A program made the translations under genes and the position numbers. Positions 1-43,264 of a DNA stretch of 43,264 nt are shown here, one piece after another. Below the pieces are notes generated by a model. The model had not been told where the DNA came from. It saw only the letters and a program-made list of their open reading frames with translations, and did not search any database. The DNA is from Candidatus Scalindua sp. (GTDB lineage: Bacteria; Planctomycetota; Brocadiia; Brocadiales; Scalinduaceae), in assembly GCA_018670825.1 (NCBI GenBank), contig JABHIW010000028.1, positions 1-43,264 of the forward strand, written 5' to 3'. Each line of letters begins with the position of its first letter. Position 1 is the stretch's first letter.

Positions 1-292
1 TAATTGATTAACGTGTTTAGGTGTCGAATACTTCATTGACGTATATTATAACATGAAGGAATATATTCTCAATTACTCCTGTATAATTTGGAAATATTAC
101 TTTATGATTGAGCTTCCTAAGGTGTATTCTCGGACAGCCTGATCAGGTTTGACCCTGATCTACTGCTTGTGATTCTATGATCGTCAATAATATTAACATG
201 GCAATTAAATAGGCTTACATTGAGGTGGCTTGGTTTGTCAAGACCATTTTCTACTATTTTTAAAATGCATTACTCATTGAACAATACAAGAC

Positions 293-341
293 AAAAAGTG
301 TAACGGAAGGAGCCCGTAGGGCGATTGGAGTTACACTTTTT
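293..341 (-). terminator. Hairpin terminator downstream of the IS3 orfB
   Basis: A perfect 12-bp inverted repeat (AAAAAGTGTAAC at 293-304 and its complement at 330-341) surrounds an inner GCCC/GGGC hairpin at 312-322. Read on the minus strand the stem ends in TTTTT, as in an intrinsic terminator, and it lies about 60 bp after the orfB stop. The A-tract on the other side means it could work in both directions. Confidence 0.6.
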
Positions 342-403
342 GAGGGATCACAAATCACTCCTCCTTTTTTATTTTTCTTATCTAAAAATAATTATTTTTG
401 CTG

Positions 404-1171
404 CTATCTCCCTTTACCTCTCCCACAATGTACCTCAACTGGAGTCCTGTATCCTAACGATTGATGATATCTACGGTTGTTATAAAATAAGAAATAACTG
501 CTTAAACCCTCACGGGCATCCTTATATACCTGATAGTTTTTTATATACACCTCCTCATACTTCACACTCCTCCAAAGCCTCTCGGTAAAGATGTTGTCAA
601 ACACTCGGCCTCGTCCATCCATACTGATCTCTATCCCACTTCTTAAGAGAATACCAGTAAACTCATTACTCGTAAACTGTGATCCCTGATCACTGTTAAA
701 TATCTTAGGACAACCTCTCTCTAAGGCCTCCTGTAACGCTTCCGTGCAAAAACTCACATCAAGAGAGTTGCTTAAACGCCAGGATAAAACGTAACGGCTG
801 AACCAGTCGATAATAGCTACAAGATATAAAAACCCCTGCCTAAGTCGAATATACGTGATATCAGTACCCCACACTTGATCCGGATAAGCAATCTTCGTAT
901 CACCCAGCAAATAGGGATATATCTTATGTTCCGGGTGTTTCTTGCTTGTTTTTACCCTGGGATAAATCGCTCGTAATCCCATTTGACGCATGTATACCCG
1001 AACTCTCTCTCTGCCTATTTCAAAACCTTCTCGCCTTAATCCCTCCCGTATCTTTCGGCTTCCATAAAATGGACATTCTGTAAATATCTCATCTACACGG
1101 CGCATTATCCGTAGGCTGTCTTCCGGTGTCTTTACCGGCTCGTAATAGTAATTTGATCTATGAAAATCCAA
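404..1171 (-). pseudogene. IS3-family transposase orfB (DDE integrase), N-terminal frame disrupted
   Basis: This is the catalytic rve integrase domain of an IS3-family transposase. The DDE residues are visible: Asp in GTDITYIRL, Asp in FNSDQGSQF, and Glu in FTERLWRSVKY. The C-terminal part is complete and intact. Upstream, the expected N-terminal motif is split between two frames. One frame, overlapping the orfA stop, reads VEEKRHLIEFGYG. The next part, KLSIRRQCELL, lies in a different frame. The break coincides with a tandem 5-bp duplication (ACCAT twice on the plus strand, 1202-1211). Removing one copy restores a continuous motif typical of this family. The remaining reading frame could only start at an internal TTG at 1171, so a functional OrfAB fusion is unlikely. 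Confidence 0.85.
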
Positions 1172-1240
1172 AAGTTCGCACTGCCTGCGAATACTTAACT
1201 TACCATACCATACCCAAATTCTATTAGGTGCCTTTTCTCC

Positions 1241-1525
1241 TCAACGGTCAAACAATGCAGCTTTTTTTTTAAGCCATTCGTTTTCTACCTTCAGTTGTCC
1301 GATCTGCCTATACAATTCATCAACCAACTTCTCATTTTCCTTGTTGTCCTTCTCCTGTTTTCCCTTGAAGGTCTCTTTCACTCCTCCTAAGGCTCGTTTA
1401 CGCCAATCCGTTATTTGTGTCCTATGTACTTCGTATTTCGATGACAACTCCGCTATTGTCTTTTCTTCCTTGATTGCTTCCAATGCCACTTTTGCCTTAA
1501 ATTCCGCATTAAAACCCTTTCTCAT
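1241..1525 (-). CDS. IS3-family transposase orfA (helix-turn-helix)
   Basis: A small HTH protein that recognises the IS ends, with the family-typical start MRKGFNAEFKAKVALEAIK and the HTH segment IAELSSKYEVHRTQITDWRK. A leucine/lysine-rich coiled coil follows (VDELYRQIGQLKVENEWLKKK). The ATG at 1525 is chosen because AAGGAGG lies just upstream; an in-frame ATG at 1558 has no such site. Near the 3' end is a run of nine A residues (plus-strand T run, 1262-1270). Loss of one A there would put the ribosome in the ancestral orfB frame, so slippage at this site is a plausible way the OrfAB fusion was once made. Confidence 0.85.
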   Translation of the reverse strand: MRKGFNAEFKAKVALEAIKEEKTIAELSSKYEVHRTQITDWRKRALGGVKETFKGKQEKDNKENEKLVDELYRQIGQLKVENEWLKKKAALFDR

Positions 1526-1714
1526 TTTCGAACCTCCTTTTTGATATTTTAACATCAAAAATGCATCTTAACTACTGGTCCGAAAACCCCAGTCCATTAT
1601 ACATAACAGAGAGCTCAAGGTACCAAATATTAGCAAACAGACGAAAAATATGTCGCGTATTTAATTGCCGGAGTAATAAAACGATTGTATATTCTGTTTT
1701 CAAGGTTTTACCAA

Positions 1715-1763
1715 ATATTTTTTTAGACATGCAGTCAAGGAGAGACTCGACCCCATTTTTCCC
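1715..1763. repeat. Dispersed repeat overlapping the 3' end of the M16 peptidase gene (copy 1)
   Basis: This stretch (core TAGACATG, then AAGGAGAGACTCG, then a CCCATTTTT run) recurs with few changes at 5552-5600. It supplies the last eight or so codons and the stop of the M16 gene. The gene therefore ends inside a mobile or recombinogenic repeat. Confidence 0.6.
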
Positions 1764-4524
1764 TTTCCCCAGCTTCTTCCTTTATAGAACGAACAACGCC
1801 TAGAGCAATTTTGTCCGGTTTCGCAAATTTTGCAGCAGCCGATTTAACCTGATTTAGCGTTGTAGCACGGATCAGATCTGGGAACAGCTTGATGTAATTG
1901 AGTCCTCGTCCAGTTAGGACGTTCTGTGCATATTGGTTGCGCAGGGCCGCGTTAGTCTCAAGTGATATTTGGTGCTTACCGATAGTGTACTTAATAGCGT
2001 TTTCAAATTCTTTCTCAGTTATTTCACCATCAACCATTTTTCCCCATTCCTTCAGTATCATATCCCGAGCCTTTTCTTCGTTTTCTGGTAATGTGGCTGC
2101 GTAGTTTATAATGATTCCGCCATATTTATTAAGTTCAAGCAAGGCGCGCACTGTGTACGCAAGATTGTTTTTTTCTCTGACTTCGTTATATAAACGTCCT
2201 CCCATACCAGATGCTATATTTTTCAAAACATTAAGCGCTGGCGCTTTTTCCGAATCAGCGGAAGGAGCAAAGAAGGCAAACGCCTGTGCACTCTGTGACT
2301 TATGGCGTTTAACTATATTCTCTCCAGTCTGATATTTCGGAGCTTTTACCTTTAGTTGTATTTCATCGGATAGTCTCGACGGCATATCTTGAAGCTTGTT
2401 TTCTAGCATTTTAAGAACTGCGCTCGTTTCAACATCCCCTACTACAACTACCATTGCGTGTTCGTTTCTTATGAGAGTTTTATACTTTTTAAGAATCTGC
2501 TCTTGAGTAAATTTTTCAACGGTTTCCTCAAACCCATTTACAGGAAGACCGTATGAGTGTTTTCCATACGTGATATATCTGGCGAGTTCCATGGGATGAT
2601 AATACATGTTGTCCTTACGCTTTTTTATTCTCGCAATCTGAGTTTTACGTACTTTTTCCACTTCATTTGCTGAGAAAACAGGGTTAATGATAACGTCTGC
2701 AATTATGTCGAATGCTTTTAGTAGATTGCGGCTCAATCCATTTGCAATATATCCAGAGTAATCTGGAAAAGCCTTTACATCTAGTTCAAAACCCAGGGCC
2801 GCGATTTCGTCCTGAACTTTCTCCGCTTCGCGTGATGTAGTTCCCTTGAGTGAGGAATTTAGAGTCATTTTTGTAAGACCGGCTGTCATGCTCGTCTCAC
2901 TAAGCCTGCCTCCCTCAAAATATATTCCGAGGGAAACTACAGGAAGCCCGTGCCTCTCCTTTATGACAATCCGAATGCCATTAGAAAGCTCGTGCATCGA
3001 TACATCAGCGTCAGTTTCATCGGCATTCCTTATTTCTATTCCATGTTTTATGTTATTTTTTACCTTTTCAGCCGTCGTATCATCCATTTCATTTTCTGGA
3101 CGATATTCCTGAATTGACGCCTTGTCAACTGAAAGGTATTTTGCGGCTACCCGTGAAATATCTGAAACGGTAACAGCATGTAGCTTGTCCACATACTTGC
3201 GAAGAAGTTCATAATTGCCCAGCGACTCATAATACGCAAGGGTGTTAGACTGCCTGCGCACTCCTTCCATTGATGTGATGAAATCGTATTCTAGTGAGGT
3301 TTTTACTTTATCTAGGTCTGATTTTGCAATACCATTATTTTTTATCCTATCTATTAGCTTAAAAATTTCATGCTGCGCCTCAAGCATGTTTTTCGTTGGA
3401 AGTTCAGCCTCAATGTAAAAAGTTCCAGCATTCGCCAAGGTGTCATAACCTGCGCTGATATCGTTAACAAGTTCTTTTTGCTGTTTTAATGTTCTAAAGA
3501 GATAAGAACTTTTGCCTTTTCCCATAAGCTGAGAAAGCGCTTCAACCGCGTGTTTATCCTTATGAAGCGCGGGGGGAGCATGAAAGCCTATAGCGACATA
3601 TGATTGAGTAATATCGGACCCTGTTTGCCTATACCTAAGTTCTGTTTGTGGTGGTTCTTCAGGTGAAAAATGTTTATCGAGCGTTCCTCCAGGTATCGGC
3701 CCAAACAGCTTATCAATTTTAGGTATTACCAGACTAGTGTCTACATCGCCAACAACCACAAGGATGATATTTTCAGGACAGTAATTTTTTTTGTAATAAT
3801 CAACTAGAACGCTATTGCGCATAGATCGAACCTGCTCGGGTGTGCCCATCCTCCAGCGTCCAATATGATGGCGTTTATATGCCAGGGCCATCATTTTCTC
3901 CCAAGCCATTGTGCCCGGTTTATCATATTTCCGCAGTATCTCCTGTATTACAACTTCGTGCTCTTTATCAAGCTCACCAGGATCAATGTTTGAGTTTTTG
4001 AGACAGTCCGCTTCTATATCCAGAGCATTAAAAATCGACGAAGATGGCACGACTATGTAGTAATTTGTTCGTTCGTAATATGTTGAGGCATTCCAATAAC
4101 CTCCTACACTTCTTACCTCATTCTGTATTTCTCCAACAGGCCGGGTTTTTGTCCCTTTGAAAAACATATGCTCAAGTAGATGCGAAATTCCAGTCCACTC
4201 ATCTTGTTCATTGAAATAGCCCGTTTTTACCCACACATTTACTGTCGCAACCGGCGAAGAGTGATCCTCCTTCACAATGACTGTCAATCCGTTATCCAGT
4301 TTGCGTTTAGTAATGTTTTGGAATTCCATGAATGGTTTACTTCCGTTTGGATCACTGTTAACACTCTTACGTTCCAACGCGGACGACTGTTCCGTACCAC
4401 TAACGCAGACAGCAAGTAGAATAATAAAGCATTTCAAAAATACCTTGGCTTTATTTAAACATCGAATTGATTTCTCCATACTGCTTTGCGAACTTCCTGA
4501 AAATGAATTATCAATGAATTGCAT
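1735..4524 (-). CDS. Exported two-unit M16 (pitrilysin/insulinase-type) zinc metallopeptidase
   Basis: The product has about 929 residues and contains two M16 units in tandem. The first unit carries the zinc motif HLLEH (about residues 115-119 from this start) and a downstream Glu in EVVIQE, so it should be catalytic. The second unit begins near HELSNGIRIVIKE and lacks the His/Glu motif. It carries the RLYNEVREKNNLAYTV substrate-side segment, as in the inactive half of this family. A signal peptide is seen (MEKSIRCLNK, then FIILLAVCVSG), so it probably works outside the cytoplasm on peptides. I chose the ATG at 4524 because GGAGAGGAG precedes it; 4479, directly at the signal peptide, is also possible, and the frame stays open to 4662. 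The last residues come from a dispersed repeat, so the native C-terminus may have been altered. Confidence 0.9.
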   Translation of the reverse strand: MQFIDNSFSGSSQSSMEKSIRCLNKAKVFLKCFIILLAVCVSGTEQSSALERKSVNSDPNGSKPFMEFQNITKRKLDNGLTVIVKEDHSSPVATVNVWVKTGYFNEQDEWTGISHLLEHMFFKGTKTRPVGEIQNEVRSVGGYWNASTYYERTNYYIVVPSSSIFNALDIEADCLKNSNIDPGELDKEHEVVIQEILRKYDKPGTMAWEKMMALAYKRHHIGRWRMGTPEQVRSMRNSVLVDYYKKNYCPENIILVVVGDVDTSLVIPKIDKLFGPIPGGTLDKHFSPEEPPQTELRYRQTGSDITQSYVAIGFHAPPALHKDKHAVEALSQLMGKGKSSYLFRTLKQQKELVNDISAGYDTLANAGTFYIEAELPTKNMLEAQHEIFKLIDRIKNNGIAKSDLDKVKTSLEYDFITSMEGVRRQSNTLAYYESLGNYELLRKYVDKLHAVTVSDISRVAAKYLSVDKASIQEYRPENEMDDTTAEKVKNNIKHGIEIRNADETDADVSMHELSNGIRIVIKERHGLPVVSLGIYFEGGRLSETSMTAGLTKMTLNSSLKGTTSREAEKVQDEIAALGFELDVKAFPDYSGYIANGLSRNLLKAFDIIADVIINPVFSANEVEKVRKTQIARIKKRKDNMYYHPMELARYITYGKHSYGLPVNGFEETVEKFTQEQILKKYKTLIRNEHAMVVVVGDVETSAVLKMLENKLQDMPSRLSDEIQLKVKAPKYQTGENIVKRHKSQSAQAFAFFAPSADSEKAPALNVLKNIASGMGGRLYNEVREKNNLAYTVRALLELNKYGGIIINYAATLPENEEKARDMILKEWGKMVDGEITEKEFENAIKYTIGKHQISLETNAALRNQYAQNVLTGRGLNYIKLFPDLIRATTLNQVKSAAAKFAKPDKIALGVVRSIKEEAGEREKWGRVSP

Positions 4525-5126
4525 TGTTTCTCCTCTCCATTGTTTGAACATACCTGATAGACCACGGGCATTGCTACCCGATTCCCTGCTCAGAACCGGG
4601 CTTGATAGTTTCCCGTTATCCGGCTTAAGCATTTCAAAAGGTTGTTCTTGTGAAACAACCAAGCTATTAATATAATAAGGACCTAATCTAAAATTTATGT
4701 CTACCTCATTTGAGAACCTCCAATAAGTTTCTACATTTTCATATTTCTTCTATGCCAGAAATAATAACCATATTCCGGCATGTATGGATACGCATTAACT
4801 CTTATTCTTAGTTGTTTTCTATGTGGTATTACGTTTACTAGAATTACCTGAAGAAATCGAGTTTACTTTTTGCCTTTAGAAAATGTACGATTTCGGCTGA
4901 GCTAAAGCAATTTTCTACCGAACTCTTAGGCTGATTTTTTATATCGACACGTGTGATACTTTGATAATCTCACCATACTGCTCTTCAAATGCTATATTTT
5001 CTCCTTCTTCCTTTATTGTGTATTTTGATTTAATTATTAAAAACGTAATTAACAAAACAGCGATTAATCCAGTGGTTATCAAGTATTTTTTTATAATCTT
5101 TTATGACTAACCAGTAATTGATAAGT

Positions 5127-5162
5127 TTATAGATAATATGAAAAACTACATATTATCTATAA
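5127..5162. repeat. Perfect 14-bp inverted repeat (hairpin)
   Basis: The arms TTATAGATAATATG and its exact complement flank an 8-nt loop. It is AT-rich and has no T-tract on either side, so its function is unknown. It may be the relic of a small palindromic element. Confidence 0.6.
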
Positions 5163-5414
5163 GTAACGACATGATTCTCCATTAAGTAAAAAACTATGTT
5201 TTTAACAAAGAGTACAACATAACACGCCATTATTGGACAGTAACAATTATATTGATTGGCATGCTTGCAATCGTCTTTATAGCTTACTCATGCCAGATAA
5301 TTCAAGGTCTTTTTTCACTTTTACCCACGAAAATCACGAAATATTATGAAAGTTTTTTTTGTATTCCCTGAAAGAGATAAATATATGATATGAGGGATTT
5401 CAATGTTAACAACA

Positions 5415-5458
5415 CTTCGACACCGCTCACTGTGACGTCATCCTGAGCGGAGTCGAAG
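5415..5458. repeat. Imperfect palindrome with the CATCCTGAGCGGAGTCGAAG motif
   Basis: The arms at 5415-5429 and 5444-5458 match at 14 of 15 positions around a 14-nt loop. The right arm carries a sequence motif common in dispersed palindromic repeats of many bacteria. It resembles, but is not the same as, the CATTCTGA-type elements at 7495 and 16794. Confidence 0.55.
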
Positions 5459-5492
5459 GATAGTCTTATGTCGCGATATCGACCTAGCTTGT

Positions 5493-5544
5493 TCAGCCCA
5501 GGGTTTCAATACTCAAGAGACAGAGTATTAAAACCCTGGGCTGA
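5493..5544. repeat. Long hairpin, about 22-bp arms
   Basis: The arms start with TCAGCCCAGGGTTT (5493-5506) and end with its complement (5531-5544). Pairing continues inward through AATACTC/GAGTATT with one mismatch. A T-rich stretch follows within 10 bp on the plus strand, so it could stop transcription ahead of vapB, but it may equally be a mobile palindrome. Confidence 0.6.
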
Positions 5545-5551
5545 TTCACTA

Positions 5552-5600
5552 TTATTTTTCTAGACATGTGCCCAAGGAGAGACTCGGCCCATTTTTTCTA
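5552..5600. repeat. Dispersed repeat, copy 2
   Basis: This is nearly the same sequence as 1715-1763 in the same orientation. It directly follows the hairpin ending at 5544 and lies about 85 bp before vapB. Confidence 0.6.
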
Positions 5601-5685
5601 TATTAATTGATTGTCTTTTTTCGATACATGTGTATACTCTGTCAACTTTATACACACCGTATTAAATGCTATGGGAGGTAAAAAG

Positions 5686-5880
5686 ATGAGAACAAATGTT
5701 GTTATTGATGATCGATTAATGAGTACCGCTCAAAAGTTATCAGGGCTGAAAACAAAAAAAGATACTATTGAAGCGGGATTGAAATTACTGGTTGAGTGCA
5801 AACAACAGGAAAGAGTAAAAAATTTTCGTGGTAAGTTAAAGTGGGTTGGAAACCTTGATGAAATGCGGAGAGACAATTGA
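5686..5880 (+). CDS. vapB: VapB-type antitoxin
   Basis: A 64-residue protein of the VapB type. Its N-terminal part (MRTNVVIDDRLMSTAQKLSG, then KKDTIEAGLKLLV) is the short ribbon-helix-helix-like DNA-binding segment, and its basic, Trp-containing tail (FRGKLKWVGNLDEMRRDN) is the usual toxin-binding end. The ATG at 5686 is preceded by GGGAGG at good spacing; the longer frame from 5611 is not needed. The stop overlaps the start of vapC by three bases, a classic toxin-antitoxin arrangement. By analogy the antitoxin neutralises VapC and represses the pair. Confidence 0.88.
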   Translation: MRTNVVIDDRLMSTAQKLSGLKTKKDTIEAGLKLLVECKQQERVKNFRGKLKWVGNLDEMRRDN

Positions 5881-6272
5881 TTATCGTAGATTCATCTGTC
5901 TGGATAGATTATTTTAATGGCAAAAAAACTCCAAAAACTGATTGGTTAGATGCAGCTCTTGGAAAAGAATCTGTTTTTATAGGTGACCTTATTTTAACTG
6001 AAGTCCTTCAGGGTTTTCAAAGTGATAAAGATTTTAAAAAAGCTAAAAGTTTACTTTTAAGTTTTCCACTAGTTGAGATGCTTGGCCGGGAAGTCGCACT
6101 AAAAAGTGCCTCAAATTATCGCTATCTCAGAAAAAAGGGTGTGACAATACGTAAAACGATAGATGTTATTATTGGAACTTTCTGCATTCACAACGCCTTT
6201 TCGCTTCTGCACGATGATCGGGATTTTACACCATTAGAGAAACATCTACGCTTAAAAGTTATACAAAGCTAA
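5877..6272 (+). CDS. vapC: VapC-type PIN-domain ribonuclease toxin
   Basis: A 131-residue PIN domain starting at a TTG that overlaps the vapB stop. The acidic metal-binding residues of the family are all visible: Asp in IIVDSSVWID, Glu in ILTEVLQGF, Asp in TIDVIIGTFC and Asp in LLHDDRDF. These residues hold Mg2+ or Mn2+ for RNA cleavage, often of initiator tRNA or rRNA; the actual target cannot be read from sequence. Length and spacing are normal for an intact toxin. Confidence 0.92.
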   Translation: MIIVDSSVWIDYFNGKKTPKTDWLDAALGKESVFIGDLILTEVLQGFQSDKDFKKAKSLLLSFPLVEMLGREVALKSASNYRYLRKKGVTIRKTIDVIIGTFCIHNAFSLLHDDRDFTPLEKHLRLKVIQS

Positions 6273-6354
6273 TTATCATTTTTATAAAAGATTTCAATTC
6301 AAAATGACAGGTAGCGAATGGCTCTGCTCGCCACAAAAACAGGCGTTTACAAAC

Positions 6355-7053
6355 CTAACCTGACACTACCGACCTGTCATGAATCTCCTCATCTTTTTCA
6401 AGTTCAGAAAGAAGCCCGGTAATGTATTCGTTGTCAAGGACAAGGACCCTGCTGGTAAGCGACACAAGGGCTTCATAGAAAGGGTGAGGGTCGTGGCGCG
6501 CAACAGCTCCCTGGAAATCGGGCATCCACTGCAGAAGATGATCATTGAGGAATGCTTTTTCCATCTTTAGCGTATTGAGTGCATCTGTATCCTTACCGGC
6601 TTCTCTCTGTTGAGATTCACGCTGACAGAGAAGCGCGATGAATTTAAGCTCAACGCCAAGGTGGTCCTGAGGTCCAGCAGACTTATCTATTTCTCCAAAA
6701 CCAGCTTCTGAATAGCACTCTATCACTGCTCTTGTGCTATCACCCATAATATTGGATTCTCTGTAGACCGACTCATAAGGAGGTGGTGGGCCGTAGTTGT
6801 TATGTATGCCACGGAAAAGCCGTGTGAACTCGTGTTCTAGCTGTTCAGCAAGGTCAGAAGTGTGTCTCGTCTCAAGCGATCTTCGAAGTGCTTCAATCTC
6901 GGTCTTTAATATGTCATTCGCGACAGAAGACAGCTCATCAGATAAGAGGGCAATAAATTCCTTATCAGGCTTTGTAAGAAAAAGCGTTCCCATAAACCAG
7001 TATAACTTGCTCCGGTTTTCTGCTGCACATATTATAAGCTCTCTCTCCTTCAT
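6355..7053 (-). CDS. TorD/NarJ-family molybdoenzyme chaperone
   Basis: About 232 residues, mostly helical, of the TorD/DmsD/NarJ chaperone type. The family's central segment is recognisable in LEHEFTRLFRGIHNNYGPPPPYESVYRES, followed by GAELKF-like GVELKFIALLC. Such proteins bind the twin-arginine signal of the molybdenum subunit and hold it until the cofactor is inserted. The ATG at 7053 overlaps the stop of the cytochrome gene (TGATG); a GTG one codon earlier is also possible. It is the last gene of the operon that starts with the molybdopterin subunit at 10919, which carries just such a signal. Confidence 0.85.
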   Translation of the reverse strand: MKERELIICAAENRSKLYWFMGTLFLTKPDKEFIALLSDELSSVANDILKTEIEALRRSLETRHTSDLAEQLEHEFTRLFRGIHNNYGPPPPYESVYRESNIMGDSTRAVIECYSEAGFGEIDKSAGPQDHLGVELKFIALLCQRESQQREAGKDTDALNTLKMEKAFLNDHLLQWMPDFQGAVARHDPHPFYEALVSLTSRVLVLDNEYITGLLSELEKDEEIHDRSVVSG

Positions 7054-7391
7054 CACTCTTCTCCGTAAAATGCCGGGGCTATATCTGAGCTATCTTCACC
7101 ATTCTCACGATGGCAATAGAGACAAATAGTTTTATCCACATACCCCGGGCCGGGCAATTCTGCAGAACTGTATTGTGCTACTGTCAACGCGTCTTCAGGA
7201 TATCTTTCCTCTGCTCTGTGGCATGTTTTACACTGCAGCCCTTTGTCATCATGCAACTTGTGCATCCTGGCAAAGTGAACAGGCAATGCTTGTTTCTCTG
7301 CTTCACTATCCTCAGGCATGCATTCGTTATATATTCCTGACAGGCCGAGCAGGTAAAGTACAAAGAGTGATATAGTTAGAAACCGTTTCAT
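7053..7391 (-). CDS. Small exported diheme c-type cytochrome
   Basis: A 112-residue protein with an N-terminal hydrophobic signal or anchor (FLTISLFVLYLLGLSGIY) and two heme-attachment motifs, CKTCH (residues 54-58) and CLYCH (90-94). His39 (PVHF), His44 and His47 (RMHKLH) could serve as distal ligands. I do not assign it to a named family. It sits between the ferredoxin subunit and the chaperone gene and overlaps the chaperone, so it probably carries electrons between the molybdenum enzyme and the periplasmic cytochrome pool. Confidence 0.85.
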   Translation of the reverse strand: MKRFLTISLFVLYLLGLSGIYNECMPEDSEAEKQALPVHFARMHKLHDDKGLQCKTCHRAEERYPEDALTVAQYSSAELPGPGYVDKTICLYCHRENGEDSSDIAPAFYGEE

Positions 7392-7494
7392 AATTTGATT
7401 ATAGAAATTTCCATTTTGACTACTTGTAATATAATAAGATACAAATTGTCATTCTGAGCCCTTCGCTTCCTGTTATTCTGAAACCTTCACCTTC

Positions 7495-7604
7495 TGTCAT
7501 TCTGAACGAAGTGAAGAATCTCTCGTTAGGAAGCCAAATACGCATTGTGAGATCAATAAGATTTCCGCGAATAGTTCTTCAGTCGTTCCTCCTTCAGAAT
7601 GACA
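7495..7604. repeat. MITE-like palindromic element, copy 1
   Basis: The 110-bp element is bounded by TGTCATTCTGAA and its complement TTCAGAATGACA. The inner arms read GAAGTGAAGAATC on one side and GTCGTTCCTCC on the other. The same ends recur, in reverse orientation, at 16794-16885. Two more partial ends (GTCATTCTGAG near 7448, TGTTATTCTGAA near 7471) lie just upstream. It carries no gene and separates the ferredoxin and cytochrome genes of the respiratory operon. Confidence 0.75.
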
Positions 7605-7614
7605 TGTTAGCAAG

Positions 7615-8325
7615 CTAAGTCCGCCCGTAAGTCTCTAATTCAACCCCTTCCTCAAGAAGATAGTGGACTTGCGGTCCGGTCCCGAACTCTTTTTTAATCT
7701 GTACCGCCTTTTTCGATTCAAGCTTCTTTGAAACCTTGCTATCAGGATTATCAATGTCACCAAATGTACGTGCGCGAACGGGACAGACCACATCACAGGT
7801 CGGTGTATACTCTGGGTTATCTCCTATCTCATCTGTCTTGCCGTCTTTTTCTGCCTGTTCAATTTTATGCCTGCAGAATGTACACTTTTCTGCCGTATTG
7901 GCCCTCTTCCGGTGTGTCGAGTGACGATACTTGTCTGATATCGATTCATACTCCGTACCTTTGGTCCCGGGATAGAGAGGGGTGACCTCTTCGTTATACC
8001 GGGGAACACCATAGGGGCAGACTGCTTCACATTCGCGGCAGCCAATGCACTTGTTGTAATCAATCAAGACAGCGCCATCCTCCTTCTTGCTAATCGCATT
8101 TGCTCCGACTTTTTTGCACGCTGCCATGCATGCAGGTTTATCGCAATGCATACACCCCATTGTAAGAAATATTTTTTTTGTCTTTGGATATTTGCCTGAT
8201 TCAAACTCCAGCATCGTGTTCCATAAAGTACCGGACGTACAGTGGTTCTCTACCATACACGCTGACACGCATGACTGACAACCCATACAACTTTTGGTAT
8301 CAATTACGCGAGCAAATTTTGCCAT
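7615..8325 (-). CDS. Four-cluster ferredoxin subunit of a molybdopterin oxidoreductase (DmsB/NrfC/PsrB type)
   Basis: A 236-residue electron-transfer subunit. Four cysteine groups are seen: CMGCQSCVSAC (residues 13-23), CMHCDKPACMAAC, CIGCRECEAVC, and CTFC with a distant CDVVC. They should hold four [4Fe-4S] clusters that wire the catalytic subunit to an electron partner. There is no signal peptide, as usual for this subunit, which is exported together with the twin-arginine subunit. TAAGGAG precedes the start, and the gene follows the catalytic subunit by 11 bp, so the two are co-transcribed. Confidence 0.93.
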   Translation of the reverse strand: MAKFARVIDTKSCMGCQSCVSACMVENHCTSGTLWNTMLEFESGKYPKTKKIFLTMGCMHCDKPACMAACKKVGANAISKKEDGAVLIDYNKCIGCRECEAVCPYGVPRYNEEVTPLYPGTKGTEYESISDKYRHSTHRKRANTAEKCTFCRHKIEQAEKDGKTDEIGDNPEYTPTCDVVCPVRARTFGDIDNPDSKVSKKLESKKAVQIKKEFGTGPQVHYLLEEGVELETYGRT

Positions 8326-8336
8326 AGCAATTCTCC

Positions 8337-10919
8337 TTAAACCTTATAAACTTTACATTTAGTATCATTGTATGACTCCATTCCGGAGATAACATCCGAA
8401 TTGGACTCCAGCGCCTGGTTTATCCACATACCTTTATGAGTATGTTCCGGCAGGCCGGGACTCCACTGTCCGTAACTATTTGAAACAGCTACGGTATCGG
8501 GCCTGATGCCTTCAGTAAGGCTCGCCTTTCCCTTTACCTTACCGATTCGCGATTCTACTACCAGCATTGTACCGTCCCTTATCCCCATCTTAATTGCGGT
8601 ATCTCTGTTTATTAAAATACAGTTCTCCGTAGCATCCTTACCAAGTGAGCGCAGGACCGGATTAAGCGATATATTCGCACCGGAATGATACCGGTAGCTG
8701 ACTTTGTAGGTAATCAGATAGAAGGGCATATGATCAACCTGGTGTCCTCTGGGCTTTGCGTGCTCCCTTACAGGTAAAGGCAACATCGCTAACTTATGGT
8801 TGGCGAGATCGATGTTTTTGATCTCATGTTTCGTTACTGTTTCTTGCACCTTTGCCATGCTGGTGACGAGCTGGTCCGCGTAGAATTTCATCTTAGACTT
8901 TCCCGGACCTTTGAATTTGCTTTCAACACCGGAAAGGTAACGTTCCTTCGTGTTTTTATGGTTTCCAAGAAAAGCGTGTTCAAGGGCATAGCTAAAGTCC
9001 TTTTTCGTCTTGCTGTGCCAGAGTATTTCAACAACCTCACGGGCGGTATAGTCGCGGCCGGTTTCCAGCTTGTTCTCCTTCAGTCCCCATTTCTCGTTAA
9101 GTTGCTCAATATATCTGTCTCGAATGCCGGTACGTTTTGCAAGCTCCCAGATAATAGAGAAGCCGTCATGAGGGAGGTTATAGGCATTGGTAACCGGCTG
9201 CCTTATCGCATGGTGCGTAGCGCCAACAGTCCAGCGTGTTTGAGACAGGTGCCAGGATTCGAGATAGGTTATATCCGGCAATACTATATCGCCATACCAG
9301 GCAGTCTCACTCATGAAAAGCTCTATTACAACATTGAATGTTTTGCTTAAAGCTTCAAACTGTTTCTGCGGCTCAGCACAGCTAAAAGAGCGGTTTGTCG
9401 CGTAAAAAAACTGCATTTCCGGCTTATAGTCCAGGCCATACGCTTCAGGGTCACTCATCGATCTCTGCATCTGCTGGGCTACACCTAAAAACGAATATGG
9501 GTAATATACGCTTTGCGCAAGATCCATCCTTTTTGGTGGATACTCACATTTTGAGGTTTCAAAAAAAGCGCCTTTTGACATGGGTTTGTAGGTCTGAACA
9601 CCACCCACCGCGTCAATACCGCCAATGAGCATTTCCAGGATAAGCCCGGACCTCCAGTTTTGGACACCGAATTCCTTTGCAGTGACCCCGCGGAATGTAT
9701 ATACGGCAGCAGGTCTATAGCGCAATTTCTGACCGTTCAGGGTTATCGTCGAACCTATTCTGGCCGCTTTTGCAAACTCCCTTGCAAGACGGGTAATCGT
9801 AGCTGCCGGGATATCGCACACTTCTTCCGCGTATTCAGGGGTAATATCTTTCAAGCTATCAACAAAAACCTGGTATGCTGTTCTAGCGGTCTTACCTTCG
9901 ACAGTGTAGGTTCCCGTTAGTGTAGGCGTAACGTCTGATGTAAAGGGCCTGGCGCTGTTGCTCGTACTGTCCCAGACGAGCGGATCGCCTTCCCCGCTGC
10001 TTATAATAAGACCGTCTTCATCCACCAGGTTCGAAGCATTGGTATATGTATTCAAGAACGGTATATCTATAGTCCCATCGTCCATCATGACCTTGGCCAT
10101 TGCCAGTATCATCACAACATCTGTACCGGGGCGGACAGGAATCCATTCGTCTGCCTTTCCTGCCGAATTGCTTAAACGCGGATCCATAACAACGACCTTC
10201 ATGCCTCGGCCTCTTGCCCTGGTAACATTATAGTCAAGCCAGCGGGCCCACTGGTCCGCCTCAAAATAGTTTGAACCAAAGTTCAACAACATGTTTGTGT
10301 GATCAAGGTCAGGAAGGCATGATATGTTTCCCCAGGTAAGTCCCTCGGCGACAAACCGGGAAGCGATGCATTCGGATGCCCTCCCAACTACATTAGGGCT
10401 TCCAAAGGCCGCAAAAAAGGCCTCCATAAAGTTCATGTTCATCAGATACTGTCCATGCCCTGTCTGCCAGACAACCTTGGCAGGATCCTCTTTTTTAATC
10501 TTATTCATCCTGGCAGCTATTGTAGAAAAAGCCTCTTCCCACGAGATCTCTACCCAGCGTGGATCTTCATTAAGCCCTTTATTGGGGTTCGTACGTTTAA
10601 GCGGCACCTTCAGGCGATATGGGTTGTATGCATTGAAAGCCCCAGCGGATCCCATGGGACAAATACCCCTGTTGAAAACTGCTGCCCTGGCCGGGTCGGG
10701 ATAAATCCCACGAATTGTACCATTAACAGTCTTTACACTGATTCCACAATAATTAACGCAATAGCAGCAAGTAGTCTTGATACTTTTTACCGACATGCCA
10801 GTTGCTGACGAAGTTGCACTTTCAGCAGCAGCGCTTATTAAGGGCATTAGCCCATTCAGTGACGCCATTCCTCCCAGGGCCACTACGGTTTTAATAAAAT
10901 CCCTGCGTGTAGAACGCAT
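8337..10919 (-). CDS. TAT-exported molybdopterin oxidoreductase catalytic subunit (DMSO reductase superfamily)
   Basis: An 860-residue catalytic subunit. The twin-arginine signal STRRDFIK is at residues 3-10. The [4Fe-4S] site is C51-x2-C54-x3-C58 with C87 in RGICPMG. Cys184 (ASECIASRF) is the likely molybdenum ligand. The C-terminal MopB-binding domain begins near MPFYLITYKVSYRYHSG and ends YNDTKCKVYKV. Overall it resembles the polysulfide/thiosulfate/tetrathionate/arsenate reductase group, but the substrate and direction cannot be decided from sequence. It forms an operon with the ferredoxin subunit, cytochrome and chaperone. No NrfD- or PsrC-type membrane anchor gene is present in the window, which is unusual for this group. 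Confidence 0.93.
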   Translation of the reverse strand: MRSTRRDFIKTVVALGGMASLNGLMPLISAAAESATSSATGMSVKSIKTTCCYCVNYCGISVKTVNGTIRGIYPDPARAAVFNRGICPMGSAGAFNAYNPYRLKVPLKRTNPNKGLNEDPRWVEISWEEAFSTIAARMNKIKKEDPAKVVWQTGHGQYLMNMNFMEAFFAAFGSPNVVGRASECIASRFVAEGLTWGNISCLPDLDHTNMLLNFGSNYFEADQWARWLDYNVTRARGRGMKVVVMDPRLSNSAGKADEWIPVRPGTDVVMILAMAKVMMDDGTIDIPFLNTYTNASNLVDEDGLIISSGEGDPLVWDSTSNSARPFTSDVTPTLTGTYTVEGKTARTAYQVFVDSLKDITPEYAEEVCDIPAATITRLAREFAKAARIGSTITLNGQKLRYRPAAVYTFRGVTAKEFGVQNWRSGLILEMLIGGIDAVGGVQTYKPMSKGAFFETSKCEYPPKRMDLAQSVYYPYSFLGVAQQMQRSMSDPEAYGLDYKPEMQFFYATNRSFSCAEPQKQFEALSKTFNVVIELFMSETAWYGDIVLPDITYLESWHLSQTRWTVGATHHAIRQPVTNAYNLPHDGFSIIWELAKRTGIRDRYIEQLNEKWGLKENKLETGRDYTAREVVEILWHSKTKKDFSYALEHAFLGNHKNTKERYLSGVESKFKGPGKSKMKFYADQLVTSMAKVQETVTKHEIKNIDLANHKLAMLPLPVREHAKPRGHQVDHMPFYLITYKVSYRYHSGANISLNPVLRSLGKDATENCILINRDTAIKMGIRDGTMLVVESRIGKVKGKASLTEGIRPDTVAVSNSYGQWSPGLPEHTHKGMWINQALESNSDVISGMESYNDTKCKVYKV

Positions 10920-11095
10920 AGAACAACCTTCCTTAATTTGTAATCTATAACCACTGTCAATATGCTGACTTCATTTTCCCAATAAGACAATTGAAAATCG
11001 CCATTAAGTTAGAATATAACGGTAGTGAAATTATTAATACAATTCAAGGTGTTTTTTAAGATATTATCAAATGAGGTACAAGAACAAAATCTGCC

Positions 11096-11133
11096 TTGAC
11101 ATCATTTCCGTGTTGTATATACTGCGGATATAC
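11096..11133 (+). promoter_or_regulatory. Sigma70-type promoter and candidate operator of mazEF
   Basis: TTGACA (11096-11101), a 16-nt spacer and TATACT (11118-11123) form a near-consensus promoter 27 bp before mazE. An inverted repeat, GTATAT (11115-11120) and ATATAC (11128-11133), overlaps the -10 box and is a plausible autorepression site for the MazE-MazF complex. AAAGGAG precedes the ATG. Confidence 0.75.
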
Positions 11134-11150
11134 AATTAAAGGAGATTACC

Positions 11151-11399
11151 ATGGTTACAAAACTGCAAAAATGGGGGAATAGTCAAGGAATAAGAATTTC
11201 CAAAGAGATACTGAAGCACTCTCAAATTTCTGTTGGAGAATCTATAAGTATTTCAGCAAAAAAAGGACAAATTACTATAAAACCTATGTCCGTAGTCAGG
11301 GGAAAGCACAAATTAAAGGATTTAATAAATCAGTTACCAAAAGACCATAAACCATCCGAAACAAATTGGGGACTCCCTGTTGGTAACGAAGAATGGTGA
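11151..11399 (+). CDS. mazE: MazE-type (AbrB/SpoVT fold) antitoxin
   Basis: An 82-residue antitoxin. The N-terminal swapped-hairpin DNA-binding domain is plain in VTKLQKWGNSQGIRISKEIL followed by GESISISAKKGQITIKP. The tail rich in Lys, Glu and Trp (NWGLPVGNEEW) is the toxin-binding part. Its 3' end overlaps mazF by seven bases (ATGGTGA), so the pair is translationally coupled. The promoter and palindrome just upstream suggest the normal self-repression of these modules. Confidence 0.92.
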   Translation: MVTKLQKWGNSQGIRISKEILKHSQISVGESISISAKKGQITIKPMSVVRGKHKLKDLINQLPKDHKPSETNWGLPVGNEEW

Positions 11400-11734
11400 C
11401 AACAAAATATATTCCACAAAAAGGAGATTTTGTTGTTGTTACTTTTAACCCCCAGGCGGGACACGAACAGAAGGGGAGAAGGCCTTCTTTAGTTGTAAGT
11501 AATAACTTGTTCAACAAGCATACTGGCTTCGCCTTAGTTTGCCCTATAACCAATACCGATCGAGAATATCCATTTCATGTCGAAATCTCTCAGTGTGCCA
11601 AGCTAACCGGTTTCATTATGGTTGATCAGATTAAATCAATTGATTACGTTACGAGAAAAATAAAGTTTGTAGAAAAAGCCCCATCAAAAATATTAAATGA
11701 CGTCCTTAGTATTTTAGACGCAATTGTTTATTAA
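11393..11734 (+). CDS. mazF: MazF-type endoribonuclease toxin
   Basis: A 113-residue toxin of the MazF/PemK fold. Family landmarks are IPQKGDFVVVTFNPQAGHEQKGRRPSLVV (split here as IPQKGD and GHEQKGRRP), ALVCPITN, and MVDQIKSID near the C-terminus. The Arg of KGRRP and the Thr/Asn of PITN are in the usual active-site positions. MazF enzymes cut mRNA at short sequence motifs; the motif cannot be predicted here. It looks complete and overlaps mazE. Confidence 0.93.
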   Translation: MVTTKYIPQKGDFVVVTFNPQAGHEQKGRRPSLVVSNNLFNKHTGFALVCPITNTDREYPFHVEISQCAKLTGFIMVDQIKSIDYVTRKIKFVEKAPSKILNDVLSILDAIVY

Positions 11735-11962
11735 TAACTATATCAAGGGGAGAAACGCCCGCCTGGGCAGGCGGCTACAATATACAACATAAATTTTAGA
11801 AAACGGAAGATATGGATGACTAGATTTCCACTGAAAAGGCTGCCTGTCCGACACGCATTCTGGCGGGTAGGAGTGACAATAGATCTGCGATAAAATATCA
11901 TTTAATTCAGAAAAATCCTCCTTTAGAAAAACCTCAGTACTTTTTTTTCGGGGAAGGACGAT

Positions 11963-13138
11963 TTGAGTGACAAGAAAAGCCACATGATTAATGATGGTAA
12001 AAAGTTTAATATCCTCTATCTCCATAATGAATCCGTAATGGGAGGTGCAGAGATAAGTTTATTAAATCTGGTAAAGAGATTAAATAAGAAATTTTTCATA
12101 CCACACTTTGCCTGCTCCAAGGAGGGGCCTTTTATTGACGAACTGAGAAAAATTGAAATCCTTCCGGACTTTGTTCAATTCCCCAGTATTAGATTGCCAA
12201 ATCCTGTGCAAATTTGTAATACCATCAGGACCCTCATAGATATCATAAAAAAGAGACAGATAGATTTGATCCACTCTAACCAACCTCGCTCTAATTTGTT
12301 TGGCGCAATTGCGGCAAAGATAAAAAATGTTCCCATAGTATGGCATGAAAGATGTCTCGAACAAGGTAGATTTGATAGTGACAATATTTTTTCTTTCCTG
12401 CCTGACAAGATTATCTGCAATTCCGACGCCGTCAGAAACAGATTCACAAAAGGTGAGAGAACTGATGCTAAAATCAGGACAATTATAAATGGCGTAGATT
12501 TGAGAGAATTTAATTCTGAATCAAACGGAAGGGTAATCAGGGAAGAGTTTAATATTGATAAAGACGAACTTGTGGTAGGGACCATTGGCCGTATTGATCC
12601 GGAAAAAGGTTATGAGTGTTTCCTAGAGAGCGCGAGGATTATTTTAGAGGATTTAGAAAACGTACGTTTTCTTATTGTTGGCGGGGCATCTAATAAATCT
12701 TCACTCGCACTTGAAAAATCGCTCTATGAAATGTCAGTTGAGAAAGGAATTGATAAGAATACTATCTTTACCGGATTCAGAAGGGATATACCACAACTCC
12801 TTGCAAGTATGGATGTAGTCGTCTTGCCATCGGGAATAGATGCCTGCAGCAGGGTATTGTTTGAAGCTATGGCAATGCAGAAGCCTCTCGTAGCAACTAA
12901 TGCGGGAGGCACACCGGAAATTGTGCAGGATGGTATTACGGGTTTGCTGACAACGCCAGGAGACTCTTCAGATATGGCAAAATGTATTATTCAGTTATTA
13001 CAGAATAAAGAGCTCGCAAAACAGTATGGAAAGGCCGGAAGAAAAAGAGTTGAGGAGTTGTTTACCATTGAAAGGAATATAAAAGAGACAGAATATGTTT
13101 ATTTAGAGTTGTTAGACACTAATTTAGCAGTAAACTGA
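11963..13138 (+). CDS. GT4-family glycosyltransferase
   Basis: A 391-residue retaining glycosyltransferase with GT-B fold. The N-terminal acceptor domain shows the loop ESVMGGAEISLLNL, and the sugar-nucleotide domain shows GTIGRIDPEKGYE, VGGASN and LFEAMAMQKPLVATNAGG, with the E-x7-E type motif. It probably adds a hexose to a lipid-linked glycan at the cytoplasmic membrane. The TTG at 11963 is preceded by GGGAAGG; an ATG at 11984 is the alternative. It is the first gene of the polysaccharide cluster. Confidence 0.9.
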   Translation: MSDKKSHMINDGKKFNILYLHNESVMGGAEISLLNLVKRLNKKFFIPHFACSKEGPFIDELRKIEILPDFVQFPSIRLPNPVQICNTIRTLIDIIKKRQIDLIHSNQPRSNLFGAIAAKIKNVPIVWHERCLEQGRFDSDNIFSFLPDKIICNSDAVRNRFTKGERTDAKIRTIINGVDLREFNSESNGRVIREEFNIDKDELVVGTIGRIDPEKGYECFLESARIILEDLENVRFLIVGGASNKSSLALEKSLYEMSVEKGIDKNTIFTGFRRDIPQLLASMDVVVLPSGIDACSRVLFEAMAMQKPLVATNAGGTPEIVQDGITGLLTTPGDSSDMAKCIIQLLQNKELAKQYGKAGRKRVEELFTIERNIKETEYVYLELLDTNLAVN

Positions 13139-13145
13139 TTATTAA

Positions 13146-13241
13146 TTCACGCAAAGCCGCTAAGAACGCAAAGAGTAATAAAAACTTTTGCCTTTTATTT
13201 TTTTGTATTTTCTTAGCGATCTCTGCGGCTTTGCGTGAGAA
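13146..13241. repeat. Inverted repeat with the CGCAAAGCCGC motif
   Basis: TCACGCAAAGCCGCTAAGAACGC near the left end is answered by CTTAGCG...GCGGCTTTGCGTGA near the right end, with a T-rich centre. This motif is a common dispersed intergenic repeat in environmental bacteria. It separates the GT4 and first GT9 genes and may fold into a large hairpin in the mRNA. Confidence 0.6.
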
Positions 13242-13280
13242 TTTTTTCCGCTTTGAAGTATTATGTAATGGTATTTTCAG

Positions 13281-14456
13281 ATGAAATCAAGAAATAGAAA
13301 AATATTAGATTTATATCTTACACTCAGAAATCTTATACTCGGAAGCTTACGTTCTTTTACAAAAACTTATACGAAGGATGATTTATCAGGCTCAAGTCTC
13401 AAAAAAATACTAGTAATACGACTCGACAGGATTGGTGATATGGTCGTAACCACTCCAATCTTCAGGGCATTAAAAGAAAATTTGCCTGATGTACACGTTA
13501 CTGCCCTGACTAATCCGGTAAATAATAATATAGTAATCAACAATCCGTTTATTGACTGCATCTTGGTCTATGACAGAGAGAATAAGCACAAAAGTTTCAA
13601 TAGCCGTTTAACTTTTTTCAGGAGTATACGGGAAAGAAAATTTGACCTTGTTATTGATCCGTATCTTGATTATGAACTTAAGACATCATTTATAACTCGT
13701 TTTGTTGGAAATGGATTCAGGCTTGGTTTTGAGTTCGCCGGAAGAGGGCTTTTCTACAACATCAGATACAATCCAAATGTTTTTCCTGTTTCTACCGAAA
13801 AGAAACATATGATCGATTATGATCTGGATCTATTAACATGTATAGGAGTTGAAACAGAAAAGAGACAACCGGAAATCTTTTTGAGTTCAGAAGAAAAAGC
13901 TTATAACCTTTTGAAAAAAGCAGGAGTAAATCCGGAAGATAGAGTTATTGGTATACACCCGGGCGGGCATTATGAAAGCCAGAGATGGCCTATAAATGAA
14001 TTTGCGGCTATATCTGATTATCTAATAACCCACTATGGCATAAAAGTGATCCTTTTCGCAGGCAGAGAGGAGAAACAGCTTATTTCAGAATTTAAAGGTC
14101 ATGCAGCGAAGGCACCTGTCATTCTTGAAGATCTCAGCTTGAGGGAGTTTATGTCGGCATTGAGTTACTGCAGCCTCTTCCTATGTAATAACTCCGGCCC
14201 TCTCCATATAGCAACTGCCTTAAATATACCAACGGTTTCAACAATGGGTCCTACAATTCCTTACCACTGGTGGCCACGTGGTAAAAACCACATAGTATTA
14301 AGAGAAGACGTAGACTGCAGTCCATGCAAAAAGGGGATTTGTGAGACACATGAGTGTATGAAACTGATCACGACAAATGATTTTATAGCGGCTGTTGAAA
14401 GACAGATAAAGGATTTAAATATTTCCCCTTCTACTAATAATTCTCTTACGGTCTAA
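13281..14456 (+). CDS. GT9-family (heptosyltransferase-like) glycosyltransferase 1
   Basis: A 391-residue protein of the ADP-heptose:LPS heptosyltransferase family. The start of the Rossmann fold reads KKILVIRLDRIGDMVVTTPIFRAL. Donor-domain motifs IGIHPGGHYESQRWP and FLCNNSGPLHIATAL follow. A Cys-rich segment near the end (CSPCKKGICETHECM) is shared with the second GT9 protein at 15667 and may bind metal or form disulfides. The family adds heptose or related sugars to lipopolysaccharide cores or lipid-linked glycans, which suggests a lipopolysaccharide-type envelope. Confidence 0.9.
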   Translation: MKSRNRKILDLYLTLRNLILGSLRSFTKTYTKDDLSGSSLKKILVIRLDRIGDMVVTTPIFRALKENLPDVHVTALTNPVNNNIVINNPFIDCILVYDRENKHKSFNSRLTFFRSIRERKFDLVIDPYLDYELKTSFITRFVGNGFRLGFEFAGRGLFYNIRYNPNVFPVSTEKKHMIDYDLDLLTCIGVETEKRQPEIFLSSEEKAYNLLKKAGVNPEDRVIGIHPGGHYESQRWPINEFAAISDYLITHYGIKVILFAGREEKQLISEFKGHAAKAPVILEDLSLREFMSALSYCSLFLCNNSGPLHIATALNIPTVSTMGPTIPYHWWPRGKNHIVLREDVDCSPCKKGICETHECMKLITTNDFIAAVERQIKDLNISPSTNNSLTV

Positions 14457-14592
14457 ACCGGATCATTGTAAAATATACCTATACTTATTTCCGTATCACT
14501 TAAAGTAAACTATGATAGATTATGTAAAGAAAGGTTTAGATAAAAAAGCTTAATAAATTAATATTCCTTTCTATGTTTAAAGGAGAAAAATT

Positions 14593-15609
14593 ATGTCCAA
14601 CCGTGTGGCATTAAATCATTTTGATGAAAAAAATCTAAAAGAGAAAATCCGTGATTGTCTGGAGTGGGTTAATTGGAAGGATCGTATATATCCGGATAGC
14701 CGAATCTATCTAAAACCTAATTTAACTTTTCCGGAATTTCGCCCGGGAGTTACTACCTCCCCACATTTTCTGGCCGCAGTTCTTTCCGTATTAAAAGAAC
14801 GCACTCCACATATTACCGTTTTTGAAGCCGACGGAGGCAACAATTCCTACCCGGCAGAAAAAGCGTTTGAAACACATAATCTTTATGAAATCTGCGGTTC
14901 TATGAATGTTCGTCTGATAAACCTCACCAGAGAAGAGAGGACTTATGTTGAAATCCCCACACCACATGGAAAGAAAGTAATTCCCCTGAGCAAAGAGATT
15001 GTTGAACAGGCAGACATGACCATCAGTATTCCTGTTCCAAAAATGCATTTTGTGGTGCGGTATACGGGGGCCATCAAGAATTACTGGGGGACCGTTCCTG
15101 ACTCCATGCGATTGAGGAATCACCATTTCTTTAATTATGCCATTACCGAAATAATGAAAATCCAAAAATCCGGGATAACTATTGTAGATGGTGAATACTT
15201 TCTGGACAATAATGGCCCTGTGTCCGGAAATGCGGTAAAAATGAATATGGTTATGGCTGCAGATACTCCTTTGAGTGCAGACATGGCACTTATGTCCCTT
15301 ATGGATGTAGATCCTCACAGAATCGGATATATACGCACTGCCTGGGAAAAAAATATGGGCCCAAAATCGATAGATGACATCGAATTTAATTCCAGTCTGG
15401 AGAAATTCAAGACTCACTCATTCTCCTATCACCGTGATCCTGTGGATTATCTGGCATTGCTGGGTTTTAAAAGCAAACTTGTCACCTGGTTGGTGTATCT
15501 ATCCCCGTTACGGAACATGGTTCACAAGCTGGTAAGGCTACTGAGAGGACGTTCAAGACAGGTAGATACCTATTATACCGGTATTGATAAGGAACATCAT
15601 CCGTGTTAA
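14593..15609 (+). CDS. DUF362 domain protein
   Basis: A 338-residue protein of the DUF362 type. Landmarks are IYLKPNLTFP, then PGVTTSPHFLAAVL, VFEADGGNN, ISIPVPKMH and GAIKNYWGTVPD. Some members carry ferredoxin-like clusters; this one does not, and it has only a few scattered cysteines. It has no signal peptide. An AAAGGAG site precedes the ATG. The position between two GT9 genes suggests a role in making or handling the surface glycan, but no reaction is known to me for this group. Confidence 0.75.
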   Translation: MSNRVALNHFDEKNLKEKIRDCLEWVNWKDRIYPDSRIYLKPNLTFPEFRPGVTTSPHFLAAVLSVLKERTPHITVFEADGGNNSYPAEKAFETHNLYEICGSMNVRLINLTREERTYVEIPTPHGKKVIPLSKEIVEQADMTISIPVPKMHFVVRYTGAIKNYWGTVPDSMRLRNHHFFNYAITEIMKIQKSGITIVDGEYFLDNNGPVSGNAVKMNMVMAADTPLSADMALMSLMDVDPHRIGYIRTAWEKNMGPKSIDDIEFNSSLEKFKTHSFSYHRDPVDYLALLGFKSKLVTWLVYLSPLRNMVHKLVRLLRGRSRQVDTYYTGIDKEHHPC

Positions 15610-15666
15610 ATACAAAGATATTTGTTAACAGAAGTTGAATATATTTAAGTGAGTCCAGGAAGAAAT

Positions 15667-16758
15667 ATGGTTAACAAATTTAAAAAGATATTAATCATGG
15701 AAGCAGGTGGAATTGGTGATATGGTGATGTCAACTCCTGCATTAAGAGCCTTGCGAGAAAGATTTTCTGACAGTGAAATAGTATTGCTTACCGTACCAAG
15801 GACTGCACAAGCGGTAAACATTAAACACTACGCGAATAGAATCATATGCTTCAAACAAGAAGCGTTTAGCAAGGGGCCATCAAAGCCTTTCTATACGCAA
15901 ATTATTTCGAATAGTAAATTATTATGGGCTTTACGTAAAGAGCGCTTTGACATGATGATCGATCTGGAAGCGATAGAGTCATGGAAATCATCTCTGCTGA
16001 GATGTATATTTTATAAGTGCATAGGGGCAAAAAGTAAAGTCGGTAGAAATTCTGACGGGAAGGGGTTTTTCCTTGATGTTAAAGTGCCTGATGAGCTTTT
16101 TGGGAAGGTTCATGAGGTTGATAGAAAACTGCTAATTGCTAAGACTTTAGGTGCTGAAACGAACAACACGAAACAGGAATTCGATATTTCAGAAGAAGAT
16201 AGAGAATTCATGAATAAGTGGCTGACGGATTCAGGTATTGATGATAAGAGAACAATCGTCGCTATGCAGCCCGGGGCATTTGTTCCTTCCAGGGAATGGA
16301 AAAGCAAGGGATTTGTTGAGATAGGGAGAAGGTTATCTCAAAAATATAGAGCCCGGATTATCATTACCGGTGGTAATAATGATAACGTTGCTTATGAAAT
16401 AAATGATGATCTTAAGGATATTAAACCTATCCTGGCAGTTGGGTTATCACTAGGTGAATTTGGTGCCCTTTTGGAACGTGTTCATCTCTTTATTTCAAAT
16501 GACACGGGACCTGCTCATATTGCCGACGCTTTAAATACGCCGTATGTAGTACTGTTTGGACCTGAAAATTTCTATCGATACGGCCCTTATGATTCAAGGT
16601 CAAATAACCGCCTGGTTACGGGTATGAAAGTCTCCTGTAGCCCTTGCCTGAAACATACATGCAGAACTCATGAATGCATGGAAAGTATTACGACTGATAT
16701 GGTATGGGAGGGCGTTGAATCTCTTTTAAAGGAGATGACCAAAGAAAAACAAGTTTAA
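15667..16758 (+). CDS. GT9-family (heptosyltransferase-like) glycosyltransferase 2
   Basis: A 363-residue paralogue of the protein at 13281. It shows KKILIMEAGGIGDMVMSTPALRAL at the N-terminus (written in two parts in most alignments), VAMQPGAFVPSREWKSKGF in the donor domain, FISNDTGPAHIADAL, and the same Cys-rich segment (CSPCLKHTCRTHECM). The ATG at 15667 follows CCAGGAAG closely; an upstream in-frame GTG at 15649 is less likely. It presumably adds a second sugar to the same glycan. Confidence 0.9.
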   Translation: MVNKFKKILIMEAGGIGDMVMSTPALRALRERFSDSEIVLLTVPRTAQAVNIKHYANRIICFKQEAFSKGPSKPFYTQIISNSKLLWALRKERFDMMIDLEAIESWKSSLLRCIFYKCIGAKSKVGRNSDGKGFFLDVKVPDELFGKVHEVDRKLLIAKTLGAETNNTKQEFDISEEDREFMNKWLTDSGIDDKRTIVAMQPGAFVPSREWKSKGFVEIGRRLSQKYRARIIITGGNNDNVAYEINDDLKDIKPILAVGLSLGEFGALLERVHLFISNDTGPAHIADALNTPYVVLFGPENFYRYGPYDSRSNNRLVTGMKVSCSPCLKHTCRTHECMESITTDMVWEGVESLLKEMTKEKQV

Positions 16759-16793
16759 ATTTAAGCCATTTGCGCAGACTTCACTCGCCAATA

Positions 16794-16885
16794 TGTCATT
16801 CTGAAGGAGGAACGACTGAAGAGTCTCTCCACGGTAAGCTCATTGGATTACAAACGCAAGATTCTTCACTTCGCTCAGAATGACA
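16794..16885. repeat. MITE-like palindromic element, copy 2
   Basis: The 92-bp element is bounded by TGTCATTCTGAA and TCAGAATGACA. Its first 30 or so bases match the reverse complement of the right end of the copy at 7495-7604 almost exactly, and its last 25 match that copy's left end. The centres differ. It lies between the second GT9 gene and the methyltransferase. Confidence 0.75.
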
Positions 16886-16946
16886 AGGGCGCATCTTTTT
16901 GTGTCTCTTCGTGGGCTTCTTGAAATTTCTCATTGAGTTAAAAACT

Positions 16947-17612
16947 ATGTTTAGTAAAATTCTACGTCCATTAATGGATCTGGTCCGTCAAAGCCTGTCA
17001 AAGCCTGATGAAAGAGGCAACGTAACATCTGACCTTTTTCGTTTTAAGATAAGGGCAAAGGTAAGACAACTTGTAAATAACTATAACGGTTTTTTACTTG
17101 ATGTTGGATGCGGAGATGGGCTCTTATATGAAAACCTTTCAACAAAACAGAATATGCTCAGGTATGTAGGAGTAGATGCAGACCATGAATCTTTGAAAAC
17201 GGCCGATGATAGTTTCAAAAACAGGAAACTATCCGGTTTGAATTTTTTAAAAGCATACGCACAGAACCTTCCTTTCAAGGATAAATCTATAGATATCGCA
17301 ATCTGCATAAATACATTTTACAATTTTCATGCGAAGAGTGACGTTGTTGAAACGCTCGAAGAGATGGAAAGGGTATGTAAACGTGACGGTTTTATAATAT
17401 TCGATGTCCGCAATAAGATAAACCCTTTTGTTTATCTCAGCTTCAAATTTGTGAGGATTTACGATACGGACGTAACCTTAAATGCATATTCACTAAAGGA
17501 ATTAACAACGGTTTTAACTTCTAAAGGTCTTGTTATAAAAGAGACAATACCTATAGGATTTCCGATAGCAATGTTTGCACCTATAATCCTGGTAAAAGTA
17601 GGATATCGGTAA
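16947..17612 (+). CDS. Class I SAM-dependent methyltransferase
   Basis: A protein of about 221 residues with a Rossmann methyltransferase core. Motif I is FLLDVGCGDGLLYENL, motif II the acidic VGVDADHESL, and the later AQNLPFKDKSIDIAICIN is typical of Methyltransf_11 proteins. The C-terminal hydrophobic stretch (GFPIAMFAPIILVKVGY) may touch the membrane. The ATG at 16947 fits the conserved start; an upstream in-frame ATG at 16899 adds residues with no obvious ribosome site. It probably methylates a sugar or lipid intermediate of the cluster. Confidence 0.85.
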   Translation: MFSKILRPLMDLVRQSLSKPDERGNVTSDLFRFKIRAKVRQLVNNYNGFLLDVGCGDGLLYENLSTKQNMLRYVGVDADHESLKTADDSFKNRKLSGLNFLKAYAQNLPFKDKSIDIAICINTFYNFHAKSDVVETLEEMERVCKRDGFIIFDVRNKINPFVYLSFKFVRIYDTDVTLNAYSLKELTTVLTSKGLVIKETIPIGFPIAMFAPIILVKVGYR

Positions 17613-17718
17613 TAAGAGTCCTCGAAGAAATAGTTTTATTATTTTTTGTAAATTTGCTATGACAGCTTGAATATATCCGGCCGTTAGTCTATAATCCCGG
17701 AGTTTCCTGACCGGCCAG

Positions 17719-17747
17719 AATGCATCTTCATAATAATGAAGAATGCA
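17719..17747. repeat. Short hairpin before the aminotransferase
   Basis: GCATCTTCAT and ATGAAGAATGC form an imperfect stem around AATA. There is no T-tract, so it is not an obvious terminator. It may affect mRNA stability between the methyltransferase and the aminotransferase. Confidence 0.4.
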
Positions 17748-17808
17748 AGCTTTACCAGGTACATGTTCATGCTTATTTTCTGTACAGGAAAAAGGAGGGT
17801 TTATTGAT

Positions 17809-18996
17809 TTGCTAAGAAAGATTCCAACGACAGCAGTTCCGTTATCAATATTTGAAATCCTTAAAGGGTTTAAATCTTTTTTTGGAAACAAATCTTATAT
17901 TGAGGAATTCGAACAAAACTTTGCAAAGTACATGGGGGCAGGCCATGCTTTCTCGTTTAACAAATGTACTACTTCCATATATATATTTCTCAAGGCACTC
18001 AAAAAATTTTCAAACAGGAAAGAAGTAGTTATACCCGCTTATACTGTCCCGACCCTGGTCCTGCCCATACGAAAGGCCGGCTTAATACCGATACTTTGTG
18101 AAAGCTCTTTAGAGACTCTCACAATGGATTTCAACCGTTTACCAGACGTCGTTAATGATAACACATTATGCGTTTTGCCAATATACCATTTCGGTTTTCC
18201 TTATGAGATAGATTCACTATTAAGGCTTGCTAAAGAGAAGGGATTCTTTGTCCTGGAAGATACAGCACAGGCACCTGGAGCAATGATAGACGATAAAAAG
18301 GTTGGAACTCTGGGAGATGCCGGTTGCTTCAGCTTATGCAGAGGTAAGAATTTTTCTACTTTTAACGGTGGCATGCTTACAACAAATTCTGATAAACTTG
18401 CAAAAATCATAGGAGAAGAGAGAGATTTGTTACCGGAGCAGGAGTTTTCATTTAAGATAAAAATTCCATTTATCCTGACAGCATATTCTTTAGTAACAAG
18501 GCCTGTTATCTATGGTCCATTCTATAAGCTGATTGCTCCGTTTAAGCACACAACAGTGCACGACGGTTTTGAGCCAAAACAGTATTCCGATTTTCAGGCA
18601 ATAATCGGATCAGGACTCCTTAAGAGACTTGATGGATTTAATGAAATAAGATTGAGAAAGGGTATGGTACTCTACGACGCACTAACGGATAATGAACACA
18701 TAATATTACCACAGATAGCTAAAAACAGTACTCCTGTTTTCAACCACTTCCCTGTAGTCTTTAAAGAGACAAGGACTATGGAGAAGGTGCAGGCAGAACT
18801 ATGGGAAAGAGGAATTGACACGGGCAGGATGTATTTGAAACCTGTGCACCATTTATATGACCTTGGATATGATAAGCAGAAGGAACTGTTTCCCAATGCG
18901 CTTTATATTGCTGAGAGATTATTAACACTCCCATCTCATCCTTATCTTGATGACAACTCTATTGAAAAAATTATAGGAGTGTTTAAATCTCTTTGA
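17809..18996 (+). CDS. DegT/DnrJ/EryC1/StrS-family PLP aminotransferase
   Basis: About 395 residues of the sugar aminotransferase family, which makes amino sugars from nucleotide-linked keto sugars. Motifs are AFSFNKCTTSIYIFLKAL, VVIPAYTVPTLVLPI, VLEDTAQAPGAMI and SLCRGKNFSTFNGGML. The Lys of the last motif is the expected PLP-binding residue. A TTG at 17809 is taken as the start because AGGAGG lies 10 bp upstream. The frame is open back to an ATG at 17743, but that extra part does not look like the family. Its presence suggests that the glycan contains an amino sugar. Confidence 0.88.
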   Translation: MLRKIPTTAVPLSIFEILKGFKSFFGNKSYIEEFEQNFAKYMGAGHAFSFNKCTTSIYIFLKALKKFSNRKEVVIPAYTVPTLVLPIRKAGLIPILCESSLETLTMDFNRLPDVVNDNTLCVLPIYHFGFPYEIDSLLRLAKEKGFFVLEDTAQAPGAMIDDKKVGTLGDAGCFSLCRGKNFSTFNGGMLTTNSDKLAKIIGEERDLLPEQEFSFKIKIPFILTAYSLVTRPVIYGPFYKLIAPFKHTTVHDGFEPKQYSDFQAIIGSGLLKRLDGFNEIRLRKGMVLYDALTDNEHIILPQIAKNSTPVFNHFPVVFKETRTMEKVQAELWERGIDTGRMYLKPVHHLYDLGYDKQKELFPNALYIAERLLTLPSHPYLDDNSIEKIIGVFKSL

Positions 18997-19015
18997 ATTC
19001 CGACAAATTTTCTCA

Positions 19016-19906
19016 ATGGATATTAATATTCATTTTACCAAAAAGCAAGAAAACGGATCTATGACATCTCTCTCGTTGAGATATTTACTGAAAAAGATTA
19101 TTAAAATCGTAGTATGTAATGTCACTACTTATACGGGATACCAATATATTACTGGAAGTAAAAGCGACAAGAAGAGATTGAAAATCCTGACGTATCATAG
19201 TATCAACGACAGAATTGATCCAGATGAAACAGTTACACCCGATGAGTTTGAGAGGCAACTACAGTATATAAAAGAAAATTATAAAGTAATTTCTCTGGAC
19301 GAAGCTATCGAATGTTTTCAAACTGATTTTGAAAAGATTTCCGGTTCAGTAGTAATTACATTTGATGACGGATATGCTGATAATTATTACAATGCTTATC
19401 CCTTACTCAAAAAGCATGATTTTCCGGCAACAATATTCCTGATCAGTGATTTTGTCAAGGACAGTGGGAGCAAATATCTTTCTCTGCCCCAAATAGATGA
19501 AATGAAGAGTAATAACATTTCATTTGGTTCCCATACTATTTCCCATCAAATACTGGCAAGATTACCAAATGAAGAAGTTGTTAGAGAAATCAAAGACTCT
19601 AAAGAAATATTAGAATCACTGCTCAGTCAGAGAATAGATTCTTTTGCGTATCCTGTCGGCACAAGGGCAGATTTCGATGATGCAACAATAGAAATTGTTA
19701 AGGCATGTAAATACACGTGCGCATGTTCGAACATGTATGGCGAGAACAGTGAGAATGCTGACATTTTTGCACTCAAAAGGATTGGCATAGAAACAACAGA
19801 TACTTTTTCACTATTTAAGCAAAAATTGGATGGCGCATTGAATATTATGTCGTTCAAGGACACAAAATTCTTTCAGAAATTAAAAAGGATATTTTTTAAG
19901 CTATAA
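19016..19906 (+). CDS. Polysaccharide deacetylase (NodB homology domain)
   Basis: A 296-residue carbohydrate esterase 4 protein. The catalytic and metal site is visible as VVITFDDGYADNYY (two Asp), FGSHTISH (the H-x3-H metal ligands) and SFAYPVGTR. It removes N-acetyl groups from sugars such as GlcNAc in glycans. The N-terminus has a mildly hydrophobic stretch (LRYLLKKIIKIVVCNV) but no clear signal peptide. No strong ribosome site decides between the ATG at 19016 and the one at 19061. Confidence 0.88.
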   Translation: MDINIHFTKKQENGSMTSLSLRYLLKKIIKIVVCNVTTYTGYQYITGSKSDKKRLKILTYHSINDRIDPDETVTPDEFERQLQYIKENYKVISLDEAIECFQTDFEKISGSVVITFDDGYADNYYNAYPLLKKHDFPATIFLISDFVKDSGSKYLSLPQIDEMKSNNISFGSHTISHQILARLPNEEVVREIKDSKEILESLLSQRIDSFAYPVGTRADFDDATIEIVKACKYTCACSNMYGENSENADIFALKRIGIETTDTFSLFKQKLDGALNIMSFKDTKFFQKLKRIFFKL

Positions 19907-19924
19907 TTAAAGAGGAGATAAGCT

Positions 19925-21628
19925 TTGTACATCCTTGGTATAGGCGGTTACACATTAGATGCTGCTGCTTCTTTAGTAAAAGATGGAGAGTTAATTGCGG
20001 CGGTAGAAGAAGAGCGTTTTACACGAAAAAAACATGAAGGAGGTATGCCGTATAAGGCCATTGACTACTGCCTGAAAGAGGCAAACATAACATTAAAGGA
20101 TATTGACCATATAGGATTCAGTTACAAACCGTGGTTAAGGATATCGAAAAGGATTCCGTATAGAATATTAAAAATTCCAAAGGCTCCTTTCTATTCTCTT
20201 GGTTATATAGTTGATGAAATTAACAGCACAGGACTTTACCTTTCTGAATTAAAACAGCTCAAGCAAAATGAAAAAACTAAAATACATTTTATAGAGCATC
20301 ATCTGGCACATGCTGCAAGCGTCTTTCTCACGTCACCATTTGAAGAATCCGCAATTCTTACTTTGGACTATATGGGAGAGTGGACAAGCACATTAATGGG
20401 CAAAGGTACGGGCAGTCAAATAGAGAAGATAAAAGAGATTAAATTCCCTCACTCTTTGGGGATCCTTTATGCCGCGGTAACAAAATATCTTGGATTCCAG
20501 CATGGAAATGACGAATACAAGGTGATGGGGCTTGCATCATACGGCAAACCTGCATACATTGATATTTTTAAAGATATGGTTAAATTATTGCCTGATGGGG
20601 GATATCGGATGAACCCGGATTATTTCACCTATTGGGCAAGTGCCGGTTCAAGAGAAGGCTTTATGTCCAGGAAATTCATTGATGCATGCGGGCCAATTCG
20701 GATTAAGGACCAGGAAATTGAAGAGAGACACATGGACATTGCGGCAAGTCTACAGAAAATCCTGGAAGATACGACCCTACACATTGCTGATTATCTATAC
20801 AAAAAAACCGGGGAAAAGAATCTGTGTATTGCCGGTGGCGTTGGTTTAAACTGTTCAATGAACTACAGATTGTTGAAGGATTCTCCTTTTGAATCTGTTT
20901 TTGTACAACCATCAGCACATGACGCCGGCACGTCACTCGGTGCCGCATATTATATTTATAATACAATATTGAAGAAAAACAGGAATTTCGTTATGAGACA
21001 TGCTTACTGGGGTCCTGAATATTCAAATGAAGAAATAAAGGCTGAACTCGACCTTGATAAGTTGAAGTATACCCATCACCAGGATATTGCAAAAAAGTGT
21101 GCTGAATTAATAAACGATGGAAAGATTATCGGGTGGTTTCAGGGGAGGGCGGAATGGGGTCCGAGAGCATTGGGTAATAGAAGTATCCTGGCAAATGCAA
21201 CGAGAGACGATATGCAGGATATTGTTAACAAGTATGTAAAACACAGGGAAGATTTCCGCCCTTTTGCGCCTGCAGTACTGAAAGAATCATCCGGAGATTT
21301 CTTTGACTTTGATCAGGAATCGCCTTTTATGCTCTTTATTTGTGATGTCAAACCGGAAAAGAGAAAATTGATTCCCGCTGTTACCCATACAGACGGAACA
21401 GCAAGAGTCCAAACGGTTGATTCTCAGTATAATAAACTCTTTTATAATGTTATTAAGAATTTTGGAGATATCAGTGGTATTCCTATTGTACTGAATACTT
21501 CATTTAATGTGGCAGGGGAGCCGGTAGTCACTACGCCAAAAGAGGCCATTCGCTGTTTTTTCTCAACCGGTATAGATTGTTTAATAATGGGCAATTACTT
21601 GATAGAAAAAGATGATTCAATTACGTAA
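19925..21628 (+). CDS. NodU/CmcH-family carbamoyltransferase
   Basis: A 567-residue carbamoyltransferase. The N-terminal Kae1-like domain shows YILGIGGYTLDAAASLV and the metal-site HHLAHAAS. The centre shows the glycine-rich IAGGVGLNCSMN. The C-terminal YrdC-like part carries RAEWGPRALGNRSIL and REDFRPFAPAVL. These enzymes use carbamoyl phosphate and ATP to carbamoylate hydroxyl groups of sugars or antibiotics. The TTG start is preceded by AGAGGAG. It overlaps the radical SAM gene, so the two are coupled. Confidence 0.92.
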   Translation: MYILGIGGYTLDAAASLVKDGELIAAVEEERFTRKKHEGGMPYKAIDYCLKEANITLKDIDHIGFSYKPWLRISKRIPYRILKIPKAPFYSLGYIVDEINSTGLYLSELKQLKQNEKTKIHFIEHHLAHAASVFLTSPFEESAILTLDYMGEWTSTLMGKGTGSQIEKIKEIKFPHSLGILYAAVTKYLGFQHGNDEYKVMGLASYGKPAYIDIFKDMVKLLPDGGYRMNPDYFTYWASAGSREGFMSRKFIDACGPIRIKDQEIEERHMDIAASLQKILEDTTLHIADYLYKKTGEKNLCIAGGVGLNCSMNYRLLKDSPFESVFVQPSAHDAGTSLGAAYYIYNTILKKNRNFVMRHAYWGPEYSNEEIKAELDLDKLKYTHHQDIAKKCAELINDGKIIGWFQGRAEWGPRALGNRSILANATRDDMQDIVNKYVKHREDFRPFAPAVLKESSGDFFDFDQESPFMLFICDVKPEKRKLIPAVTHTDGTARVQTVDSQYNKLFYNVIKNFGDISGIPIVLNTSFNVAGEPVVTTPKEAIRCFFSTGIDCLIMGNYLIEKDDSIT

Positions 21629-22775
21629 TTTAAAAAGAAACCTTGCTAAAGCAATTACCCAGCCTGGTTATGCGTTGAAAGCATTAAGACAACGTCTGCT
21701 TTCTTACTTAACATACACGATTCACGATGGATACAGCCATTATCCGGAGACGGTTGATCTGTTTCTGACTTACATGTGCAACCTTAGATGTAAGATGTGC
21801 GGTCAGTGGGGAGAGGCTGGTACATCTAAAGAGATGTCACCCAAGGAATTGAAGAGAGAGTTGTCACTTGATGAAATATATAAAATCATAAATGATATAA
21901 AGACATTCAAGCCAAATGTGACACTTTTTGGCGGCGAGCCGTTAATGTATACAAATTGGGAAAAGGTAGTTTCACGTATAAAACAAGAGGGAATGCGCTG
22001 CAATATGATTACTAATGGAATATTATTAGAAAGATATGCAAATTCCATAATTGACTTGGGAGTTGACGAAATTATCTTTTCACTGGATGGCCCTCGTGAG
22101 GTACATGACGAGGTGAGAGGAGCAAAAGGTACATTTGAGAGGGCGTCCAGGGGTCTTAAATTAATTAGAGATATTAAAAAAAAGTCAGGGGCAAGCAAGC
22201 CTGTCGTAAGTATCTCAAGTACGATATTTGAGATAAATTATAAGCGCCTTGATGAGTTAATCAGCATTGCAGAAGAACTGGCAGCAAGTACGATTACGTT
22301 TCACCACTTAATATTTTTAAGTGAAGAGAGGTACAACCAACATAATAATATTTTTAAGGGTTTCTACGGGATGGTTTGTAGTGATTGGAAAGGATTTGTA
22401 AGGAACAGCTTGCCAGACATCGACGTTGATTTTCTTATTCGAAAAATGGAAGATATTAAAAAAAGAAGTTCTAAGGTAAAGATTAACTTTTATCCAAATT
22501 TTACCGATGAAGAAATAAGGAGGTATTACACCGGATTTGATTTTGTCTCTTCGGGTTATGGAAAAAGATGTCTGAGCCCCTGGATGGTTTCGTACATCTT
22601 TCCGGATGGTTCCGTACGACCCTGTCAATCGTTAAACTTCTCTGCCGGAAACGTCAAGGATAGTACTTTTAGTAAAATATGGAATAATGAAAAATACATG
22701 CGTTTCAGAAAGATTACAAAGAAAGAAAAAAAATATCCTGTATGTACAAGATGTACAGAATTATATAGATTTTAA
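21612..22775 (+). CDS. Radical SAM/SPASM-type enzyme
   Basis: A 387-residue radical SAM protein. The cluster motif is CNLRCKMC, followed by TLFGGEPLMY and MITNGILL. The C-terminal part resembles a SPASM or twitch domain, with CLSPW, RPCQSLNFSAGNV and CTRC. It starts 17 bases before the carbamoyltransferase stop. Relatives within polysaccharide clusters carry out difficult sugar or lipid modifications; others modify peptides. No short peptide substrate gene is evident nearby, so a sugar-related role is more likely here. Confidence 0.88.
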   Translation: MIQLRNLKRNLAKAITQPGYALKALRQRLLSYLTYTIHDGYSHYPETVDLFLTYMCNLRCKMCGQWGEAGTSKEMSPKELKRELSLDEIYKIINDIKTFKPNVTLFGGEPLMYTNWEKVVSRIKQEGMRCNMITNGILLERYANSIIDLGVDEIIFSLDGPREVHDEVRGAKGTFERASRGLKLIRDIKKKSGASKPVVSISSTIFEINYKRLDELISIAEELAASTITFHHLIFLSEERYNQHNNIFKGFYGMVCSDWKGFVRNSLPDIDVDFLIRKMEDIKKRSSKVKINFYPNFTDEEIRRYYTGFDFVSSGYGKRCLSPWMVSYIFPDGSVRPCQSLNFSAGNVKDSTFSKIWNNEKYMRFRKITKKEKKYPVCTRCTELYRF

Positions 22776-22899
22776 ATAACCTATGATATATTATTCATCA
22801 TCTTTGGGAAAATACTAATATAAGAAACAACTACCTCCCTTATCTCGCATTTAAAGAAAACGGGAACATTATTATTTATATACAATTACTTTTAAAATA

Positions 22900-24420
22900 A
22901 TGTATAGAAAAAAACGTCTTTACTCCGGTTTTATTCTGATTATTTTTGCTTGCCTGTTCTTAAGCAACTCAAATCTACTTATAAATGTCTGTTTTGCTGA
23001 ACAATACAAACTCATTCCAAGTGCTATCCATATACACACCTCAATAGGCAATGGAGAGCAAACGCCAGAGGAGATTGTAGAGATCGCGAGAAAGAGCGGT
23101 ATAAAGGTTGTAATCTTTACCGATCATGACACCATGAAATGGACATACGGAATCCCACCCTTAAGAAAGATTATCCAGAAGGTTGTAGATCAAAAATCCA
23201 TACTTAAATATGGAGCAGAGAATTACATCAATAGAATCGAAGAGTTAAATAAAAAACATCCCGATATGCTTCTAATCCATGGAGCAGAGTCTATCCCTTT
23301 CTACTATTGGCGAGGAAGTCCTTTCAAAAAAACTCTGGCATTGGTAAAAGGCAATGAACATATCCTGGTATTTGGGCTGCAAAACCCATCCGATTACAAA
23401 AATCTACCGTCGGTAGGAAATGGATTTCCGGGAGTATTCGACGTAGAAGGTATTTTCAGATTATGGCCTGTCTTTTTTTTCTTACTTGGATGGCGTCTTA
23501 TTTCACTTAGTCGAAAGACTTCCATAGAGAAACATGGGCATTCACACAGCATAGGCCCTGGCACAATATCAGGAATAATATGTTTATTTGTAGGGGCCGT
23601 CTTTTTGGTGAATAACTATCCGTTTAAAACACCTTTATATGATCAATATCATGGGGAACAGGGTGTGGGACCTTACCAATATCTTATTGATCACGCAAAC
23701 AAAAATAATGCATTAACCTTCTGGGCACACCCGGAAGTAGAAAGGTCTATGGATTTCGGCAATATTAAAGTCGTATCATCACCATACGAGAAAGACCTTC
23801 TTAGCACTTTTGATTATACGGGTATAGCAGTCTTCAGCGAAGGGATGAGACACGTTGGTCCGCCGGGGGGAATCTGGGACAAGATTTTACTGCAATATTG
23901 TTCAGGAAAAAGATTTAAACCCGTCTGGGTTATTGGAGAAGTTGACTATAGAGGCCACGGATTCTCTATTGACGAAACACAGACGGTCTTTTTAATAAAG
24001 GAAAAGAGCAATGAAGAAGTAATGAATGCGCTTGCGACCGGTAAGATGTACGCCGCTATGGGTGATGCTAATCAGCTTAGTTTGAACAGCTTTGTCGTTG
24101 AAGATTCTAAAAGTGGCAAGATGGCTTTTATGGGAGATGAAATAGCGCTCACAGGGAAACCCCGTATAAGAATTGTTGTAACTGTTGACAAAACCCATAA
24201 ATCCTCTGCATATAAGAAAAGGAGTTTCAACATAGATTTGATAAGAAACGGAACTGTTATTAAAACATTTGAAGCAAATGATTCGATAGATATCGCTTAC
24301 GATGATGATTACTACAACCCAAATCAAAAAGTCTATTACCGTCTGGCTATTGATACTAGCTATCTGTTCAGAGGTATAGTCACCAACCCTATTTTTGTGC
24401 AGTTTAAGGGAAAACAATAA
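22900..24420 (+). CDS. Exported membrane protein with PHP-type metallohydrolase domain
   Basis: A 506-residue protein with a signal peptide (residues 1-33, ending CFAE). A PHP domain follows, with metal-binding HIHTS (His44, His46) and FTDHDT (Asp75, His76, Asp77). Further His and Asp residues lie at HGAES and WAHPE. Two hydrophobic segments (VFFFLLGWRLI, about 189-199, and IICLFVGAVFLV, about 226-237) sit inside the PHP region and would anchor it. The last 100 residues look like a beta-rich domain. PHP enzymes cleave phosphoesters, so a lipid-linked or glycan phosphate on the outer face of the membrane is a reasonable but unproven substrate. Confidence 0.8.
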   Translation: MYRKKRLYSGFILIIFACLFLSNSNLLINVCFAEQYKLIPSAIHIHTSIGNGEQTPEEIVEIARKSGIKVVIFTDHDTMKWTYGIPPLRKIIQKVVDQKSILKYGAENYINRIEELNKKHPDMLLIHGAESIPFYYWRGSPFKKTLALVKGNEHILVFGLQNPSDYKNLPSVGNGFPGVFDVEGIFRLWPVFFFLLGWRLISLSRKTSIEKHGHSHSIGPGTISGIICLFVGAVFLVNNYPFKTPLYDQYHGEQGVGPYQYLIDHANKNNALTFWAHPEVERSMDFGNIKVVSSPYEKDLLSTFDYTGIAVFSEGMRHVGPPGGIWDKILLQYCSGKRFKPVWVIGEVDYRGHGFSIDETQTVFLIKEKSNEEVMNALATGKMYAAMGDANQLSLNSFVVEDSKSGKMAFMGDEIALTGKPRIRIVVTVDKTHKSSAYKKRSFNIDLIRNGTVIKTFEANDSIDIAYDDDYYNPNQKVYYRLAIDTSYLFRGIVTNPIFVQFKGKQ

Positions 24421-24437
24421 AAGTTTCAATCTTAAAT

Positions 24438-24536
24438 GTGACGCCAAAAAAGATCAGAATAGTAAACATAATTACTCGTATGGAACTTGGCGGTCCGCCA
24501 ATCTTAGTGCTCGACATGTCTTTAGAGATGGATTAG
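24438..24536 (+). pseudogene. N-terminal remnant of a GT4 glycosyltransferase
   Basis: A GTG frame reads MTPKKIRIVNIITRMELGGP, then PILVLDMSLEMD and a stop at 24534-24536. This is the usual start of a GT4 glycosyltransferase: a beta strand followed by the LGG acceptor loop. The rest of the gene is missing, apart from perhaps a few codons up to 24600. It lies inside the glycan cluster, between the PHP and WbqC genes, so the cluster has lost a glycosyltransferase. Confidence 0.6.
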
Positions 24537-24626
24537 CAGGATACCGTAGGGCAAAAAACTTTTTTTACATCACTACAACTGTGCATAAAATTGAAGACTT
24601 ATATAGTAAATTGAAACGAAACGTTT

Positions 24627-24651
24627 AGGTTCAGGCTACAAACCTGAACCT
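24627..24651. repeat. Short perfect hairpin before the WbqC gene
   Basis: AGGTTCAGG (24627-24635) and CCTGAACCT (24643-24651) form a 9-bp stem with a 7-nt loop. No T-tract follows. It could be the scar left at the end of the GT4 deletion, or a stability hairpin. Confidence 0.45.
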
Positions 24652-24680
24652 GCGATACGCTTAGACAAAAAAATAAACAT

Positions 24681-25358
24681 ATGCTAATCGCAATTCATCA
24701 ACCACAATACCTTCCCTGGTTAGGTTATCTAGATAAAATTGACAAAGCAGATATATTTGTAATATTAGATAATGTCCAATTCAAGAAAAACGAATGGCAA
24801 AATCGTAACAGAATAAAAACTGCTCAAGGCTGCCAGTGGATCACCGTCCCTGTCTTATACCGGTTTCCGGAAAAGATTAATGAAGTGATGATTAACAACA
24901 AAGCAAACTGGAGCAGAAAACATCTTCAAGCACTAATCACTAACTATTCAAAATCGACCTATTTTGACGATTATAAAGGTTTTTTTGAGAATATCTTCAG
25001 TCGTAACTGGGACCGCCTTGTCGATATAAACATTGAGATAATAAAGTTTTTGATCAGTGCTTTAGAACTCAAAACTGAACTTGTTATGGCATCTGATTTA
25101 GAACTGAGAGAAGAACCGACAGAACGCTTAATCGATATCTGCAAGACGTTGAAAGGTAATAAATACCTTGCGGGGAAGGATGGTAATAAATACATGGATT
25201 TAGAACAGTTCGATAAAGAGGATATAGAAATAATCTTTCAGGACTTTAAACATCCGGAATACAGCCAATTATTTGGAGATTTTGAGCCTTACATGTCAGC
25301 TATTGACTTATTGTTCAACTGCGGCAATAATAGCCTTGAAATATTGAGAGGCAAGTAA
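24681..25358 (+). CDS. WbqC-family protein
   Basis: A 225-residue protein of the WbqC family. The family signature is at the very start (IAIHQPQYLPWLGYLDKI), followed by FVILDNVQFKKNEWQNRNRI and KYLAGKDGNKYMD. Members are found in O-antigen and amino-sugar clusters and are thought to be acyl or aminoacyl transfer enzymes; the reaction is not firmly known to me. The length is normal and there is no signal peptide. Confidence 0.9.
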   Translation: MLIAIHQPQYLPWLGYLDKIDKADIFVILDNVQFKKNEWQNRNRIKTAQGCQWITVPVLYRFPEKINEVMINNKANWSRKHLQALITNYSKSTYFDDYKGFFENIFSRNWDRLVDINIEIIKFLISALELKTELVMASDLELREEPTERLIDICKTLKGNKYLAGKDGNKYMDLEQFDKEDIEIIFQDFKHPEYSQLFGDFEPYMSAIDLLFNCGNNSLEILRGK

Positions 25359-25464
25359 GTGTTAATGCTGCAAGATTGAACTAGGATCTATAATTTTTAA
25401 TCAAAAAATATTTAGCAATTCATAGCACCCCTGAAGAAGTTAAAAATTACCGTTATAGAAAATC

Positions 25465-26703
25465 ATGAAAAAAAAACAGAGTAGTAAATATAATGTTGTC
25501 GTAGGTATACCCTCATATAATGAATCTGATACTATTCCGTATGTTGCCAAAACTGTAGGGGAAGGGCTTGAAGAGTATTTTCCAGGCAAAAAATGTATTA
25601 TTGTCAATGTGGATAATAATAGTCCGGATAATACAAAAGACGCTTTCCTGGGCACAAAAACCCGTATAGAGAAGAGATACATCAGCACGGCTCATGGTGT
25701 CCGAGGTAAAGGTAATAATATGTTAAATCTGTTCAATTTTGCAAAAGATGCTGGTGCTGAAGTCACTATTGTTGTAGACGCAGACCTTAAGTCGATAACA
25801 AAGGAGTGGATTGAATACCTTGGGCGTCCTATTGTTGAGGGTCATGACTACGTAATACCACTCTATTCAAGGCACCAGTTTGACGGCACTATTACAAATC
25901 ATATATGTTATCCTGCCATGTTTGGTATGCTTTCCATGGATATCCGACAGCCGATAGGAGGAGAGTTTGCATTTTCTCCAAAACTTATAAAGTATTTACT
26001 CAAACAATCATGGACGGAAAGCACCAGACAGTATGGGATAGATATCTTTATGTCCCTGAGCGCTGTTCTCGGAGGTTTTAAAATCTGCCAGAGCGGACTG
26101 GGGACAAAGATTCATAAAGCAAGCGCTCCTAAACTGGGTATCATGTTTGAACAGGTAATCGAAACGTTACTGACGGTGCTTGTGCAGAATAAGGACGCCT
26201 GGATGACCGGAAATAATGGTGATATCTTTGTACCTGACACATTTGGTTTAAAGGATTTAGCAGAACCACAAGAGTTGGATATTAACATTCTTGACCTGAA
26301 AGAGAAAGGTCAGACGGAATACAGTAAATATCAAACTGACATTAAAGAGCTTTTAGAACCATATGCGTTTTCAAGAGTACATGAGATGTTTGAAGTGGAA
26401 GTTTTTGATCTGACTATCCTTCTGTGGACACAGATTTTTTACAGCCTCGTGTATCGATACGATATCTCAACGAGTAGTGAAGACAGAAAGAAGATAATTA
26501 ATAGCCTTAAACCTCTCTATTTTGCAAGAAGCCTCAGCTTTAACTACCACACTTGGAAGTACAATGTAAAGTATTCAGAAATGGAGATCAGGAAATCCGC
26601 ATTAGGCTTTGCATCACAAAAATATTATCTATGGGGATTGTATAGCAAAGGAAATAAGCTGGGACCAGAAAAAACTAAAAAGACAAGAAGCGGTAAACAG
26701 TAA
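25465..26703 (+). CDS. GT2-fold glycosyltransferase, mannosylglycerate/glucosylglycerate-synthase-like
   Basis: A 412-residue GT-A enzyme. The N-terminus reads VVVGIPSYNESDTIPYV, the nucleotide-binding segment VNVDNNSPDNT, and the metal-binding motif VVDADL. GGEFAFSPKLI is at the acceptor loop. The long C-terminal helical part resembles glucosyl-3-phosphoglycerate and mannosylglycerate synthases more than ordinary GT2 enzymes. It could therefore make a compatible solute, which would suit a marine organism, or add a sugar to the surface glycan. It is the last plus-strand gene of the cluster. Confidence 0.82.
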   Translation: MKKKQSSKYNVVVGIPSYNESDTIPYVAKTVGEGLEEYFPGKKCIIVNVDNNSPDNTKDAFLGTKTRIEKRYISTAHGVRGKGNNMLNLFNFAKDAGAEVTIVVDADLKSITKEWIEYLGRPIVEGHDYVIPLYSRHQFDGTITNHICYPAMFGMLSMDIRQPIGGEFAFSPKLIKYLLKQSWTESTRQYGIDIFMSLSAVLGGFKICQSGLGTKIHKASAPKLGIMFEQVIETLLTVLVQNKDAWMTGNNGDIFVPDTFGLKDLAEPQELDINILDLKEKGQTEYSKYQTDIKELLEPYAFSRVHEMFEVEVFDLTILLWTQIFYSLVYRYDISTSSEDRKKIINSLKPLYFARSLSFNYHTWKYNVKYSEMEIRKSALGFASQKYYLWGLYSKGNKLGPEKTKKTRSGKQ

Positions 26704-26803
26704 GCATGGGAGGAATGGATAAACCCGTATTTCCGCAACAAGACAAGTTAGTAGCGTATATGGTAGAGCAACTAAATCCATCTTTTCATCTGGTTCAGAA
26801 GAT

Positions 26804-27982
26804 TTATACCTGTCTGTCCTCATATAATGGAGACATTTCTCTCAACCTTTTTATGATAGGAGGAAACGTTTCTAATACATATTCAATATGCGCTTCAGAA
26901 TTATCTATTCCCAGACTGAAGAGTATCGAACCCTGAGCTACCGCGTCTTCTACTCCAATTGCACTCAAGACATGTGATGATTTTAATGATCTTGAGGTAC
27001 ATGCCGAACCGGAAGAGACCGCAATTCCTTTCATATTTAAAAACAGAAGTATAGACTCACCCTCAACATATTCTACACTGATATTTATATTGTTAGGTAA
27101 CCGTTTTTCCGGATGCCCATTGAGATAAATGTGATCTACTGAATCCATCAAGCCGTTTAATAACTTGTCACGCAGAGGTTTTATCGCTCCTATGCGCGTG
27201 TCCATCTCTCTCTTTGCCAATTCTGCGGCTTTCCCCATACCCACTATTCCGGGTATATTCTCCGTACCGGCACGACGCCCACCTTCCTGTACGCCCCCTT
27301 CTATGAAAGGCACTATCCTTGTCTTCTCTCTTAGATACAGTGCACCTGCACCGGGTGGACCATAAAACTGGCTGCTGGCCAGGCTTATGGCATCAGCATT
27401 CATCGTGTTTACATCTACGGGTATATAACCTGCAGATGCCACAGCATCAACATGAAAGGTTATACCTTTCTCCTTAACGATTTTTCCGATCTCTTCAATC
27501 GGTTGAATAGTACCTATCTCACTATTTGCATGCATTATCGAGACGAGAATAGTCTCTGGAGTAATGGCACTTGCAACCTCATCAGGGTCTATCATGCCGT
27601 ATTTATCAACAGGTACATGCGTAACTTCAAAATCCATTTTTTTAAGTTTTTTCAGTGGATTAAGTATTGAAAAATGTTCTATCTCTGAAGTAATAATGTG
27701 TTTACCCTTCTTCTTGTTTGCCGTTGCAAGACCCCTGATGGCAAAATTATTTGCTTCGCTTCCGCTTGATGTAAAAATTATCTCTTCGGCTTTTGCTCCT
27801 ATGAGTGCAGCAACTTCACCTCTGGCAGTCGTAACTGCTTTACCTGCAATTTGCCCGAAATGATGCAGGTTTGACGGATTACCATAACAGTTTTTTATAG
27901 AATCTACCATTGCTTCTACAACCAGTGGATGTGTCGGTGTACAAGAGGCATGATCAAGATATATTTTTTCCAATTTTCTCAC
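26804..27982 (-). CDS. NifS/IscS-like protein lacking the PLP lysine
   Basis: A 392-residue member of the cysteine desulfurase family by all its landmarks: IYLDHASCTP, FTSSGSEANNFAIRG, RRAGTENIPG, SSGSACTSRS (with Cys328) and REMSPL near the end. Three key positions are changed. The PLP-binding Lys of the SxHKxYGPKG motif is Gln205 (SSQFYGPPG). The Gln after HVDA is Ala182. The substrate-binding Arg of IRFSLG is Leu354 (ILFSLG). As written it should not hold PLP covalently or desulfurate cysteine in the normal way. A family relative from Archaeoglobus is, as I recall, also without the lysine. It might bind an IscU-like scaffold or carry sulfur on Cys328. Confidence 0.85.
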   Translation of the reverse strand: MRKLEKIYLDHASCTPTHPLVVEAMVDSIKNCYGNPSNLHHFGQIAGKAVTTARGEVAALIGAKAEEIIFTSSGSEANNFAIRGLATANKKKGKHIITSEIEHFSILNPLKKLKKMDFEVTHVPVDKYGMIDPDEVASAITPETILVSIMHANSEIGTIQPIEEIGKIVKEKGITFHVDAVASAGYIPVDVNTMNADAISLASSQFYGPPGAGALYLREKTRIVPFIEGGVQEGGRRAGTENIPGIVGMGKAAELAKREMDTRIGAIKPLRDKLLNGLMDSVDHIYLNGHPEKRLPNNINISVEYVEGESILLFLNMKGIAVSSGSACTSRSLKSSHVLSAIGVEDAVAQGSILFSLGIDNSEAHIEYVLETFPPIIKRLREMSPLYEDRQV

Positions 27983-27995
27983 TCCTTTATATTTA

Positions 27996-30227
27996 TTACC
28001 GGCAGGAACCTTCTACCTTTTCTAAATTTGCATATTCCAGTGCTAACTTCTTCATACCTACTCTATTAAAATCAACATGTACTGTGTCTGAAGATGGGGC
28101 TATCTTTATAACTCTTCCACGACCGAAAATTTCGTGCTGTACAATATCCCCTGAAACCAATTTGCAACTATCCTGAGACTCCTCATGCCTGAATTCCGGT
28201 AACTCATCATAATCACTATTTCCCGCATCATATTGATAATCATCCTCACCTGCTGATTCTCTATATCCCGTCGTTGTTTCGGTGTGCAATTTGTCTGCAT
28301 AAGAGCGATAGATTGTTTTATCAATCTTCTCAACAAAATCTACAGGTATCTCGCTTAAAAACCTTGAAGGCACACACGCAGAACGTTGCCCATATTTTGA
28401 CCGATATCTGGTATAGATCAGAAACAGGTCCTTTTGGGCTCTTGTAATACCAACATAGCACAAACGACGCTCCTCTTCAACATCATCATCTGAATTCTTT
28501 GATTGCGAGTGCGGTAACAACCCCTCCTCAAGACCGGCAATGAAAACAACGGGAAATTCCAGACCCTTTGCAGCATGCAGTGTCATCAGGGTAACGGTAT
28601 CTGTTGTATCGTCCCACTTGTCAATATCTGCAATCAATGACACCTCTTCTAAAAAACCCTGGAGCGAACCATCCGGGTTTGAAATATCATACTCACTTGC
28701 AGCGGTTACCAACTCCTCAATATTCTCCAGCCTTTCCTCGCTATCACCTTCGTAAGAGACTACCAGGTAATCTACATATCCAACCTTCTCTATAACCTTT
28801 TTTACAAATCCCATTACCGGATAAGTTGGAATCTCATGCAACTCAGAAATAATATCCCCGAAACCTTTCACCGCCTTGGAGCTTTTTCCCTTAATTTCCT
28901 TAATTTCCTGAACTCTGGATATCGCCTTTGACATATTTGCACTATTCAACACGGCCCATTCTCTTAATCGTCTTATAGTTGTCGCTCCGATTCCTCTTGC
29001 AGGAACATTTATAATCCTTTCAAATGACAAATCATCATTGGGATTAGCACAGAGCTTGAGGTACGAAAGGACATCTTTAATCTCTTTTCTCTTGAAGAAT
29101 GCAACACTACCTACAATTGAGTAAGGTATTCCTTCCCGCAACATACGAGTTTCCAATACACGTGACTGCGCGTTTGTACGGTAGAAAACCGCTATATCTG
29201 AATGTCTGTTTCCTCCCTGAATAAATTCAGAAATATTTGCAGCTATCTCCTTTGATTCAACATTCTCGTCCTCACAGTGAATAATTCTGACCTTGTTTCC
29301 TTCGCTATTTTCCGTCCAGAGGGATTTCGGTTTCCTTGAGAGGTTATTATTGATTATTTCTGAGGCGACACGAAGAATATTTTTCGTTGAACGATAGTTT
29401 TGTTCCAAACAGACGGTCTTTGTGTCAGGATAATCTTTTTCAAAATTGAGTATATTCCGTATGTTAGCACCGCGCCATCCATAGATAGATTGATCAGGAT
29501 CTCCGGTTGCACAAATATTTTCATACCTCTGCGCCAACAGTTGAGTGATTGCGTATTGAGCATGATTTGTGTCCTGGTACTCGTCAATGAGTATATATCT
29601 GAATTTCTCCTGGTATTTCTCCAATACTTCAGGAAATTTCTTAAATAGATGCACAACCGTAAAAAGCAGGTCGTCAAAATCCAGCGCATTATTTGACTCA
29701 AGATATTTCTGATATCTGGTGTATACCTTTGACACAACATCATTATAATAACCTGACTTATACTCAGCGAATTCATCGGCTGACAGCAATTCATTTTTAG
29801 CATTACTTATTGATGCTGCAACTGCACCCGGTCTCCAGTGATCAGTGTCCAGATTCAGTTCTTTCATAATATCCTTTATACACTTGGATTGATCCCCAGA
29901 ATCATAAATGCTGAAGTTTCTGGTAAATTCCAGATGCTCTATTTCACTACGCAATATCCTTGAACACATCGCGTGAAAAGTCGAGATCCACATACCCCTT
30001 AGATCGAGAAATTCACCCAACCGTTCTTTCATCTCATTAGCGGCTTTATTAGTAAAGGTTATAGATAAGATATTTGACGGAGAAGTTCCTTTCTCAACAA
30101 GATATCCAACCCGACGTGTAATCACCCTTGTCTTGCCGCTACCAGCCCCCGCAATCACGAGCAAAGGTCCATCTATATGGGTAATCGCCTCTTTCTGGGC
30201 TTCAGTTACATTGTCTAAGATGTTCAT
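27996..30227 (-). CDS. pcrA: UvrD/PcrA-type superfamily 1 DNA helicase
   Basis: A 743-residue 3'-5' helicase. Motifs are Q-motif TEAQKEAI, Walker A GAGSGKT (27-33), TFTNKAANEM, DEYQD (215-219), GDPDQSIYGWRGA and TLHAAKGLEFPVVF with VGITRAQ. The C-terminal GDIVQHEIFGRGRVI segment is the Tudor-like domain that binds RNA polymerase in PcrA/UvrD. It acts in nucleotide excision repair, mismatch repair and removal of stalled polymerase. The size and all motifs are normal. It lies 13 bp upstream of the NifS-like gene, which it probably leads in an operon. Confidence 0.93.
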   Translation of the reverse strand: MNILDNVTEAQKEAITHIDGPLLVIAGAGSGKTRVITRRVGYLVEKGTSPSNILSITFTNKAANEMKERLGEFLDLRGMWISTFHAMCSRILRSEIEHLEFTRNFSIYDSGDQSKCIKDIMKELNLDTDHWRPGAVAASISNAKNELLSADEFAEYKSGYYNDVVSKVYTRYQKYLESNNALDFDDLLFTVVHLFKKFPEVLEKYQEKFRYILIDEYQDTNHAQYAITQLLAQRYENICATGDPDQSIYGWRGANIRNILNFEKDYPDTKTVCLEQNYRSTKNILRVASEIINNNLSRKPKSLWTENSEGNKVRIIHCEDENVESKEIAANISEFIQGGNRHSDIAVFYRTNAQSRVLETRMLREGIPYSIVGSVAFFKRKEIKDVLSYLKLCANPNDDLSFERIINVPARGIGATTIRRLREWAVLNSANMSKAISRVQEIKEIKGKSSKAVKGFGDIISELHEIPTYPVMGFVKKVIEKVGYVDYLVVSYEGDSEERLENIEELVTAASEYDISNPDGSLQGFLEEVSLIADIDKWDDTTDTVTLMTLHAAKGLEFPVVFIAGLEEGLLPHSQSKNSDDDVEEERRLCYVGITRAQKDLFLIYTRYRSKYGQRSACVPSRFLSEIPVDFVEKIDKTIYRSYADKLHTETTTGYRESAGEDDYQYDAGNSDYDELPEFRHEESQDSCKLVSGDIVQHEIFGRGRVIKIAPSSDTVHVDFNRVGMKKLALEYANLEKVEGSCR

Positions 30228-30276
30228 TTCTCTAATATTTTACTATTGAATTACACTGATTTATTTGTGATTTCTC

Positions 30277-30921
30277 TCATTTCTTCTGCGCTATCAAACT
30301 AACCACTGACTTGTTCTCTGCTATCTCGCCTTCTCTATAATAAAGAATACGGAAGTCCCTGAAGGAATCGAGAAGTTCATTGTGTTTTAACAGATAGGCT
30401 GGATTTTTGGGTCCGGGCGCGTCTTTTCCATACTTTAGCTGGTCTATGGAATATGTCTCAAACATAACCATACCACCCTTTCTCAGGCCTTCCTTAATGT
30501 GAGGTATAAGGTCCATTTGCGTGTAATAAAAACAGGTAATGAGATCATACGTATCAGCAGGTATCTTATATTCCTCCAGATCAGCTACGAATGCATTTAA
30601 TATCACACTGCTTTCACTGGCGAATAGTTTACTTTTTTCAATAGCTTTATCTGAAACATCACAACCATCAACGTCGAATCCGTTCCCGGCAAGAAATACC
30701 GCATTTCTCCCTTCTCCCATAGCCAGAACCAGGGCCTTACCCCTATTCAGAATATCCAGTTTCTCCTTCAGAAACGTTAACGGTCCTTTACCGTATATAT
30801 ATTCCCCGGTATTATAACGCTTGTTCCATCTATTCCTATCATCTTCACTGGCATTAACAATCTGGCCAAAACAGAAGAAAAAGAAGGAAAAAATTATTGT
30901 GGAGATTAGTGTCATTTTCAT
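30277..30921 (-). CDS. TehB-like SAM methyltransferase with an N-terminal signal peptide
   Basis: A 214-residue protein. Residues 1-24 form a clear signal peptide (LISTIIFSFFFFCFGQIVNA). A TehB-type methyltransferase domain follows: DRNRWNKRYNTGEYIYG, motif I ALVLAMGEGRNAVFLAGNG, motif II DVDGCDVS, and YDLITCFYY. Its relatives lack a signal and are cytoplasmic, because SAM is made there. No alternative start (ATG, GTG or TTG) lies between the signal and the domain. In a planctomycete with enlarged periplasm this export would be unusual; otherwise the segment may act only as a membrane anchor with the domain inside. Confidence 0.8.
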   Translation of the reverse strand: MKMTLISTIIFSFFFFCFGQIVNASEDDRNRWNKRYNTGEYIYGKGPLTFLKEKLDILNRGKALVLAMGEGRNAVFLAGNGFDVDGCDVSDKAIEKSKLFASESSVILNAFVADLEEYKIPADTYDLITCFYYTQMDLIPHIKEGLRKGGMVMFETYSIDQLKYGKDAPGPKNPAYLLKHNELLDSFRDFRILYYREGEIAENKSVVSLIAQKK

Positions 30922-31063
30922 GCAAATCTTAAATAGTTTTATTTAAAAGCAGAAAGATGGTATTTATTTGGAAAGATGGTAATATCTGTTGAAACCAGAA
31001 TTGATAAGCAACTTCAACCGGATGCTGGAATTGCCACTATTTAAAATCCATTTGGAACGATGT

Positions 31064-31510
31064 CTAAAACTCCGGTACGTTGACTCTTTGCCTCAATTCT
31101 TCTGCATTTTTTAATACCTTTTCCTGTTTCTCTTTAATTGACAATGGCGCTAATTCAACTAAATTATAACTGAGAAGATGATCGTCTTTAAGTTTGCGTG
31201 GCCATAATAATTCGGAGAAAAAGTCCAGAGGAAATACTTCGTAAAGAGGCGCCTTTATTTCTTCAAATGCAATTGTGCGTTCATGGGTAAGTGCTCCATC
31301 TTCATCCTTTTTCTCTATCATTATTTTTCTGGTGCCATAATACGTAAATGGTACGGTAACAGGACTTTCTCCAATAAGCTTGTTATCAAGATATACCAAT
31401 GCATTACTGGGATCTGTCTTAACGGTTAGTGATCTGGTGACACAACCGGAAAAAGCAAAAATAATAGCGACGAGGATCAAAAAATGGAAGGACCGTATCG
31501 TTTTTATCAT
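31064..31510 (-). CDS. PEGA-domain lipoprotein
   Basis: A 148-residue protein with a lipoprotein signal (FHFLILVAIIFAFSGC, lipobox FSGC). A PEGA domain follows (LTVKTDPSNALVYLDNKLIGESPVTVPF). The short tail is helical. The family is found on bacterial cell surfaces, often bound to carbohydrate or other envelope parts, but no definite role is known. It is a single gene with no close partner. Confidence 0.85.
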   Translation of the reverse strand: MIKTIRSFHFLILVAIIFAFSGCVTRSLTVKTDPSNALVYLDNKLIGESPVTVPFTYYGTRKIMIEKKDEDGALTHERTIAFEEIKAPLYEVFPLDFFSELLWPRKLKDDHLLSYNLVELAPLSIKEKQEKVLKNAEELRQRVNVPEF

Positions 31511-31701
31511 GACGAAGTTTACCCTATAAACTACAAGTTGAAAATGTTTTATAAATTTGTGCTGTATAATTTTTTTTGATATTTGGTCTTTCAGAAATTT
31601 GAGTTATTTTTAAGGCGTCTAAATTTCATATTCAGAACGTGGATTAAGCCTATCTGCTTACGCTCCCGACAACAAGCGGGATCCGCTACACACCTTTAGA
31701 T

Positions 31702-33228
31702 CTATCCCCTTTTTCTATCATGAGGATAAAACAACGCTGTTTCAGGTGCAGTATATGAATGTAAATTATGGACTGACCCTTCCCCCTGAGCAGAAGGAGA
31801 CCTTCCTTCAAAAGCGAGAGTACCATCATATATCCCGTTATGCAGATCTGTTATTGTCTTATAACCAATAGTTTGCATTGCATGCAATAAGCTCTTTATG
31901 ATATATTCACCAAAATGAGCAACCGAGCCTTTATCAACTACCGTACCCGACACTCCCTGAGCAATTTTAATCTTATCATCATTTGAATAATATCTCTTGT
32001 CACCACCTTTGTCCATTGCCTCTAAAGATGCCATACCTCTATATTTTTTCAACCGTACTCCGCCTTCATAATAGTAGTCACCCGGAGCCTCATTCGTACC
32101 GGCAAGTAATGCACCAAGCATTACGCTACTAGCCCCTAATGACAGCGCCTTAACTATGTATCCTATGTTTGCCACCCCTCCATCCGCAATTACCGGTATT
32201 CCTGCGTACTCTCTTGCAAACTTTGCGCAGTGGTAGACCGCTGATCCCTGGGCCCTTCCTACCGCCATAGTTTCCTGTGTAATGCAGATAGAGCCTGCAC
32301 CCATACCTATGCGAAGGGCATCTACACCCTTATCAATGAGTGATTTACATTGTCTGGCAGTTACAACATTTCCACCGATAACCTCTATTTCCGGATACTT
32401 CTTCTTTATATAGTCTATCATCTGGTATTGGTAAATTGAGTCACCCTGAGAAGCATCAATCACTATTACATCCACTCCGGCATCTACTAATTCGTTAAGC
32501 CTCTCTTTGTCTTCATCTCGCGTTGAAATTGCTGCTCCTACCAACAACTGTTTTTCTTTATTTTTTGAAGCTAAAGGAAAATCTTTGTTTTTTAATAAAT
32601 CTGACCTGCTCATTAAGGACACCAGACGGCCTTCTTTATCCACTAACGGCAGTTTACCTTTCTTAGACTCTTTAAGTATTCTATTCCCTTCTGCGAGAGA
32701 AATACCTGCGGTTGCCGTAATAAGCTGATCAACCATAACTTCACGCAATTTCTTTGTTCTATCTAATTCAAAATCTATATCTCTCCGTGTAACGATACCT
32801 ATTAATTTAGTATTTAATGTCCCGTCTTCAGTTATTGGTATACCGGAAAATCCATAAGTTTTTTTAATGTTATCAACATCCGAAATGATATTATCGGGGC
32901 TAAGCGTTACAGGGTCAGTGATAAAACCGTTTTCAAATCTTTTTACCAACCTGACTTCCTTTGCCTGTTCTGCAATTGTGTTGTTGTAATGTATTATACC
33001 AATTCCACCCAGAAGGGCCATGTAGATGGCCATTTTTGACTCCGTTACCGTATCCATAGGAGAACTGACAAGTGGTCTTCTTATCCTGAGGTTCCTTGTA
33101 AGGTTTGTTTCTATATCAACATCTTCTATAGAAAATCCTATATGACCCGGTAGCAGGATAAAATCACTATATGTCATCCCACCGCCATCTAAGAAAAATT
33201 CTTTAGCACTATAACCATTTTCTGACAT
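31702..33228 (-). CDS. guaB: IMP dehydrogenase, eukaryotic type
   Basis: A 508-residue enzyme that oxidises IMP to XMP with NAD+ in guanine synthesis. Catalytic Cys315 lies in GSICITQET, the flap Arg-Tyr pair is at 412-413 ([10 protein letters not shown]), and two CBS motifs occupy about residues 105-225. Many segments follow the eukaryotic enzyme rather than the bacterial one: [11 protein letters not shown] at the start, [69 protein letters not shown] and the tail [14 protein letters not shown]. In typical bacterial GuaB the catalytic loop is SICTTRIV and the tail differs. It follows priA by 11 bp and is probably co-transcribed. Confidence 0.95.
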
Positions 33229-33239
33229 CTTTTACCGCC

Positions 33240-35492
33240 TTATAACAGCATATATGGGTCCACATCTATCATCATCTGGACCTTTTTTGAATTTCTATTC
33301 TCGTTTTCAATACTTTTTATAATCGTGTGCAGGCTTTTGAAACTATCCGCCTTTACTATTAAGTGCCACCTATAGTTGTCTTTAACCTTGACAATCGGTG
33401 CAGGCGCTGGACCTAAAACCCCAATTTTGTCTTTACGCAAACCCGCCAGAAGCGAACCATTGGACAATTTTATTGCACTCATTAACTTCTCTGCAATATC
33501 AGAAGCCTTTTCTTTAACTTCCTGATCGTTCTTTCCACGTAGGACGACTCTGGCCAATCTTCCATATGGAGGATAATAAAGTTGCTTTCTATATTCAAGT
33601 TCTTTTTTGGCAAATCCATCATAATCATGTAAAGCGGCAGACGTAATACTGTAATGCTCAGGGTTATGAGTTTGAACGATTACCTTTCCTCCTTTTGTAC
33701 CTCTTCCTGTTCTACCCGCAACCTGACAAAGCAGTTGGAATGTTTTCTCGCTTGCCCGAAAATCAGGCAGATTAACAATCGTATCTGCGGAAAGCACTCC
33801 AACTAAGGTAACGTTTGGAAAATCCAGGCCTTTTGCAATCATTTGAGTACCTAAAAGGATATCTATGTCACCGCGTCGAAAAGCACTTAACGCCTTTTCG
33901 TGAGAGTCCCTCCCCCTCATTGTATCGCTATCCATTCTCAAAAGATTGTATTGAGGGAATCTGGATCTGACCAATTCCTCCATTCTCTCCGTACCAAACC
34001 CGAGGAAGCTCATGCGAGGAGAACAGCAATCAGGACATTCTCTGGGAACTGGTCCATCAAAAAAACAATAATGACATATTACCGCGTCTTTCTTTTTATG
34101 ATAGGTAAGAGATATGTCACATCTCTTGCATTTTAATACAAAACCGCACCTTCTACAACTTATAAAAGGAGAAAAGCCACGTCTGTTTAAAAGCAATAGC
34201 ACCTGTTCTTTTTTAGAAAGAGACTGCTTCATGCTAAGTTCCAGATAATTTGATATCTGCTTCTGCCCTGTACCTTTGAAAATTTCGCGTCGCATATCAA
34301 TCACTTCCACCTTGGGAAGAGGTTTGTGTCCAACCCGGTTTTCCAAAGTTACACATTCATACTTACCGATATCGGTATTATAAAAGCTCTCAAGAGAAGG
34401 TGTCGCGGAACCAAGCACAACTACAGCATTTTCATATGCCGCCCTGACAACACTCACATCACGGGCGTTATAACGCGGAGAGGTATCCTGCTTGAATGTG
34501 TTCTCATGTTCTTCGTCAATTACGATAATTCCCACATTTTCTAAAGGAGCAAATATTGCCGAACGGGCGCCAACAACAACGTCTGCGTTGCCATTCTTAA
34601 TATCCCACCACTGATCGCTTCTCTGCCTTTCGGTCAAGCTGCTATGCAAGACAGCGACTCTGTCAAAACGGGATTTGAACCTTTCAATAGTTTGTGGTGT
34701 GAGAGATATTTCGGGAACCAGCACAATTGCCTTCATTCCCAAAATAATTACTTCTGAGATTGCCTGAAGATAGACCTCTGTCTTGCCGCTTCCTGTAACA
34801 CCTTTCAGTAATACAACGCTATGCTTTCTTTCTCTTAATTTTCTCTTAATAAGCCTGATTGCGACTTCCTGTTCTCTGGTTGATGATAAATGACATGTTT
34901 TCTCAAAGTGTTTTCCTGCAAATAAGGGGTCGCTTACTTCTCTTTTATCAAGGGTTATAAAACCTCGATCTCGGAGTCTATTTACACTATCCATTTTGCA
35001 CTTGCTGATACTTGCTAATTCCGGAAATGTTATCTCTCCTACTTCAGTGAGGACCTCCAGTACTCTTGCCTGTTTTGGCGCTCTCTTTTTAATTGCAGAA
35101 ATCATCTCTGTAACTGAAGCTCCATCTTTACACAATCTGACAACACTTACCGTCCTTGATTTAATACCCCTCTTTACCACAGAAGGTAAAAAGGATTCCA
35201 GGGCTTCACCCAATCCACAAAAATAGAAATTAGCCATCCATTCCGCAACTCCTAACATTTTGGAATTCAAGATAGGTGTTGCATCAATTACGTGTATTAT
35301 GTCCTTAAGTGTTTTTACATCTGATATATTGGTCAGCCCGACACAATACCCCACGACGGTCCTCCCCCCGAAAGGCACCTTAACCCTTTTACCAATTTCT
35401 ATCTGATTTGCGAAAGATGGGGGGATTTTGTAGTGAAATTTTTTATTGAGAGGTATGTTCAGAACGACTTCGGCGAAATTTCCATAAGCCAT
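33240..35492 (-). CDS. priA: Primosomal helicase PriA
   Basis: A 750-residue replication-restart helicase. The N-terminal 3'-DNA-binding domain (VVLNIPLNKKFHYKIP, GKRVKVPFGGRTVVGY) is followed by Walker A GSGKT (234-238) and DEEH (326-329). An eight-Cys zinc region runs from C446 to C490 (CRRCG, CKRCD, CHYC, CPDC). GLDFPNVTLVGVLSAD and QVAGRTGRG are the later helicase motifs. It loads the replicative helicase at stalled or D-loop forks. All family parts are present. Confidence 0.95.
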   Translation of the reverse strand: MAYGNFAEVVLNIPLNKKFHYKIPPSFANQIEIGKRVKVPFGGRTVVGYCVGLTNISDVKTLKDIIHVIDATPILNSKMLGVAEWMANFYFCGLGEALESFLPSVVKRGIKSRTVSVVRLCKDGASVTEMISAIKKRAPKQARVLEVLTEVGEITFPELASISKCKMDSVNRLRDRGFITLDKREVSDPLFAGKHFEKTCHLSSTREQEVAIRLIKRKLRERKHSVVLLKGVTGSGKTEVYLQAISEVIILGMKAIVLVPEISLTPQTIERFKSRFDRVAVLHSSLTERQRSDQWWDIKNGNADVVVGARSAIFAPLENVGIIVIDEEHENTFKQDTSPRYNARDVSVVRAAYENAVVVLGSATPSLESFYNTDIGKYECVTLENRVGHKPLPKVEVIDMRREIFKGTGQKQISNYLELSMKQSLSKKEQVLLLLNRRGFSPFISCRRCGFVLKCKRCDISLTYHKKKDAVICHYCFFDGPVPRECPDCCSPRMSFLGFGTERMEELVRSRFPQYNLLRMDSDTMRGRDSHEKALSAFRRGDIDILLGTQMIAKGLDFPNVTLVGVLSADTIVNLPDFRASEKTFQLLCQVAGRTGRGTKGGKVIVQTHNPEHYSITSAALHDYDGFAKKELEYRKQLYYPPYGRLARVVLRGKNDQEVKEKASDIAEKLMSAIKLSNGSLLAGLRKDKIGVLGPAPAPIVKVKDNYRWHLIVKADSFKSLHTIIKSIENENRNSKKVQMMIDVDPYMLL

Positions 35493-35744
35493 TGTAGTTA
35501 ATGCCCTTACAAATATTTTAAATCGTAATAATATTGCAGGATACTATCACAATTGTAATAAAGTGTCAAGGTAGGCATCAGTATTCAAGTATATTATTCT
35601 TGATTTACTGTCTCAATATTTCTATAAAACACTGTTATTAAGGGGCTTTTTTCAGGTACGTAAGCATAAGTCTTTTTAATGCGCTCACACCCTGAAAGAA
35701 AATAATAATATTCCTCTTATGCCTTGCTTTAACCAAACGACACT

Positions 35745-36344
35745 ATGAAGATAGTTGAACGGCATGTCATAATATTCTCAATTGTTATGTTTATAACAGC
35801 AACAGGGCTTTTCATTTACTTACCATTCCTCAGTGTTGAAAGGGAGGTTACCATTCACATTGAGGAGTTGTGCAGAGTTGATGTAGAGGAAAATGAGTGG
35901 GAATATGTGGTATTACATCACAGTGCTACTGAAGAAGGAAATGCCGATAACTTTGACAGATATCATAGAGAAGAAAAAAAGTGGTCGCATGGCCTGGCAT
36001 ATCATTTTGTCATCGGCAACGGCAACGGTTCAGGCAATGGTGAGATCGAAGTAGGCGATAGATGGAAAAAACAGATTCATGGCGCGCACACCGCCAATAT
36101 GGATCTTAATCGAATTTCTATTGGTATCTGCCTTGTTGGAAACTTCGAAGAGGACAATGGGCCTACAGACAACCAATTCAAATCTCTTACAAGTCTGGTT
36201 GCTTATTTCTCTAAAAGATATAACATCCCCAATTCACACATCGTCAAACACAGTCAGGTCCTTCAAAAAGGTACGGCATGTCCCGGTAAAAATTTTCCTT
36301 ATAGACAACTTATTAAGGAAATAAGCTCTTTACAACCGCTGTAA
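35745..36344 (+). CDS. Membrane-anchored N-acetylmuramoyl-L-alanine amidase (Amidase_2/PGRP fold)
   Basis: A 199-residue protein with an N-terminal anchor (IIFSIVMFITATGLFIYLPFL, about 9-29). The amidase domain shows the zinc ligands His in VVLHHSATEEG, His in KHSQV and the family TACPG motif with its Cys, plus HGAHTANMDLNRISIGICLVG. It cleaves the bond between muramic acid and the stem peptide, so the organism should have or recycle peptidoglycan. A degenerate copy of this gene's 3' end lies at 41759-41824. It is a single plus-strand gene between two minus-strand blocks. Confidence 0.9.
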   Translation: MKIVERHVIIFSIVMFITATGLFIYLPFLSVEREVTIHIEELCRVDVEENEWEYVVLHHSATEEGNADNFDRYHREEKKWSHGLAYHFVIGNGNGSGNGEIEVGDRWKKQIHGAHTANMDLNRISIGICLVGNFEEDNGPTDNQFKSLTSLVAYFSKRYNIPNSHIVKHSQVLQKGTACPGKNFPYRQLIKEISSLQPL

Positions 36345-36478
36345 AACAAACATGTAACGTAGTGATGATGGGTCAAGCGAAGGAGCTTCTAACCATTTTT
36401 CTTTGATACACCGTAAGTGTGATAGAACAGTTTTTGAATCAAAAATTTTCAGTCGAAAAAATGAGGTCGATTCGGAAA

Positions 36479-37213
36479 CTACGATGCTGCCTCTAAGAGG
36501 CTTTCCAGCTTAACCCTTAACACACCAAGGTCTTTAGATTTAAAAGTATCCTTCGTTTTTTTCAGAATTGCCACTGTCTCCACCAAAGCTTCTCTCAACT
36601 TAACACTTCCGTGTAGATTTTGTATAGATTGCTCATCGTTTTCCATAACTACCGTTTTTACCATATCTCTCAATCTCATCAGAGTATCAAAAATATTTTT
36701 AAACGAAATATCCAGGTAGGAATTGAGTGTCCTAAGGCTTGCATCCTTAGATGCCTTATTTATCATATTCTCAATAGTATCCAGATCCAGCCTCCACTTC
36801 CTGATACTTCGTTGTACTTCCAGGGTAACATCACGGCAGATACTGATATTTGTAAGTACTTTACTAACCAGTTTCAATAATTCCTCAAAATCAACTGGCT
36901 TTAACAAATAGTCATAAACTTGAAATCTTAGTGCTCGAATTGTATTCTCTATTGAAGGATAAGCAGTTACCAATATGACAGGTATTCCATCAGCAATTTG
37001 AGAAATATTACTGATTAACTCCATATCAGAGTTTCCAGGCATGTTAATGTCGGAAATCAGGAGATCATATTCATTTGATCCCAGCATCTCTATAACAGAC
37101 TTGGAATCTGAAGCGCAATCACATATATAGCCATTTTCACGCAGTATGATGGAAGTTGCTTTTAAGAAAATCACTTCGTCGTCAGCTAACAGTATTCGTT
37201 TCTTTTGTGTCAT
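36479..37213 (-). CDS. Response regulator with receiver domain and a helical C-terminal domain
   Basis: About 244 residues. The receiver domain shows Asp11-Asp12, phospho-acceptor Asp55 (LLISDINMPG), Thr83 (ILVTAYPS) and Lys105 (LLKPVD). The C-terminal 110 residues are predicted helical and match no output domain that I can name; no HTH, GGDEF or HD motif is present. The ATG at residue 25 of the longer frame (MTQKKRILLADDE) is taken as the start. It probably takes part in the same signalling network as the chemoreceptor and kinase on this strand. Confidence 0.85.
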   Translation of the reverse strand: MTQKKRILLADDEVIFLKATSIILRENGYICDCASDSKSVIEMLGSNEYDLLISDINMPGNSDMELISNISQIADGIPVILVTAYPSIENTIRALRFQVYDYLLKPVDFEELLKLVSKVLTNISICRDVTLEVQRSIRKWRLDLDTIENMINKASKDASLRTLNSYLDISFKNIFDTLMRLRDMVKTVVMENDEQSIQNLHGSVKLREALVETVAILKKTKDTFKSKDLGVLRVKLESLLEAAS

Positions 37214-37403
37214 AACAATAATCTTAAAATATTTTATATAAAAATCAACATTTAAAAAGCTTAAAGTATGCTGCCTTAAATACAACTTAACAATATTCTA
37301 TCAGGGTTTCAAATTTTTCAAAAATACATCATATGAAACAGGTTTTGTAACAAAGCGGTAAACACCATTCACCTATGCATCATCGCAATAAATATAATTC
37401 CAG

Positions 37404-37787
37404 TCAAATCTTGATAATATGAAGAATTTGATTATAACTGTCTTGTTCCGATTTGATCTGATCACGAATAAAAATATTATATGAATGCAATTCATGCATA
37501 ACCTTATCCTCAGAGGCGCCGTCTGCCAGTTTCATAGCAACACTTTTATACCTTTTTGCCACCGAACTATATAACACTGCCAACCTTTTTATTCCAGCTA
37601 CCTTTCTCAATAAAAAACCCTTATGAGCCGCTCCTTTTGTTCCCGGTGTGTGGCATGATGTTATTATAGTTTCAACTTCTCTATTAACATCGTTAGCATA
37701 TACCGTCACGGTACGTGCTGCATTCATAAGCTCCTGAATAATGTTTTCACTACTATGTTTTCCTACGGTATTTTCCATATCTGCCAT
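37404..37787 (-). CDS. Small helical protein of unknown function
   Basis: A 127-residue protein, almost entirely helical, with no signal peptide or membrane segment. I recognise no motif. It starts MADMENTVGKHSSENII and has a central basic part (KGFLLRKVAGIKRLAVLYSS). It lies between the response regulator and the chemoreceptor on the same strand. It may be a four-helix bundle signalling protein, but this is a guess. Confidence 0.55.
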   Translation of the reverse strand: MADMENTVGKHSSENIIQELMNAARTVTVYANDVNREVETIITSCHTPGTKGAAHKGFLLRKVAGIKRLAVLYSSVAKRYKSVAMKLADGASEDKVMHELHSYNIFIRDQIKSEQDSYNQILHIIKI

Positions 37788-38272
37788 AACTTATCCTCTA
37801 CTTTCTACCTAATGAAAGATAATTTCTATCCAAAAAAATAAAAGGTATAACTACCTCGATATCAAGGAGTAATAATGGTGTTTTATTTTGCCCATACCTA
37901 TTTTATAGTTTGTGTCTCTTCCTTCATGAATTTTTCAATCTATCGGGACTGCCCATAACTTAAATCTCTTTTTATTACGGAATTAAACCCAATAAACTCC
38001 CCTCACCCCGGAATGGGTGAGATAGAGGAGAGGGGAGCCATCGGGTCCCACCGGTTACTAGCCGTGTACTCTTATTAGTACTCAATGTAGGATTTCCTTA
38101 ATTAAATTTATTACCCTATTAGTGTTAGCAACAATACCCAACCTACATTTCTTGCCCATCCTGTAGTGAGGGTTGTATTCGCCATTAACATAATCGTCCG
38201 CCCCTCTTTATCTCTCTTTTCTTTAAGGAGACAGAAAAAAGGAAACAAAGAGGGACTTCAAAAATTATATGG
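37788..38272. other. Intergenic stretch with two inverted repeats
   Basis: I see no gene here. CTCCCCTC (37997-38004) with an inner TCACCC/GGGTGA pair and a closing GAGGGGAG form a GC-rich hairpin up to 38037. A second pair, CCCTCTTT (38202-38209) and AAAGAGGG (38247-38254), lies just downstream of the chemoreceptor stop on the minus strand and may help end its transcript. Confidence 0.5.
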
Positions 38273-40300
38273 TTAAAAACCATTAAATCTGTCTTCTTGG
38301 CCGGAAGCTGTCTCATCTCCTAACGGAATCAGCGCGAATGCATCTTCATTATCCTTAGCCTTTTTTTGAGTAGTCCCTCCGTTATCATTTCCACTTACCG
38401 TTGGAGCCTGATACTGCTCATGGCATATCTGAGAGACGTTATTCCTACCAGTTTGTATTTCATCTTCTTCAGCATCATAACCAACCAGTTTTGATAATAT
38501 ATCAACCTGGTCCTTCAAGGTGTGTGCCTGTGCTGACATCTCCTCGCTGGCTGATGCCGATTCCTCAGAGCTAGCAGCAATCTGTTGTGTTACCTGGTCC
38601 ATCTGTTGAACTGCAACATTTACCTGGCTTATTCCCTCAGATTGTTCAGAAGAAGCATTTGTGATTTCCTCAGTCAGGACTGTTGCTTTCTTAACATTAG
38701 CAACAATATCTTGTAACGCATCATTGCATTTACCGGTAAGTTCGACTCCTTTGCTTGCCTTGTTAACACAATCATCTATCAGTGCTGTCGTATCCTTTGC
38801 CGCCGTCGCGCTTCGCTGTGCAAGGTTACGAACTTCCTCTGCCACTACCGCGAAGCCCTTTCCATGTTCACCTGCCCGTGCTGCTTCTACTGCGGCATTA
38901 AGTGCCAGAAGGTTAGTCTGGAATGCTATTCCGTCTATTACCTTTGTAATCTCAGCTATCTTCTTACTGCTAATGTTTATCTCTCCCATTGAAGTGTTCA
39001 TCTCATCAACAGCCTTGTTGCCATTGTCTGCGGAGGAACTGCACATTTTTACAAGCTTAGCTGCTTCTCCGGCATTTTTAGCATTCTGTGCCGTTACTGA
39101 TGACATCTCTTCCATTGTTGCAGATGTCTCTTCAAGTGAAGATGCCTGCTCCGATGAGCCTTCCGCGAGGTTTTGACTCGAACCCGATATCTGACCAGCT
39201 GCATCTGCAAGTTGTGAAAATGCGGATGTCAACTCCTTAACTACTTTTTTAATTGGCTCAGTTATCTGTCGGGTTATATTCTTTGGCAGGAAGACAGTTA
39301 TTATTATGGAAAAAGTTAAACCAGCGGCCAGCAATATCCACTCCAGATTCATAAGTGATGCGGTAAGACTTTTCGCTTTTATTGCGTCAGTTGCCATCAG
39401 CTGTTGTTGATTCGCTACCATACCGTCAAGCTGTTCTTTGATTGCAAAAGCTGTTGGAGCTGCCTTAGCTGCCAGCCACAAGTGAGCCAGATTCCATTCT
39501 TTGCCACCTCTTATCTCAAACATCTTTGAAGGTAATGGAGCAAAAACCTCTCTTGCACTGCTGAATGCAGCAAAAGCTTCAGCCTGTTCAGGAGAAAGAA
39601 GTGTAGAATGATCGGTTAGATCACCAAATCTTTTTACGTTCTTGGCCCATAATGTATCAAACTTCTTTTTAAACTTATCATCGCCTGAGAGTAAAAATGC
39701 ACGTATGTTCGCAAGCGCCAGACCTGTAGTACCCCTCACGTCTGCCATCATACCGAGCAGTGCTTTTCTATCTGCTGTTGCTTCCAAACCAGCCTCCAGA
39801 TCGATCAACCGGGTAATGTTGGTGATCATTATTGCCGCCTTTGGTGCTGCCTCTTCGAACAGAATCTTCAAAGCCGGTGTATTGTCCACTGTTTGTGCAA
39901 CGTCTTCTATATCCTGCTGATATTTTTTAAAATCTATCAGGTTCTTCTCGATAATTTTGAGCCTTTCCAAATTCTTCGGGTTAGTCCAGTTAAGTGCATA
40001 TTTCTTCATATCAGCTAATGAAGTATCTATCTCTTCAGACCATGCGATTGCCCTCTCTTCTCTGAATTTATCCTTACCCAGGATGATATAGCCTCGAAGT
40101 GCAGCAAGTGAGTGGTTGATCCCATTAAGTATTGAGAGACTTGTATGAGCAGTGGGAACACGTAATTCTATTAGCCTGTTGTTTACTTTATTAGTCTTTT
40201 CCACCTGCCATATGGTAGTCAACACTGCGGCAGCAAGTACCAGCGTAATTAAGCCGAATCCAAGTGACATTTTTATTCCTATCGACATATTCTTAAACAT
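38273..40300 (-). CDS. Methyl-accepting chemotaxis protein
   Basis: A 675-residue chemoreceptor. A membrane helix ([19 protein letters not shown], about 13-31) is followed by a long helical periplasmic sensor of the four-helix-bundle type, a second membrane helix ([18 protein letters not shown], about 324-342) and a cytoplasmic signalling coiled coil. The conserved hairpin tip reads [31 protein letters not shown] (present in two pieces around the AARAGE core). The tail lacks the CheR-binding NWETF-type pentapeptide. No cheA or cheW gene is in the window, so partners lie elsewhere. Confidence 0.93.
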
Positions 40301-40461
40301 TTCTAATAATCCTCCATGATTAATATTAAAAAATTAAAACAGCTCTGAAAAAAAGTGTTTCAATAACATATAGTTTCTATCGTCTTTTTCCTAATTTTGC
40401 CGTTAGAAATATTAAATTATGAGTACTGAGTAGATATTGCCAACCCTACAGTCCGTCTAAT

Positions 40462-40854
40462 TCAACGTTTCTCTTCGCTTATCACTTTTCTCAATACTTT
40501 TACCAGATCATTGTTTTTAAACGGCTTGCGAAGGACATCGCTTATACTGTACTTTCTAAAATTTTTCATAACCTGCTCATCGATACTACCACTGGACAAA
40601 ATTATTTTAGTCCCACAATCTATTTGAAACAGCTTCTCTATTGCCTCCTCTCCTCCCATGCCGCCAGCTACTTTTAAATCCATTATTACCGCATCAAAAG
40701 GTTTGTTTGAACCTATTGTACCCTTGAATAATGTTATTGCCTCGTTACCATCTTCAGCAACCTCTACCTCATAATGATTACGATTGAGCACTTTTGTGAA
40801 AATATATCTCAAGTCCTCTTTATCATCCATCACCAGAATTTTCCCATTATTCAT
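40462..40854 (-). CDS. CheY-like single-domain response regulator
   Basis: A 130-residue stand-alone receiver. Asp10-Asp11, phospho-acceptor Asp59 (AVIMDLKVAGG), Ser87-Ser88 and Lys110 (LRKPF) are all in place. No output domain is present, so it acts by protein contact or phosphotransfer. GTGGAGG lies about 15 bp before the ATG. Its leader holds two tandem structured RNA copies, each with its own terminator, so expression is probably controlled by transcription attenuation or read-through. Confidence 0.9.
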   Translation of the reverse strand: MNNGKILVMDDKEDLRYIFTKVLNRNHYEVEVAEDGNEAITLFKGTIGSNKPFDAVIMDLKVAGGMGGEEAIEKLFQIDCGTKIILSSGSIDEQVMKNFRKYSISDVLRKPFKNNDLVKVLRKVISEEKR

Positions 40855-40911
40855 AAGTCGTATTTACCTCCACATTATTCACTGCAGAACAACATACACG
40901 AACCCCAGATC

Positions 40912-40968
40912 AAAAAAAAAGGCGCAATCGAATACGTCCTCTTAAATTGGACTATTCGTTTGCGCCTT
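40912..40968 (-). terminator. Intrinsic terminator of RNA copy A
   Basis: The arms at 40949-40968 and 40919-40939 pair over about 20 bp with one mismatch and one bulge, around a 9-nt loop (AATTTAAGA on the minus strand), followed by nine T residues. It ends about 55 bp before the CheY-like gene start. Confidence 0.85.
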
Positions 40969-41034
40969 CGACCCGCAGGCTCTTAACCTGCTGACAAGGC
41001 AACCTGCAACGTTCTTGCAAGCTGTTTTAAATGT
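40912..41034 (-). ncRNA. Tandem structured RNA element, copy A (leader of the CheY-like gene)
   Basis: On the minus strand the RNA runs from CAGCTTGCAAG to a T-tract. It folds into a small GCAA/TTGC hairpin, then a stem GCAGG/CCTGC (40987-40991 with 40975-40979) closed by the 7-nt loop TTAAGAG. It ends in a 20-bp terminator hairpin. GCCTT just upstream of the central hairpin can pair with AAGGC at the start of the terminator, so two alternative folds are possible. Copy B is about 90% alike and its changes mostly keep the pairing. I do not recognise the family: it does not match the c-di-GMP, glycine or cobalamin riboswitch patterns I know. Confidence 0.65.
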
Positions 41035-41160
41035 ATTTTATATATTATTTTCTCATCTTAATCTTCAATTGGCTCGGATATCATTATGTCTCTTCCCTAT
41101 AATTCTAATATCAAAATCTGCATTATTCACTTCAAAGCAACATACATGAAACTCAAATGA

Positions 41161-41216
41161 AAAAAAAAGGCGCAATCGAACACGTCCTCTTAAATTGGAC
41201 TATTCGTTTGCGCCTT
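41161..41216 (-). terminator. Intrinsic terminator of RNA copy B
   Basis: The arms at 41197-41216 and 41169-41187 pair as in copy A, with the same 9-nt loop, followed by eight T residues on the minus strand. One change from copy A turns an A-U pair into a G-U pair. Confidence 0.85.
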
Positions 41217-41278
41217 CGACCCACAGGCTCTTAACCCGCTGACAAGGCAACCTGCAACTCTCTTGCAAGCTGTTTTAA
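41161..41278 (-). ncRNA. Tandem structured RNA element, copy B
   Basis: A second copy of the element at 40912-41034, same strand, about 248 bp upstream. The central stem changes from GCAGG/CCTGC to GCGGG/CCTGT and so keeps pairing through G-U. The terminal loop and the TTAAGAG loop are unchanged. Flanking sequence is also duplicated on both sides (for example ATTGAAGATTAA upstream and GTGAATAATG downstream), so the repeated unit is about 200 bp. TTGAAG and TATAAA spaced by 16 nt lie just upstream (around 41284-41315) and may be its promoter. Confidence 0.65.
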
Positions 41279-41330
41279 ATAAATTATATTTATATTTTTT
41301 ACATTTTAATCTTCAATTAGCTCGAGCGTT

Positions 41331-41981
41331 TTAATCTTTCTTCCGTACAACTACAACTTTATTATCGGAAGCTGCATATAAAACTTTAGCATTTATGATA
41401 TGAATGGAAACTCGCAAAAAATGAGCCAATCTTGAGCCCCATAATGTGTTTCCTGGATATATGTCCTCTACACCAGAATATAATTATCTATAAGCTGATA
41501 TTTAACGGATAGTGTGTATGGTTTATAACTCCTTGTTCAACAGTACGATATCTTCTCGTTTTGAGTAAATATTTCTATAGCATACATCGCTTTCTATATG
41601 ATTTAAGACAGGATGAACATTCGCAAATATTTTTATACATAAAGAGATTGGAAGGAATATGTTACAAATACGTAGCTTAATCTGTTTGTCATTTAAACAC
41701 ATTGTTGTTTATTCGACAACTGTTTGTGCTTGATAATATATTGATAGGATATCAGATGGAAAAATTTTCCTTACAGATAACTTATTAATGAAATAAGTTC
41801 TTTGCCACCACTATAAAACAAGCAACTTGAGAAATGTAAATCCAGCTTTATTATTAGACATCTATAGCTAAGTATAGCATGAAAGATATCCGGGATTCAG
41901 TATCAGTAGGATGTTGTTTCATGTCTTTTGCAATGAAGCGTGAGGCTTCCTCAACTAGATTAGATTATATTTAATATCTTT
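41331..41981. other. Gene-free stretch upstream of the tandem RNAs
   Basis: I find no intact gene in these 650 bases, which lie downstream of the sensor kinase stop. Apart from the amidase remnant at 41759-41824 the sequence is AT-rich and carries no hairpin that I could define. Confidence 0.5.
41759..41824 (+). pseudogene. Degenerate 3'-end remnant of an amidase gene
   Basis: This stretch matches the last 20 codons, stop and a few bases beyond of the amidase gene at 36288-36350 at about 86% identity. The translation reads KNFPYR, a stop in place of Gln, then LINEISSLPPL and the normal stop. Nothing upstream matches the gene body. It is the tail of a lost duplicate. Confidence 0.7.
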
Positions 41982-43259
41982 TCACTCAAATATTATTTGA
42001 AATTTAGTCCCTTTAATACTTCTATCCAGAGTAACCTTGCCTTTAAGCTGGTCTTCTGCTATCAGAACAACCAAATTAAGACCTAAAGAATCAATAGTCC
42101 TAAAATCCAAATTCTTCGGCATGCCAACACCATTATCACAAACAATCAGTTTAATTTTATTGTCCTGGGCTTGTAAAAGGGAGATACCGATTTCAGGTTC
42201 TTCCTGCTTGTCTTCAGGAAGAACCTGATCTGAGTCAGAAAAGACTGTTCTGCTCTTGTAAAAAGGAAATGCATGTTTAAGTGAATTAGAAAGGAGCTCA
42301 TTAACAAGTAATCCAAGTGGCACCGCCTGTTCGATCTTAAGCGAAACATCCTTGATGTTTAACTTTAATGAAATCTTTCCTGATCCTATCCCATAAGAAC
42401 TGAATAATTTGTCAGCAAGGGTACTGACATAGAGAGAAATATTTATATTTGACAGGTGGTTTGACTCATACAGTATCTCATGGATTATAGCCATTGACCG
42501 AATACGATTCTGAGCATCCTTAAATACCTGAATGCTGTGTTCATCCTTTACATGTCTGGTATGAAGCAGAAACAGGCTGGATATTACCTGTAAATTATTT
42601 CTTACCCGATGATGTATTTCCATGAGGAGCGCGTTTTTCTCTTTAAGCGAGGCTTTTATCTGTTCATCTGCATGCTTGCGATCAGTAATATCTTCCTTGA
42701 TAGCAACGAAATTAGTTATAAGACCCTCATCATTTTTTATTGGTGAAATAGATGCAGATTCCCAATAGAGTCCGCCATCCTTTTTCTTATTACAAAATTC
42801 TCCACACCATTCGTTGCCTAATGTAATCGTTTTCCATAACTCTTTGTATACTTCAGGTGATGTTTTACCTGATTTTAAGATACGCGGATTTGCTCCAACG
42901 GTTTCTTCAAGACTGTAGCCGGTAAGTTGTGTAAACTTTGGATTGACATATTCAATGTTGCCTTTAGTATCCGTAATCACAACAGAACTGGGGCTTTGCT
43001 CTACAGCGTAAGACAACTTGCTGACCTCTGCAGTACGGTCTTTAACACGGCGTGCAAGTTTATCATTGGTTCCCCTTAACTCCTCCTCTACCGCTTGTAG
43101 TTTTTTTACGCTTGCTTCTAATTCTTTTGTCCTCTCCTGGACCTTCTCCTCTAAACGATCCCGTGCCCTGCATACCTCTTTCTTGCTCGAATCTATTTGG
43201 AAAATAGTATCTCTCAGAAGGTCCGCTTTTATAGAAGAAAGATAAGCCAATGCTCGCAT
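41982..43259 (-). CDS. PAS sensor histidine kinase of the HisKA_2 type, possibly partial at its N-terminus
   Basis: At least 425 residues. A coiled coil (RARDRLEEKVQERTKELEAS onwards) leads into a PAS domain (about 85-195, with ITDTKGNIEYVNPKF and a PAC-like FVAIKEDITDRK). Then come the HisKA_2 phospho-acceptor EIHHRVRNNLQ (His216) and the ATPase domain with N-box LVNELLSNSLKHAF and G1 CDNGVGMP. No membrane segment is seen in this part. The ATG at 43259 is five bases from the window edge and no in-frame stop precedes it, so the gene may begin farther upstream. The likely partners are the CheY-like protein or the response regulator on the same strand. Confidence 0.9.
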   Translation of the reverse strand: MRALAYLSSIKADLLRDTIFQIDSSKKEVCRARDRLEEKVQERTKELEASVKKLQAVEEELRGTNDKLARRVKDRTAEVSKLSYAVEQSPSSVVITDTKGNIEYVNPKFTQLTGYSLEETVGANPRILKSGKTSPEVYKELWKTITLGNEWCGEFCNKKKDGGLYWESASISPIKNDEGLITNFVAIKEDITDRKHADEQIKASLKEKNALLMEIHHRVRNNLQVISSLFLLHTRHVKDEHSIQVFKDAQNRIRSMAIIHEILYESNHLSNINISLYVSTLADKLFSSYGIGSGKISLKLNIKDVSLKIEQAVPLGLLVNELLSNSLKHAFPFYKSRTVFSDSDQVLPEDKQEEPEIGISLLQAQDNKIKLIVCDNGVGMPKNLDFRTIDSLGLNLVVLIAEDQLKGKVTLDRSIKGTKFQIIFE

Positions 43260-43264
43260 ATTCA

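Follow-up and report, generated by a model that had tools for sequence, protein, structure and literature searches.

What function is served by two closely similar, structured and terminated RNA segments placed one behind the other in front of a CheY-like gene? This question is raised by a leader in the window, the whole 43,264-nucleotide stretch of DNA analysed here, which belongs to a metagenome-assembled genome of Candidatus Scalindua sp. (G000; 4.45 Mb, 178 contigs, 93.5% complete). The leader lies in a 1.1-kb gap between a histidine kinase gene and a receiver-domain gene, and its features and those of the surrounding genes are as follows:

41982..43259, minus strand: PAS histidine kinase (HisKA_2, PAS and HATPase_c domains), upstream of the leader
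41362..41388, minus strand: sigma-28 (FliA)-like promoter, TAAAGTTT-N11-TCCGATAA, with 15 of 16 consensus bases; its -10 element ends 86 nt before copy a
40873..41324, minus strand: tandem duplication of a 205-column unit (41324-41121 and 41076-40873; 89.3% identity, spacing 248)
41160..41275, minus strand: copy a of the RNA element, with P1 at 41271-41249, P2/antiterminator at 41248-41212 and terminator at 41217-41160
40912..41027, minus strand: copy b of the RNA element, with P1 at 41023-41001, P2/antiterminator at 41000-40964 and terminator at 40969-40912
40462..40854, minus strand: receiver-domain-only (CheY-like) protein of 130 aa (PF00072 at residues 6-121, E 8.8e-18), 57 nt past the T run of copy b
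38273..40300, minus strand: methyl-accepting chemotaxis protein (MCP; PF00015, 4HB_MCP_1), the next gene after the CheY-like gene
37404..37787, minus strand: 127-aa helical-bundle protein of chemosensory clusters, with no match in Pfam or NCBIfam
36479..37285, minus strand: response regulator with an unassigned C-terminal helical region

A sequence-only reading of this locus had described two tandem minus-strand copies before a single-domain response regulator, each closed by a terminator hairpin and a T run. Both points are confirmed: the two units align as listed with the PF00072 gene behind them, and the 3' end of each copy is a long hairpin followed by 9 T residues. Neither hairpin was listed by a stock terminator scan, which has a loop limit of 8 nt where the predicted loops have 9. 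The stretches containing the copies fold with unusual stability (z = -5.1 for copy a over 151 nt, z = -6.3 for copy b over 156 nt), and none of 200 shuffles equalled either value. The two copies differ in P2, GCGGG/CCTGT in one against GCAGG/CCTGC in the other, and the differences are tolerated through G-U pairing, as had been noted.

Homologues of the element were sought by BLAST and with covariance models. BLAST in G000 revealed four further places, three of them near full length and one a terminator half that matches the other strand too, and half-length matches were found in G001, G003, G006 and G014. At E<=0.01, a covariance model built from 12 copies (R1) had matches in 9 of the 17 genomes of the family. 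Two of these, G008 and G013, were not picked up in the scan of the order with R2, a 19-row model that covers the 5' part and leaves out the terminator. With R2, matches in the window's order were found in 7 of 62 genomes, all of one family, so that the distribution is very patchy. Of 392 genomes drawn from the window's phylum, at least 3 (G630 included) had a match to R2, as did at least 1 of 395 drawn from the phylum of the Deltaproteobacteria MAG; within the class of that MAG the count was 2 of 85, and within that of G630 it was 1 of 29. In the large scans few candidates of each genome are scored (13 out of hundreds to thousands for the phylum draws), which makes these counts lower bounds. 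With repeats included, the search comprised 1,077 genome scans. Copies a and b, which are in both training sets, score 114.1 and 118.0 bits with R1 and 72.4 and 73.6 bits with R2.

Altogether 23 good copies were retained in 10 genomes (7 in G000, 3 each in G001 and G003, 2 each in G009, G014 and G062, and 1 each in G006, G016, G063 and G630). Seven of the hosts belong to the Scalindua family (anammox Planctomycetota), and the other three are a planctomycete from a different class (G630) and two "Deltaproteobacteria" MAGs (G062 and G063); the relatives' contigs carrying the element include those of Candidatus Scalindua rubra and S. arabica. Nineteen of the 23 are training rows of R2 and match it by construction, and the other four were found through R1 (L027, L055 and L082:2897-2952) or R2 (L087, in G630). 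All counts out of 23 leave aside three weak matches, L028 (G013), L029 (G008) and L079:4848-4962 (C158), as well as the opposite-strand R1 matches to the terminator palindrome (10 rows), the opposite-strand R2 matches in L057, and locus L050 (E 0.35). Two of the weak matches, L079:4848-4962 and L029:1501-1607 (both minus strand), are degenerate relatives without a proper P2, each located shortly 3' of a large MCP-like ORF; they are perhaps decayed copies that now serve as plain terminators. The third, at L028:1439-1612 (plus strand) in G013, has a pair of partial cores one behind the other, scoring 25.1 and 16.6 bits with R2, before a REC-HDOD gene and represents a second tandem.

A search of genome contigs with the exact P2 pattern yielded seven stretches, five from Scalindua or Planctomycetota and two from the Deltaproteobacteria MAGs, and the same pattern had no match in viral contigs. 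The Deltaproteobacteria stretches carry P1 and the terminator too, although the pattern specified P2 only, and one of them has a second copy. Contamination by Scalindua DNA as the source of the G062, G063 and G630 copies was rejected on the GC content of the contig stretches, which is 46%, 54% and 66%, respectively, versus 37-40% in Scalindua.

Comparison of the copies defines a common architecture. P1 is a hairpin of 8-10 bp that is free in sequence while its pairing is kept and strongly covarying; by reading of the folds it is absent or replaced in 3 of the 23 copies (G001c, G003c and G016). P2 follows directly 3' of P1 with no linker, its 5' side reading GCCUUG-YCG-URCAGG and its 3' side CCUGU-AAGUYG-AAGGC. 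The last of these strings, AAGGC, is at once the base of P2 on its 3' side and the 5' foot of the intrinsic terminator. All 23 copies have AAGG at this shared place, and 22 of them have the CTT of the opposing P2 strand. The alternative pairing of GCCTT with AAGGC that had been proposed for the window is thus substantiated, as both strings are present, can pair and compete with the terminator foot. Less was left of the emphasis on the loop string TTAAGAG: it does occur in both loops, of P2 and of the terminator, in both window copies, but among the 23 copies it is found in only 5 P2 hairpins and in 2 terminator hairpins, those of the window itself. The doubled string is therefore no conserved feature, and TTAAGAG was dropped as a common recognition string.

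The covariance-model search of related genomes, which the sequence-only reading had suggested as a check, thus found homologues with the same structure elsewhere, and the covariation among them is strong. When 25 copies (L029 and L079:4848-4962 included) were aligned by fitting to R1, 92.4% of 774 cells were paired and both-sided changes were seen in 22 of 32 pairs; slid structures reached 36-47% paired, and none of 500 shuffles attained any of five measures. In a 19-row MAFFT alignment covering the 5' part, whose counted pairs were chosen by eye from alignments of the copies, 95.2% were paired, with both-sided changes in 10 of 21 pairs and again no shuffle of 500 reaching these figures. For the P2 and antiterminator pairs alone, 94.0% were paired (24-51% in slid versions) and 5 of 13 pairs showed both-sided change; in the shuffle test 0, 4, 0, 0 and 0 of 500 reached the five measures. 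The covariation of the full structure, together with that of the P2/AAGGC pairs alone, indicates that both competing folds were kept in evolution.

This covariation also bears on whether the element is merely a dispersed mobile repeat, a REP- or MITE-like palindrome with no regulatory role. Several dispersed copies per genome are indeed present, and by reading of ORFs an IS66-like transposase gene (L078:6835-8065, plus strand) adjoins copy G062a and a REP-associated-transposase-like gene (L014:2-877, plus strand) lies at the locus of copy G001b. However, base changes in P1 are matched by compensating ones, P2 is conserved, and the orientation towards genes of one functional class is kept in three lineages. 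A mobile repeat with no function is disfavoured by the covariation, and we consider it very improbable.

The predicted energetics of the two folds were compared by forcing each state. The terminator was favoured in 22 of the 23 copies, by 0.2 to 12.3 kcal/mol (2-8 kcal/mol in 17 of 23), and the antiterminator in a single one, C27, in which the terminator arm is degenerate. All five antiterminator base pairs are standard in 17 copies, and four of the five in the other 6. Removal of the AAGGC foot leaves a terminator hairpin with predicted energies between -3.0 and -20.1 kcal/mol across the 23 copies, in most of them below -14. Since the footless terminator is still predicted to be stable, closure of P2 may weaken termination and not abolish it, and the switch may be partial. 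Two copies vary in the shared segment. G001b has A-U instead of G-C as the pair at the base of P2, which leaves P2 intact and the terminator with a G-G mismatch, and in G014b RNAfold pairs an altered terminator foot with an altered 3' arm, the model alignment being gapped there.

A layout of terminator and antiterminator is also that of a translation-coupled attenuator, in which a leader peptide would govern the choice between the folds. A conserved short leader ORF over the antiterminator was sought in the 23 copies and not found: 19 of them have no candidate ORF (at least 8 codons, with an SD-like motif, overlapping the element), and the four candidates, with TTG or GTG as start codons, are unrelated. 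We give hardly any credence to such a mechanism here.

The genes behind the element are much alike in kind. The nearest same-strand gene encodes a receiver domain in 11 of 23 cases (both window copies counted) and is of another signalling type in 7 of 23. By type, the nearest genes without a receiver domain of the first kind are those for MCPs (2), a histidine kinase (1), HD_5-domain (HD-GYP-like) proteins (2), a hemerythrin (1) and a homologue of the 127-aa protein (1), and the remaining ones encode large surface-type proteins with no Pfam match (2), an unknown protein (1) and a TPR protein (1); there is none in G016. The receiver gene was assigned by similarity for C158, where the frame is broken, and for G063, where it is cut by the contig end; the former (L079:3814-4163, minus strand) is split over two frames, owing to an assembly error or because it is a pseudogene. 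Counting the same strand only, a gene start lies within about 460 nt behind 22 of the 23 copies. For the G016 copy, which sits 3' of a CheX gene, no same-strand ORF of at least 90 aa was present in the 650 nt searched behind it. In G630 the TPR gene behind the copy overlaps a CheA-type gene (Hpt, dimerisation and ATPase domains), and in G003 each of two copies has a receiver-domain gene of its own behind it, at 45 nt in one case and with an uncertain start codon in the other. The copies in L003 and L004 stand before similar large secreted-type proteins, with gaps of ~400-490 nt and no Pfam match. In the window the MCP gene is presumably co-transcribed with the CheY-like gene, and PADLOC gave one weak match, on a receiver domain.

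A possible source of transcription for the window leader is the sigma-28-like promoter upstream of copy a. The sigma-28 consensus used in the scans is TAAAGTTT-N11-GCCGATAA. With the first -10 base left free, the window promoter has 0 mismatches in 15 positions and is the sole match in the window at up to 2 mismatches, where the mean expected by chance is 0.25. Each of 26 upstream regions, those of all three weak matches included, was compared with 200 first-order resamplings: 8 contain a significant sigma-28-like site (p<=0.005) and 18 do not, among them that of copy b (best site 10/16, p 0.7). In 338 kb of strand sequence, a set chosen around the RNA copies whose site density is not a genome average, 10 sites reach at least 13/16, and 8 of these have a copy no more than 220 nt downstream; the resampled window predicts ~3.5. 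A scan for sigma-70-type promoters on both strands of 40400-42000 found 9 against 7.4 expected in shuffles, and a promoter for copy b is therefore without support from that scan. FliA itself was detected above the NCBIfam cut-off in 14 of 17 family genomes, and not above it in G000 (93.5% complete), G011 and G012. Several RNA copies of G000 are preceded by sigma-28-like promoters all the same, which suggests a missing contig or another sigma factor.

The sequence-only reading had left the choice between a tandem switch and two small RNAs acting in trans. According to the latter possibility, each copy would give rise to a small RNA of ~120-200 nt with its own terminator, in some cases sigma-28-driven, and its neighbours would be incidental. 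Strong terminators, several copies per genome (7 in G000), flagellar-type promoters and gaps of 250-490 nt to the gene at several copies are all in keeping with this, and in Campylobacter small RNAs of the flagellar cascade with FliA-dependent genes are described in excerpts of PMC11187230. However, same-strand signalling-type genes follow 18 of 23 copies, the two G003 copies each have their own receiver gene, and the antiterminator pairing is conserved, the conserved P2 including GCCUU with an evident role in competing for the terminator foot. Small RNAs acting in trans thus fit less well, and we regard them as unlikely; the part of the earlier proposal that stands is a leader with mutually exclusive folds.

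Is this leader an RNA that is already known? A search of the loci of all 23 copies with Rfam 15 (4227 models) returned no family at the gathering cut-off, in agreement with the earlier statement that the element could not be matched to a known riboswitch class. In the window, with no match at gathering, the highest-scoring sub-threshold match within the element is Plastid-psbA-2 at 22.4 bits, on the terminator stem; 18 homologue loci had no match at E<=1, the 10 matches of 6 further loci at E<=5 all stayed below gathering and outside the element, and the G630 copy had 5 sub-threshold matches at E<=10. These sub-threshold matches are chance-like or fall on the terminator stem. In the literature, covered mostly as abstracts and listings, cyclic-dinucleotide riboswitches and flagellar small RNAs turned up, and a chemosensory leader RNA of this shape did not; no leader RNA described there for chemotaxis or anammox bacteria was recognised as the element. 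A word search of the motif surveys PMC11109978, PMC8632094 and PMC2864571 found no mention of chemotaxis, cheY or flagell*. The Rhodopirellula-1 motif, which has no Rfam number, resembles the element in its occurrence in Proteobacteria and Planctomycetes and its presumed cis-regulation, as given in its row in Table 1 of PMC2864571. The lack of any Rfam family at the cut-off, the failure of the loop rule for ANTAR targets (see below) and the negative outcome of the literature search together point to a new RNA family. As far as the searches reach, with Rhodopirellula-1 known by description only, the family is of a known kind (an attenuation leader and possible riboswitch) and new in structure, gene set and host range. 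We conclude that the element is probably a new family of cis-acting leader RNA that controls chemosensory genes through transcription attenuation.

Most likely the element is an ON switch, in which antitermination is brought about by holding P2 closed. According to this model, transcription of the window leader would start near 41352, as judged from the promoter, and P1 and P2 would fold first. By default the terminator would then take AAGGC and the polymerase would stop. A bound factor that holds P2 closed would let GCCUU withhold AAGGC from the terminator foot, weakening the terminator beside the U run, so that the CheY-like and MCP genes would be expressed. As the only sigma-28-like promoter of the window precedes copy a, the polymerase would have to pass two switches before reaching these genes, and two copies behind one promoter would mean two decisions in series, with a tighter OFF state and a steeper response. 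The steps up to the competing folds come from comparison and prediction, and from these we infer the switch, its direction and its trigger.

The factor may be a small molecule or an RNA-binding protein, and the evidence is not decisive either way. The way P1 adjoins P2 and the conservation of bases within P2 would suit an aptamer; the near-continuous conserved hairpin, the 3 of 23 copies with no standard P1 and the ANTAR-like layout would suit a protein. In the latter case an RNA-binding regulator, maybe one with a receiver domain, would bind P2, perhaps with P1, and block the terminator in the manner of ANTAR or BglG/LicT proteins. As excerpts of PMC3369931 describe them, ANTAR targets (the eutP, nasF and amiE leaders) likewise have two hairpins before the gene, the 3' side of the second being the 5' foot of the terminator, and the regulator EutV is a receiver-ANTAR protein. 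The helix of P2 is also conserved in sequence on both sides, which favours a protein. Unlike ANTAR targets, however, the element has no 5-12-nt linker and its P2 is long and sequence-conserved. Under the published loop rule (hexanucleotide loops with A1 and G4, as given in excerpts of PMC3369931), P1 conforms in 2 of 23 copies, P2 in 1 and both in none, and the element was accordingly rejected as an ANTAR target. An ANTAR domain was found in none of the 17 family genomes searched, although a control set of 14 genomes was silent as well.

In BglG/LicT RAT leaders, which belong to sugar-uptake genes, an antiterminator hairpin overlaps the terminator foot. The element shares this overlap, and copy b has a sub-threshold match to the corresponding family (Rfam bglG-cis-reg, RF03530); the match is one of 21.3 bits against a gathering threshold of 80, however, and the genes of the element are chemosensory.

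A protein that might fill this role is encoded in the window itself. Homologues of the response regulator at 36479-37285, with 29-42% identity, are found on contigs with RNA copies in G001, G014, G062 and G063, hence in Scalindua and in both Deltaproteobacteria MAGs; their loci, in no particular order, are L055:745-1488, L078:8772-9515, L057:6274-6960 and L081:484-1095. Their C-terminal end carries a conserved motif, ETVxVLKKTKxSFKSKDLGxLRxKLE, common to Scalindua and the two MAGs. On account of these homologues on RNA-bearing contigs, it looks as if the lineages have a chemosensory module in common as well as the RNA. The response regulator is a candidate antiterminator protein; because its C-terminal region is modelled poorly (block pLDDT about 40-70), RNA binding by it is a guess. 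The 127-aa protein, whose homologues occur at loci with RNA copies in C158, G006 and G001 and as fragments in G014, was also considered as an RNA binder and set aside: AlphaFold2 predicts a helical bundle (mean pLDDT 86), for which there is no PDB match at E<=0.001. The G001 homologue has its own RNA copy in front. Taken together, we hold a protein-dependent antiterminator to be a possibility that falls somewhat short of an even chance.

If the factor is a small molecule, P1 and P2 would be the aptamer that binds a signalling metabolite, such as a chemosensory cue or a cyclic dinucleotide, and P2 with the terminator would be the expression platform. A covarying, aptamer-like domain is present in what the promoter suggests to be a 5' leader, and mutually exclusive folds are supported by prediction and comparison; P2 has conserved and partly unpaired bases (YCG/AAGUYG), the P1-P2 junction is free of a linker, and the conservation extends across lineages. 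The genes behind the copies (MCP, REC, HD-domain and surface proteins) are of the kind controlled by GEMM riboswitches. GEMM riboswitches occur in several copies per genome, and their core secondary structure differs from that of the element. Their genes, like those of the element, concern the environment, membranes and motility according to excerpts of PMC9262584; unlike them, the element gave no match to the Rfam GEMM families at the cut-off, nor to any other Rfam riboswitch family. In addition, P2 is a nearly continuous hairpin with few unpaired bases, and the lack of a standard P1 in 3 of 23 copies would be odd for a ligand pocket. A small-molecule riboswitch is likewise a possibility somewhat short of an even chance, on a par with the protein. 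It may be speculated, with some doubt on our part, that the element is a new riboswitch class for chemosensory arrays in which an aptamer for a signal metabolite gates chemotaxis genes (those for receiver proteins, MCPs and HD-domain proteins and a CheA operon) by antitermination, often under sigma-28. Equally speculative is the wider form of this riboswitch reading, in which the class would be common to anammox planctomycetes and to Deltaproteobacteria MAGs with related response regulators, and the window would hold two switches in series.

The element, a probable leader RNA and an orphan, combines a coherent gene set and good covariation with variants provided by nature (tandem, P1-less and GC-rich), which make it a target for a ligand or protein search. 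We know of no pure culture of Scalindua, and the leader would give a handle on how these bacteria decide to build chemosensory arrays. The window tandem, as a natural series circuit, could be tested in vitro. Finally, in L005 and L008 a palindrome-like sequence, CAATTGAC...GTYAATTG, is located ~20-50 nt before P1 of two copies, and is possibly a candidate protein-binding site.
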